From Serendipita indica DSM 11827 (taxonomy: Eukaryota > Basidiomycota > Agaricomycetes > Sebacinales > Serendipitaceae): a stretch of 64,000 nucleotides of DNA. Positions within the stretch are counted from its first letter, which is position 1. Every line of letters begins with the position of its first letter. Below, piece by piece: positions 1 through 64,000 of this stretch. The DNA is taken from the NCBI GenBank assembly GCA_910890315.1, contig CAJVGD010000017.1, positions 248,001 through 312,000 on the forward strand, read 5' to 3'. Both the position numbers and the translations under genes were made by a program. Under the pieces are notes generated by a model. It saw only the letters and a program-made list of their open reading frames with translations. It was not told the origin of the DNA and did no database searches.

Positions 1-1845
1 GAGAGATTAGGGGAGGAGCGGTTAGATTGTGATGCTGTCATCGGATGTAGGGAGGACGAAGTCGAGGGTAGCAACGCCGATGAACTGAGATTCGAATTCG
101 ACGCTGAGGACGACGAGGATGCTACTGCAGCGGTCGGGAGGGGGGGAAGTGGGGGAAGGGCTTGGTTCCGTCTGCTCAGGAAACTGAGGGACCCCTTTCG
201 CTGTAGAGCGGCAAAGCTCCTTAGGGAGCTCGATGAAACACTCGCCCGAGATGACTTTTCGTGTGCATTCAGCTTCTTCATGTCCTGTGATAACTTCCAT
301 TCCGTGGGAAGCTCGCGGGTGGGGGAGCCGACGATGTTGGCCCCATTCGTATCTATTCGACCCCCCATGGCCGGTCTGTACTTCATCAAAACGGTCATCT
401 CCAGCCCGTTGAACATGTCCAATACTTTTTTGTTCTCTTCTTCCAGACTGACAATCTCGGCTCGAAGCTCTGCTGCAGTCCAATCTGCCCCAATCTCGTC
501 TGAACCACCACCTTCTGATGGCGCATGTCTCCGATGATAGGAAGAGGGTGGCCGACTTCGCGACGTGGTTCTAGAGACAAAGGTCGCACTATCCAACCCG
601 CTCCTATTTGTTCGCCGGGACGCTATAGAGCGAACGTCATACGAAGTCCACTTCCGGACCCGGTAGGCATCGCTCCGAGGGAAGGGCTGGTTTGTATTGA
701 ACCGGCAGAAGCCTTGTGGACCAGCGTTCGTGGTAGGCCTCTTGGATGTACCGAGCTATTGCGCGAGCCCCGCGAGTATGTAGATTCGGCATCGTTTCCA
801 CTACCACCAAAGCTTGTACGTGGCGTTGTTGATGACCGGCGTGTCGCTCGTCGAATCAGAGAGGTAATGGCGGTTTGTATCGACGAGCCTTGCGAGCGGT
901 TGGAGCGAATCGAGTGTGTCCCTTTTGAAACATTAAAGTTGGAATCTCCTTGCGGCACGGACGATTGACCGGAAGTTCGCTCGGCGTTGGCTGTCGGAAC
1001 GTAAAATGTGTCAACCTCATACGCGTGTCGATCGCACCGGGGAAACAAGGACATCCTCTAAAACTAGGACTTACAATTTGACATTGACGCCTTTCGATTG
1101 AGCGGCGAGGGAAGTGCAATTGGCGACTGTTCGGCGGGTATTTGGGCCGCCACGGACCCAAAGCGCTCGAACAGGTTTTGTCGGAGCAATCGATATTCGT
1201 CGTCGCTGTCAACGAGCGTCAACCCGAGCTCATTTCGGCAGACCCGCCTAGAGCGACTAGGTAGGCGAAATAGAGGAGACCATACCTTAGCAACCCATCC
1301 GCGTTAGCTGTCGCCAATTCGTCTAGTCGTTGCGCAAGCGTGACTCTGAGAGAATAATAAGCTCTAGCTAGCGGACTGAGAGTTTCTTACGTGACATTGT
1401 CCGTCGCCAGTCTGGCAGGGAGGGAAGAGGGACCGGGTTGAGAAGCGCTAGAGAGCTTTCTCATTGTTCCGTATCGACTCTGGGTGTCTTCGTCGTCTGA
1501 CATGACGGTCGGTGCAGTCTTTGCACTCCACGTCCCGTACGATGGCGCTGGCCGACTCTTTGTACCGTTGGCAGTCACAGTGTCTTGATTAGCAGGCTTT
1601 TGAGACTGTGATTTGCCATTCGCGGTCGATGTCGAAGGGCCCCCACTGTCTTGGTCCTTCTTGCGCGAGTACTAGTAGTCTACGCGTCAGCAATAGCTCT
1701 CAATATTCAATAGCTACATCAAACAGAGTCACAAACTCACCCATTTCGTCTTTGGCTGTACAACCGGCGTGGATCCTGTCGAGAGCGCCGCCTTCTCCGT
1801 GTCCGCACCGTGTTTCTCAATCCAACGATTGGCAAAAAAGCCCAT
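1..1845 (-). CDS. Unknown Ser-rich coiled-coil protein, C-terminus off window
   Basis: I do not recognise this protein. A likely start at 1845 opens with MGFFANRWIEKHGADTEKAA, and the first intron begins with GTGAGT near 1740. Further exons lie around 1680-1390, 1270-1076 (containing ELGLTLVDSDDEYRLLRQNL), 985-640 and 600-1. The intron 1075-986 (GTAAGT to CGACAG) joins in frame. The last visible exon carries a short coiled coil (EIVSLEEENKKVLDMFNGLE) followed by Ser- and Pro-rich low-complexity sequence running off the left edge. The middle is Ser/Arg-rich and probably disordered. No enzyme motif, signal peptide or membrane segment is visible. The junction near 640-600 is not resolved, and upstream exons before 1845 are possible. 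A scaffold or regulatory role would be a guess. Confidence 0.5.
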
Positions 1846-2137
1846 GGAAGTGAGGTGCGAAATATTGTAAATGTTGCCCGCGTCCTCCTGAGCTCACGAC
1901 GGCGAGCGTCGACGTCAAGTTTGTAATGGGTCGAAGCCAACGAGCACTCCTAGAGTGGAGGCCAACGTCGACAGACCGAATCTGACGACAGTCTCTGACA
2001 AGGAAATATGCAGACAGGGCGGGGAGCAACTAAGGAAATAACACCACGGCTGAACGCGTTTCGATTCCCAGAAGCAGGCCCCGGTTATGTTTCATGACTC
2101 TAGTCTAGCATAGAACTCAGCTGCAGGCGATCTACGT

Positions 2138-4317
2138 TTAGTATTCAGACGGTGTTTCATCTTCGTATTGCCCAATCGAGGACGGCGCATACGACTCATC
2201 TGCTATCCCGCCGCTAGTGTCGGGCACGTCAACGCCCCTGTTCAGTCACGGAAAATCCTGTCACTCACCCTTCTTCATACTACAACAAGGTCAGCACTGA
2301 AACAAAGGAACAACGAGTATGCTCACCTGTTGGTACTCTGCAATCAAGTCATTGACATTGCTGTCGGCTGCAGTTGTTCCTCTGTCAGTCCTGGCTTGTC
2401 GATCAAAGATGGGAGGATGACCTGACCTTCTTGGAACTCCATCACGTCCATGCCTTCTTGGGTATACCAATGCAGGAATGCACTTCGCTTGTACATAGCC
2501 CCATATAGATTCGAGATTCTCTTAAACATTTCCTGGATAGCGGTCTGGCTAATGATGAGCTACCACCTCGCAACATGACAAAGTCCGCCGTTACCGTGTT
2601 CATCAACGATGTTGCCGCCTGCTTCTGGCCCACCGGAGGTACTGGGCAAAGCGTAATGGACACATTGTCCGGGATCCAATCTACGAAAGAGGACGAGTTC
2701 TTGGTTTGGAGTTGTTGAACAGCCACCTCGACTTCCTGGCTCGACACTTTTCCTCGGAAGATTGTAGCTACAGTTAGGTTTCTTCCCATCTATACAAAAA
2801 GATCAGCAGGGTCGCGCCAAGAGTATAAAGGAAGGCCCTACTCGTGGGTCACACGCGACCAGGAGGTTATGTCGATCAAATAGTGACGACACCAGCTCGG
2901 GGACAGAGAAGCTCTGCAATGATCATCAGTCGACAGGTCAAAAGGGGCAGTATTTGACAGACTTGATATGACTGCGCATTCTGTGCGATTAAAGGGGAAT
3001 AACTCGGAAGAAGAAAGTGTAGTCGAGGAAAGGGAATGAGGTTCATCCCCAACTTTCGGAGATCGGCATTAAGGTGACCCGGGAAGCGTAGACTCGTGCT
3101 GACACCGCACATGACTTGGGCAATTACGTGATTAAGGTGCGAGAATTCTGGGTGGGGGATTTTGAGATTCCGAACGTTGATGCCGTGTAGCGCTTCGTTG
3201 TCCATGCAGATCGTCAGGTCACTATTCTCCGTCAGTTGATGGATCGAAAGCATTGCGTTGTAGGGCTCGACGACCGTCTCTGACACGAGGGGGCTTGGCA
3301 TGACAGAGAACGTTGCCAACATTCTATCTGGCTCTTCTTCCCGAAGTTTGGAGAGCAATAAGGTTCCGAGGCCGGAGCCGGTCCCACCACCGAGAGAATG
3401 AATGAGTTGGAAGCCTTGGAGAGCATCGCATTTCTCCGTTTGTTTGCGGATCATGTCCTGAGATATGGTCAGATATGGTGATGCGGTCACATAGCGCATA
3501 CCAATAGCCCTTCTACGAGCTCGGCTCCTTCAGTGTAATCTAAGCCTAGTCAACCCGTTGCTCAGGAGTCAACTACCCATGCGTACGTCCTTTGCCCCAG
3601 TTATTCGCTGCTCCACTGTCTGCATGTACCCATGAATCTGGAGCGAATAGCCTTCCACGTTCTCCACTTTTAACTAGCCAACCTAGTCAGCCAGTCTCGT
3701 GGCATGGTAAACTTGCTACCTTTCCGATTACACCTCCTTCTAGATCGACTTGGATACTACGAGGGACGTAGCGTGCTGGTCGACCACCTGTCGGTTCAAT
3801 CTCCTCAAAGTAGGTTGTAATCCTATCAAGCTGCTGGGGATCTTTCGAAGTATACACCTGTAACGATCAGTACATATCAAATTCCAACACACGTGTACTG
3901 ACTCCTTGGCTATCCAGTCCGTGTTCGAGCAAAAGCATAGACCAAAACGCATCGCCGATCTATTAGGAGTGTCAATATAAGGTATGGAAATAGTGCGAAG
4001 AAGGTGATGGGGCGGTTGAATGTAGGTCACTTCTAGAGCGGAGTCTACGGCTCCGCCTCTAGTTTCATCCGACTATGAAACGGCGCGGAGGATGCAGACG
4101 AAAGTACAGACCTGATTACCAGCCTACTCATATGTGTATAAGTAGAGTTAGAGAGGAGAAAACCGGCGTCAGAAAGGGGCTCTCGACCGCCTAGAACCGC
4201 CTGAAAACGCGAGGTAGGCGATAGACGAACCTGTCCGGCCTGAAAGACGCGTTAAATGGTGTATTATAGCACATAAACGACTCGGAATACCTGGATGTTA
4301 ACGATTTCGCGTGACAT
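2138..4317 (-). CDS. Divergent beta-tubulin with micro-exons
   Basis: This is a tubulin-family GTPase, beta type. The N-terminus is assembled from exons 4291-4317 (MSREIVNIQ), 4231-4239 (AGQ), 4112-4123 (AGNQ), 3903-3959 ([19 protein letters not shown]) and 3720-3857. The tubulin signature GGGTGSGLG lies near 3375-3400, followed by TFSVMPSP and [13 protein letters not shown]. Later exons give [50 protein letters not shown] and EYQQ. An acidic tail exon ends in DETPSEY before TAA at 2138-2140. The sequence departs clearly from canonical fungal beta-tubulin: AGQAGNQ replaces GQCGNQ and an [14 protein letters not shown] segment is present, so it is probably a second, fast-evolving isotype. One junction (after 3720) does not resolve to an ideal frame; a donor a few codons earlier keeps the frame at the cost of about five residues. 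Confidence 0.88.
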
Positions 4318-4436
4318 CAAGAATTGCAGATCAGGTCAGGGACAAGTTTTCATCCAACTTTGTAGCCCTGTCAAGCAAACAGACCATAGTCTCCAAGATA
4401 GAACGACTATTCGTCGCATATGAGCGCTATTGTTAG

Positions 4437-5600
4437 TTGTCACGCCAGCCACGCATTCTTGGACTTCCCCACATTGACATGGCGCTCAACGCAATTACCA
4501 TCTACAGCCATCCAGAGCCCACCAAGGAGTCGAAACTATCAGAATTGGTCTCCGAGCCCGATGAAGGCACTCAGGAGTCATCCTCGAAACCGCTTGTTCG
4601 AATTTCGAACAGGTTTGTGTCAGCAAAGGGAGAGTACGACGAGTTTGGGCGACTTACCGGAACCTCTGATGCTCTTATCGATGAAAGCACGAAAAGGAAG
4701 GGGCCAGGAGCGGGTATTGGCGATTGGTACTCGTCGCTGCAGCGCACACAGACGCCAACGAGTCATACCCCATCATCGCGGTCGCAAACCCCTAGCATGG
4801 GTCACTCGAGACCTACTAAGTCCACTCCTTCGATCAATAATGCGCCTGCAAGGACAAACTGGTTCAAACCACAAGCACCTCAACCCCAAACGATGTCAAC
4901 AGCAGACTCGCTCGCGGATATGCTCAAGCGAGATCCACCAAACTCACAAAATCCTCTCGTTCCACCAGTCTATTATGCTCTCGGACCGCAGAATCGCGGG
5001 TATGAGATGCTGACCAAAGGTGGTTGGGAAGAAGGACAACCGCTCGGTCCGACGAGTAAACGAACCCAGCCACCAGTCCCAATCTCCTCAAGTATGAAAC
5101 AGGAAAAGTGGGCGACACTCACTGGAAATATGCCCAAGCTGGTTGTACGCGACGAGCAAGATGGGTCTGCTCGGCTTGTGGACCTCGCAAAGCCAGAAAA
5201 TGACGATGATGAAGATGAAGAATCAGACACCTCGGATGAAGAGCAAGGCGATGGGTTATTCTCCATGGGCGATGTTAGTCAACCGGGGAGCAGTGTCACG
5301 GTGCAGGCAGGGAGATCGAAAGATTCAGCAATCCTTACCCCTATTCCTGTTGTTCTCAAGAATGACCGCGCAGGACTCGGTCTTAGCAAGAAGAAGCGGC
5401 TCGTCACACACTCGTCGCTCGCCTTGCAACACCATATTCAGCAAGGCAAACTAGAACGACGACACCATGCCACGGAGATGAGACAAATGGAAAGAGACTA
5501 TATGCGGGGCGTATATGGAAGAGGCAAGCGCGCCTACGCCCGCAAGGCTGCGGCCGAACAGGAAAAACGAAAACGTCTACGAGAGTTAATGAACTCGTAG
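4437..5600 (+). CDS. G-patch domain protein
   Basis: This is a single uninterrupted reading frame of 387 codons. The middle carries a G-patch-like core (NRGYEMLTKGGWEEGQPLGP), followed after an acidic DDDEDEESDTSDEE stretch by VVLKNDRAGLGLSKKKR. That two-part arrangement is seen in G-patch proteins of the GPANK1 type. The C-terminus is strongly basic (KRAYARKAAAEQEKRKRLRE), suggesting nucleic-acid binding. G-patch proteins usually activate DEAH/RHA helicases, and a DEAH spliceosomal helicase sits 2.4 kb downstream, though adjacency alone proves nothing. The start could instead be the Met at 4479 (MALNAITIYSH). It is divergent from the tubulin gene, with 119 bp between the two starts, so the two probably share a promoter region. 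Confidence 0.75.
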   Translation: MSRQPRILGLPHIDMALNAITIYSHPEPTKESKLSELVSEPDEGTQESSSKPLVRISNRFVSAKGEYDEFGRLTGTSDALIDESTKRKGPGAGIGDWYSSLQRTQTPTSHTPSSRSQTPSMGHSRPTKSTPSINNAPARTNWFKPQAPQPQTMSTADSLADMLKRDPPNSQNPLVPPVYYALGPQNRGYEMLTKGGWEEGQPLGPTSKRTQPPVPISSSMKQEKWATLTGNMPKLVVRDEQDGSARLVDLAKPENDDDEDEESDTSDEEQGDGLFSMGDVSQPGSSVTVQAGRSKDSAILTPIPVVLKNDRAGLGLSKKKRLVTHSSLALQHHIQQGKLERRHHATEMRQMERDYMRGVYGRGKRAYARKAAAEQEKRKRLRELMNS

Positions 5601-5676
5601 AAGGTTGTATTGTATAAATTAACGATTATGTTTATGTCACAATGTATACATAGAGTATATCTAATTTGATGGAAGC

Positions 5677-8133
5677 TTAAAGCTCCGAGCGGGTGAAAGG
5701 CACATCCGCTTGAGTATTCCTATCAGCTTCAAGCCTTTTGCTAAGCGAGTACCACCATTCGAGGGCCATACTGCGTTGGGCATCTCCGACGTTGCGGAGA
5801 ATCTCCTCATACACTGCCTTGATAAGCACTCTCTGGTTTTGCTTATTCTCCTCCAGTATGAGTGTCCCTATGGTATCAAGGAGTTTTTTGAAGGAAGCGT
5901 TTACGGTAGGGGCTGAGGAGATCAGCGAGACCAGCGAAAGGAGCAGACGCAAGTGCCGTTCTTCTTCGTTGGGATTTCTTTCTCGAATCGATTCAAGAAG
6001 TTCCTCAATGCAGTACCACGCGAGGGCACCATTGTCATCCTCCAACATCGAAGCTGCACCAGATACCAGTGCGGCGAATGCGAGTCTCAGCTGCTCTGTG
6101 CTTAGCATTCCGTCCTTCGAACACTACCGAATGATTAGCTTTCTGAATGCCATTGAGGTGAGACTCACGTTTATCAGGACCTCGACATAGAATGGGACGA
6201 GCTGAGGAACTAACTCTTTGGTGGTAGATGACGCCTTGCCAGAGTTGAGCAACGCAATCATCACCGAGTGTGCCGATTCAAACGCTTCCCGATCCGTTGA
6301 GGTCTGGATATATCTGAGTTTCCGTCAGGTCGGATCCCAAAAAGGAGAAGGAAATCCTTACTCTTGGCAGATAGGCAGAACCGAATCAGTAAGAGACGAC
6401 ACAGACAACTGGTCTATGAGCTGTTCTGCCGTTTGTAGAAGGAAACAGCTTAGGGCTAGGACCGCTGGATGACTTGGACCGGCAGTGCCGCACAGGGCAC
6501 GTCTTTGTTCTGAAAGCTGATTGACTAGCTGTCGCCCTTGTGGCGGTGATGCTATGACAATGTCTAATGCCGTGTAAAATGTGCGCTTGTATTCCCGAAA
6601 AGAGGATTCCCCTTGGGCTGATAGCCCACCAAATTTGATGGATATAAACGAGAGACACCCCAAGACTTTGATAACTTCAGAGGCTAGTCTCGCGTTTGAA
6701 TGCTCTTGAGTGCTGTCGAGGAATAGGAGCGAGTCGATGACGGCCTGCAGAACCATTATCGTGGCAAAAAGAATGGTTTTGAATGTGTTCCAGATTTCTG
6801 AATACGGTCAAAATGTGTCGAAAGATACTTGGTAAAGAGTATTACTTTTACCCTCGCCTTCTGAAGCAACGTCAGTGTTTGTCTTGCTCCATTCTGATAG
6901 TAGACCGGTCGCCATTGACGAAAATGCGTCGACGGTAGACTCCAGCGACTTCCATACCACCACGTTGGTCCGTAAATTAGAGTTTTCTGAAAGAGATTCG
7001 ACAATCTTAGACGCTAAATGAGCGACTCTTGGGATTCGCGTTTGAGCTTCCTGGATGTCCGCCGGTTTCTCGTTCTGAATGAGTGATCTGTGGTACTTTC
7101 CAACGATCTACATACCTTGTCCTTCAGTGGATGGCCATGACCGAGCATACGCATGAGAAGATCGATACATTGGGCGAGGAGTAGCTGGGGATGCATCAAA
7201 AAATGTCCACCGTACGTGCCTCGACTCACTGGAAGATCGAGAACTCTGAGCTTTCGCGACGGTACAAGAGGAAGTATATCAGATGCTAGTAGTAATAACG
7301 ATCCCTCGGCTAGGCAACAGATGAGCCAAGGTTGAGCGGGTTGGTGTGCAACATACCGGGCTTGTTTTCGCTAGGGGACCGAAACTCCAGTAACCAAGGG
7401 TCCGTTGGACTGACATCTATAATGCAGTCTGCATATGAAATGACAACCTCGTCTTCCACCTTCGAGCGTGCTCCACCAGCATCCAACCGGGATGTTACTT
7501 CTGTAATGCCGATGAGGAGTCCCCCTAGTGCGACAAATCGAAGTTTTGGTGATCCGTTATGGAGACCTTTGCATATGGAATGGATCCAGTTCCGAAGTTT
7601 CCATGACGGGCTGGGTGATAAAGAGTAACCGCTTGTGGAGGAGTCCAGCAAGTGGTCGACTTTGAGGTGAACAGAACGCCGAAATGCGACCACCAATGAA
7701 GATATATTGGAGTCATTCCAAGCCGGAGATGCGATGGCGGAAGCGGATAAAGTGGTAGGTAGAGGTTGAGGAAGTGTACTCAAATAGAGAGCGAGCGTTG
7801 GAGGAACTCCAGGATGGAGATTCTTGGATGTATTTTGTAGATGAAGCAAAAGACTTCGATAATTTGGGTCTACGGACGACATGGATTTGACGGGTAGTCG
7901 TCGCCAAAGTCCAAGAAGTGCTTTGGACCTGGCCACCACACACCCATCTCCTGTATGGACATCAAACGATATGTCAGCGACAACGCACACAAGGAAAGCC
8001 ATTTATGCGTCTCACCGATAACATATGCTGACCATATTCTCAGTTCTTTGGCCAGTCCAACAACATAATTGTCGACTATGTAATTGGAATCGGTGTGTCC
8101 GTCATTTATGTCGCGCCAAAGTGCAATAAGCTC
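5677..8133 (-). CDS. Pex8-like helical repeat protein
   Basis: This is a multi-exon, all-helical protein without transmembrane segments. Exons read RSKALLGLWRRLP (near 7900), WKLRNWIHSICKGLHNGSPK, MHPQLLLAQCIDLLMRMLGH (7150-7220), SLESTVDAFSSMATGLLSEW, IWNTFKTILFATIMVLQAVI (6750-6800), FESAHSVMIALLNSG, QFVPFYVEVLIN, QLRLAFAALVSGA and finally WYSLSKRLEA before the stop at 5677. The FESAHSVM, PFYVE and QLRLAF blocks recall fungal peroxin Pex8, a peroxisomal matrix-import factor; I call it by memory of these blocks only. The 5' end is uncertain. An open exon at about 8016-8133 (ALWRDINDG to WSAYVIG) splices in frame to DGCVVARSK but lies antisense to helicase exon 2. An alternative Met lies at 8002. 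Confidence 0.5.
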
Positions 8134-11100
8134 ATGTTATTCTGGTACCAGCGTCTAAATCAAAGTCCCAAGACGCCCTCTTTGGTCAGCTACGAGACTC
8201 TGGTCTTCCAGATACTCCAGAAGCACATGCGTTCACGAAACATGTCTTTGACAACGCCCCTCGTAAAAAATCTGGCAAGAAGGACACAGTAAACGCTGCG
8301 CGCAAGCAGCATGAACGAGACCTTGCCGCCATGCAGACCCAAAAGTTTGGCCTTATGCTCGACGAGGAGGTGCCTGCGTTACCAGCAGTCAAATCGAACA
8401 AAAACGGGAAGAAGGAGAGAAGTACTCGCAAAAGGGACACGGACACTCGTGATTGGGACGATGACGAAGAGGAGCAGGCCCTGCGAAGACGACGGCGTGA
8501 AGAAAGGGAGAAGGAACTACTCCAGCGAGTCGGTCACCCCTCGAATCGATCGGATGGTGCCAACGATGATCGGGCAGATGCTATGGACGAGGAAGAAGAG
8601 GATGAGGACACTCGGAAAGAAAAGGAGCGAGAGCGGGATCTCAAGGAGAGGGACGAATTCTCGGAGAGACTACGGCAACGAGAAAAGGATAAGCAGAAGA
8701 AAGTCGTCGAGGACCGCTCGTCCAAATCCGCTGGCGCGGCAGAAGCCGCAGCGAGACGGCAATTGGCCAATGATCCACAGGCTAGGGATGCTGCCATGCC
8801 TATTCTTCGTATCAGATCACGACAAGAGTACCTCACAAAACGTGAGCTCCAGCAAGTCGAGCTCTTGCGAAGAGAGATCCAGGACGAGGAGAACATGTTC
8901 CGAGGCATGAAGATCACGGAGCGAGAACGCGCCCAATTGGAGCATAAGAAGGAGGTTCTCCGTCTTGCAGAAGAACGGATGAAGATCGACGATCGATACG
9001 ATGGTTATCAACTACCTGAGGATTACTTCACCTCCCAAGGCAAAATTGACAAGAAGAAAAAAGAGGAGGTTCTATACAGGCGATATGAGGAGGCAAAGGA
9101 AAACAAGCCGGAAAACTTTGTGACGGACGTTGACCAGTGGGAGCAGCGACAAACCAATGCAAGCACTTTCAAGACAGGAGCTTTGGATAAGGAGGAGATT
9201 GTCGAAGACTTTGACTACGTCTTTGATGAAACTCAGGCGATACAGTGGGTCATGGACAATGCGCTCGCCGGAGAAGTCGATCCCAAGCAAGCAGAGATTC
9301 AAGCTCTTCTTGATGCTGCAGAGAAGCGAGGTGAGTTCTATACTATGTTCACAAGGACGATACTGATCACTCGCTGCAGCCAAGTCTATTGATGAAACTC
9401 GGAAATCTCTACCTATCTACACCTACCGTGAAGAACTTATTCAAGCGATAGGCGAGCATCAGGTCTTGATCGTTGTAGCGGAAACCGGCTCGGGGAAAAC
9501 CACTCAACTCCCGCAATATCTGTATGAAGCTGGATACTGTGACCAGGGCCTCATGGTTGGGTGCACTCAGCCTCGTCGAGTCGCCGCCATGAGCGTAGCA
9601 GCACGTGTGGCAGAGGAAGTCGGAACCCGGCTGGGAGACAAAGTTGGATACTCGATTCGTTTCGAGGATTGCACCAGCGACAAGACCGTCCTGAAATACA
9701 TGACGGATGGTATGCTCCTTCGAGAGTTTTTGACCGAACCGGATCTTGGTGCATACTCGGCATTGATCATCGACGAAGCCCACGAGCGTACCCTGAGCAC
9801 GGATGTCCTGTTTGGCCTGGTCAAGGTATGTTTAGTCCAGTTGTACTTTCATCGCTCATTGTTCGTAGGATGTAGCAAGATGGAGACCTGAGTTGAAGCT
9901 GCTGATATCGAGTGCTACTTTGGACGCTGAAAAGTTTTCAACCTACTTCGATAATGCGCCCATCTTCTATGTTCCCGGTCGTCGATATCCCGTGGACATT
10001 CTGTATACACCACAGCCAGAGGCAAATTATCTTCACGCTGCCATCACGACCGTATTCCAAATACACACTACCCAGCCAAAAGGCGACATCCTGGTTTTCT
10101 TCACCGTATGTGCAGTATCTACTATGTCGTGGCACGTAACCTCACAACATTACAGGGTCAGGAAGAGATTGAAGCTGCTGCCGAAAATCTAGAGGAGACC
10201 ATGCGTACGTTGCAAAACAAAGTCGCAGAGATGGTTGTTTGTCCCATCTACGCCAACCTCCCGAGCGAAATGCAGGCCAAAATTTTCGAGCCCACGCCTC
10301 CAGGGGCTAGAAAGGTTGTACTGGCTACAAACATTGCCGAGACATCCATCACCATTGATGGTGTTGTATTCGTGATTGACCCGGGTGTGGTTAAACAAGA
10401 CTCTTTCAATCCGAAGACGGGCATGTTTGCGCTTACGATTGTCCCGGTGAGTGCATTATATTATTTATTCGACGACATACTGACATTCATCAGTGTTCCA
10501 AAGCTTCCGCGAATCAAAGAGCAGGTCGTGCGGGTAGAGTTGGACCAGGCAAGGCTTTCCGACTCTATACAAAGTGGGCATATCAGAATGAGATGGACGC
10601 CAACACCACACCCGAGATCCAGCGTACCAACTTGAACATGACAGTGCTACTCCTGAAATCCTTGGGAATCAACGATCTCATTGGATTCGAGTTCATGGAT
10701 CCGCCGTCGACGGACACGCTGATAAAATCATTGGAGCTGCTCTATATGCTCGGCGCCTTGAATGACAAGGGAGAACTCACCAAGATGGGCCGACGCATGG
10801 CAGAATTTCCTATTGAGCCGATGATGAGCAGAGCCATTCTCGACAGCGAAGCCAGAAACTGCACAGAAGAGGTGTGTAACAGCTTCCTCTTTTCTAAACT
10901 TTCTAATTCCATACAGGTCTTGTCGATTATCGCAATGTTGGGAGAGTCGGGTTCCTTATTCTACCGACCCAAGGATAAGAAGATGCATGCAGACAAGGCC
11001 AAACAGAACTTTTATCGTTCTGGTGGTGATATGTTCATGCTACTCAACATCTGGGAACAATGGGTCGAGACTGGTTACTCTCAGTCGTAAGTGCATCACT

Positions 11101-11657
11101 GCCAGCATAGATGAAGCTGATGACTTTTAGATGGTGCTACGAAAATTACCTCCAGTTCAAGACGCTTTCGAGAGCGCGCGACGTCCGGGACCAACTTGCT
11201 GGCCTATGCGAACGCGTGGAGATTGTACCTCAGTCCAATCCAAACTCGAACGACATTACTCCTATACAGCGAGCGCTAGTCGCTGGTCTCTTCCATTATT
11301 CCGCTCAGCTGCAGAAGAGCGGCGACTCCTATCGTACCACCAAAAGTCACCAAACCGTCTACATCCATCCGTCATCGAGCTTGTTCAACAATCAACCTCC
11401 TGTTCGAACCATTGTCTACTACGAGCTCGTCATGACTTCAAAGTCGTATCTACGACAGGTCATGGAGGTCAAACCTCAATGGTTGGTGGAAGCTGGTCCT
11501 CATTTCTTCAAGTAAGTTGGGGATTCTACTATATTTCCAGCGTCTGATCATAATTTCTAGCGCAAACGATGTCGAACAAATGGCTACCCAGGAAAAGAAA
11601 ATGCCAAATCAACGTGCTCGAAATGTCGCCTCGGTGGTTGGCCCCTCGCTCAATTAA
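7955..11657 (+). CDS. PRP2: Pre-mRNA splicing DEAH helicase Prp2/DHX16
   Basis: This is a DEAH-box ATPase that activates the spliceosome before the first splicing step. Motifs in order are Walker A ETGSGKT (9482-9502), [12 protein letters not shown] (9769-9780) followed by [16 protein letters not shown] (9907-9927), [12 protein letters not shown] (near 10330) and [10 protein letters not shown] (10517-10546). The helicase-associated and OB-fold domains follow, ending at ASVVGPSLN. The N-terminus has a family-typical segment ([19 protein letters not shown]) and a long charged, basic/acidic low-complexity region (8400-9060). Introns include 9332-9379 and 9825-9869. The proposed start [13 protein letters not shown] at 7955 resembles the family N-terminus, but the first intron would be very short, so the start is tentative. 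The upstream part overlaps the opposite-strand Pex8-like gene. Confidence 0.9.
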
Positions 11658-11787
11658 CTATTCGAATAGCGATGCATCTCATTGTGTATATTAGCCATTA
11701 CCCTCGGTGTCGTCCATAGGAACTACTTTACATCGTATGAAATTAGTAGAACGGCCACAGAATTCTCAGATATAGCTCCTAAGAGGG

Positions 11788-13413
11788 CTATAGGCCAATT
11801 ACGTCCCAGACATCTTCATCCTCTGCATCTGTGCTACCAATTTGATCGTCTGGTTGAAGTTCTTCTCCATCGAAACTGAGTCGGAGACGCGGCTTCCTGG
11901 ACCTGGCTATTCCTTCGATGTCAAATTCGGCTGGGTCTTCGCCCACCGTCGTCAGATAGCGAGCTAGGAGTCGACTAGACGTCGCAGTTCTCTTTGCTTC
12001 GATAGATACTGGGGTCGGGTACTTCTTACACCTCATATTCAACACGATTTTGTCGGCGGGTTCGTGACTGCTTGGCTGGGCTTGAGGAGCAGTCGGGAGG
12101 GTAGGAGGCATTATCTCGACAATGTCATCATCATCTTCGTCAACACTATTGGCAACTACGGGTTGGAGTTTGGTGGCCGAGTTTGCTTCTTCCCATTCGT
12201 GGCGTGGCCAGACATCTGGAGGGCGTAAGCCACTTTGCGACTGAGACATCTCGCCTGCTGACCGATCATCTCCGTCGTATCCTTTCTCATTCGCAAACTC
12301 CTTGGTGTTGCGCCCAGTAGGATGCGTTTGGAGGCATAGACGAGCACGATGTCTTCTTCTGGGAGCTGGGTCTTTTGCTGCATCATCTCGTTTAAGCGCC
12401 GAAAAGGAGCTGTCTGGCGAGTTCTATGAGCTATTGGAACCTCCAAGATATGGAACCCTTCGCACCAGATTGAATTGAAAACGCCACTTTTGAGGGAAGT
12501 CCTCTCGAGGAGGGCCTTTCCAAAAGACGTATAGTTTCAGGCTATCAGTTTCCAACTCCTCTTCGTCTGGATGGAATGATGATCCCCCGGCGTAGACGGG
12601 TGATTGTGCCTCAAGTTCTGGAGATTTGATGGACGCTAATTGCTTTGCCTTGTCAATGATCGCTAGTGTTTCTTCATCCAATGCCTCGATAGGCTCCTCA
12701 TCCTCGTCCTTGTCCTCATCGCGGTGCGAGTTGGAGGTAATATTCGATGGTTCCATATTTTCAAACAACTTGCTATGGATTTCGTCAGTATGTGGTCACC
12801 ATAGACAAATGTACCGACTTTGCAGCTTGGTATGCAGCTATGAGCTTCGTTGCTGAGACTTCTGGAGGCGGAGTGATGCTCCTCTTCCTGGCCCGAGGCG
12901 CTCTGCCTTTACCCTTGTCCTGCTTCGCTTGCGCACGGGGTTTAGACTCTTCTGAATCATTTATCAAATGTTCGACTGCCTCATCTGAGTCGTCGAGCGT
13001 TCTACAACGAAAGGTCGGCGCTTGTTGAGACATTGGAAGCAAAGGATTCGTACATTACCGCGTCTGGATCCATCCAATCGGGTGCCTTTTTCGCCTTGAT
13101 CTTGCGCTTCTTCGGTAGTGAGATGTATTCATGTTCTGGAGAACTTGATCTTCGTTTCTCTCGAGTGGGGCTTGCTATCAACAATACATGGATGAATCCA
13201 TTTTATTTGAGAGAGAGAATGCGGATATAATCATTGAATTCAGTCAATATCATAATGCCCGACGCTGGGAGATTGCGTACTCAATGCTTTAAGGTCTACA
13301 CCGTCCCAACCCTTGGTATTCCGAGAGAAAAAGGTATCATCGTCTAGTTCGCTGGTCTTATTTTCGGCTTTGGCGGCTGTTGGGATCGTCGGTCGTTTGA
13401 ACTTTGGTGGCAT
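11788..13413 (-). CDS. Rad60/Esc2-type protein with tandem SUMO-like domains
   Basis: The C-terminal exon holds a ubiquitin/SUMO-like fold (DKIVLNMRCKKYPTPVSIEA to SFDGEELQPDDQIGSTDAED) ending in VWDVIGL, typical of Rad60/Esc2/NIP45 SUMO-like domain 2. The preceding exons (12768-12250) carry LKLYVFWKGP, FRRLNEMMQ and EEDIVLVYASKRIL, which fit SUMO-like domain 1. The N-terminal half is acidic and Lys/Ser-rich with likely SUMO-interacting stretches (DDDDIVEIMPP and similar) and basic patches (SLPKKRKIKAKKAPDW). These proteins mimic SUMO to recruit Ubc9 and Smc5/6 in genome stability. The start MPPKFKRPTIPTA at 13413 was chosen because it is the first Met in a clean exon; introns near 13240-13185 and 13000-13050 connect it. 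The gene converges with PRP2, leaving about 130 bp between stops. Confidence 0.8.
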
Positions 13414-13488
13414 CGCCGGGTCCAAAAGGGGATTGCAAACATAGGTCATATTGGTAACATAATAGTACAAGTGATTCAAAGAAGGAGA

Positions 13489-14194
13489 TTATCGTGGATA
13501 TGCTACTAGCACGCCAAAGACGATTCCAGTCAAAGTCCCAAGGAGCAACGAGACTGCGTGAACCTCTAGCCGTGCTGTCGGAAACTTGCCAGTGGTCAAC
13601 GAGGTCTGGATTGTGAAATAACGGTATAAACCTGGGACATGTGTCAGGGTATAGTGTCGAATGTGGATTCCCGACGCACCTAGCAGACACACGCCGAGTC
13701 CTATGAGAACCATGGTAGCACCCAGTGGTCGTGCAAAAGTTTGAATATGCGCAGAGAGGCCGGACGAGTCTGAACTACGATTGGCTGCAATGGTGAAGAG
13801 TTGGACGAGTGCGACACCCGAGGAAGACACTGCGAGGGATGTGCGAATGTACGCTAGCCACGTCCTTTCACTTGCGAGATGATCCCTGGCTTTGGTATAA
13901 TGTCATCATCTCAGTGCTCTCTGCAAAGGTGCGAAGTGACATACCAACGCTGCCCGAGTTTTCAAGGACGAGGACTGGGCTCCATGATATCAATTTGCGT
14001 ATGAAAGACTTTTTCTCGCCACCTTCGATCAATGAAGAGGTTCGTGTAGATCCGGCATTGCCGTCTGCATTGTGTTCTTCAGAGCGTTCTGCGCTGGGAG
14101 GCTCGTCTGTGTGAGCTGGAAATGGAGTGTCGTTTGATAAGCGCTTGATTTTAGTATTTGGACTGTTTTGTGCTGTGGCGGATGCAGAGGCCAT
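13489..14194 (-). CDS. DUF202 family membrane protein
   Basis: Two exons are joined by an intron that begins GTATGT near 13944. Across the junction the frame reads ARDHLASERTWLAYIRTSLA, the hallmark of DUF202/YidH-like small membrane proteins. Three hydrophobic segments follow (SSSGVALVQLFTIA, GATMVLIGLGVCLLGASGIH and VSLLLGTLTGIVFGVLVAY), so it is probably a three-helix integral membrane protein. The N-terminal 60 residues are polar and Ser/Glu-rich, hence likely cytosolic and disordered. The function of the family is poorly known in fungi; in yeast, related domains occur with vacuolar transporter chaperone proteins. The start at 14194 (MASASATAQNSP) is the most economical; an in-frame Met lies at 14227. 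Confidence 0.8.
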
Positions 14195-14766
14195 GAAATC
14201 CAAGGCCTGGTAGAAGACGAGGTGCAACTCTTGGCTGAGAATGCATCAGGTGGCGTCGAGCTTGCGTGCTCTCCACGTGACATGACCAAGATATGATTGT
14301 GGACGCAGAGATAAGGACCCGTATCTGAGCACATTTACCCGTGGTCAATCGGTTGTTGACATCTCGCATGGACAAACGTATATTAGCAAGCAGCAAACAT
14401 CATCTCTGAATCTAATCAGGCATGTTTACAGAGTGATACACCCACAACCAATGCGAGCCTGTTCTATTAGCCGGTGACAAAGTCAGGGTCAAATCAACGT
14501 TGTTGATTCTGTTACTGATATAGATGAATCATCTTGCTTGATGCTAAATTCACATCCCAATAGATGATCGTGGTCGATGTCAGAGAAGCAAACCGCAAAC
14601 TTGGACCTCAACCAGGTCCAGAGACATGACAATTCCTGTTCATCGAGCCTGCATATCACTCTAACTCGGATAGATTTCTCCGTTGACTGCACTACGAGAA
14701 TCACCACCGATCACACATCGTCAGACGGACACCAAACGAGCGTGATACCACCGCCAGCGAGACGCC
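14195..14766. other. Intergenic region between DUF202 and Rictor genes
   Basis: This is a 572 bp non-coding stretch between two divergent starts. Short open frames on both strands show no protein-like pattern and no splice-compatible continuation. It presumably contains both promoters. I see no clear TATA box or conserved site. Confidence 0.5.
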
Positions 14767-17700
14767 ATGGCGTCTACTATCACTGCATTAAACGTAAATG
14801 CAGTAAAAACAATCAGAAATGGCCGTGAACACGATTCCACCGCTCCAGCAGAGTCGTCGCAAGAGTGGCCAGAGCTTGCCGGCCTCGACGTTTCGAAACA
14901 GGTCAGCGTACAATCACCTCTCGAGACACGATCTGATTGTTGACATTTCATATCTTGGATCATAACAGTTGGAAAGACTCAACGAGATGCTCCTCAAGGA
15001 AACCAAAGTTCGAGACGGCGCGGAGCGGATGCTCGAAGAAAGGACGATAGTAATGTGAACACCTCTATCATTACGTTAAACTCACGAGGCTTCAGGGACC
15101 GTTGCGACGACAAGTGGAAGCACAGCTCGATGCCTCCAACACGGAGATCAAGCGTATTCAAAGAAAGATTGACCAAATACGGGATCACTCGCTTCCTTCT
15201 GGCTCCTCGAGAAATCACCCCAATCACCCAAACCGCAATGCGAACAAACGCAAGGCGACAGCGGGCTTGACTTTCCTTAATGGCACTGGCTTAGCTACGC
15301 CATCCAATACACACACACCTGGATCATCCAGCTATGCGTCCACGTCCCCACGACCACCCACTGCGCCTTCACTGAATTCTGTTTCGGATGGTGCATCCAT
15401 TGGACCCTCTGCGACGGAGTCATCTGCAGCGAAGCGATTCTTTGCGCCATCGCTCGTTCCTCAGCCACCTACTCGTACTCGAAGTGAGAGCGAAGCTGCC
15501 GAAAACAAGGACGACTATAAGACAGCGCTCTCTCAGGCTCGGGGTTTGATACGGACTCTATCGTCGCTTGCGACCTCTTCAGAGTCCCAGAGGGCATGGC
15601 CAGGGACAGGAGGTACTGGTGATAGGTCGCCTCCCTACACGAGCCAACGGGCTATCTCTTCGTCTACCTCGTTGGGAACATCCTCTGGAAGTCCAAAAGC
15701 AGACGCGATGAGTGATGCGGAGATTGAACAAGTTCGGATGGAACTGATGGCGGGACTTGTCCAGATCCTGCTGAGGAACAAGAGAGTTCGATGGGAGATT
15801 GACATTCGAGAAGTTTTGCATGGGTGAGTCCAGCTGAGACTCATACGTATATTGTTACTGACACTCCTTAGCATCCTTCCCCTTCTCTCCGATAACGTCT
15901 CGCAGACGATGCGCGTTGCCGCCTACCGCCTTTTACGATACGTCATGGCGCATCCTGATGGACCCAGCATGTTCAGTTCGTTTGAAGGAAAGGATTTGGG
16001 ATGGTTCATTGTTCGGTAGGATTCTTCACACCAAGTTTGATTCGTCTGAGCGCCTCTAGATCACTATGCCGAGACAATAAACACGTTGCCGAAAAGGAAC
16101 AAGTCTTTCTACTCATCAGAGCTCTCATCGACGCCGGGGCTGAACGTCGACCGTTGAATGTTCCAGCGGGATGCTTCTCCGTGCCTATCAAGGAGAACGT
16201 CGTCCGGGCAGTCATAGCCATTGCGGAACAGGAAGAGGACACAAATGTGCTCAGATGGCCCGCTGTCGAAATGATTACCGAAATCTGTGAGTCGTGGTCA
16301 CTTGCTTGCCGACGTAACTAACTAGGCAAAGTCCTCCTCGATGCAGAGCTGATCCACCGCTGTGAGGGCATTCGCCTTCTGCTGCAGACGATGGCAGAAG
16401 GACCTCCAGAACTATCGCCGATCCTGGCTCATGCATTCCTCACCATTATCGACAACCCAAGAACAAGAGTCCTTCTCAAAGCTGGTAGTGATTTGGAGGT
16501 GAGTGAACTCTTGATCAAACCTTTCGTGAGTAACGTGGCTTCGAGATCGCGCTATCGGGTATCACAGATGCCTACGGAAAGGCGGAGACTCATATCGAGA
16601 CGATGAAGACGAGTGGGAGACTTGTCGTCACCTTGCTGAGAAGTTGGAGTGGTACGTTGCTGGGCTGATACTTTGCATTTTTCTGACAATCCCAGGCTTG
16701 TTGTACCTGTGTTGCAATGGCATGCAGTCCATCAAGGCCCTAGTCGACACGCTTCGTATTCCGGGAATGGATACCCGAGAGGTTGTTCTCGATCTCTTTT
16801 TCGACATTTTGAACATTAAACCTGCCGAATGGTATCGCACCTTTCTAGATGGACGTCGCCTCACAAGTAGGAGATGTTTGCATATATTTTGGCATAAAAA
16901 TCTGACTTGATCATAGTGTACGGACGCCAAAGGCATGCAAATTCATCTCAGGAGCAAGCCGGGGTGGTCCCAGAAGTAAACAAGCTTACACTCATTGATC
17001 AGTATCTGGCGTTGGTGCTTACAGTCCTCGCAGAAGCGGGACTCGTCGACGTATGTTCCTCTCCTCGCATATTTACAATGACTGACATGACCCCAGGCCT
17101 TGATATCTATGATAGAAGAGTTTCCTGGCTCTATATCGAACATGGCTCGCAAGGCAACTTTGCTTCTGGGAGAGATTCTTCAAACGGCCAACCGTCTATT
17201 ACCGCTGGCACAGGCAGCTCGTATGCAAGTGAGTGGACCCTTCGTCAGCCGAACGACTGCTCATATCCTTAGTCTCTGCCCAAACTCTTCTCCTTGTCGT
17301 CTGATTTTCAGAGTGGGAATAATCGGATGATTGGAACCTCTACCTTGGCTTCTATCGACAGTTTCAACCGAAATCGATCGCGACTCCAGCCAAATGCCAC
17401 AAGCGGTACGAGAAATCGGTGAGTAAAGTTCACTCCGGTTTCGTTATTTGTCTAATTGTTTCAGTGCCAACTCCGTGGATGACCCTATGCGCCGCGGCCA
17501 ACGTCAAATAGAACAAGTCAAGTTGAAGATGGCCATGCAGTTGGATGATCGGACCTTTCAACTGATGCTTGTGGAGACACAAGTTACCATCACCAAGGAT
17601 CATACGAAATGGAACTTTGAAATTCTGATCGAGCTCTTCGAGGGTCCGTTCCTCAGTGGGAAACGTGTCGACGACGGTATTCGAGCCAACAAGTTTGGTC

Positions 17701-20057
17701 GACGATTGATGGCGTTTTGGCACCCGAGTGCTCGACGGTTCTGTGATCTACGAAAGACCAAAGTGCGTACCCTTACGATGAGACGAGAGACGAGCTGATG
17801 AGGAGCATAGTCGAACATGAAATGGGTCAAACTTGGGTGCTTGATCCTATCGACCTTGGTCAAAACTAGCGAAGGCACCAAGTTCTTGCTCTCGGAAGAC
17901 GACTTCCTGAAGGATCTCTCCGATAGCTTTGCTCAGTTTGACCCTGTGCGTACTACTCGAAGCTCTTTCCTGTCTCTCACCTGGATTCCAGTGGAATGGA
18001 AACCCGACCTACGACTCTATATTCACTCAAGACCGAGTAGAGGACACACTCTCTTTCGGCTATCTGCAGATGCTAGGACAACTGAGCAAGTCGCAGAGAG
18101 GCATGGAGTATGTATCGAGTTGCTCAATATTTACGTTACTGACGCTGCGTAGATTGATGGAGCACTTCAAATTTTTCAACTCGTTCTACCACCTCAGTGA
18201 CCTCAAGTTTAGAGAGGATCTGATCAAGGGTATCATCGAGAACCTTGATTACTCTGTGTACGTTTGAATTGATGTATTTCGACTCCGCCTTACCGCTTCC
18301 AGTGATGGACATCCGAGAATTGTGCTCTCCAAGGCCCTCACGTCCAGTTACAAGGTTCGTGGTAGACTATTATTTGGCTTTCTCTCATCGACTTGGCAGC
18401 ACATTCGTCTCTATTCGACCGAGTATCTGGGGAACCTCATTCTCAATATCAAGCAGAGCAACGTCTGGATGCTCAGACTTCTCCTGACACAGCTATACGA
18501 TCCTGCCATGGAAGTCCGAGAGCTGGCCGTGAGGTTTTTGGAAGAGGCATGCGAAACTCAGGACACGCTGAACGTTGTCGTTGATATGCAACCAACCCTA
18601 GACCATCTTGGGGAGCTTGGACATCCGCTTTTGCTAAGGTTCATGTCAACTGCTGCTGGCTTTCAATATCTTTACGAAACTGGATACATCGAGCGGGAAA
18701 TGGATGCTTGGTTCCACGTAAGTTTTCTGATCCTTACCTGCGACGGCAGTATCTAACATACATTCAGGATCGTAATCATCAATACGTCGTTCTTGTAGAA
18801 GTCTACTTGTCTCAAGCATTCAGCATCGATCCTGCAGAAGACGGTGAAGATTTGCTGTGAGTGATCACCTTTACCTTTTACATCATTCAATGTCGACCCA
18901 GCGAGTTTGATGGCATCGCACCGCCGCACTTTTATGGCGAGATGGTCAAAACGGAGCTAGGATGTCAAGTCCTCAGTGATAAAGGTCATTTCAGCGACTT
19001 CACCCATTTCATCCGACAGCATGGCTTCGATAGCGACGATTCTGACATTGTGCTGAGGCTCAAGAGTGTACTATGGGCCGTGGTGAGTACAATACTATGG
19101 CACAAGTACACCAGCTTACAGTACTAGGGCAATATCGGTACAAGCGATCGGGGAATACCTTTCCTGGAGGATGATGAAATTATTCCGGTCATTATCGAGA
19201 TCATGGAGACAACCCCGGTGCTATCTATTAGAGGGTATGTTGTACACTTTTGCCTCGACTCTGCTTACGCGGCGCAGAACTTGCTTCTTCGTGATAGGTC
19301 TAATCGCGTCTACCGAGCAAGGAGCAGAAATTCTGTCCGACTATGGATGGCTTGCCACGACTAGCTCACTGGGCCAACCCACTGGCATTTGTATTCCTAC
19401 AGATATTGAAAAGTTCATTCTGGTACGAGTCCTTGTCGTGTAACCTACCGTGGACTAACCACTTTCCAGATCCCGTCTTGGGAGGTTCCGCATCCAAAGG
19501 ATGACGATCGACGATTACCACCCCTCAAGCACCAGCATGAGCGAGATATCTTGGATGCCATAGAAAATCTTTGCAACACCGTGGTTGCAAACGCGGCGTC
19601 CCGTACCCTAGCAAAGCTCAAATCGAGACCGGATACCCGACACTTGTTCTCATCCACGCAACTGTTACAACGCGCACTGCATATCATATCGACGAGAAGA
19701 TACCGGTTCCCTGTCAGAAAATACGTCCTAGAGTTGTTTGACATCAAGTTTGACGGCAGCACCCTAGAAGATATCGCGCACTATGAAACGCAAGCACTTG
19801 AAGAGGTCGCTTCGAATGGTGGGATTATCGCCTTTCAACGATCGCATGCGCACCACTCGCACGGGTCACGTCGTTCGAGGCACTCGATGAAAGCCAAGTC
19901 GAAACGACGATCCAATATTGGGCAAGACGATGACAATACGACTGTTCCGAGCAGTCCAGTCATCCTTCGGCCCAAGAGCAATCCTGTCAAAGTTGTTGGA
20001 TTCGACCTGCCTACAGAAGCCACCCTGGCAAGTGCCATGCTTATGCAGGCTGATTGA
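14767..20057 (+). CDS. TORC2 subunit Rictor/Ste16/Avo3
   Basis: This is the large scaffold of target-of-rapamycin complex 2, acting on plasma-membrane signalling, actin and AGC kinases. The gene has more than 15 exons. The start at 14767 (MASTITALNVNAVKTIRNG) leads to a coiled coil (LERLNEMLLKETKVRDGAER, then LRRQVEAQLDASNTEIKRIQ). A Ser/Pro-rich linker and the Rictor N-terminal armadillo-like region follow (WEIDIREVLHGILPLLSDNV, LRWPAVEMITEI, STLASIDSFNRNRSR). The middle contains IDQYLALVLTVLAEAGL, DDRTFQLMLVETQV and WHPSARRFCDLRKTK. The 3' third holds the conserved NIGTSDRGIPFLEDDEIIP and GLIASTEQGAEIL blocks (Rictor V domain). The tail is basic and Ser-rich, ending LASAMLMQAD. Splicing is consistent throughout, so the gene looks intact. 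Confidence 0.88.
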
Positions 20058-20361
20058 CCAAACACTTTATCTCCTTTCTCTCGGCGTGCGTCATTGTTCT
20101 CATATCTTGTTCGGACATTTGGTCACTTGAAGTGACGAATTGTATTGCCCCTTGTATTCCTCGCCATGTATCTTCGGTACTCGCGTTCATTCAGCTTGAC
20201 ATGCTATTTATCTCTTTGACACAGACTAAGAAATGGTTGAAGAGTGCGATGAATTCAGGGTGCGGGCTTGGCCTTGTTGTGGATCGAGACTGGCAGACGC
20301 CGAACCCACCTTGGACTCATCCAGTGCAGTCTGAAACGCAACCCAGCTAGCAAACGCGAGC
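20058..20361. other. Intergenic spacer upstream of the NLR gene
   Basis: About 300 bp lies between the Rictor stop and the start of the NACHT-WD40 gene on the same strand. It must contain the Rictor 3' end and the receptor promoter. No gene, repeat or recognisable control site is seen. Confidence 0.5.
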
Positions 20362-23300
20362 ATGAATCTACCAGGTTCTTCGTCTTCTGCAGCAACTCCA
20401 TCACGCAAGAGGGGTCAAGTGTACAACGCAGCCAGCGTCGGTCTCGACTTTCTGGGAAATATATCCGAGGGGTCAGATATACTGTCTCCTCTCAAAGCGG
20501 CTTCAAGAGCAATTAAATCAATTCTAGATGTTATCCAAGTAAGTGGATAAAGCTGACGCCAACTCCGTCTGAGCACGCGGCGACAGGCTATCGATGACAA
20601 CCGAGAAGAATGGGACGAAATAACGCGACGTCTGGATAGATACATGACATCTATGGAGAATCAAATCGATTCGTTCGAAAAGTATCCACCGGAAGACAGG
20701 AAAGTAGACGAAGCATTCAGTCGGCCGCTCATTCACTATGTCGAGTGCGTATAGGTGCCAATCTTCGTCTTCATGTGTTGAAAAATGTAGAGTGCTGGAG
20801 GAGTTTGATAGGGTTGTCACCAGCCATATGCACAAGCGGAGTCGTTGCAGAGTTGGCGTGTTGACGGAGATTCGGAAAGTGAAGGTTGATGCAGGATTAA
20901 TCCGTCACTTCAATCGCGATATCGAGGATCTGCATCGGCAATTCATGGTATGGCCTTCATCCACCATGTTCTCAACCTTACAGGGAAAATAGGAGGCATT
21001 GAGCAGCTTTACCGCATTCCGCATCCAGGCTATCGAAAGAAAAGTGGGAAGGATCCTCACCGACGGTACGTTACTATTTTGTACGAAAATCTCGCTGACT
21101 GCTTCAAGACGACGCGTCTGCTATACTCCAGCTGCCAATGGTAGCATTTGTTGCATCTTCAGTCCACAGTACTTGTCTGCAAGGAACACGCCAGGCTGTT
21201 CTTCAGACAATCTGGAATTGGGCGGAGGACGACATGTCGGATAAGCCCATCTTTTGGCTCTGTGATATAGCAGGCTCTGGAAAATCCACAGTCGCAATGT
21301 CTGCAGCGGAGTCATGGCACACACAAGGCCTGTTAGGAGGCCAGTTCTTCTTCTCTATGGCCAGCAGCGAAGCATCCACTACGGAGAAGTTTTGCTCCAC
21401 CATAGCAAGAGAGCTCACCGACTACATCCCCGAGCTTGCGCCGTATGTGGCAGCAGCCGTTAAGCGAAATCGTGCCATTCTGCGACGCCCACTCCACGAG
21501 CAGTTCCGAGCGCTCATCATCGAACCACTTCGTCACCGGCAGGAACGCGTAATCCTAGTCTTGGATGCCATCGACGAGTGCAAGTTGGGATCACAGAGGA
21601 GGGAACTGCTCGATACCTTGTCCAGGGTTGTTAGGGAAGCCAAGAATCTGAAGATATTCATCACCAGTCGGCCTGATCCGGTTATTGAAGACATTTTGAA
21701 GCCGCTTTCGATCAAAGCAGAGCTAAAGGACCGCCTCCATGATGTCAGTCATCACGACAATATTGACGACATTTCGACATACGTACATCAATCGCTTCGT
21801 GAAGTCCTATCGCATGACAAGCGGCAACGTCTGGTCGAAAAGGCCAAAGGGTTGTTTATCTGGGCAAGCACCTCATGCCGAATGCTCGTCGATCCAGCGA
21901 CCTTCGATACCCCCGAGAGCATATATGGTCGGCTGATTGCTGTGGATCAGAACGGGGCAATGGACGAGGTTTACGACCTGGTCTTCGAGCGTACAGATCC
22001 CAACTCATATTCGACCATGTGTAGTATGCTCGCATTGCTACTCGCAGCATTCGAACCCCTAACTATCAACGATTTCGACGACCTCCTCAAATCGGCTGGA
22101 GTCTGTGGAAGAGCTAGGGCATTGGTAAAGAATCTGGGAAGCGTAGTTACTGAAGATCCGACTACAAATTTGATCCAGTTTCGTCATCCCACTTTCATCG
22201 AGTACCTTCGACGTCGCTCCACCACCCCCGCCGTGGATAATAATACCCAAATGCGCCTTGATATTGTCCATGCACACGGCCAAGCAGCCTCTTGGTGTCT
22301 CCGGAACCTCAAATCACCCAAGGAAGGTCTCAAATTCAATATATGTGAAATCGGGTCGTCCTTCTATCTAAATAGGCATCTCCCAGATCTCGAGGCGAAA
22401 GTGTCGAAATCAATTCCTAGAAAACTTCGATATGCGAGCCTCCATTGGTCATTTCATGTATCCGAAGCGGACGGCGGTTGGCGACGAAGATTGAAAAACG
22501 AACTTCGATACATAGTGACGACTCCATATCCGCTATACTGGATGGAGATCCTGAGCGCCATCGGAGGGGTCGCAAGAGCGATAGGTGGGCTTCGGTCTGT
22601 AGCCTGGTATACAGAGGCGAGTAGTCTCTGATTTGTTGTTTCTGCCTATTCACATACAGGACAGCTTGAAGAGGATACAAAAGGCCGGATTCATGAGATC
22701 CAGCGATTTATGATGACATTCCTGGTGGCTATTCAGGACAGTATACCACACATCTACCTCTCAGCATTACCATTCACACCTAGGATGTCAAATCTACACG
22801 TGGAGGGTCTGCAGGAGTATAAGGATACTATTAGTGTGACCCAGGGTCTTGAGGATATATACTATGGATTACCAGACGCTCTTCGAGGTCACGGCGGTTG
22901 GGTCAGCGCTGTCGGATTCTCACCAGACGGCTCGCAAATTGTCTCTGGCTCATCGGATACGACCATTCGACTGTGGGATGCAGCCACTGGTCAGCCGTTA
23001 GGAGAGCCACTTCGAGGTCATGAACACGAAGTCAGCGCCGTCGGATTCTCACCAGACGGCTCGCAAATTGTCTCTGGCTCATCGGATACGACCATTCGAC
23101 TGTGGGATGCAGCCACTGGTCAGCCGTTAGGAGAGCCACTTCGAGGTCATGAACACGAGGTCACCGCCGTCGGATTCTCACCAGACGGCTCGCAAATTGT
23201 CTCTGGCTCATCGGATACGACCATTCGACTGTGGGATGCAGCCACTGGTCAGCCGTTAGGAGAGCCACTTCGAGGTCATGAAGACGAAGTCAGCGCCGTC

Positions 23301-25311
23301 GGATTCTCACCAGACGGCTCGCAAATTGTCTCTGGCTCATCGGATACGACCATTCGACTGTGGGATGCAGCCACTGGTCAGCCGTTAGGAGAGCCACTTC
23401 GAGGTCATGAACACGAAGTCAGCGCCGTCGGATTCTCACCAGACGGCTCGCAAATTGTCTCTGGCTCATGGGATAGGACCATTCGACTGTGGGATGCAGC
23501 CACTGGTCAGCCGTTAGGAGAGCCACTTCGAGGTCATGAACACGAAGTCACCGCCATCGGATTCTCACCAGACGGCTCGCAAATTGTCTCTGGCTCATCG
23601 GATAGGACCATTCGACTGTGGGATGCAGCCACTGGTCAGCCGTTAGGAGAGCCACTTCGAGGTCATGAAGACTCAGTCACCGCCGTCGGATTCTCACCAG
23701 ACGGCTCGCAAATTGTCTCTGGCTCATGGGATAGGACCATTCGACTGTGGGATGCAGCCACTGGTCAGCCGTTAGGAGAGCCACTTCGAGGTCATGAAGG
23801 CGGAGTCAGCGCCGTCGGATTCTCACCAGACGGCTCGCAAATTGTCTCTGGCTCATGGGATAGGACCATTCGACTGTGGGATGCAGCCACTGGTCAGCCG
23901 TTAGGAGAGCCACTTCGAGGTCATGAAGACTCAGTCAGCGCCGTCGGATTCTCACCAGACGGCTCGCAAATTGTCTCTGGCTCATCGGATACGACCATTC
24001 GACTGTGGGATGCAGCCACTGGTCAGCCGTTAGGAGAGCCACTTCGAGGTCATGAACACGAAGTCAGCGCCGTCGGATTCTCACCAGACGGCTCGCAAAT
24101 TGTCTCTGGCTCATGGGATAGGACCATTCGACTGTGGGATGCAGCCACTGGTCAGCCGTTAGGAGAGCCACTTCGAGGTCATGAACACGAAGTCACCGCC
24201 GTCGGATTCTCACCAGACGGCTCGCAAATTGTCTCTGGCTCATGGGATAGGACCATTCGACTGTGGGATGCAGCCACTGGTCAGCCGTTAGGAGAGCCAC
24301 TTCGAGGTCATGAATACTCAGTCAGCACCGTCGGATTCTCACCAGACGGCTCGCAAATTGTCTCTGGCTCATGGGATAGGACCATTCGACTGTGGGATGC
24401 AGCCACTGGTCAGCCGTTAGAAGAGCCACTTCGAGGTCATGAAGACGAAGTCAGCGCCGTCGGATTCTCACCAGACGGCTCGCAAATTGTCTCTGGCTCA
24501 TCGGATACGACCATTCGACTGTGGGATGCAGCCACTGGTCAGCCGTTAGGAGAGCCACTTCGAGGTCATGAAGGCGAAGTCAGCGCCGTCGGATTCTCAC
24601 CAGACGGCTCGCAAATTGTCTCTGGCTCATACGATAAGACCATTCGACTGTGGGATGCAGCCACTGGTCAGCCGTTAGGAGAGCCACTTCGAGGTCATGA
24701 AGCGCCGGTCTACGCCGTCGGATTCTCGCCAGACGCCACACAAATTGTCTCTGGCTCGTGCGATGCGACCATTAGACCGTGGAATGTAGTCACTGGTCAG
24801 CCGTTAAGAGGGACACCCCGAAGTGACGTTGCCTTGGTCACTGCTGTAGGATTCTCGCCAGATAACTCATCAGTGGTCTCTGGCTTAGACAATAGCACCA
24901 TTCTCTCGTGCAGATTAGCACCTGGTGAGCACAGTGACAGTCCAGTCTTTTATCCGTACAATTGGACACTTATTAACTTTATACGATGTAATTGCAGACC
25001 GCCATGATAATCAAGTTCCAGACCCAGTCCATTCAAATCTCATTACATTGGCTGACGGAGTAATCCCAGGGTCCCGTTTATCAATGTTCATACCTGGGTT
25101 CACCAGATGCGTTCTGATGCACGACGGGTGGGTAAACTCGGACGGTCGATATCTCTTTTGGGTGCCGCCCGATAATCGAAATGGGCTTTTATACCCACGT
25201 GCTCGTCTGACAATACCAACTGATTCCCATTTGCGTATGACCAGACTTGACTTTGCCAAGTTCCGTTGTGGACTATCTTGGACCGAAATTCGATCAGATC
25301 TTGAGCAATGA
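20362..25311 (+). CDS. NACHT-WD40 NOD-like receptor
   Basis: This is a STAND-class receptor. The N-terminal region (20362-21130, several small exons) is helical and amphipathic (SRAIKSILDVIQAIDDNREE, LDRYMTSMENQIDSF); it may be a HeLo/MLKL-like four-helix bundle, which is inference. The NACHT domain lies at about 21250-22000 with Walker A CDIAGSGKST (21262-21291), Walker B VILVLDAIDE (21550-21579) and the sensor-like FITSRPDP. A winged-helix/spacer region follows up to 22612, then an intron leads to PHIYLSALPFTP and the WD40 array. After the array an intron (GTGAGC near 24924 to TTGCAG near 25000) leads to a conserved C-terminal exon (IPGFTRCVLMHDGW, LFWVPPDNRNG, LDFAKFRCGLSW) ending at 25311. 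All Walker residues are present and the frame is open, so it looks functional. Such proteins act as ligand-triggered oligomerising sensors in fungal non-self recognition. Confidence 0.9.
22881..24944 (+). repeat. WD40 array: 15 near-identical 129-bp repeats plus one decayed
   Basis: Repeats start at 22881 and recur every 129 bp (22881, 23010, 23139 and so on to 24687); a sixteenth, degenerate unit begins at 24816. Each codes for 43 residues of the form LRGH..V.AVGFSPDGSQ then IVSGS.D.TIRLWDAATGQP. Repeats 1-14 are almost identical in DNA. Repeat 15 diverges and repeat 16 has lost the Trp-Asp pair. Differences among the first 14 fall mainly at the two or three codons after GHE, the Ser/Thr before AVGF, and the two residues flanking the Asp of S.D.T. 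Such a string should fold into two seven-bladed propellers. Confidence 0.95.
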
Positions 25312-25627
25312 CTTCACAAGCGTCGTAATGTTGTTGAGTATTGGTTTCCAGTCTACTATATGGATTCGCGCAAGTTTCATGTATAATCCAGTCGGATGCC
25401 AAAGACTTCTCTTTAGAAACTTTGACTGTATGAGAACTCCGAGCTTGGACCCACTACTTCTCCGTCACAATGGCGGAAATTTTTCGTTTGTTCGCCGATT
25501 CAATATGCTATGTTGCAGCATAGGAGGGCATGCAATAGTTTGTGGTTGAACCTCTCGGTGGTCAATCTCGATCTCAAGGCCAATCAAGTAATGTATTGAT
25601 TCGGCCCAACTTCTTCATTATCCTTCA
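25312..25627. other. Intergenic spacer between convergent NLR and methyltransferase genes
   Basis: This is a roughly 316 bp stretch between two convergent stops. Short frames on both strands show no family resemblance. It probably contains the two 3' ends. Confidence 0.5.
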
Positions 25628-26605
25628 TTAGTTCAAGCTCCGAAAGGCTCGTAAATGAACTCTGTTGTGTATCAGATTGCGACGCATCTGGCGCGTTACA
25701 CTCACCTATCCTGCAGGATCTCAATGCCAGCCCGGCTTTGACCATGTTCTGCGCGAGTCCAGGAACCAATATCCCACTGCTGCCAACCCCATCCGTATTT
25801 CATCTAGATTGCGCCTAGTTAACAAGGACCATACAGACGAATGTTACGTTTACCTCTGGCTTCTTGTGGGGCGCAATGACGACTAACCAGCGCGCTTTCT
25901 GGCTGAGCTCCCATAGGAGACCAAAGAGCTCGGACGGCGTCTCCACAAGGTGAAGCGCAAATGAGCAGATGATCATATCCAGCGGCCGCTGCTCGGTTTG
26001 CTCTCCATGTTCGATTGCCTCAGAGGTTTCTCGAATAATGTCGTCTCCTAGCGTGGAGAAGCAATCTGGTATGCTTCCATTAGCAATGTCTTGGAAGGAG
26101 AGTGTAGCGCATTTTCGTTTAACACGGGCTTCGTACGCCGGAGATGTGAACTAGCGACGTTAAATCTACGTGATAGATGGCGATAGCGTTCTTACCGGAT
26201 CTGACGCGCATATTTCCATTGTAAATTCAGACTTACGTATTCCTGGAGGTGATTGCTGCCACATTTTTCGTCGATGTATTGGCTGAGAGGTCTGTTCTGA
26301 TATCTCCATCCCGTTGTAATACGCTGTTCTCAACCAATTGTCCAAGGCCTCGGTGACCTCGCCACTAAGTGATGTTCATCAGCTTGGTTCTGTGGCATTA
26401 TGTTCGGTACCTTCCTAGCAAGAGTGAGACACTGTATAGCCTTTGAGCCGACGTACCACAAGCGAGATCCAGGATTCGGATAGTGCGCGGAGCTGCAGAT
26501 CCTTCTGCCTTCCACCATCTGAGGAGTGCGTTTAGGCAAGATCTTTATTCGAAAAGAGGTGCATTACGCGTTCATCCATTCGTATAGACATCGCTTGACC
26601 GCCAT
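25628..26605 (-). CDS. SAM-dependent methyltransferase
   Basis: This is a class I (Rossmann) methyltransferase. The start at 26605 (MAVKRCLYEWMNA) splices in frame (intron 26567-26525 region, GTAATG to CCTCAG) to WWKAEGSAAPRTIRILDLAC. RILDLACG is the glycine-rich SAM-binding motif I. Later exons give ALDNWLRTAYYNGMEISEQ, a central segment rich in charged residues, and DMIICSFALHLVETPSELFG, which fits motif IV and the post-motif region. A final exon (YGWGWQQWDIGSW) is spliced to RVHLRAFRSLN and the TAA at 25628-25630. The substrate cannot be read from the sequence. The length of about 260 residues is normal for small stand-alone methyltransferases. It is divergent from the histone-fold gene, with about 200 bp between starts. 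Confidence 0.75.
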
Positions 26606-26802
26606 AAAATGCGGGTTCCTATACGAGCTGGAAACCAGATTGTAGTACTATTTCGCACCGATTAGTTTTCAGGATTGCGAGATGTGAAATTATACGTTTT
26701 CGACACCGTGAGTGTTGTAGTTGTCTCGCATCGAGTGCGACAGGTTGCCCGACATGGTGGAGAACAAAACTTGGATTCCACCGACACCGGCCAATCTGCA
26801 CC

Positions 26803-27567
26803 ATGGCGTCTCGTGACATCGTTGTCGACGATGAAGCTGGAGAAAATGAGCCATCCAAGAACAAGAATGTCCTCGAACGTGCACCTGGACGCTCGTTGCT
26901 TCCAGTGGCCAGAGTGCAAAAGATACTCAAAGCGGATAAGGTACGCCATCCATTAAACTGTGATGACTGATCCGATAAGATCCTCAGGAACTCGACGGTG
27001 TAGCAAAGGAGGCTGTATTTCTTATTTCAGTCGCAACGGTACGAGCTTCGAAAGCAGAGGTTACGCCTCATTGACGAGCAAAGATGTAGGAAAGATTCAT
27101 TGCAAGACTCTCAGAGGCAGCAAAGTCACAGGCTGGTCGTGAAAAGCGAGCGACCGTTCAGCGCAAAGACATCTGTAAGTCTATTCCACATCATCAGGGC
27201 TTAGGCTGATATTGACTTTAGTGACTGTGACGAGGAGGGAAGGAGAGTACTTCTTCCTTGGTGGTAAGTTGTGACCGCAGCTTTCGACGCTCATCAAGCC
27301 ACAGATATATTGGAAGAGGGGAATACGCTCAAGGGTGGGATGAAGAAGGCTGCTCAGAGTGCCGACAAGAAGAGTGCCGATGGTGGTGACAATACGCTCA
27401 TGCGCGCGTTTGCACAGGCAAAGCCACGCCCACCGAGTCCAATCGAAGAGGGCGATGAAGCTCGGAGTGAAGCGGTTTCTCTGCCGCCGAGTAGTCGAGC
27501 ATCAACGCCGGTATCTCTTGTGGAATCACAATCAGAACATGCAGACGAGATGGAGGAAGATGATTGA
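26803..27567 (+). CDS. Histone-fold protein, Dpb3/CHRAC-like
   Basis: The N-terminal half is an NF-YC/H2A-type histone fold: LLPVARVQKILKADKELDGV, then AKEAVFLISVATERF and KRATVQRKDI, followed by LTVTRREGEYFFLGDIL. The order of helices and the arginine-valine start of helix 1 match the family that includes Dpb3 (fourth subunit of DNA polymerase epsilon) and CHRAC/Dls1. Five exons are joined by introns beginning near 26941, 27032, 27176 and 27266, all GT-AG and in frame. The C-terminal tail is acidic (SEHADEMEEDD) and Pro/Ser-rich. It is likely a nuclear DNA-binding heterodimer partner; I cannot separate the Dpb3 role from the CHRAC role by eye. Confidence 0.75.
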
Positions 27568-27586
27568 GGGAAGAGTACACCGCCGT

Positions 27587-28207
27587 TTATAGTTTACTCC
27601 GTATCTTCTCTACAATTATTTTTGCGTCATCGTCGTCCAGCTCTTCTCTTTGCTCGCGCTCCAAGATTGTAATGGCATCATAAGTTGGTGTTGTCGACTT
27701 TGGCTCTTCTGGTACCGTCTCTGCACCAAAAACGGGTGCGGGAACGAGATGGAAGTGGACGTGGTGGACGGCTTGCGCGTAGCCCTGGTTGCACACGACG
27801 TTGAGGTTTGGATTCTCCATCCCTAGGAGAGCGTCATTCGTTGGCGCGCAGTAGTTTGGCAGTGATACATACCTTTTGTCAATGCATGGCCGACTTTTGT
27901 CAATGCTTGGCCTATGGCCGCAGAGAGTTCTGGAGGGAGATCTGTAAGAGACTTGAAGTGTGCTTTTGGAATGATCAAGAGATGTCCTGGTCGAATTGGG
28001 AGGGTATCTGCGAAGAAGGGTTGATGTCAATGTCTCCCTCGAGTAGTGCAGCAACTTTCCCAAGAATGAGATGACGAGATCATCTTCGTAGATGATGTAT
28101 GCGGGTTCTTTGCGCATGATTATCTTGCAAAATATGCAGTTTTCGTTGTCCAGCCATTCGTCGGGGACGCTTCTTCCGACAAACTGGGAGATCATAAAGC
28201 TAGTCAT
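27587..28207 (-). CDS. HIT family nucleotide hydrolase (HNT1-like)
   Basis: The histidine triad HHVHFHLVP sits near 27745-27775, with the second and third histidines of the H-x-H-x-H motif intact. The N-terminal exon contains CIFCKIIMRKEPAYIIYEDD, the usual HIT start with its zinc-binding-like cysteines. The central exon reads PIRPGHLLIIPKAHFKSL. The family hydrolyses purine nucleoside phosphoramidates such as AMP-lysine. The start at 28207 (MTSFMISQFVGRSVPDEW) gives a slight N-terminal extension over the core. A C-terminal extension (ITILEREQREELDDDDAKII) is charged. The exon junction after VISFLGK does not resolve to a simple in-frame GT-AG pair by eye, so this boundary is tentative. Confidence 0.82.
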   Translation of the reverse strand: MTSFMISQFVGRSVPDEWLDNENCIFCKIIMRKEPAYIIYEDDLVISFLGKLLHYSRETLTSTLLRRYPPNSTRTSLDHSKSTLQVSYRSPSRTLCGHRPSIDKSRPCIDKRYVSLPNYCAPTNDALLGMENPNLNVVCNQGYAQAVHHVHFHLVPAPVFGAETVPEEPKSTTPTYDAITILEREQREELDDDDAKIIVEKIRSKL

Positions 28208-28379
28208 TGTTGATGATAAATGAAGATATAGTTTATAATCGAGTGATGCAATGGCCGGAATAACCGGCGCAAAGATGAGATCCAAGGCGCGTCGAGGTCA
28301 TCGAGCCATTCAGAATCGTGCAACTTGGACTCCCCCGCTCTCTGCCGCGGATCCTTGTACTCTCTAAAATACGCCAAAA

Positions 28380-29905
28380 ATGACTGGCGTAGAGGTTTCT
28401 AAACGGTCAAATGGCCACGCTCACGTCTTCAATCCACGCACGACGTCGTATGAGTTTCTGGGACCGCCGGGGACATTTCTCATCTCGACGCTCGTCCCCT
28501 TTTTCACCTATGTCTTTGCCTATGGGTGCTCAGAGTCTGCGGGAGGCTGTCCTCGCTCCTTCTACGAGCTCCCAACAAGCTTTATGCAAACCGTCACAGA
28601 CGTAGATTGGTGGAAGGCCCAATGGGATCCGCATGGATTCGCTGCTTACTTTGCGTGGTACGCGTTTACGGTCGTCGCGTGGGCTGTTCTCCCTGGTGAA
28701 TGGGTCGAGGGACTGCCGCTACGTACCGGACAAAAGCTCAAGTACAAGATTAACGGTGCGTTCTCGCGCGTATTCAAAGAGAGCTTATGTTTATCTTCCT
28801 GTCTAAGCATTCGCAACGCTCCTTCTCTCCTTGGGCCTTGCCGGAGGGCTTATTTGGACCCAAGGCCCTGCCTCATTCACGTACATCTACAACCACTGGA
28901 TTGGAATCGTAACCGGTGCCTTTGTCAACTCTATTGTGCAAGCATTCTATTGCTATGCCTCTTCATTCGCACAGGGTGCCCTGCTCTCTGCAAACGGAAA
29001 CAGCGGAAACTATATCTACGATGTGAGTCTACGTAAAGCTATCTGTTAAGTAGTTGCTAAACTCGCTCCAGTGGTTCATGGGCCGCGAACTCAACCCTCG
29101 TATCGGGTCGTTTGACATCAAGTCGTTCAACGAGCTTCGACCGGGCCTTATCCTATGGTTCCTCATCGACATTAGCATGGCCTGCGAGCAAGCCGTACGA
29201 CGAGGTGGTCATATCACTGACTCTATGTGGCTCGTCATCTGCTTCCAGGGTCTCTATGTCATTGACGCACTCTACAATGAGACGGCGATCCTCTCGACTA
29301 TGGATATCATCTCGGATGGCTTTGGCTTTATGCTTTCCGTCGGAGATTTGCTTTGGGTGCCGTTCACCTACTGCCTCCAAGCTCGCTATCTTGCATGGCA
29401 TCCAGTTGAGCTCGGCCCGGTTTGGACTGCCACCATTTTCGTCCTCCATGGTCTCGGATACTACATCTTCCGTTCGGCCAATAGCGAGAAGAATGACTTT
29501 AGGAATGGCAAGAACCCAAAGAACCGAACGTTTATGCAGACGAAGCGAGGCACCAAGTTGTTGACGAGTGGGTGGTGGGGAATGTCGCGACATCCAAACT
29601 ACTTGTGAGTGTTTCTCCTACTGCGCTGTCTTCTTTTGACTTAGCTGGTTCCAGTGGCGATCTCATCATGGCGCTGGCTTGGTGCTTGCCCACGGGTTTC
29701 GAAACACCAGTGACCTATTTTTACTTTATCTACTTTACCATCCTATTGGTTCATCGTCAACGACGAGACGACGAGGCTTGCCACGAAAAGTACGCCAGCT
29801 CAGTCTTGCACAGTTTATTTACTGATATTCATTGCTAGATATGGAGATGATTGGAAGGAGTATCAAAAGCTCGTCCCCTGGCGTATCGTGCCAGGATTCT
29901 ACTGA
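28380..29905 (+). CDS. ERG24: Delta(14)-sterol reductase, copy A
   Basis: This integral ER enzyme reduces the C14-C15 double bond formed by CYP51 during ergosterol synthesis, using NADPH. Family motifs are [14 protein letters not shown] at the N-terminus, [53 protein letters not shown] and [20 protein letters not shown] (end of exon 29054-29605 into the next). The C-terminus is [20 protein letters not shown]. Many hydrophobic helices are evident. Introns fall after KING, after NYIYD, after HPNYL and before YGDDW. Copy B on the other strand shares these positions. All expected blocks are present and open. The start at 28380 is the first Met of the conserved N-terminal exon. Confidence 0.9.
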
Positions 29906-30250
29906 GTACACCGCTTCACGAGGAACGCTGTGATGTTTCAGTCTTTTTAGATCATCACGGGGATAATGTATTGCTTTCTGACATCCTTCCCGTCGTCTTA
30001 ACGCTCTAAACCTCACGTCCTCTAATCCTTGGCGCGCGTTTGTCTGCCCGACCGTTGCCTACCAGCTCTGAGCTCCATTGATCTGACACGTCTCGACCGG
30101 CTCTTTTCATCGCTCTTGATGCTGTCCACCAGCCTAGGCGACAGCAGGCTCGAACTTCAGCGTCTATTCATCTTGACCTCCCACCTCGACCTCTGTAAAC
30201 CTCATATAGCATCCTTTTCCCTTTTGAGGATTCGCACATTGTAGAGAAAT
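29906..30250. other. Intergenic spacer between sterol reductase A and Hsp70-like gene
   Basis: This is about 345 bp of non-coding DNA on the same-strand path between the two genes. It includes a CT-rich tract near 30030-30230 just ahead of the Hsp70-like start, as often precedes fungal starts. No gene is seen. Confidence 0.45.
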
Positions 30251-32639
30251 ATGTCAGACCTCACGAATGCGCCAGACCTGCGTTATGTCGGTCAAGAGTG
30301 CTTACTCTTTGCGTTTGATATCGGCACGACGAATTGTATGAATGTTTTCTCGGTCATTCGACATATGAGCGTATATCTGACTTGTTGATTCTTCTGGCGC
30401 CGTGGAATCTTGGACGCACAATGACCTTGCTGCTCCGTAGCCGCCGTGTCCTACAGCCATCTCTTCCCGGGTAAGCACCTCATCTCCACATCATGTATCA
30501 CAGCGTCTAAATTGTCTGGTTATTCCAGGTTCGACACCGCAGGTATGATCAACGAAAACGTGGCCGCAGCACGCAGCCTGACTTGTGTTTTAAAGGTTCG
30601 ACTCGTCACCAAGTATCCTGGTCAAGAAGAGGCCGCTGGTGATTCCAAGGTACTTGGTCTATCCCTATTTACACCTTTGATTAACGCGCCGCTAGGTCCC
30701 CACACTTGTGGCGTACAAACGAGGAAAGCCAATTGGTTATGGTGTAGATGCGATCGAGCAAGCTGCTACTCAGGATGGAGAACTCGCTAAATGGTTCAAG
30801 GTCAGCCCCTTCAACTTCTCGATTTCTCCTATCGCATCGCTGACCAGCGGTTTATTGTTCATGATCATAGCTCCACCTCCATCCGGATAGCATGAAAGTT
30901 GTCGACGAACCACCAGAGTATGGCACCGACAAGGCACCCGTGTTCGAGGTCCCACCTCTCCCCAACGGTGTGACACTCAAGACAGTCTATAAGCATTTCC
31001 TCAAGTGGGTTTACCTCCACGCCGTCGACTTCTTCAAAAACAATACCGTCGACGGAGAGCGCATCTGGCAGCGGCTTGGCGACAAGGCTTTCATTGTCCT
31101 CGCGACTCCAAATGGATGGGACGTCACACAGCAGGGATTCCTTCGCCAAGCTATGATCGACGCTGGGATTATTTCAAAGGGACAGGACGAAGATAGGTTG
31201 TTCTTTGTGACCGAGGGTGAGGCGAGCGTGCACTATGCGTTGCATTATTCGCAGAGCAGGAGCTGGATGAACGTTGGCAGCTTATTTGCTGTGACGGATG
31301 CGGGAGGCAGTACGGTCGATTCAACGCTCTATAGGTGCAAGGCAATGATGCCGAAACTCGTGTTGGAAGAAGTCACGGGTAGTGAATGCGGTATGTTACG
31401 ATTTCATTCTCGTCAACTACCGCTCATGCCTGGGTGTGTTGATAGTACAAGCTGGTGGTGTCTTTGTCGACCGGGGTGGACACAGGATGCTCATGGAGAA
31501 GCTCAACGGCTCCAAGTTTGCTGTTGCCGATTATATGGATGGAATTATGGAAGAATTCGAGCGCAAGACGAAGCGCCGATTTGATGGCACGCAGACCAGC
31601 ATCATCCGGTTTGGCCGTGATTGGGACAACGACAAGTCAGTGGGCATCGTCAAAGGTCGACTTACGCTGTCAAAGGATGAGGTCGCCTCTGCCTTCCGTG
31701 CAGTCATTCCAAGGATCGTTTCCAGCGTCTCGAATCTCCTTGATGCGAGAAAGGTCGAGGTAAGTCTGAAGGCGGAATAGAAGCGGGATCTCATTACTTG
31801 TAGCACCTACTCTTGGTCGGTGGGTTGGGTGAATCGCCTTACCTCAGAAAGGCGCTCAAGGACACTTTTGGCGGCAAGGGCGTCAGCGTTGTCACTGTCG
31901 ATGAGTCTACGTATGTACATCTGGTCGTTCAACAGAGTAAGCTAACTATTTGATTAGGAAAAAGGCAGCTGCAGAAGGAGCAGCACTGTGGTATATTCGT
32001 CAACTCGTGGTGGCACGCGCTGTACGAAGCACGTTCGGTATCATCCTCTGGCGTCCCTACGACGCCGGGACATTCCATCGTGAACGCCGACACCGTGCCA
32101 AGATGGATCACGATGGAAGTATGAAGATGGTCGATCTCTGGGAAACCTGGCTTAAGAAGGTACGGATTTATTCCTTTACTCTTCGTCCTGTGAAAACTGA
32201 CCCGAGTGGCGCAGAATCATGTCGTGGGCGAGGAGACCAGTTTGACGTTCAATTACTTCTCCATCTATAAAAAGATGCCCTCAGACTTGGGAACCTTCTC
32301 CCAAGACGTCTTTGCGTATGACGGCGAGGACGACATCAAGTGGGGCCGCGACGAGCATGGGCAGCTTGCCAGGGATGTGCGCACAGTCTGTACGCTCCGT
32401 GCAGACTTGAGTGGTCTACGTTCATGTCTGCGTGCGCAAAGGGGACCCAAGGGCGAAGAGTTTTATCGCGTTGACTTTGTCATTTCAATTCTACTCGGCG
32501 GAACGAGTCTCAAAGCGAGGCTCGTTTGGCAAGAAGGCGTAAGTCAATCTTCGCATTTATACAAGGGAGACTCATTGATGGCTTGCAGGACGAACGCCGC
32601 GAGGGTCCGGTAACGGTCATTCCCAATTCCATCATCTAG
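30251..32639 (+). CDS. Hsp70-like ATPase of the HSPA12 type
   Basis: This is an actin/Hsp70-fold ATPase. The start at 30251 (MSDLTNAPDLRYVGQEC) leads to the phosphate-1 loop FAFDIGTTN, spliced to SAVSYSHLFPG. Further hallmarks are FIVLATPNGW, AVTDAGGSTVDSTLY (phosphate 2), GGVFVDRGGHRMLMEKL, and LLVGGLGESPYLRKAL (adenosine motif). A C-terminal beta-rich stretch follows, but no classical substrate-binding lid or EEVD tail is present, which marks it as HSPA12-like rather than a canonical chaperone. Such genes are multiplied in Agaricomycetes with unknown clients. The last small exon (DERREGPVTVIPNSII) ends at 32639. The gene lies between the two inverted sterol reductase copies. Confidence 0.85.
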
Positions 32640-32791
32640 GTTGATCTCTTTTCACTCTGAATCCTTCCTGCCCTGAAAACAACTTGTATATGTACCGCTT
32701 GAGCTATCCCAGGAATCAGGTCTATTCAAACTCGACTCGAAGTATTATCTGGACATTGAATGAACCCGTTTACCATTAGATTGTTCTGTGT

Positions 32792-34362
32792 CTATTCAAC
32801 GGTAGTCTCCTTGTGAATCTCGATCCCTGGCGGTGCACCCATAGCTACCAAGAGTTAGAATACAAGCATTTGAGAGACTAGAGAAGAAACGTACCATGCT
32901 TGAGGGCGTCATAAATGATAAATTGGCCCGAAACAAGGCCCGCTGTCATGACACATCTTGGACCAAGACCGGCGAACAAGCCTCTGAACCCAGCCTGCTT
33001 TGCGAGTGTCGTGAGTCTATAAACCATCGTGCCCTGTGGACCATGGCCTTTGTTTATCTAGCAGAAGGTCAATCTTTAGTGATAAAGCACTGGAGCACGA
33101 CAGACCTGACTGAGCAGAGTATCCGCCGGCTGAGACAAAACCGCTGCGGCGACACCAGCCGTCAAGCCGCTACCCAACGAAATCGCCCCACTCGTCACGG
33201 TAGACAAGTTACGTCGTTGTTCCTCCGACATATTCCTGAACGCGAGTTCGTGACAGAGCTCGTTGACGGTGAATTGTCCGATGGCATAAGGAATTTGCTT
33301 GCACAAGATTGGGAGGAAGCCGGCATAAAGCTCGCGAACGCCTCCCTCACGCGCCATACGCATGAATCCCGAAACCAGTCCAGATGCGTATTTACGGTCA
33401 GATACGAGTCGAATACGTGTCGCCTCTAATGGCTGTAAAGTATGTTAATTGGTTACTGGATTCGATGTGTCAGACGAACTGTGAGCAGGATGTCCGCGAA
33501 GAATCTGTTTATTATGAGCAATTAGTTTGAAGTAGGAGAGCCTACTCACTCTCCAATGCTGGCGCTGAGCAGATAAATAGGCATTCGATACGCCACTGCA
33601 TTATCAGGACCACCGACTGCTTCGACAATGTTTTTCTTCCAGAACCTGACGAGACTGATTAATCGTGGAGACAAAACAGGGGTATATACGAACTCGTATC
33701 CAGCAAACTTAGCACCTCCTTGAGCGAGATATCCTAATTCCAGCGTCAGGGAGCATCGCGTAAAACTTTAATCTGCGCTTACCAACTGCAGTAGGACCAA
33801 ACCCAGTTAAGAGACCCTAACAAGATGTCAACACGTGTATCCAACAGACACAAGGTAGAAAGGCAGCCAGGTCGCCACTGGCCGTCAAGCACGGAGATTG
33901 ACAAAGCAACTCTCTTGCGAAACGAGTGGAAAGTCAGGATGGATGGACGTACGAATGGACCCTCTGCAGCTATAATCTTGCGTCCGCCAGAGAAGAGCGA
34001 GTCCCTCGCCAATGCCGGATCAATTTGTATCCTCGTCTTCACCACGTCGATTGCTGGAGCCGCAAGAAGAGGTAGTAAGAGAGTTTCATGAAGAAAAGAC
34101 ACGGTCAATCACAGCATTAAAGGCAGCGTGTGCACATACGGGTCATTGCTCCATGCGTTATCCTTATTTCGATAAGCCGAAACGGTAAGAATCAAACCAA
34201 CCATATGTGTTTAAAGCTCACGTTGCACATAACGCGCCTGCCGGGGTCAACACGCATGCAATGAGAACTTCAAGGAGGCTCACCTGCCGTGAAGAATGCG
34301 CCATAATCTCTTAAAGTAAACTGTGGAAGTTGCTGAGGCTTGTGTGTCTTTGAAGTTGCCAT
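32792..34362 (-). CDS. MIR1: Mitochondrial phosphate carrier
   Basis: This is an inner-membrane SLC25 carrier that imports phosphate for ATP synthesis. The start at 34362 reads MATSKTHKPQQLPQFTLRDY, then the first repeat has AIDVVKTRIQIDPALARDS. The second repeat has PLEATRIRLVSDRKYASG followed by GGVRELYAGFLPILCKQIPY. The third has SQPADTLLSQ, then GFRGLFAGLGPRCVMTAGLV. Thus all three signature loops are present. GFLPILCKQIPY and the PADTLLSQ third motif are characteristic of the phosphate carrier subgroup. At least seven small exons are needed. The final exon MGAPPGIEIHKETTVE ends at 32792. It is convergent with the Hsp70-like gene. Confidence 0.88.
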
Positions 34363-34566
34363 TTGGCTCCAACGTCGAGGAGCAGCTGGATGCAAGGTTA
34401 TAAAGGGACGAAAGGATGACGTCGTTCAGCGCTCGCTCAGCTCAGCCACTCGGGACTCCGGCATAGGGTATAACCATTCGAAACGAACATATCATCGACA
34501 ACAAAGGTTCGTCTGCGGATCTAGCACGTTCCGGGATTCATTCACTACGGAAAGGCTTCCGGATCC

Positions 34567-36072
34567 CTAGTATACTCCCGGAACAATTCGCCACGGAACA
34601 AGTTTCTTGTACTCGTTCCAGTCGTCGCCATATCTGCAGAGCATTAGGATGGAATAGTATGGTTTGTTCTCACTTACTTGAGATGGCACGCCTCGTCGTC
34701 ACGGCGTTGACGGTGAACCAGGAGAAGAGTAAACCAGATGAAGTAAAAGTAGGTCACAGGCGTCCCGAACCCGGTAGGTAGGCACCAAGAGAGTGCCAAT
34801 ATGAGATCTCCACTAAAACATATCAGCATTTGGGAGTACACGATGAAGGGTCTCACAAGTAATTTGGATGCCTAGACATACCCCACCAGCCGCTGGTCAG
34901 CAGCTTGGTTCCTCGCTTCGTCTGCATAAACGTGCGATTCTTAGGATTCTTTCCATTCCTAAACTGATTTTTCTCGCTGTTGGACGAGCGGAAGATGTAG
35001 TAGCCCAGCCCATGCAGCGCGAAGATGACTGTAGTCCAGAGGGGTCCTAGTTCGACTGGGTGCCAGGCGAGGTACCGAGCTTGAAGGCTGTAGATGAAGG
35101 GGACCCACATAAGGTCACCGAATGAAAGCATAAAACCAAAGCCGTCCGATATAATATCCATGGTCGAAAAGAGTGCCGTCTCGTGGTAGAGTGCGTCAAC
35201 AACGTAGAAACCTTCGAACAGGATGACGAGCCACATCGAGTCGGTAATACGACCACCCCGTCGTACGGCTTGCTTGCATGCCATGCTAACGTTGATGAGC
35301 AACCAGAACATCATCCCTGGTCGAAGCTCGTTGAACGACTTGAGGTCCAGCCATCCAATACGTGGGTTAAGCTCGCGTCCAATGAACCACTATACGCATT
35401 CAGCAATGGGCGTATGCGGAGAAGTCAAGCACGTACATCGTAGTTGTGGACCCCGGTATTCCCACCGAGAGCAAGCAATGCACCAGGCCTGAAGGAGACC
35501 AGGTAGCAATAGGTCGCCTGGGTAAGCGACATACATAGTGCTCCGGTGAGAATACCGATCCAATGATCATAAATATATGTGAAGGAGCCAGGGCCTGCAT
35601 CCAGATGAGTCCACCGACCGCGCCAAGGGTGAGAAAAAGGGTTGATAATGCTAAAGATGTCATTAAAATCAACACAATCACTCCCTCTGGACACACCGTT
35701 TATCTTGTACTGGAGCCTTTCCCCAGTGCGAAGCGGTAAACCCTCAACCCATTCCCCAGGGAGGATTGCCCAGGCTATTACCACAAATGCATACCAAGCA
35801 AAGTAAGCGACAAACCCTTGTGGATCCCACTGCGCCTTCCACCATTCAGGATCTGCCACTGCATGGGCAAAGTCCGAGGGGAGTTGGAGCCACGAACCAG
35901 GGCACCCTCCAGCCTTCTCTGAGCATCCATAGGATAGCCCAAACGTCAGGAGTGGTGCGACTATCGAGACGACGAGTGCTCCTGGCGGACCAAAGAATTC
36001 GTACGAGGTGGTTCGTGGGTTGAGAGCGCTGGCTGGGTCCTTGGTGCTTTTATGTGCAGATTTTCTTATCAT
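34567..36072 (-). CDS. ERG24: Delta(14)-sterol reductase, copy B
   Basis: This is a paralogue of copy A with the same exon plan. The start at 36072 (MIRKSAHKSTKDPASALNPR) leads to [84 protein letters not shown], and a final exon [20 protein letters not shown] with TAG at 34567-34569. Introns occur at the same places as in copy A. Differences cluster in membrane segments (FGLSYGCSEKAGGCPGSW versus [16 protein letters not shown]) and the N-terminus, while the C-terminal catalytic third is nearly unchanged. No break is seen in the reading frame. Having two copies could alter dosage or sensitivity to morpholine-type inhibitors, which is inference. Confidence 0.88.
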
Positions 36073-36363
36073 CTTGTGGTATGAGGATGATTTGAGAAGA
36101 AGAGGGCGGTTAGATATCGAGGCTAAATAGTGCGAGGTCAAATAGTACGAGGTCGAAAGTGGCTCGATAGTAGATGGCCAAGCTCGGCGCTCATTCGACA
36201 TTCACACGAACGTCTCGGAAGTGTATGAGAAATAAAGTCTCGATCCATCGTACAGCCGCGTCGCCACAGCTACGCAGCGGCGGTACTATTATACACGAGT
36301 ATATTCGTCGCATAAACAATTCGTGCTCCAAAGCTCTTCAGAATCGTAAGATGCGATAATCCC

Positions 36364-36871
36364 TCAGCGTAGGAAATCACTCACAGTGCCATTTCCTCCC
36401 CACTCTTCAAACACGCTCAAGTACATCGTGGCATCCGACTGATTCTGGCCTGCACCCCATCCATCAGGAAATCCAGATACACCCTTACTAAAGTTTGGAA
36501 TGTAAATCTTGGTAGGCGGCGCTGGCAAGCTTGGGTTGGTATGAGCTATGACGACAAAGTCAACCTTCAAAGTCGCAAAGTATTAGATATAAGAGCTCAC
36601 TCGAACTCGGGAATGCAAACTGTCCGAGGCTGACACCCGTTGCTTGGCCAGTGAAGAGACCGACCGATGGGTCAGACGTAAACAGCCAGATGGAAATGTT
36701 ATACGAAGTGACGCTATACTCTCCCATTGATGCATAGCGGAAATCAACCCAGCTATCCGGCACGACATGGGTTCCATTTGCTGGAGATCGAATTGTCCCT
36801 CTGTCAGACGTTTGCGCATTGACTATGGGAGCCAAGATACTGAACAGCAAGAGATATACAAGTTGAATCAT
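36364..36871 (-). CDS. Small secreted protein of unknown function
   Basis: The start at 36871 gives a textbook signal peptide (MIQLVYLLLFSILAPIVNAQ) followed by TSDRGTIRSPANGTHVVPDS. The mature part is about 130 residues with N-glycosylation sequons (NGT, NIS, NQS) and few cysteines. Segments such as VDFRYASMGEYSVTSYNISI and WLFTSDPSVGLFTGQ look like a beta-sandwich. The second exon contains FSKGVSGFPDGWGAGQNQSD and ends SDFLR before TGA at 36364-36366. I do not recognise the family, though similar two-exon secreted proteins are common in Agaricomycetes. It could be a wall protein or an effector; nothing here decides between them. Confidence 0.6.
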
Positions 36872-37442
36872 AGTGCTGAGCAGATTGAGATCAAGACCTA
36901 GGACAGGGAGTTGTCCAAAATGTTGGCGAGTAGCTCCTCGGCGAGCGGGGTGCTCCACAATGCGTCCATATGCACCCACAGCATGTGAATGACCAGCATA
37001 GTCACGCGTCCTATCGTCACCCAAGCATAAGCACGCTGCAACTCGAGGCGCTGCTTCCGGCCGTTGGGATCCAAACGCCAGCAAAATGCGGGGTGACGAT
37101 TCAACTTTCAAGTATTGCGTAAAGATTGTCAACGTCGGAACATCACTTTGTAGGATTCACCAAGGCTGGCTGGGTGCAAGACGCGAGTCAACATCTCACA
37201 AGAGCACCGACGTCCAGCAAAGCAATGCATAAAATAGACCACCTAGCCAACAAAATAACAGACATTACGTCTACAGTCAAGCCGGTGGGTGCCGACAAAC
37301 CTACTGGAATGGGGAAAGGAGAAAACGAGAGGGGGTCATTCATTCGACCAAATCTATCATAAGTCGTGATCAAAAGTGGTGGAGAAAGGAAACGGGATGC
37401 CCTTGACCATCTATCCCATGGCATAGCATTACCGTCCTAGGT
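36872..37442. other. Intergenic region with unassigned minus-strand open frames
   Basis: This lies between the secreted-protein start and the P450-reductase stop (both minus). Two open minus-strand frames stand out: 36898-37104, Trp-rich and hydrophobic (TIGRVTMLVIHMLWVHMDAL), and 37188-37424. They could be exons of a small membrane protein, but I cannot link them by a convincing splice pair, and the first lies in the secreted gene's expected promoter. Confidence 0.3.
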
Positions 37443-39812
37443 TTACGACCATACATCTGTCAAATATCGGCTCTTCTCCTTGAGCGCATTGAGTTCCTTC
37501 TGGCCCTCTACAGCCGCGGTACCACCAGGCTTAGCTTCTCCGAGAATACGCATCAACACATGCTCCACGGCCTTGCTCATGTTCTTCGCGTCTCCGCAGA
37601 CATAGACATACCCCTTCTTATCCACGAGCGCCTCGCGAATCTGGTCTCTTGCTGCCATAGCAAATCTTGGACGTAAATCTTCGAGCCGTCCGGCTTGCGG
37701 GGTCCCTCGCGAGAAATGGCAACATGCATCGAGAATTTGTCTCCGAGCACCTCTGCATACTTGGGCCACTCCTCTTTGTAGAGGAAATCTTCATTGGCAC
37801 CTCGGCATCCATAGAAGAGCCACATGGTACCCCAGTCAGAGATACCAGTTTCGGGATGCTTGGCAATCGTACGTTCAGCAAGTGTGACACGTTCTTGTAC
37901 GAAACCACGGAATGGGGCGACACCCTAGAATGAAGAGCGTGAGTAAGTAACTTAGTTCAGAGTGGTCCCACTCACAGTTCCGGGACCAATCATAATCACA
38001 GGCGTCCGCGGGTTGGTCGGTAGCCGGAAAGTCGATCGGCGAACGTGAATCGGAACCTTGTAAATAGAATCGACATTATACGCTCCTCGGGGTCCATTGA
38101 TGGCATAGTGGGGGACGTGCGAGCGCTCGAGTTCGACGGGTTCTGCAATCATCGGCTCTTCTGGGTCATTCTTTTGCATACTCTTATGAGCATACTGCAG
38201 ATTGAGCAACAAATTGCTGCCGACCCCATAGATCCAACGAGCGGGAACGTCTGGTGACTCAATCGATTCGTATTTCAAGACGACCGCAGTAACGTGAATG
38301 GCCTTGGGAGAGTACTTTGGAGAGGACGAGATAGAGTAGTACCGTGGCTGAAGACGAGGGATGCACGAGACAATGACCTCGAAGGGAATAGACCATGCGG
38401 TAGTATTCTGGGCCGTCGGTGGAGTGAGAATGTCGTGACCGGTAACGTACTGGAGGACTTGACCAAGACGCAAGCAGCCCTCGGCTACGATGCGATGATA
38501 GTGTTCCTTGTCCGTAGCGAGCTTGATCATCTTCTCCTTGCTCTCTTCAGTCGGCGCAAACTTGGATAAGATGCCGAGTGTTTGACGACCTGCAACAGCG
38601 GAAATGTCGATATAATGTCGGAGAACGGTTTCGTAGGTCGTCGGTACAGGGAAGGGAACTTTGGCAAGCATAGGGTCGAGCGAGATAATGTTAATCGTTG
38701 TCGCTCGGCGTTCCCACAAGCCCAGAGAGTGCAAGAGGCGATCAACTTCGATTTCGGGATTTGTCGGCCAGACACCGACGTGATCACCATGTTGGTAATG
38801 GATGCCCGAGTCTTCAATGCCGAGTTCGATGTGAACGCAATTGCGCGCTCCACCAACACGGAACAGTTCACGAGTGGCCAAGATTGGCGCAGGGTATGGG
38901 TTCTTTGCGTCATGAATACCGCGAGTCTTGTTCAAAGCACGGGCAGACAATTCACCTACAGGGCGTCAGCTGCAGCACTTTTTCCGAGGCCAAGGGCAAA
39001 CCCACCGAGGAAGACTTTTTCGTCTGGATGTATCTCTTCGGTAACGACAAAGTCGGGAGTGTCTCCTCCAGCGCCTTCTTCGACGTTGAGCGCCTCGGCG
39101 AGCGCGGGCCACATCTGTTCTTTCCATTCGAGATAATCTTCTTCCATAGCCTTGTCATCGTCTCCTTCTCCGCGTGGGCCGAGTCGAGTGGCTCCCATCT
39201 CCTCGAGCTTTGCATCCGTCTTGCGCGCGATGAGATTGTAGTGCTCGTACGTCTTGTTTCCAAGACCAAACACGACATATTTGAGACCGTCGAGTCGGTG
39301 TTCACCCTTTGAAAAGTTGAAGTCTGGGTCCTCGAGATTTTGCATGAGCTGGACCGCGTTGTCCGTGGGCTCGCCCTCGCCATACGTGGCCATCACAAAG
39401 ATGACAGCGCAGTCTTCTGGGATCGCGTCGAGGTTCTCAAAGTCGTATTCTTCCGGATCGCACACCAGAGAGGCGAGCCCGTAGCGCGACTTTGCCTCCT
39501 TTGCGATACGAATGGCATACTCTTCTGCTGTCCCGGTCTGGGAGCCATAAAAGATGACGAGGCGCTTTTTCTGCAAGATGTGTATCAAAGTTTTAGACGT
39601 GATTAGCAGTTTTCTACACGTGCCGTGTCAACACGTACCCCAGCCTTCATCCGGGCAACGAAATCGCGAGGGTCTCCGCCACCAACGACGGCGGGTTTTA
39701 CATTATTGACAACAGGCGGGGCTTTCGAGGACGTGCCGAATAAGCTGTCTCTGAAGACGAAGACGGCGGCGACGACGGCACCAAAGGTGAGCATCACATA
39801 TTCGCTGCCCAT
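37443..39812 (-). CDS. CPR1: NADPH-cytochrome P450 reductase
   Basis: This diflavin reductase passes electrons from NADPH to ER P450s and squalene epoxidase. The start at 39812 (MGSEYVMLTFGAVVAAVFVF) is an N-terminal membrane anchor. The FMN domain shows YGSQTGTAEEYA and ATYGEGEPTDNA. The FAD domain has RYYSISSSP, and the connecting domain precedes it. The NADPH domain has WLFYGCRGANEDFLY and YVYVCGDAKNMSKAVEHVL, and the conserved C-terminus ends DVWS at 37443. Introns occur near 39640-39573, 38957 and 37975-37925, and one more near 37660. All cofactor motifs are intact. It is separated from She9 by about 157 bp between starts, a divergent promoter. Its closeness to two ERG24 copies gives three ergosterol-related genes in 12 kb. 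Confidence 0.93.
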
Positions 39813-39968
39813 TGTCGGTTACTGCTGGGCCGTGGAATTCTGCTAAAGTTGTGAACGTATAGTGTTCTTTTCTATGTTATAAGTAGCGAGCCAGAAGGAG
39901 AGGCGGAAATGAAAAATGGTGAGAGGTCCAACCGTTGAATCGGCCAAGCTCAGACTCGGACGACTTTG

Positions 39969-40966
39969 ATGCTCAGAGCGCGGGCAAATCTCCTTCACAG
40001 ACAAGCGCTTAGAGTAAGCAATTGGAGGCGATTTAGCACACAAGACCACGAACAACTCGTCGAAAAGCTTAGGAAATGGCAAGACGACGCAAAGACACGA
40101 GCAAATACCAAGATTGCAACATGGTCGACCTCTGCTCAGCACAACCTTGCACTCCTGGGGTCAAAGATTAACGAAATGACGGGATACACACTCGTAGAGG
40201 AGCTGAAAAGACACGTCGTCGAACAGGGTATCTTCTTCAACACCCTTTATTCTACCATCTAACACCTTCAGAGGGACGAATAGAACAAGCTCGAGTAGCA
40301 TCCCGCGAAGCAAAACAAGCGTATGAAAAGGCCGTTGCAGAGCGCTCCCAGTGCCAACGCGAAGTCAACGATCTGCTCCAACGAAAATCAAGTTGGACCG
40401 ACGCAGATGTCGTGCGCTTCACCAATCTAGTCCGTCAGGATCATCTCAACGAACAAGAAGAAGCACGAGCAAAGCGTGAAGCCACCAGGACGGATGAGGC
40501 CATCGAGCAAGAGTTTCAAAACCTGACGAGGGCGATTCTCAATCGTTACCATGAGGAGCAGGTCTGGAGCGACAAAATACGAAGCGCGTCGACGTATGGA
40601 TCCCTTTTGGCGCTAGGCCTCAACTTGGTTGTATTCATCATGGCAATCGTCGTAGTTGAGCCATACAAGCGACGACGAATGGGGGAGACATTTGAGAAGC
40701 GTGTCGAGGCGCTCTCATTAGAGTCAAAGGAACTCATCAACTCTGTTTCGACCCGGATGGAATCGCACTTCCAGAAGCAAGAGGATTTGCTGTCACCGTT
40801 GGTAGCCCCTCCTGTTGTTGAGGACTCTCCAGAGGACGATTCAAAGCCTCATCGTGCATACATAGTCACCATCCCAGCAGAGAGACGCGATCAGATTGCA
40901 GCGGCGGCAGGAGCTCTCGCTGCTCTCACCGTCTGCGGTGTCGTATCTCTAGTCCGAAACAGATAA
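39969..40966 (+). CDS. Mitochondrial inner-membrane She9/Mdm33 family protein
   Basis: The start at 39969 (MLRARANLLHRQALRVSNWR) gives an Arg-rich, acidic-free mitochondrial presequence. A long coiled coil follows (EGRIEQARVASREAKQAYEK, EEARAKREATRTDEAIEQEF). The transmembrane segment GSLLALGLNLVVFIMAIVVV then leads to EPYKRRRMGETFEKRV, a family hallmark. A second hydrophobic segment near the C-terminus (IAAAAGALAALTVCGVVSLV) ends before RNR. One intron (about 40230-40270, GTATCT to CTTCAG) joins VEQ to EGRIEQ in frame. Yeast Mdm33 controls inner-membrane fission and morphology. The length of about 310 residues is in the expected range. Confidence 0.85.
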
Positions 40967-41064
40967 GACTCACTTGACGTAAGTTTGGCCATTTTACGAG
41001 TGACAAACCGCTAATCATTTCCAAGATGATAGTAACTTATACATTTGTATTCTCGAAGATCGCG

Positions 41065-44000
41065 TCATTTGTTGGACTCGCGCTTTCTCAGCCGATAGAA
41101 TTGGCTGAGCTCTCGAATCACCAGACCAAAGCTATCAGGTACCACCACGCTATTTCCTATCCACTTTGGTAATTTGGCGCGCACACGGGTAGACCCATAG
41201 CGTTCGTCGAGCAGGACAAGGGCCGCCCAGTCGTTTTGGTGTCGTATAGCACGTCCTGTCATCAATCAATCAGCGTCAAACGCTCACGAGGTTGCAACAA
41301 GCATGCCTACCAATAGACTGATTCACCGCTTTCATGCACAAATTTTCGTAAAGCTCCATTCCTGCATCTTTCGTTCCAGATTTAGAAGCTGAGCCGAGCT
41401 TTTCTTCCAATTCCTTGACGAATCGCATACGTTCCTTGAGTTCGATTGACGTCGCGTTTGCGAATGGGAGGCCGACGACAACGACGGCACGCGAGAGTTC
41501 GTCGGAAAAGTTGAGCCCCTCTGAAAGTTTTGCCCCAACCACTGCTAGGAGAAGTGCACCTGTCTGCTTGTCTTCTGGCTTCTGCCAAAGGTCAGATGAG
41601 CCACATTAAAGCGCAAGGGAGAAAAGACCTTTAGCCGAATGGCATCTGTATATTCCTGCAATACAGCGTCCACACTTCCACCTTCTTGCGGTTCGAAAAA
41701 GAGCTAATAGAGGCCATGAGTAGCATTCTAGGTAGATGAGGTGCGTAAAACCTTCTTCTTATTCTTCAGCCTTTCCAAGGTACCATTACCTCCCCATCGT
41801 GCACGGAGTGCATTGAGAAAGTTGTAACTCGGAAAGAACACGACCATCCCGTCGGGGACAATGTTGACAAGATTGGCAAGTATTTGTCCCAGCTCATCCA
41901 TCTATCGATATATTAGCAGAACAAGTGGAATCAGCAAACACTGACCACAGCCGGATCCTTTTGTTGTTGATGCTTGTACACCAATCCTTTGCCAGTAGGT
42001 CCTCGAGACACAACAACCGTCTTGAGATTCTCTTCCGGCATCACGTGCCCACACGAGAAGAGGGATATTCTATCTTCTGAGAGATATGGAACGAGCTGTG
42101 AGTGAAAATCTGACATCTGAGGATGTCAACAACCGCCAAGTGTAGGTCGCTGTAGATCCTACCGGAGCCATTGTTCCTCCTGCCTGTAGCATACAATCAG
42201 TGGCGCAACTAGTAACTATTATGACGCACGAGTACAACACTGCGAGCACTATCCACAATATCTCGGAATACCCTAGATGGGTTGAGGAGCTGATACTTGA
42301 GGGTGACGTCTGGAGACGAGGCTTTGGATCTCGAAACAGTTATTACAAGCTTTCCATCTTCATTTGCATTCGACAACGTGACGATCCAGCTTTGTACAAG
42401 GTGGAGGGGTGGAGTGGTGCCTTGGTGAAAAGTCTTCCCGGCCGCTACATGTTGGTCAGTAAACGCCTCGAACTCCAATAAAGAAGAACCTTGAGCTTCC
42501 TTTGCTGCAAGTTTATCACTATACCCGCTGACCTTTCTTGCAATCTTGCTCGTCCGCAAATACTTTTCGATTTCCAAGAGATTGATCCCTTGGACTTTCT
42601 CCCCCAAGACTGCAATCATCTCTCCTGGTGTCATCATATTCTCAGTTTCCGCTCCGGTGAATTGAGTCGCAAGGTCATTGCAGTACTTGTCAACCGCAAC
42701 GAGAAATTCAACCAAGCGTCGAAGATGTAAAGCATGCTGAGGTGTGAGCATCTAAAAAGAGGTATTATGAGAACCCCAACCTTGTACACCAAGAAGTAAA
42801 TACCTTTCTGAAGCGCTGCAGGTAGATACGTAGTTGTTCGAGGGACTTTTTAAGTACGCTATGAGGGAGTGATACAGTGTGAATGGACAGAATAGTGTCA
42901 ATAAGATCTGGCTTCGGTCAGATTAGGACACAAGACGCTGTTCGCTCACTATGTGCTTCGTCGATGATGACCGTTTGGTCCGTCAAGTCCACTCCCAGGG
43001 TCTCTCGAGCTTGCTTCTGAAGTAGAAGATTGTAGGGTAAAGTGACTAACTACTCGATGAGCAAGAAGCATTGCGTGGCCATGATCGAAAGCTCACCTCG
43101 GCTTGCTTGATAGCCTTGCGACTTCCATAGTAGGGACATGTTTTCAGCTCCTTCCCGAGTTGTGCGAGGTCTTCAATATCTCGAGGAGTAGCTAGTATTT
43201 GATCCCTCAAGTCGGCCATTGCGGAAATGTCCCCTGCTGGAGGAAGGTATGGACATCGTTTCTTCCCTTTTTCTAAATATTATGAGTTTACGTGACGATC
43301 TTTGAAAGTCACTTACCCTGGATAAGCTCGCGGCAGCCTTCATCTAAGTCTCCTCCCTTTGCTCGTAGTTCTTCGTTGATACAGAGATTTTTACGAGAGC
43401 CCAGGGGTACTACACGCGCAATCGGTCGGTCATTTGCCTGACTCGGAAGGTGTTTCAACTTCTCAAATTCCACTTGGAGTTGCGATAGTTGTGAATGCGT
43501 CCGAGAAGTGTAGAAGATCTTCGAATGTCAGGCGACATAGATTTGAGCTGTGGCACTACCTTCGTGCATGTAGGCTCTTCGTCTTCTTCGCCGCCTGTCC
43601 GTTTCATTTGCGATATTTCCAACTTACGCATGAGCTCCTTGACTTCGGGAGACAGATTGCTATCCCCATCCTGATCTTCGGGGAGAAATTGATCATCCTC
43701 TTCGCCCTCGCCACCTCCAAGTCCATGATCTATTCTCTAAACTAGCCGTCAGATTGACAAGTCATGAATCAGAGTACTCACAGCTCGCTTCTGAGCCCTT
43801 GCACGTTCCTTCCGTCGCATAGCTTCTTCTCTCTTTCGAGCTTTGTCAAGTCGTACTTGAAAGTCCTCTTCTTCCAGTTGCAGCCGACGACGGGCAAATT
43901 CAATACTTTGCTTGACCAACCAGTCGGGAGCTACAGAGTAATGAAAGTCAAGGCTTGAAACGCAATTAACACACCATTATCTTTCGAGTAGGATTCTTCC

Positions 44001-44281
44001 AGCTGTGCAAACTGCCCTTTGACTGCACGGCTCTTTTCATCCTGCAGCCATGTGAGGGATCCAGAAAGCAAACTTAATGTCTTTCCCTGCCAGCAGTTAT
44101 GAGTTTTAGTCAGGCATCGCTACATTGTCCTAACAGTTCCCGTTGGAGACTCGACCACCGCAACTTGTTTGCCTTCTATCGCCGCAAATAGATGACGCAT
44201 GAGGTCTAACTGAATATTATATGGTTTATCATAGGGAAAGATTGGGAACTCCTCAGGGACTGGTAATGCCGGCGCGGACAT
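41065..44281 (-). CDS. CHL1: ATP-dependent DNA helicase CHL1 (DDX11 family)
   Basis: This is an iron-sulfur XPD-type helicase for sister-chromatid cohesion. The start at 44281 ([20 protein letters not shown]) is followed by [20 protein letters not shown] and the Walker A ESPTGTGKT across an intron. An insertion rich in charged residues follows ([19 protein letters not shown]). The Fe-S region includes [11 protein letters not shown] near 43130. The DEAH box VIIDEAHS lies near 42950. The C-terminal part has [26 protein letters not shown] and [20 protein letters not shown], motif VI of the family. The gene ends at 41065. About 14 exons are required and all visible motifs are intact. The start codon is only 39 bp from that of the opposite-strand coiled-coil gene. 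Confidence 0.88.
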
Positions 44282-44320
44282 GGCGGGTGGCAAGAAACAT
44301 TTTGTGTTTTGGTCCCGATC

Positions 44321-46148
44321 ATGTCAGGCAGGGACAGCCAAATGCGCTCCAAACACGTCAAATCTCTCGATAGAAGAACTTTGGAGCAGACGTTGAAACG
44401 TTTGGGAGCATACGACATCGAAAATCCTCCCACCTCTGGCCAAGTTGAGAGGTACTGGCTCAGCAACGCTTTTTTTGTAGAGTCTCATGAACAGGAATTC
44501 TAAGTCTTCTCAAGTCTTCCATAACTGGACAACTCGCAGTTCTATGCGACCATATTGTTGGGCGGACGCAAGCCGTTCATGTCAGACGTAACTTGCAGGA
44601 GTGAGTATTTAACTTCAAAAGATTGTGATTGCCGACTGCCATCATAGACTCCAAAACAGTAACCTCTCAAGGGCTATTCTGAGCGAGGCGTTTCCACCAT
44701 CTTTATTATTAGCGGATCCTACCATCAAGGACCGGAGCAATCCAAAGGAAACGGTCGATGAATCTCAACGTCGTACGGATCAACTAGAGAATGAGGCTTC
44801 GATTCTGAGTGAGTTCTATCGCCCATTTGTTGTACATGATTTACAGGATCAGAGACGCATATACCGATGCTAGAAAATGAAGTTGAAGTACTCATCCCGT
44901 CTAAGTCACTTCTCAAGGAGCTCGACGAGTTCTCCTTCTCGTCGATCCAAACTTTGAGGGCACTTCTCAAGCAAACCCAGGTTTCTGCGTTCGCACTCGT
45001 GATCATACTGCATTATCATGACTTATATCATGTTCCAGATCTCCTCTTTCGGTGGTACGACGGCTAGTAAACCTGGAGGTCAGGCTCATCGTGAACAGAA
45101 TGATATTGTTACAAAGGTGGACTCGCTCCTCGACGAACAGGAAGCCCAGGGATCATTGGACTTCGGCATGAATCAGGGAGGGCTACCACGATGGGAGGAT
45201 TTATTGTCAACAACCGAGACGATACTCGATACAGAACTCGACTTACCGTAAGGAGTGGTTGCATTGGAAGTACAGATTCAATATCTATCTTTAGAGAATC
45301 TCTCCCACCCATCGAGATTTCGGCTGAGACCACCATGTTGACAGTACGTTCCAAGAGCTTACCACTCTATTATATCAACGCCAATACAGAACCTCAAAAT
45401 GTCTATTCTCAAGTCCAAGGCAAAACTTGAATCCCAAGATCCAGTGATGAGCCATCGGGATTTGGAGATACAATTAAACGCCCTTCCAGAGGGCGTCCAG
45501 CGGTTCGTCGCGAAGGCTGATTCCAATCAAAGCTCATGCTTCTACAGTGAAGCCGTCGAAGCGCTCGCCCTTAAAAAGGCACGAAACCGACTCGTTCAAG
45601 AGCTTGCAGTGGATTCGCCGCTACCTCAAATGTATGCAGATTTAGCGAAAAACACAGTGAGTGGTGTCATTATACAATGAATTACACCTACCTCCCAAAG
45701 GACGAGTTGCATAGGCGAAGTGTTCAGGCCTTGGTCTTAGTGCAAAGCCTAATGCTGGAGACTCGACGATTGAGTCGCGAGGTGACGATTTTGGTTTAGA
45801 AAGAGTAAGAGAGCTTACTTGGCCTGCACCAGATTCCCGATACTGTGGTCAAAGAAATTCCATACATGGAATCAAGACTTCGCGAAGCAACTGAACATCT
45901 AACTGGCTCCATTGATGAGCTGTGTCTGGATATCCGGCAGTAAGTAGATCTGATTACATGTTCGAGTCTCTCACAAGCAATAGCAAAAATGAGAGCTCGT
46001 TCAGCCGCGACGTTTGCGACGTCCTAGGGGTACCGGGCAAGCCCGTAAGTTCATACCGAGTGGTAATGCACAAATTCTCACAGGTATCTCGCAGAATACA
46101 GAAGAAATACTTGAGCGGGTCAGGACCCTTCTACAGTCCAGAGGATAA
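44321..46148 (+). CDS. Unknown coiled-coil protein
   Basis: I do not recognise this family. The start at 44321 is MSGRDSQMRSKHVKSLDRRT, then LEQTLKRLGAYDIENPPTSG. Exons continue with FYATILLGGRKPFMSD, LQNSNLSRAILSEAFPPSLL, IPSKSLLKELDEFSFSSIQT, VDSLLDEQEAQGSLDFGMNQ, a long exon ending at 45655 (NALPEGVQRFVAKADSNQSS), KEIPYMESRLREATEHLTG and TEEILERVRTLLQSRG. It is strongly helical with heptads and no enzymatic motif. Tight head-to-head pairing with CHL1 hints at a chromosome or spindle function such as a kinetochore or augmin subunit, but that is inference. Intron positions between 45240 and 45400 and around 45960-46080 are approximate. Confidence 0.55.
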
Positions 46149-46269
46149 CTTTGGAGTGATAGTATTTCTTGTTCACGAGGAAAATCTTTCGCATGTAAAA
46201 TCAGTATGAATCCTTGCCGTTGTTGTCTCACGCAGGGCGGGTGGTGAAACTTAGTTGGACCCGCCGTCA

Positions 46270-47758
46270 ATGGAGAGTACCAAAAGTCAACCGCAGGAAA
46301 GTGGAGGAAATGTCACTCCCACATCCCCTCAGAGTTCCTTATCGGCATCGGCTCCCCTAATCTCATCCAAGACGAGAAAGTATTCGTCATATTTTGAACC
46401 AGGAGAGATCGCCGCTATGAGTGCCAAGCAGCGCGCAGGCATATCTGAAGACTCACAAGAAAAGATGAGACAACTCGCCTGTACCTTTATAGAGACAATA
46501 GGGCAGAGGATGGGCTTGTAAGTGTGGCAATGTTCTGTCGCGTGCCAATTCTCAGGATTTTCTAGTCCGAGAAGAACTATTGCGACAGGTCAGACCATTT
46601 ATCATCGATTCAGGCTCTATTTCCCCATGAAGGAGTTCAGTTACATCGTAGGTATCAGTGACTCTCTGAGGATAAAGTCTGACCTAGAGTTGTAGGACGT
46701 CGCACAAGCGGCGCTATATGTCTCAGCAAAGCTTCATGATACTCTCAAGAAGCCTCAGGATATTTTGGAGGTCGGATATATGATTCAATATCCCAAACTG
46801 GTCAATAAAGCGACGGGCATGTTGGATATTGACATAAACGTCAGTATTTTCCGGTATATTTGTACCGTATACTTATATTCTATAGCGTAGAGCTGAAGAC
46901 CGGAAGAAGCTATTAGCAATTGAACGTCTGATCCTGGAGACCATCTGCTTCAAATTTACCATCCAAATGGCATTTCCATACGTCATCAAGTTCTCCAAGG
47001 CCCTCGATGTCTCGAAAGACCTGGCGAAGCTGGCATGGCGATTGTGTGCGGACAGGTGAGTTGCTCTGCTGTTGCGACGCCACTCTAATAAATCGTCGCA
47101 GTCATAGAACCGTTGTGACCCTAGAATATCCGCCGCATTCTGTTGCGCTAGCGTGCATCTATCTCGCTGGGCTTCTGGCGACATTCGAGGCGCCTCAGCT
47201 GGCCTCGGCTGAGGAATCTACAAAGGCTCGCGCCCTTGTGAATTTGCTGTCCGAGCCAGGTGATTGGGAAGACAAGTATCTGGTCAAAGTGGACGATTTA
47301 CATGGTGCGCATTGTCAATCCTAATAGCGTGTCATTGACACAGACTAGGGATCTGTCAATCGATTCTCGACCTTCTGCGCTCTGCATGCGAAACTGGGAT
47401 GCACAGTTATTCAGCCTCTCCGGCTACGCCATCTTCTCCTTCTCCGTATCCGTCACCAAGAACTCCAAACCCTTTTCGCGGCTCATCCGGGTCTATGGGC
47501 ACCGAAGAGTCCATGATTTTTACCTCTAGCCATGTTATTCGCCTAAAGATTGCACTTCGCGAACAAGCGGACACGCTCAAAGCGAAAGGATATCAATTTC
47601 GGAAGCGGAACACGAGCAGAGCTGTAGCACGTACCCCAACGGCAGCTACTCCCACTGCACCCAAGGATCCAAATATCCCGTCGGCCAGTAAAGATCCTGA
47701 TCCCTCGGTGGGCAAAAACGAAGGCACAGTCAGGTTCTTGTTTGGACTTAATGATTGA
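46270..47758 (+). CDS. Cyclin-box protein, CTD kinase subunit beta (Ctk2)-like
   Basis: An N-terminal Ser/Pro tail (MESTKSQPQESGGNVTPTSP) leads to FEPGEIAAMSAKQRAGISED and the first cyclin box: MRQLACTFIETIGQRMGLPR, TIYHRFRLYFPMKEFSYIDV and ALYVSAKLHDTLKKPQDIL. RRAEDRKKLLAIERLILETI and SHRTVVTLEYPPHSVALACI belong to the second box. The C-terminus is Ser/Pro/Thr-rich (SASPATPSSPSPYPSPRTP) with basic patches. The layout matches C-type cyclins that pair with CTD kinases (Ctk2/cyclin K). Five or more exons are spliced at GT-AG sites. The kinase partner is not in the window. Confidence 0.75.
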
Positions 47759-47797
47759 TTGTATTTTCATCTCACCCTACATGTATATCTTGAACAT

Positions 47798-48214
47798 CTA
47801 GAATAGCGACAATAGGTTGTCCAGACGGCAGATTCCGGCCAAACCAAGCCTCCTCTGTTCTTCTTCTGAAGCAGCTGCGAGCAGTGATTTGGCAATCTGG
47901 TCTGCTACAGTCGCAACATGTGTGCCACCTTTGATAGTCGCAATAGAGTTGGCGAACGACACTTGTTGAAACGTGCCGCTATCGGAGATGGTGAAGGCGA
48001 CCTCCCAGCGGTCATTGATGCGCTCGTGAACCACTGTCTGCTTTACTGAAGCGGCACCAGACTGCTCTGCAGCATTATCTGCGGCAGATGAGACATACAT
48101 CTCGACGTACTGCTTGAATGACTTGATGCCGATGGGCTCGTTGTTGAGATAGACTCTGACGTCCTTGCCGTGCTTCTTCCCCTCGGCGTTGGTCGTCTTC
48201 ATAGTGACAGCCAT
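47798..48214 (-). pseudogene. DNA topoisomerase II fragment (transducer region)
   Basis: From the Met at 48214 to the stop at 47798 the frame encodes about 138 residues. The core KDVRVYLNNEPIGIKSFKQY, then NDRWEVAFTISDSGTFQQVS and FANSIATIKGGTHVATVADQ, is unmistakably the ATPase-transducer part of eukaryotic topoisomerase II. FQQVSF.NSI.TIKGGTHV is its hallmark. It starts abruptly after about 20 unrelated residues and ends in an unrelated tail (RLGLAGICRLDNLLSLF). The GHKL ATP-binding, TOPRIM and cleavage domains are all missing nearby. A full gene is about 1,500 codons, so this is a relic or a very reduced derivative. The frame is uninterrupted. It is wedged between the cyclin stop and the ORC2 start, 22 bp from the latter, on the opposite strand. 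Confidence 0.7.
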
Positions 48215-48236
48215 ATTAGTCCTCGACCATAGCATC

Positions 48237-49742
48237 ATGCCCAGCATCATACATGTCTCAGGAACCCCAGCAAAAGCAAGAGCCAAAAGAGGTCGCGGTA
48301 GAGCCGTTTCCAAGACGCATGCGCGAAGCAGATCGCTCGGAGCGTCCTCTTCGGGAGCGGCCACCTCTGAAGCGGAGAGTGAGACGGAAGATGGGACATC
48401 AAACATGTCAGATAACTCCGAAGAAGATGAAGAAAGAAGAGAAGATTCCTCTGATGAGCCCATGGAGGATGAAAGCGTCGTTTTCGATTCTGACCGCGAC
48501 AATAAAACAACAGGTCACGCAAAGCACCAGGCCAAAATCTCACAGAGGACACCAAGAAAGCCACGAAGAGCTGGACCTCCTCCAAAGGAGACGTTTATCA
48601 ATCAGACGGCCTTTGATGTCTACTTCGCCCACGCCACTGGAAAGTTGTACAAGTCGGACAACTTGATCTCCTCGCTCATTGAACCTCTTACTCAAGGAGA
48701 GTTCGATTCCATCAAAGCACGGATGGAAGCGAAGAGCGAAGATCCGTCGCTGAGGAGACTTGCATCGTCTCACTTTGCCTTTTTCCCACACTATTGGTTG
48801 GAATTGCATGCCGGATACAATCTGCTATTCCATGGCTATGGCTCCAAGCGAAGCGTCCTGACAGAGTTCGCCAAGGAGTTCTGTGCGTCGAATGGTCACG
48901 TTCTTGTCATCAACGGTTACAAGAAAGGAGGTGGATTCAAGACGATACTCGCTGGCTTGAATCAGATACCTGGGTATTCAGATTCAACCGTAGCTAGTGC
49001 AGGGTGGGAGGACCAGATTGCGCGAGCCTACGAATTCTTCAGAAACACGCGACACCCGAGACTATACATCATCGTCCATAATATTGAGTCGCAGGGTTTG
49101 AGGGACAACAAATCTCGCTCCCTCCTTTCGACACTCGCTCTACATCCACGAATACATATAGTTGCTTCAGCCGATCACATAGATACCGCTGCGTTGTGGT
49201 CATCCGGGGAAATATCTGCTCGAAAGCATCCCACCACTGCAGCAGGGGCAGACATACCGGTGTCGAGAGGGTACTCCTGGCTTTTCCACGACCTGACTAC
49301 ATTCCAGCCGTACGTGGAAGAGATGAAGAGCAGGGATATTACTTCTCTGCCTTCCCAAGGGCAGCCATTACCGGGTGCATCAATGACTCATCAAGCTTTG
49401 ACGGAACCTGCCATGGTTCACGTTCTAGCATCGGTCACAGAAAAAGCGAAACGTCTGTTTCAGCTTCTGGCGACGCGCCAAATTGCCGCCATTGAAGAGG
49501 GAGGGGAGAGACAGGTTGTGGGCGTAAGCGGGTTGGAGATGTATGGAATGCAGTATGATCTGCTTTTCAACGAGGCAAGAAAAGGTTTTATAGCGACGAG
49601 CGATGTAGCTCTTCGTGCGCTGTTAGGCGAATTTATGGACCATGGAATGATCAAGATAGGCGGTCAGCCAGAAACTCTGTGGATTCCAGCGACCAAGGAG
49701 ATCATACGAAGAGTGTTGCAGAATATCGAAGCTCAAATCTAG
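48237..49742 (+). CDS. ORC2: Origin recognition complex subunit 2
   Basis: This is a single long open frame. The start at 48237 (MPSIIHVSGTPAKARAKRGR) precedes a disordered acidic/basic N-terminus (SEEDEERREDSSDEPMEDES). The conserved AAA+-like region starts at TAFDVYFAHATGKLYKSDN, with FFPHYWLELHAGYNLLFHGY, GSKRSVLTEFAKEFC, IARAYEFFRNTRHPRLYIIV and HNIESQGLRDNKSRSLLSTL. HIVASADHIDTAALW and SWLFHDLTTFQPYVEE follow, then a C-terminal winged helix (GLEMYGMQYDLLFNEARKGF). Orc2 lacks a functional ATPase site, and the sequence fits that. In-frame codons extend upstream to 48165, but MPSII is the better start. Confidence 0.93.
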   Translation: MPSIIHVSGTPAKARAKRGRGRAVSKTHARSRSLGASSSGAATSEAESETEDGTSNMSDNSEEDEERREDSSDEPMEDESVVFDSDRDNKTTGHAKHQAKISQRTPRKPRRAGPPPKETFINQTAFDVYFAHATGKLYKSDNLISSLIEPLTQGEFDSIKARMEAKSEDPSLRRLASSHFAFFPHYWLELHAGYNLLFHGYGSKRSVLTEFAKEFCASNGHVLVINGYKKGGGFKTILAGLNQIPGYSDSTVASAGWEDQIARAYEFFRNTRHPRLYIIVHNIESQGLRDNKSRSLLSTLALHPRIHIVASADHIDTAALWSSGEISARKHPTTAAGADIPVSRGYSWLFHDLTTFQPYVEEMKSRDITSLPSQGQPLPGASMTHQALTEPAMVHVLASVTEKAKRLFQLLATRQIAAIEEGGERQVVGVSGLEMYGMQYDLLFNEARKGFIATSDVALRALLGEFMDHGMIKIGGQPETLWIPATKEIIRRVLQNIEAQI

Positions 49743-49824
49743 ATGGTCTATAGCCATGCGGTCGTCATTGAGCTATCTACATTGTATCGTAGTAAGACGA
49801 ATAGTGTACAGTCGAGATTACCAC

Positions 49825-51943
49825 TCAATCTACGCGCTTCTTTTTCTTTGCTGGGCCTTCACCGTCACTATCGTCCTTGTCGGCAGAGACCTTGGGCTTG
49901 GGCTTTGGTTTTGGCTTTGTCCCGTCGGATTTGGACTTTTTGGGTGATGGTGATGCGGAGTTGTCCCTCTTCTTCTTCTTCTTCACTGGCGAGTCACTGG
50001 CGTCTGAACCTTCTTCAGAGTCATCAGAAGACGACGTTGGTGATCCTTCATCACTAGTCGATGCTTGGAAATCCTCATCTAGGTATGAAACTGTGAGCAA
50101 AAAAGGGGATGTGGAGAAGACAACTGACCCTCCGAGCTGTCCTCATCGTCTCCGCCTCCACCAGGAGCACGAGGTTTAGGGACGTCTTCTTCGACACTCC
50201 TATCACTTTCCATGTCCTCATCGTCATCACTCCCAAGATCTACTGCCATGGCCTCATCTGCTGCTTCGGTCTTGACGCGAACTCCTTTGCTGGTCAGGAA
50301 ATCCTCGATGTGATCTTTCTCGCCCTTGTCGATGGAAGAAAAAGTAACTTCTGAGCCACCTTTCGGTTCGATACGCAAGTCGATCGTTTTACCAGAGGCT
50401 AATCCACCTCCAATACTAATGATGTTATAAGAGATGTCCAAAGACCGAGAGTATTACATACCGAGTGAGCACAATTTCATACACGTCGGAAATGTTGATG
50501 AGATATGGTTGTTTCGATAGGAAGAAGATGCTCTTCTCCAAGAAATATAGTTCTCCTTGGACGGCTTTCAGGTTGCACTTGATAGGGTGACCAGGATCGT
50601 GGCTCCTGGTCATGCATTAGGAGACGTATGAATAAGTGGGGGTCGACTCACTGTGGGGCGAAGGCGGAGGATGGACGGGCGATATTCTTGCCTACCAGAC
50701 TACGGTAAACGTTCGCAATGATCTGATACGCGAGCCCGTCGTGGCTCTTGTCCAGCCTCCCCTCATACTTTGTCTGAAGTGTTTCCCTATCCGGATTCAG
50801 GTCTGAGGAGTTGGGCCAGGGACGAGACGTACTCATCAATATTCAACTCTGCGGCCATCTGCTCGTCACGATTGAAGACTAGGACGAGGAAGGGATATCG
50901 AGTTTGCCCTTGTCTAATCGGTGGATCGAGATTGACCTATACAAGCAATGAGAGGTGAAATATCTGTACTGATGGAACGTACCACCAAGGAGATATTCTG
51001 TTCGTCTGCTCGTGGCAGTAGGAATAAGCGTGAGATGGTGTTGTACGGGACTTTGTAATCGTATGTCTTGCCGTGTAACCGCAAGAAATTTGGGAACATG
51101 TGAATGTCGTAGCGTCCACGGGGAGTAGTAACCAGAACTTCGTGGAATACGACGATGCTCTCGCCTGTCACTTGTCCAATATCGGCCTTTTCCTTGATCG
51201 TTTCGTGGAAAACTTGGGCAGCACTCTGTTCGTCTCCTTCGTCTCCGTCATCTTTTTGCTGTGTGCCGGGGATATACATGCGTAGCTCCATGAGCTCGTC
51301 AGGCGCGTTTTTGGCGGACCGCTTAACGTCTGGCTGAATAAACTCCAACGAAACCTCCGTCTTGCCGGCAATGTTGGAATTTGCCACCGTTGGGAGTGGA
51401 ATATCGAACGCTGGCTTGTTCCCTATAAGGAAGACAAGGTCTTGCCCTACCATACCGTGTTAGAGCTGGAGTTATGATGGATTTGCTTCACACCTCGGAA
51501 ATCGGTACTTCCCCAATTCCAACCCCTCCAAGAAAGCTCTCTCACTTCGAGATTGATATCAAAGTTTTGTTTGAGTAGGCTTGTCAAAGTATCTTGATCC
51601 TATGAACGAGTCTCAGCACCTAATTCTATCCCATATAGCCGGTACAAACCTCTCTCCTGAATCCTTCAAAGCTCTCTCGCTTCCAGGTATCTTTCAGGCC
51701 AATGCGAAGCTGATAGTTACGCGCAACTCGCGTCCATTCCGCCCATTTGAGCTCCGAGGCAGGCACATTGACTCTTTTATCTCCTTCAAGCACTTTCCAC
51801 GAGATTCCCGTCGCGCCAATGCGTAATCCTTTGAAAAAACGCGCACAAAATCATCAGCGATGGTCAAAGATGGGGTTTATGACGCGTCAAAACGTACTTC
51901 CATGCTCTTCGGTATGCCAGATGTCTACAAACTCGGTGGTCAT
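49825..51943 (-). CDS. POB3: FACT complex subunit POB3/SSRP1
   Basis: This histone chaperone works with Spt16 during transcription and replication. Exon 1 (start 51943) is [15 protein letters not shown], joined in frame through GTACGT to [17 protein letters not shown]. The exons that follow give [73 protein letters not shown] and [20 protein letters not shown]. Later exons carry the double-PH region ([12 protein letters not shown]). An acidic segment ([18 protein letters not shown]) and a Lys-rich tail end AKKKKRVD at 49825. No HMG box is present, as in yeast Pob3 and unlike animal SSRP1. About eight introns are present. The start lies 54 bp from that of the rhodanese-like gene. Confidence 0.9.
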
Positions 51944-51997
51944 TTCGGCGTGGGCGTTGAAGGGTCCAAGGTGAGCGTCAAGGTTTTGACCGCGACC

Positions 51998-52644
51998 ATG
52001 TCCTTCAAGCAGGCATTCTCATTTATAAGCGCAAAGGTACCATCGAATATCGAGTCTTAAATGCCATTCTCAATATCTGACTGGTTGCATTTCAGGAACT
52101 TGCCACTCTCTTGCGGAATCCAGGTTTATATCCTTCTACTCCTCGGCTGGCTAGAGTTGACGGGTTACGGAAAGAGAACAAGATCGCGGTCGTGGATGTC
52201 CGGGATGATGACTACGAAGGAGGCCACATCAAAGGCTGCATCCATTCGCCGTCGGCTGGGTTCTTAGACGGAGGGGTAGAGTCAGTAAGGGAGAAAACAA
52301 AGGAAACACCGGTCGTGGTGTTCCACTGTGCTCTTTCGCAGGTCCGGTATGTTTGAGTTTGATCTGCGCTTTCCGAGACTTATCTCCAGTAGAGGACCCA
52401 AGGCGGCGAGAGTGGGTCCGATGAACTCATATTCAACGATGAATAATATTTTATAGATCTACGCAGAGACAACCGACGAAGTCAGGAAGCGTGGAGGAGA
52501 CGCTCCTATTCCCCAGGAGGTCCTTGTACTCCGAGGTGGCTTTACCGAATTCCAGGCATTGTTCAGAGTAAGAATATTCCAACAACTGCCCTTGAACTCG
52601 ACTTAGATCCTTTTCAGCACGACAAAGACCTCGTGGAGGATTGA
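51998..52644 (+). CDS. Rhodanese/Cdc25-like phosphatase (Ibp1/Acr2-like)
   Basis: The start at 51998 (MSFKQAFSFISAK) is spliced to ELATLLRNPGLYPSTPRLAR. The rhodanese fold shows KIAVVDVRDDDYEGGHIKGC and PVVVFHCALSQVRGPKAA. HCALSQVR has the active-site Cys and Arg spaced as C-X5-R, as in Cdc25-type and Acr2 enzymes, so catalytic activity is expected. The downstream exon reads EVLVLRGGFTEFQALF, then a small last exon HDKDLVED ends in TGA at 52642-52644. Small fungal proteins of this kind act as phosphatases or arsenate reductases. The length of about 155 residues is normal. It is divergent from POB3 and convergent with the RPAP3-like gene. Confidence 0.8.
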
Positions 52645-52695
52645 GACTAGAATTTCTGGAACTAGCCGAATATTTTTTTTCAATACAACTAGGAG

Positions 52696-53993
52696 TTAGA
52701 CTTTCCAGCCTACAGATTCTCCCACCCAGGAGATGATTTTGCGTGCGGCATCCTTTTCCGATTGACTCAGGAAGAGTGCTAAACTGGCAAACCGCGGTAT
52801 CTGGCCAAGATACGTAAGATACTGTGTGATATCGCGCTTCTCCCCTCCGTTCGCCGATCCATAAAGGAGGATTTGGAGAATCCCACCGAGTAACTGCGGC
52901 TCGAGCGATGTACGAAATAGAGTGGGTAGCGTTTGTGGTGCTACACTTTTTAGTATCTTCCATTTCGCCTTGTCATCAACGGCGGAATTCCATTGTATCG
53001 AGAACTCGAATGCGTTGCGCGGTGGTTCTTGCGGAGCCGGGCTTGGAGTAACGATCGGCGACTCAACTTCCGGTGGGGTGTTGCCGCTGGGCTTCGACGT
53101 CACATCCTTCGGCTCAAAGATCGACGCAGAGTGAGTCCCGTCTCTTTTGAAGATTCCCCCACCGACGGCCTTGACTCGCGAGGAGCGCTCTTGTTTGGCT
53201 TGTTGAAAGGATTTTGGTGGGTTGGATGACTCCTTCGAAACTCCTTCTGATATTATTTCGATGATAGGCGCGTCCTTGTTCACCGAGGAGGGCTGGGTGC
53301 TGGTACCATCGACCGTCGGAGCCTCTTCGTCCTCGACAATTTCAATGGGCACCCGCCGACGTCTAGAGTGATCGGTAGGAACATCCTTCGGCACACGTTC
53401 ACTGGAAGCAGTGCGCTACGAGAAGGTCAGACTGGCTTACTATCTTCTTCCGAAATGCGTGCCTGTTTCTCGTCATCCAACAGGGCTTGAATCCGCTTTT
53501 GTTCTTGCTTTGCAGTTTCATTCGCTGGTTCTAATTTCAGGACTTGATCTATATCTATTCTTTGGGAGGTGAGATCCGCCGCACACTGACGACAAGGAAA
53601 ACACCGACCTTGAAGTGCGGTGGAATAGTTACCTAGTCCCGCTCTCGCCTGCCCGCGTCTGAATAGCGCCTTGACATTCTTCGGCTCAATTGTCAAGGCA
53701 CGACCGCAATCCCGCTCTGCATCTTGGAACCTGGAGGCGTATCGGATTAACGACCGGGTGCATTCAGGTCTGTCTCGGAAGAGATGCTGACTTGTTGAGC
53801 TTCAAGTATGCAGCGGCTCTATTGAGGGGAAACGTCGCATCCTTTGGATCTGCCAACATCGCGCTAGTGTACTCTCCAACTGCAGCGGCATAGTTTCCCG
53901 CTTTGAAAAACTCATTTCCCTGAATGAATGCATGAGGATATTGTATATCGAGGACAGCCAAGTGCTCACTTTGGCCTTGAAGGCGGCTGCCAT
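52696..53993 (-). CDS. RPAP3-like TPR protein
   Basis: The N-terminus (MAAAFKAK at 53993, intron, then GNEFFKAGNYAAAVGEYTSA, FPLNRAAAYLKLNK, VKALFRRGQARAGLGNYSTA) holds TPR motifs of the Hsp90-binding type. A disordered, acidic/Pro-rich middle follows. The C-terminal exon (53394-52696) holds the RPAP3-C domain: PRNAFEFSIQWNSAVDDKAK, LKSVAPQTLPTLFRTSLEPQ and LGGILQILL, ending in SWVGESVGWKV. RPAP3 with Pih1 and RUVBL1/2 (R2TP) assembles RNA polymerase II, snoRNPs and PIKK kinases. It is smaller than animal RPAP3 (one TPR cluster instead of two). The stop TAA is at 52696-52698. Confidence 0.83.
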
Positions 53994-54462
53994 TGATGCA
54001 GTTTTGAGATGTAATGGTCAAACTCCAACCAACGCAGACCACCCGAGCCGCATTCTAGCCAGTAGCTATCCAAATGGAGCCACCTTTGCTCTATGAGTAT
54101 CACAAAGTATGCCACAGAAATTCGGATGTTTCTCGCTCCTCCGCTGGAAAACTCGGCGAGTCGCAGCTCGCGGTGTTGACTACACCACATGAGCATTGAA
54201 TTAAGCACCATAACATCTCAGGCAGCGCTCAACGAAGACCAATCGGGCCGCAAACCACTTGACGACGTACGAGGTCACACTTCCGGATCGCAAACGGCCC
54301 TGTTTTTCACGCGCTAGTCGTACCTTTGGAGCGTTTCGATGTATGAAACCCCCGAGAATCTGAACCCGATTCGTGGCGGGGAAATGCGCGTCGGGCGTCG
54401 TATAAAGCCGTAGACAAGCCAGCTACGCGTGCGTTCATCTCCACTGGACTCCCTCTTCCTCG
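53994..54462. other. Intergenic region upstream of LPMO 1
   Basis: About 470 bp lies between the divergent starts of the RPAP3-like gene and LPMO 1. The LPMO core promoter is near its right end. A GCGGGG word near 54376 could fit a carbon-repressor (CreA-type) site, but this is only a short match. No gene is seen. Confidence 0.4.
54401..54407 (+). promoter_or_regulatory. TATA box of LPMO 1
   Basis: TATAAAG stands 56 bp before the ATG of LPMO 1. The same motif at nearly the same distance precedes LPMO 2 and LPMO 4. Confidence 0.65.
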
Positions 54463-55989
54463 ATGATCAGCCCACTCTACCTCCTTAGCGCGCTCTCTGT
54501 CGCTGGCTCAGCCTTTGGCCACACCATCTTCACTCGACTTTATGTCAACGGTCAGTCAAATTTCGAGATCACATCGTCATACTGACTCGAAAATAGGCGT
54601 CGATCAGGGACACTTGTACGTGTTCGTATTACGCAAGTATACTGGACTCATGCGTTTGTAGGACGGGCATTCGTTACCCTACCTATGACGGTCCCATCAC
54701 CGACGTCACCTCAAACGATTTGATTTGCAATGGAGGTCCCAATCCTCTGACTACTGTTAGTTTTCATAGTGTTACCTACCGAAAGCTCACGCATCCTAGC
54801 CTTATCCCTCTACGGTCATTCCAGTCCCAGCCGGAGCTCAACTTACAGCAGAATGGCACCACACCCTTACATCTACACCAGAAACCGACGCCGAAGACCC
54901 AGTCGCAAAGGGTCATAACGGGCCGATCATGGCCTATCTGTGGGTCCAATCTCATACCCTAATCCTTCCTCTCTGACCTAGAATAGTGCAAAAGTTCCAG
55001 ATGCAACCCAAACCACCGTCACGGGTCTTGGTTGGTTCAAGATCTACGAAGGTCTGTCAGTCCTGGTCCTTTATTCCGGCTCAATGGCTCGTTAGATGGT
55101 CTCTCTGGCGGAACATGGGCTGTTGAGAAGCTCATTGCGAACAAAGGAAAGGTCTCGTTCACCGTTCCTTCTTGTATCCCTCCCGGTGGTACGTATAGAG
55201 CGCTGCGGATGCTCCTAGTTCTCATTGGATCATAGACTACTTCCTTCGCATGGAGCTGATTGCTCTCCATGCCGCGTCCAGGTTAGTCCTGAACGCCTTT
55301 GAATTGCTACCGGGTGTATTAATCCGACCTCTAGCTACCCGGGTGCTCAGTTCTACGTGCGTAAACACTCTGCGACTTTCGCGTCTTACCCTGGTTTAGA
55401 TGGAGTGCGCACAAATCCGTATTACTGGTGGCGGCAGTGCTAGCCCAGCAACGTATTCGATACCTGGAATCTACGCGGGAAGTGACCCAGGAATCACCAT
55501 CAAGTAAAGCTCTTCTTTTCGTCTCGGCCTTTACACTAACGCCGTTCCCTCGCCCTTCAACTCTAGCCTGTACTACCCACCTGGTACGTATTTGAGTGAT
55601 TTAGGTTATATGATCTCTGACTTTGCCTTAGTCACTTCATACACCATCCCAGGACCGCGTCCATTCACTTGCAGTGGCAGCAACTCGTCCACCGCCCAAA
55701 GCTCGACTGTCTCGTCTTCCTCTCGCAGCTCGACATCGACGCGCGCTTCGAGTAGCTCAAGCAGTTCGACATCAACGCGTGCTTCGAGTAGTTCTACACG
55801 GGCATCGAGCACCTCTTCGGCAGCCACAGGTACCCAAACGCTCTACGGTGCGCCTCTATTTATGTGGCTTCGAACGGGTATTAACATCGTGCAGGACAAT
55901 GCGGTGGTCAGGGATGGACAGGCCCGACGACCTGTGCCTCTGGCACGTGCAAGGTTTCCAACCAATTCTACTCCCAGTGCCTGCCTTGA
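54463..55989 (+). CDS. AA9 lytic polysaccharide monooxygenase with CBM1, copy 1
   Basis: This secreted copper enzyme oxidatively cleaves cellulose. Signal peptide [19 protein letters not shown] ends before the catalytic His1 ([11 protein letters not shown]). Further residues: [31 protein letters not shown], second copper His in [53 protein letters not shown] and [19 protein letters not shown] (axial Tyr). A Ser/Thr/Arg linker (about 55670-55830) joins the CBM1 exon ([20 protein letters not shown] to QCLP, 55899-55989) with four cysteines. Its first coding exon runs [10 protein letters not shown] without the intron found in copies 2-4 but has an intron inside the next VNG codon. The frame is open at every exon. 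Confidence 0.9.
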
Positions 55990-56822
55990 ATGCGATAGTC
56001 ACTGTATGCAATGTCGCTTTGCTTTATTTTCATTCCTTTGGCTCTCTGATAGTTATATTCTGAGTTATATGGCTTCGTTACAAGGGGTCAGGTGGAGTGC
56101 TTCCCGGTTTCCGAGTTTCCCTCGCCGACAATATGCAGCGACCTAGACAGGCCGCTCCATCGCTTGATACTTGACCCAAAAAGATCTCCCATACACACGA
56201 TATTGTGCAGAACGTTCACGACACGGAATCCGTGCACAGATTCCATTTTATCTGGGAGTCTCCGATGGATTTTCAGCCACACACGCGTGTGACATCTGTT
56301 TCCTTTTCCAATAAGAACTGAATTGGTCTCGAACACTTGACGCCAATGGCGTATTGTTTCCCCCGACCTTTTGTCGTGCTCAATCCTCGTCGGCATGCAT
56401 GCCAACGTGATTCATCGACTACGACACTCCCATATAGTACACTTTCCTGCAATTTGGTATCGGCTCGGCATCCGGTCATCACAAGTCGACGGTGGTGTGC
56501 ACTTTCGAGTCCAGCTTGATTTTTGGGAGCTCATATGCAGTAGGAATCACTCGAGTCGTACTTTGCCACTATAGTTCGCTCAGTGTCTAGGCCTATCCAC
56601 CTATTCAACGCAGAAACCTCACCGTATGGGTCCCACTCGCGGACCGTTAGCGAATTCCGACAAGGTTCCGTTACTGTTTTGTTCCTCCGAAACCTGGGAG
56701 TTTCATACAATCACGGCCGTCCTTGATGATATCGAGAACCGGGCGGCAGCAGTCCCGCCTATAAATGCGGCCTTCTTGAGGGCTCGAGACAGAAATATCC
56801 CCCTCTGAATCAACTGTTTACG
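55990..56822. other. Intergenic region between LPMO 1 and LPMO 2
   Basis: About 830 bp of non-coding DNA. Several short open frames exist (for instance 56092-56292 plus and 56088-56405 minus) but none looks like a protein family or has a splice partner. The right end holds the LPMO 2 TATA box. Confidence 0.45.
56760..56766 (+). promoter_or_regulatory. TATA box of LPMO 2
   Basis: TATAAAT lies 63 bp upstream of the ATG at 56823, comparable with the position in copies 1 and 4. Confidence 0.65.
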
Positions 56823-58654
56823 ATGCTCGCACCCGGGCTTGTCACACTCGCTCTCGCCTCTATCGTCTCTGCGCATACTATTTTCCAGGTCAGTGGCGCC
56901 TTTGACCACAAGAATACATCATATTCAGGCTCATATTTAGCAACTTTACGTCAATGGTGTAGACCAAGGACATCTGTGCGTTTGAACCAACGCATCGAAC
57001 AACGCTAAATGCTCTCCAGGACTGGCATCCGATATCCAAATTTCGACGGCGTACGACTTCCATCCTGTTTCGTATCTCTTTGCTCATTCTCCTTTAGCCC
57101 ATTACAGATGTTACTTCAAACGACGTGATCTGCAACGGCGGTCCGAACCCATTGGTCACTGTGCGTCGCAGAGACAGTGGGAGACGATAAGGATTAATGG
57201 AATTTCCTAGCCCTTCACTACAACAATTATCGACATCCCCGCTGGAGGTTCGTGATGTCAACTGGTGATACTCAGCTTACCATTGGCTATATACAGCAAC
57301 CGTTACTGCGGAGTTTCATCACACTTTGAGCGGCTATAACCCTTCGGATAGCTCAGATCCGGTAGATCCTACGCACAAGGTCTGCAATGCCCGCGAGGAA
57401 CAACGGTTGGCTGACTCCATTTCCTCAGGGCCCGATCATGGCTTATTTGTGAGAGTAAAATCTCTCGTACTCAGACTTACTTACGAGTCACAGGGCAAAA
57501 GTACCGAGTGCTCTTCAGACTGATGTCACTGGAGTAGGTGGTCTGCGCTCGAACAGCCCGGATACTTATCTTCTGGTAGCTTGGATGGTTCAAGATCTTT
57601 GAAGGTATTATATTTTACTAGGTACTTCCAGACTCTAAACTGCCACAGATGGACTGGGATCTGATGGAGTTTGGGCCGTACGCAGATTTCATTAATGTTA
57701 CGCGCTGAAGCTGACACTGGTAAAGGTTGATAAAATGATTGCAAACAAGGGAAAGGTGTCATTCACTGTTCCTTCTTGCATATCTGCTGGCAGTGCGTGA
57801 CCGACAGCGACTTTGTCTTGCGATTTGATGCTAAGTCCTTCAGATTACCTTCTTCGTGTGGAATTAATTGCATTGCACGGAGCGTCATCGTACGTACCTT
57901 TCGATTAGCTGACATTCACTAACAAGGTCATAGATATCCTGGTGCTCAATTCTACGTACGTGAGCACAAGTTTCTGGTCGTGGCTGACACCGCGCAGATG
58001 GAATGCGCTCAAATTAACATCACTGGGGGTGGTTCTGCCTCTCCAGCCACTGTATCCTTCCCAGGAGCTTATTCAGGTTTGTTCTGGCATAGGTGCGCCT
58101 TCACGTTTCTGACATTTGCGACAGGCTCGGACCCCGGCGTCCTCGTCAAGTGGGTAACCTCCCATTGAGTAAACAACTTCCTGACTTACTTCACTTCTTT
58201 TCCATGACAGCATCTACGTGAGTGATCTATTACCTGTTGGTTACCACGTCTGATTCTCCATGCAGTATCCTCCCCTTAGCACCTATGTGATCCCTGGACC
58301 ACGACCATTCACTTGTGGTGGATCCAACACAAGTGTCACTCCGACATCATCGACGAGCTCTCGCGCCTCTAGCTCGACCTCTACTTCGAGTTCACGCTCC
58401 TCCAGTACATCTAGCCGCGCATCAAGTACCTCTTCGGCCGCGACTGGTACCCAGACGCTCTATGGTATGCTCTATTTTATGCACTATCGAGTATCGGTTA
58501 ACGTCGTGTAGGACAATGCGGTGGACAGGGATGGACTGGTCCTACGACGTGCGCCTCTGGCACGTGCAAGGCCTCCAACCAATTCTATAGTAGGCACAAA
58601 TCTACTACGATAGAATACCCTATGACGCTTTCCTCAGGCCAGTGCTTGCCTTGA
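56823..58654 (+). CDS. AA9 lytic polysaccharide monooxygenase with CBM1, copy 2
   Basis: The signal peptide [17 protein letters not shown] is followed by mature His1 (HTIFQ), then a spliced [11 protein letters not shown] and [28 protein letters not shown] follows in a separate exon. The second histidine region reads [20 protein letters not shown], with Phe where copies 1, 3 and 4 have Trp. [32 protein letters not shown] and YPGAQFY then [20 protein letters not shown] complete the fold. After the Ser/Thr/Arg linker comes the CBM1 exon ([20 protein letters not shown]), split once more before SQCLP; the final junction (A then GC CAG) gives TGA at 58652-58654. The gene is the most intron-rich copy, with introns after HTIFQ, VDQGH, DG, VT and others. 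Confidence 0.88.
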
Positions 58655-59906
58655 GCAAGTAATCTCGGGAATGGGCCTCGACAGGCAAGGCGTCGAAACT
58701 TCCGCTTTCTGACAGCACGATCTCAAGCACACAACGGTAACGCTCTTTTTGATTCGTTGGTGTATTTCGCTTCAGAATTTTGTTATCTCATCCTCATGGT
58801 GCACTGTCAGCCGTCAACGTGCTGTAGACAACGAAGGAAGCTCGGCAGAGGATGGTATCTCACTGAAAATATCGCAATTCTCCTGGTCTAAGAAGCTTCT
58901 TTCATCACAGGTTGACCTCAGAGAGTACTTCTGCTCGGCACACGACCTACACAACTTAGTCATCATATCGTGACCAGTAGAGTCTTTCAATTCTCATTCC
59001 TGAATAGTGGGCGCCTACGTGGACGGGATTATCCGGTCAAACTCACTCTAGTGTGAGACAAGTGAGCTACAAGTCCGGTGAAATCATACTGCCAAGCACG
59101 AAGCAACTAATAGCTCCGAACGTTTGCTTCCTCGCGCCTCCGCACTTTCTCCAGACCATGGGATCAGAAGGCGTTTCACCCAAAATCCAAATCTCAAATA
59201 ATGAGCGAAATGTGATGCTGTACCCCATAGTCCAGTCCAGCTGCGATCCTTGCTCTCATGTCCCAATTGTCTGTAATAGGTGAGCAGTACTACGTGAGAG
59301 GAACCAAAGAAAAGGTACCAGGGACGACGTGCGATATATGACTGCTTCCGGAGAGCACTTTGGATACGAGAGAAGCCGTCGCCGCTGCCGGACAAAGGTG
59401 AGTAAACGCCTTTAGGCCGACTTTTCCTCGTACTCAATACTCATGCGCGTGCCTCTCTGTTCTCTTCTAGATAGGAGTTTGTCCGCTAGCGTGCTGGATG
59501 TCTCCATGGAGCGTTCCTAAGCGCGGCTGATTTAATGATTTGTTGACCGTTGGCTACAACCAGTTATAGCCGTCAGTTCACAAACTCAAAGGATTGACTT
59601 GGGGAGGGCGTCGCGCACTGAGTCTTTTCAGCTCTGGTGGGCTGCTCACGCCCTCGCCCAGTTATTCCAGCAATCAATACCATCCATACTTTGCGGAACA
59701 AATGGGATGCGGTCGCGATCGCGGTGAGTGTCCCGAGAAGTGCCCGTCACCGTCACGCTCCTCACAACTTTCCGAAGAAATGCGAACCAAATTCAATCAT
59801 CTCCAAGCTATCGTCTGTGCCTGGTTCTGGTGAACGAGGTTTATTAAGAGGGCAAGTAGGACTGCACAGCGGAAACCAACGACCTGCCCTCCTTCCTCAT
59901 CGTCCC
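58655..59906. other. Intergenic region between LPMO 2 and LPMO 3
   Basis: This is the longest gene-free stretch of the array, about 1.25 kb. A minus-strand open frame at 59084-59437 (117 codons) has no recognisable family, composition or splice partner, and I treat it as chance. No clear TATA box precedes LPMO 3; a weak TTATTAAG occurs near 59841. Confidence 0.45.
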
Positions 59907-61576
59907 ATGCTCGCCAAAGCACTTGCTCCAGTCCTTTTTGCCACAGCCGCTTCGGCTCATGCTATCTTTCAAGTGATTACCTACTCGAACCTCTTTGAAC
60001 TGTCTGACTCGAGGCCTGTAGGAGCTCTACGTGAACGGTGTCTCTGCTGGCCACAACACTGGTATCCGTGTGCCAACCTACAACGGTCCTATCACGGATG
60101 TTACCTCGAACGACATCATTTGCAATGGCGGTATCAACCCGCTTGCCACTGTATGTGACCGGCCCGCCGGATGGATTTTTGAAACTCATGCCTATTAGCC
60201 ACTCCCATCTGCTATCATCAATGTTCCAGCCGGTGCAACTCTTACCGCCGAATGGCATCATGGAGGAAACGGAGCGGATCCCAGCGATGCATCCGATCCA
60301 ATCGACCCATCACACAAGGTATATTTTCTATCGCCTTTCTACTCGCATACTCAAGCTATTCTAGGGTCCTCTTATGGCTTACCTGTGGGTATCACGAGCT
60401 CACGGCTGTGCGTTGCTAAATCCATTATCAGTGCCAAGGTTGACAACGCCTTGACGACGACGGTCACCGGTGTATGTGTTCCATGAAATTGTCGAAGTGT
60501 TTACTTACCATTCGATAGCTCAAGTGGTTCAAGATTTATGAGGACGGGCTTACCGGCACCACTTGGGCCGTGCGTGTCTACTTCCCTTGCAGATGAATTA
60601 CTTATACTCTTTAGGTCGACAAAATGATTGCGAACAAGGGAAAGCATTCCTTTACCGTTCCATCCTGCATCCCCCCTGGCAGTGAGTAATCTCGGTTCAC
60701 CTTGCGGTTGGATGCTCAATCTTCTAGATTACCTCCTTCGTGTGGAGTTGATCGCATTGCACGGTGCCTCATCGTACGTGCTTCTAGGTTATTTGGTATT
60801 GGCTAATCATGACATAGATATCCTGGTGCCCAATTTTACGTACGGGAGCGCAAGCTTCAGGTCGAGATGTTGGCTGACATATCGTGCAGATGGAATGCGC
60901 CCAAATTAACATCACCGGGGGTGGATCTGCCTCTCCACCTACTGTCTCCTTCCCAGGAGCTTATTCAGGTCTGTTCTGGCGTTGGCTACCTTTCCGTCTC
61001 TGACCTCTGCGCAGGTTCTGATCCCGGCATTCTCGTCAAGTAGGTACCTTTCTTCAAATGGACGATATTCTGACGTATTCGACTTCTCTTTTCGATAACA
61101 GCATCTACGTGAGTGCTTTGTTGCTCGTTGGCGACTGCGTCTGACTCTCTATACAGTACCCTCCCCTTAGCACCTATGTGATCCCTGGACCACGACCATT
61201 CACTTGTGGTGGATCCAACACGAGTGTCACTCCGACGTCGTCCACAAGCTCTCGCGCCTCGAGCTCGACTTCCAGCTCGAGTTCACGCTCCTCCAGCACA
61301 TCCAGCTCAAGTTCACGCTCCTCCAGCACATCCAGCCGCGCATCAAGTACCTCTTCGGCCGCAACTGGTACTCAGACGCTTTATGGTAGGCGGCAGATCA
61401 TATAGTTCTCAGCATTTATTAACGTTGTGCAGGACAATGCGGTGGCCAAGGATGGACAGGCCCGACGACCTGTGCTTCTGGCACGTGCAAGGTATCGAAC
61501 CGTAAGTTTCGAGGCATTATTGTTTGATTGGTCCTGACTGGGACATTTAGAATTCTATTCTCAGTGTCTTCCTTGA
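59907..61576 (+). CDS. AA9 lytic polysaccharide monooxygenase with CBM1, copy 3
   Basis: The signal peptide [17 protein letters not shown] precedes His1 in HAIFQ, then the exon [20 protein letters not shown] runs on as [20 protein letters not shown] without the introns that split this region in copies 2 and 4. The second copper histidine lies in [20 protein letters not shown], then [64 protein letters not shown] and [20 protein letters not shown]. The linker is the longest, with repeated STSSSSSRS units. The CBM1 ([20 protein letters not shown]) is split inside a Gln codon and ends YSQCLP with TGA at 61574-61576. Catalytic residues are intact. Confidence 0.9.
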
Positions 61577-62332
61577 GGAATTATCAGTTGTATCTGTTCT
61601 CGTCAATGCAGTTTCTTCTTACCAATGTTCTATTACGTGTCCTTGAGCTGAGAGAGTAAACTGAATGGGTTTCAAAATCTGTTATGGTTTCCCAAGGGAC
61701 AAATACGCCGTCACTTTGACCTAGACGTCCTTGCCGCAGAGGTGACTGTGACCTGTTGGACATGTATCTAGTCAGGATGACCAGTGCAGACCCGTACCTC
61801 TCGATAGTCATTGTCATTCAAGGCCAATCGCGCATGGGGATTTCGAGGCGACTGAGCGGGCCCTGAGTGGCGCCTCCTTGATTATAGTAAATGAATACTT
61901 CGTCGTTAGTCCGGAATCCTAAGAGGCCGCCCAACTACCATTCAACGTTGAATCTGTCTTTCATCACCATAGCTCGTCGGAAAATCCATAGCGAGATGCC
62001 GCACGTATCCAGAAAAGGCATTCAATGGATGATGCTTGCTCGCGTGGACGATTCCCGTTCAAATATTATCCACAGTTGTGCGACTTCCCAACTGATTCCC
62101 ACTAGGCCAAGGCCGTAGGTCGAGAACTGTGTTTCGTGAGACTACGAACTCACCCCGACAACAGCCCGCCAGATGTGCGTTGCCCAGGTAAGTGTAATTA
62201 CTTTCCGAGAATAATGTTCACCAAGTCTTGTATTCTCTTGGCCATCTTGTCGGTCGTCCTGCTGGTTATAAAAGCAGCAGATTGCCGCCAAAGGTGAGTT
62301 TCATCGACTGTTCGCTCGCTCTCTTCATCGTC
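61577..62332. other. Intergenic region between LPMO 3 and LPMO 4
   Basis: About 755 bp without a gene I can support. The proximal promoter of LPMO 4, including its TATA box, is at the right end. No repeat or mobile element is seen. Confidence 0.45.
62267..62273 (+). promoter_or_regulatory. TATA box of LPMO 4
   Basis: TATAAAA stands 66 bp before the ATG at 62333, matching the spacing in copies 1 and 2. Confidence 0.7.
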
Positions 62333-64000
62333 ATGCTTTCCAAGGCATTTCTCCCTCTCTTATTCGCTGCTGTGGCATCGGCACATACCATCTTCCAAGT
62401 ACGCGACTTGTTTGAGGTTGAATACTCGCTCAAGGTAGATTAGGAGCTTCACGTAAATGGAGTTAGTCAAGGACACAAGTATGTGACCCCAACTCTTTGA
62501 CTATTCTCCTCATTATGCCATAGAGTCGGCATCCGCTATCCGAACTATAACGGAGTGCGTCCCCTTGTATCGTAGAATACGTGAACGCTCATCTATCTAG
62601 CCCATCACGGATGTCACTTCCAACGACATCATCTGCAACGGTGGACCAAACCCTCTCGTTACTGTACGTGTGTTGACTCGGACCATATCCCACTAACGAT
62701 CCATAGCCTTACTCCAACACCATCATCAACGTTCCAGCTGGCGCGTAAGTCCGCACAGACCCCTCGAAATAGCGTGGCTCACCAATTACCTAAGAACTCT
62801 GACTGCAGAGTGGCATCACGATATTACCGGGGCGAACCCTTCCGATGCTTCGGACCCAGTCGACCCAACCCACAAAGTACGCCCAAACAGAATTAATCAC
62901 TTGCATACTAAATTTTCGGCACAGGGGCCTATCATGGCCTATCTGTGAGCTCTTTATTCTGTTTAGGATATCCCTACTCATTCCGACAAGTGCAAAAGTA
63001 GACAGCGCCTTACAAACAAGCGTGACAGGAGTAGGTTTAACTATGGCAGTAATTATAGTCGCTGACTCGCCAATAGCTGAAGTGGTTCAAGATCTGGGAA
63101 GGTCAGTATGCATGATTACGGTAAAGAGTTTCTAAAATCACGTAGATGGTCTTGGATCCGACGGGAAATGGGCTGTAAGTGGCACTGACTTAGCAAATAT
63201 GATTGCTCAGTAATTCTAGGTCGACAAACTCATCGCAAATAAGGGCAAAGTTAGCTTCCCCGTCCCAAGTTGCATCCCTCCTGGCAGTACGTCTTGATGG
63301 CTCCTGTCTTCTCCACTCTTGACGAAAATAGATTACTTCCTTCGTGTCGAGCTTGTGGCCCTCCACGGTGCTGGATCGTACGTGTTTCTCACTCTTCAAT
63401 AACCTGGTCGCTAATCATGCATAGGTATCCTGGTGCCCAGTTCTATGTAGGTGCTTGTCAATATTACCCTATACTCGCTGACCAGTTTATAGATGGAATG
63501 TGCTCAAATCAACATCACGTATGTGAATCACAAATGAAAATCCTTTATCTTAACCGTTCATAATAGTGGTGGTGGATCTGCGTCTCCTCCCACGGTTTCG
63601 TTCCCTGGAGCGTACTCAGGTTCGTTCAAAACATTTGTGACCATGCCATTCTAAAGCTTTGTGACAGGCACAGATCCTGGAATTACCATCAGGTAAGCGG
63701 CTTCGTTCCGGCTAAGGGATTCACTGACAGCTTTTCCTTGGCTTTTAATATTAGCATCTACGTGAGTTTCATATCAGCTTTGCTCCTTACCGTCTGCTTA
63801 TCTACGCAGTATCCTCCTGTTACAAACTATATCATTCCTGGACCACGGCCATTCACCTGTGGTGGATCCAATACGAGCGTCACTCCAACCTCATCTACAA
63901 GCTCCCGTGTCTCCAGCTCGACCTCGAGTTCTCGTTCTTCCAGCACGTCCAGTCGCGCATCAACCACTTCTTCAGCGGCGACGGGTAGCCAGACACTCTA
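62333..64000 (+). CDS. AA9 lytic polysaccharide monooxygenase, copy 4, 3' end off window
   Basis: The signal peptide MLSKAFLPLLFAAVASA leads to His1 in HTIFQ. After a short intron come ELHVNGVSQGHK and VGIRYPNYNG, then (new exon) [20 protein letters not shown]. The second His region is EWHHDITGANPSDASDP, then [68 protein letters not shown] and [15 protein letters not shown]. The Ser/Thr/Arg linker begins near 63880 ([20 protein letters not shown]) and the window stops at QTLY, just where the CBM1 exon would follow in the other copies. No break is seen; the CBM1 cannot be confirmed here. Confidence 0.88.

Follow-up and report, generated by a model that had tools for sequence, protein, structure and literature searches.

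Whether the fast-evolving WD40 sensors of fungal NLRs serve conspecific recognition or a wider immunity is an open question of the field. The window analyzed here, a 64 000-nucleotide stretch of Serendipita indica DSM 11827 DNA, raises this question with a NACHT-WD40 receptor gene that ends in an array of nearly identical repeats, diversified at a few codons. In S. indica, 99 NACHT-WD ORFs have been reported and a non-self role proposed (PMC3192844), and its 274 NLRs were the maximum of a fungal survey (PMC4986451). The WD, ANK, and TPR repeats of fungal NLRs are described there as highly conserved internally, in ascomycetes and basidiomycetes, and as positively selected where ligands presumably bind (PMC4986451). 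In a search of the open-access journal literature, no listed title dealt with the WD40 arrays of S. indica site by site, and of three papers listed for vegetative incompatibility in Sebacinales none had a title on the group. We propose, with a probability of roughly 0.8, that the array is the sensor of an S. indica NWD-type NLR with a homogenized repeat frame, exchanged cassettes, ligand-driven diversifying selection, and an output triggered through NACHT.

The gene was modeled by hand as a single open reading frame with six introns, each GT..AG (Table 1), and is a prediction from sequence; the least certain point is the exon 6/7 join, within unit 16. The exon 5 product matched the Pfam families NPHP3_N (4e-25) and NACHT (1e-12), both over cut-off, and the P-loop residues were invariant across 17 aligned homologs. 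A predicted homolog model resembled STAND/NLR structures in a structure search in which matches to the ATPase region predominated. PF00400 matched the array in 15 stretches. The C-terminal tail, found in 47 of 120 listed homologs, matched no Pfam family. With a NACHT core and C-terminal WD40 repeats both present, the gene is a fungal NACHT-WD40 NLR of the NWD type. The extent first annotated, 22881..24944, describes the array correctly but not the end of the gene, as the modeled last exon lies beyond it.

Table 1. Modeled features of the receptor gene (positions in the window)
Feature	Position	Strand	Basis or remark
NACHT-WD40 receptor gene	20362..25311	+	manual model: seven exons, 1551 aa
Exons 1-7	20362-20538, 20587-20744, 20791-20947, 20993-21065, 21109-22620, 22660-24924, 24998-25311	+	modeled
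Exons 1-4: N-terminal helical domain, ~190 residues	20362..21065	+	homolog matches, homolog model
Exon 5: NACHT/NPHP3_N STAND ATPase	21109..22620	+	P-loop AGSGKST, Walker B ILVLDAIDE
WD40 units 1-14, 129 bp each	22881..24686	+	96.0% mean pairwise identity; PF00400
Unit 15	24687..24815	+	23/129 bases unlike reference unit
Unit 16, degenerate	24816..24944	+	54/129 bases unlike reference; modeled exon 6 stops inside, at 24924
Last exon: conserved C-terminal tail (FWVPPDNRNGL...)	24998..25311	+	homolog matches

The array comprises sixteen in-frame 129-bp WD40 units of the form LRGH...GEP. Relative to unit 4, units 1-14 differ by 9, 1, 3, 0, 3, 4, 5, 4, 2, 3, 4, 7, 0, and 4 bases, and Tandem Repeats Finder independently returned a period of 129 with 14.8 copies, 96% matches, and no indels. 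The mean pairwise nucleotide identity of units 1-14 exceeds the 85% internal-conservation threshold of the NWD type, which bears out the initial annotation of fourteen near-identical repeats, silent positions included. Repeats 15 and 16 have indeed escaped homogenization, as it had also claimed, and unit 1 has partly escaped too: its silent differences lie at codons 4 and 10, and at codon 6 relative to other Gly units. Silent differences were said to be very rare, with gaa/gag in repeat 3 as the example; this difference falls at codon 7, and units 2-14 have none outside codons 6, 7, 9, 25, and 27. Within units 1-14, variation was confined to codons 4, 5, 6, 7, 9, 10, 11, 25, 27, and 41. Variants recurred at codons 6, 7, 9, 25, and 27 (hereafter hot codons), whereas the other variable codons differed in one unit each, except codon 10 in two. 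The five hot residues form 12 distinct combinations among the 14 units.

In Podospora NWD/HNWD genes, codons 7, 9, 25, and 27 are reported as strongly positively selected, with codons 8 and 26 between them conserved (PMC1805685, PMC2873952), and these four codons were fixed beforehand for our comparison of replacement and silent diversity (pairwise Nei-Gojobori pN and pS; counting methods throughout). Across units 1-14, pN reached 0.281 at the four codons, compared with pN 0.0188 and pS 0.0159 at the remaining 39 codons and pN 0.0454 and pS 0.0249 over all codons. Derived replacement states at the four codons numbered 8, as against 5 silent states in total (p = 0.0026, conditional binomial test), and replacement states were concentrated there relative to the rest of the unit (odds ratio 77, p = 1e-6). 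Outside these codons, replacement and silent diversity do not differ in units 1-14. The unit-wide ratio in units 1-14 is 1.8, and the equality of replacement and silent diversity named at the outset as counter-evidence is nearly reached when the average runs over every codon and unit 1 is kept in, but not at the four codons, which makes the signal site-specific. For units 2-14, pN was 0.0420 and pS 0.0068 over all codons, and the remaining 39 codons carried no silent differences.

The same contrast was seen in other arrays. In the window array and 39 further arrays (40 in total, 535 units), pN at the four codons exceeded pS in 40/40 arrays, with ratios of 1.3-15.8 and one array with a pS of zero; the smallest excesses were 1.3- and 1.4-fold (L037 and L043). 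The five hot codons were the five most variable in 20/40 arrays, four of them were in 17 and three in 3, and codons 5 and 34 were weakly variable; the five-residue combinations numbered 394 among the 535 units. In five pairs of related arrays that could be compared in register, replacement excess at hot codons was 3.3-, 8.3-, 5.3-, 3.5-, and 4.6-fold (Fisher p 7e-3 to 2e-17). These data bear on a reading in which the five codons are simply free surface positions, left to vary while purifying selection and homogenization act elsewhere and diversifying selection is absent. The hot positions do correspond to WD40 loop positions in Podospora modeling (PMC1805685, PMC2873952), and outside the hot codons pN in the window is near or below pS. 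Free positions should, however, equal silent diversity rather than exceed it, so the excess in all 40 arrays and in the five pairs makes relaxed constraint very unlikely.

The arrays evolve in concert, both within and between genes. Silent mismatch of the repeat frame averaged 0.068 within arrays and 0.279 between them, but 109/780 array pairs had diverged no more than the more diverse member had internally, and homogenization is therefore not gene-specific everywhere. Between the window gene and its two nearest paralogs, L009 and L010, silent mismatch dropped from 0.25-0.28 in exons 1-4 to 0.00-0.014 just upstream of the array; exchange of the array region has involved these two genes at least. 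Their hot-codon register is little conserved with that of the window array: at the best register, 34/75 residues matched L009 (P 0.014) and 31/65 matched L010 (P 0.20), with 34/65 between L009 and L010 (P 0.15). Within units, linkage was strong among codons 6/7/9 (z 9.3-13.4) and between 25/27 (z 6.8), weak across the two blocks (z 0.7-2.8), and not positive between adjacent units (z -2.0 to 0.5). Variation thus moves as two cassettes, about codons 5-9 and 24-28, and within a unit the state of one is nearly independent of the state of the other. For 87/122 changed cassettes in six array pairs, both states were present elsewhere in the two arrays; these changes are mostly relocations, and pN in the paired arrays therefore reflects exchange events more than new mutations. 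Of the unequal crossover first proposed, the exchange stands, but whole-unit crossover does not suffice, since the movement of half-unit cassettes calls for either short-tract conversion or crossing over within a unit. The proposal of a homogenized frame with diversified codons is upheld by the a-priori codons, the consistent excess in all 40 arrays, the in-register pairs, and exchange between paralogs.

Another conceivable source of the variation is local hypermutation, or a complex form of mutation, that targets the two loop segments and leaves selection a secondary role. Silent differences were enriched adjacent to hot codons (45/408 v 36/2187 far from them; five pairs, L028 twice), reaching 0.104 per silent site at distance 1 and 0.02-0.07 at greater distances (inner units), and the silent trend with distance had p = 0.009 in all units and p = 0.09 in inner units. 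Yet at the hot codons themselves silent differences were no more frequent than far away (4/201, p = 0.58; unchanged-residue codons only). Silent states at neighboring codons were linked to the nearer block (codon 24 z 9.5, 8 z 6.3, 28 z 3.6, 26 z 2.3) and showed no link to the opposite one, the pattern that hitchhiking with old cassettes would give, and most changed cassettes already existed elsewhere in the paired arrays. Among 27 irregular spacings in the other arrays, the length differed at codon 25 or at 6/7 in 12, at a unit boundary in 10, and elsewhere in 3, and 2 had no length change. On visual inspection, several of the hot-codon length changes fall within or next to short runs of G. 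Targeted mutation would account for such changes, but they may be assembly errors; given the probable assembly method, consensus error is as likely a cause. Focused mutation as the principal source of the variation is very improbable, and we retain diversifying selection on exchanged cassettes.

The probable source assembly (324 Mb MinION, Canu, eight Pilon rounds; about 13x Nanopore) also bears on the array as a whole, because individual codons may be wrong in a Pilon-polished assembly of low Nanopore coverage. Spacing departs from 129 at least once in 20/40 arrays, and stops fall between some; polishing might accordingly have homogenized the array and scattered variants over it. Against this, the window array keeps its reading frame throughout, and recurrent variants amounted to 50/65/50% at positions 1/2/3 of the hot codons and to 3/1/6% elsewhere, whereas random error would neither recur across units nor hit codons defined in the literature. 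In 14 proteins of the 2011 assembly that have >=4 units, from 38 picked by name, codons 25, 27, 6, 35, 9, and 7 ranked highest. An assembly artifact is accordingly highly improbable. When the window gene was sought in the 2011 assembly, none of 120 homologs listed, out of 138 found, exceeded 68% identity to it. Runs of 7-16 hot-codon strings recur between one of the further arrays and each of twelve of these proteins, but the twelve probably stem from the assembly to which the window itself belongs and are not independent support.

The N-terminal domain was matched in 96 of the 120 listed homologs but by no Pfam family over cut-off. In particular, the N-terminal 206 residues gave no HET match in Pfam up to E 1, and we therefore classify the gene as an NWD-type receptor and not a true HNWD. 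The HNWD pattern of the initial annotation holds for unit homogenization and the selected codons, but not for HNWD proper. PF17111 was weakly matched by 5/17 homologs (best E 0.007), and comparison with PDB sequences gave nothing convincing (best E 0.03). The predicted model of homolog P0049 contains five long helices (block pLDDT about 32-68). In the structure search, which barely covered residues 1-190, the N-terminal part matched common helical arrangements only, and no MLKL or HeLo-type chains were among the structure matches listed. The domain is probably the effector or output domain.

The data show that unit-to-unit exchange keeps the 129-bp frame almost uniform, even at silent sites, and that replacement variation is retained at codons 6, 7, 9, 25, and 27. 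We hypothesize that the hot residues share a single face of the propeller or propellers and bind ligand, as WD40 topology and Podospora modeling suggest, and varied ligands would maintain the variants through diversifying selection. Our own model of the WD40 array, folded without an alignment, was unusable (mean pLDDT 48.9, pTM 0.32), and the shared face consequently rests on the Podospora modeling. Ligand binding may then lead the NACHT ATPase to oligomerize and activate the N-terminal helical domain, with cell death or defense as the putative output. More speculatively, and in our view doubtful, the at least 40 receptor genes of S. indica could form a combinatorial, germline-diversified anticipatory repertoire in which cassettes rather than repeats are exchanged by short-tract conversion or focused mutation, and whose targets are other soil and root organisms rather than mainly self-incompatibility. 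The recurrence of the Podospora incompatibility codons in at least 40 arrays of a basidiomycete root endophyte extends the mechanism to a second phylum, and on a large scale. Defined residues and the near-duplicate genes L023/L024 (98% identity) allow tests of binding and turnover.

The closest known systems are het-d, het-e, and het-r of Podospora anserina, which share NACHT, near-identical WD40 units, and the selected codons 7, 9, 25, and 27. Podospora NWD/HNWD units are reported to cluster by gene, with codon pairs shuffling into new units (PMC1805685, PMC2873952). The window gene differs in its basidiomycete host, its other N-terminal helical domain with no HET domain detected, its 14 near-identical units compared with usually 11 in functional Podospora alleles (PMC12222747), and its codon 6, which, unlike in Podospora, is about as variable as the four. 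The Podospora genes are incompatibility genes. A 2025 study used positions 10, 11, 12, 14, 30, 32, and 39 (PMC12222747), which, with an offset of 5 that is our own, become codons 5, 6, 7, 9, 25, 27, and 34; 5/7 match the variable codons of the window array, and 5 and 34 are weakly variable here. Known BaMLKL/HeLo-like effector domains are four-helix bundles with an extra N-terminal helix, compared with five long helices at low pLDDT in the homolog model. The best PDB sequence match to the array, the WD-40 repeat protein 2ymu (6e-136), likewise has near-identical WD40 units in the aligned part, but is a 577-residue chain of WD40 repeats. The site tests of the fungal NLR survey addressed Podospora ANK/TPR loci and two ANK/TPR proteins of Chaetomium and Penicillium (PMC4986451), whereas ours concern WD40 arrays of a basidiomycete. 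To the S. indica NLR repertoire, of which the window gene is part, we add site-wise selection, cassettes, and an in-register comparison of paralogs. Because its variable residues are those of fungal self/non-self receptors, the gene adds one more case to a known kind of fast-changing receptor and does not represent a new kind.

The array consists of sixteen in-frame WD40 units, each of 129 bp (43 residues). Units 1–14 lie 0–9 bases from unit 4, the reference, with a mean pairwise identity of 96.0% (96.7% for units 2–14), confirming the fourteen near-identical 129-bp repeats of the initial annotation; its view that repeats 15 and 16 escaped homogenisation also held (23 and 54 bases from unit 4). 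Tandem Repeats Finder was concordant (period 129, 14.8 copies, no indels). The surrounding gene is an NWD-type receptor comprising, from N to C terminus, an unclassified helical domain, a NACHT/NPHP3_N ATPase, the WD40 array, and a conserved tail. This tail, the last exon, extends past the end first annotated and was matched in 47 of 120 homologs, and the N-terminal domain in 96 of the 120. These homologs (the best 120 of 138) included two from Serendipita vermifera and one from Serendipita sp. 399; the others with a full name were from Serendipita indica DSM 11827. The window holds 24 other stop-to-stop frames of at least 200 aa. Among the 20 scanned for families, 12 matched ordinary cellular families (including tubulin, ORC2, She9/Mdm33, flavodoxin/FAD-binding reductase, G-patch, helicase, and RPAP3), eight matched no family, and none matched NACHT or WD40. 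Two sterol reductase-like frames lie ~6 kb apart on opposite strands.

Coordinates of the receptor gene, its array and the sterol reductase-like frames in the window
Feature	Position	Strand	Details
Receptor gene	20362-25311	+	Gene model: seven exons, 1551 residues, every intron GT..AG
WD40 array	22881-24944	+	
ERG4/ERG24-like frame	28368-29036	+	
ERG4/ERG24-like frame	35425-36201	-	

Test codons were chosen before the analysis from Paoletti et al. 2007 (PMC1805685), where codons 7, 9, 25, and 27 are described as strongly positively selected and codons 8 and 26 as conserved; this numbering transfers directly to the window units (V8, D26). Changes had been described as mainly amino-acid altering, which is true of these four codons: units 1–14 carry eight derived replacement states there, against a total of five silent states across all 43 codons (p = 0.0026, conditional binomial test). 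Outside them, replacement states showed no significant excess (eight versus five silent, p = 0.54), and the unit-wide average including unit 1 (pN/pS = 1.8) counts against a whole-unit selection signal. In units 2–14, pN at the four codons was 0.273, with zero silent differences in the other 39 codons. Codon 6 behaved like the four and completes the set of five hot codons.

A search of the genome gave at least 48 matching rows, a lower bound since the best 40 of 181 candidates were scored. The sample comprised 39 loci plus the window, with 571 units found, of which 535 above the score cut-off were counted and 36 divergent ones left out. In all 40 arrays, pN at the four codons exceeded pS, and the five most variable codons comprised all five hot codons in 20 arrays, four in 17, and three in three. 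The 535 units carried 394 distinct five-residue combinations (12 in window units 1–14). Proteins of the 2011 assembly (38 chosen by name, 14 with at least four units used, 116 units) ranked codons 25, 27, 6, 35, 9, and 7 as most variable. Array spans were 10–26 units, with 22/40 arrays at 14 or 15, possibly underestimated because loci taken in shorter stretches may be cut; L011 and L031 were unusually long (21 and 26 units). The genome had at least 150 NPHP3_N matches (of 258 candidates, the best 150 were scored and each exceeded the cut-off). One S. indica NACHT/WD40 gene, PIIN_07414, has a table value of 7.64 in the section of PMC8385953 on symbiosis onset with Brachypodium.

Among the six top-ranked of 780 array pairs, five kept register: L023/L024 (pN at the four codons/pS 3.3, Fisher p = 7e-3), L020/L028 (8.3, 2e-13), L018/L028 (5.3, 6e-12), L013/L019 (3.5, 2e-10), and L034/L045 (4.6, 2e-17). 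L024/L036 was excluded as too diverged (115 silent differences at other codons). The flank comparison covered all but L034/L045, and these four pairs match at 94–98% across 5–8 kb. L023 and L024 share 98.2% identity over 6.2 kb, with residue changes at 11/65 hot codons versus 10/494 others. They lie on separate contigs and their arrays have kept register, which makes the pair a natural experiment in how arrays turn over.

Variation moves within arrays in blocks smaller than the unit. Residues 6, 7, and 9 were linked (z 9.3–13.4), as were 25 and 27 (z 6.8); linkage across the two groups was weak (z 0.7–2.8), and adjacent units within arrays showed no positive linkage (z −2.0 to 0.5). Silent variants, tested at 22 codons, tracked the block beside them: the right block at codons 24 (z 9.5), 28 (z 3.6), and 26 (z 2.3), and the left at codons 8 (z 6.3) and 5 (z 2.0). 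Codon 4 was linked to the two blocks with similar strength (z 2.1, 1.9), codon 10 showed no cassette link (z 0.9), and codon 20 was unexpectedly linked to the left block (z 2.7). Across the five in-register pairs and L009/L010, the two nearest relatives of the window gene, 87/122 changed cassettes had both states elsewhere in the paired arrays; such a two-array pool contains 5–30% of the cassettes carried by the remaining 38 arrays. Residue linkage, side-specific silent variants, and shared states therefore show that two cassettes per unit are exchanged, via crossovers inside units or short-tract conversion (see Chevanne et al.). In the five pairs, silent differences affected 45/408 codons adjoining hot ones versus 36/2187 far codons; the hot codons themselves were not enriched (4/201). 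A local mutation hotspot is a rival explanation of the excess beside hot codons. We interpret it instead as hitchhiking of old silent variants with selected cassettes, by which they avoided homogenisation.

Exchange also involves genes on the same contig. Identity between the window gene and L009/L010 was 80–83% in exons 1–4, 90–91% in exon 5, 97% just before the array, ~95% in the array, and ~71% across the matching portion of the last exon. Silent mismatch fell from 0.25–0.28 to 0.00–0.014 before the array and was 0.027–0.031 in the array frame; the three arrays share little hot-codon order. The window gene appears mosaic relative to L009/L010, with a 5′ flank barely alike. L009 and L010 are 91–100% alike along the gene and near 3′ flank, except ~80% around exons 3–5. 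Family-wide, silent frame mismatch was 0.068 within and 0.279 between arrays, although 109/780 pairs did not separate by this measure. The homogenised frame supports the unequal crossover initially proposed, but half-unit cassettes also move.

A published resequencing (24.7 Mb, 57 contigs; 324 Mb MinION reads, Canu, eight Pilon rounds; PMC8385953) is the likely source of the assembly analyzed (24.7 Mb, 55 contigs). One or more unit spacings deviated from 129 in 20/40 arrays (L010, L011, L013, L014, L016, L017, L019, L020, L021, L027, L031, L032, L035, L036, L039, L041, L043, L045, L046, and L047). In 12 of the 27 irregular spacings the length change fell on codon 25 or codons 6/7, in 10 on a unit boundary, and in three elsewhere; two showed none. 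They reflect either assembly consensus error or true slippage at hypervariable codons; if the latter, a number of these sister genes would be inactive.

This kind of receptor has been known since 2007 (PMC1805685), and its expansion in S. indica dates in the literature from 2011 and 2014 (PMC3192844, PMC4986451). As far as our literature searches show, three elements are new: demonstrating the pattern site by site in this basidiomycete, testing it on paralogs in register, and the linkage of residues within cassettes. The proposed likeness to Podospora HNWD incompatibility receptors stands only in part: a HET domain, the test for HNWD membership, was not detected in the N-terminal region of the window gene, but the replacement excess falls on the Podospora codons. 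The receptor works like an HNWD sensor, with a putative ligand and output.
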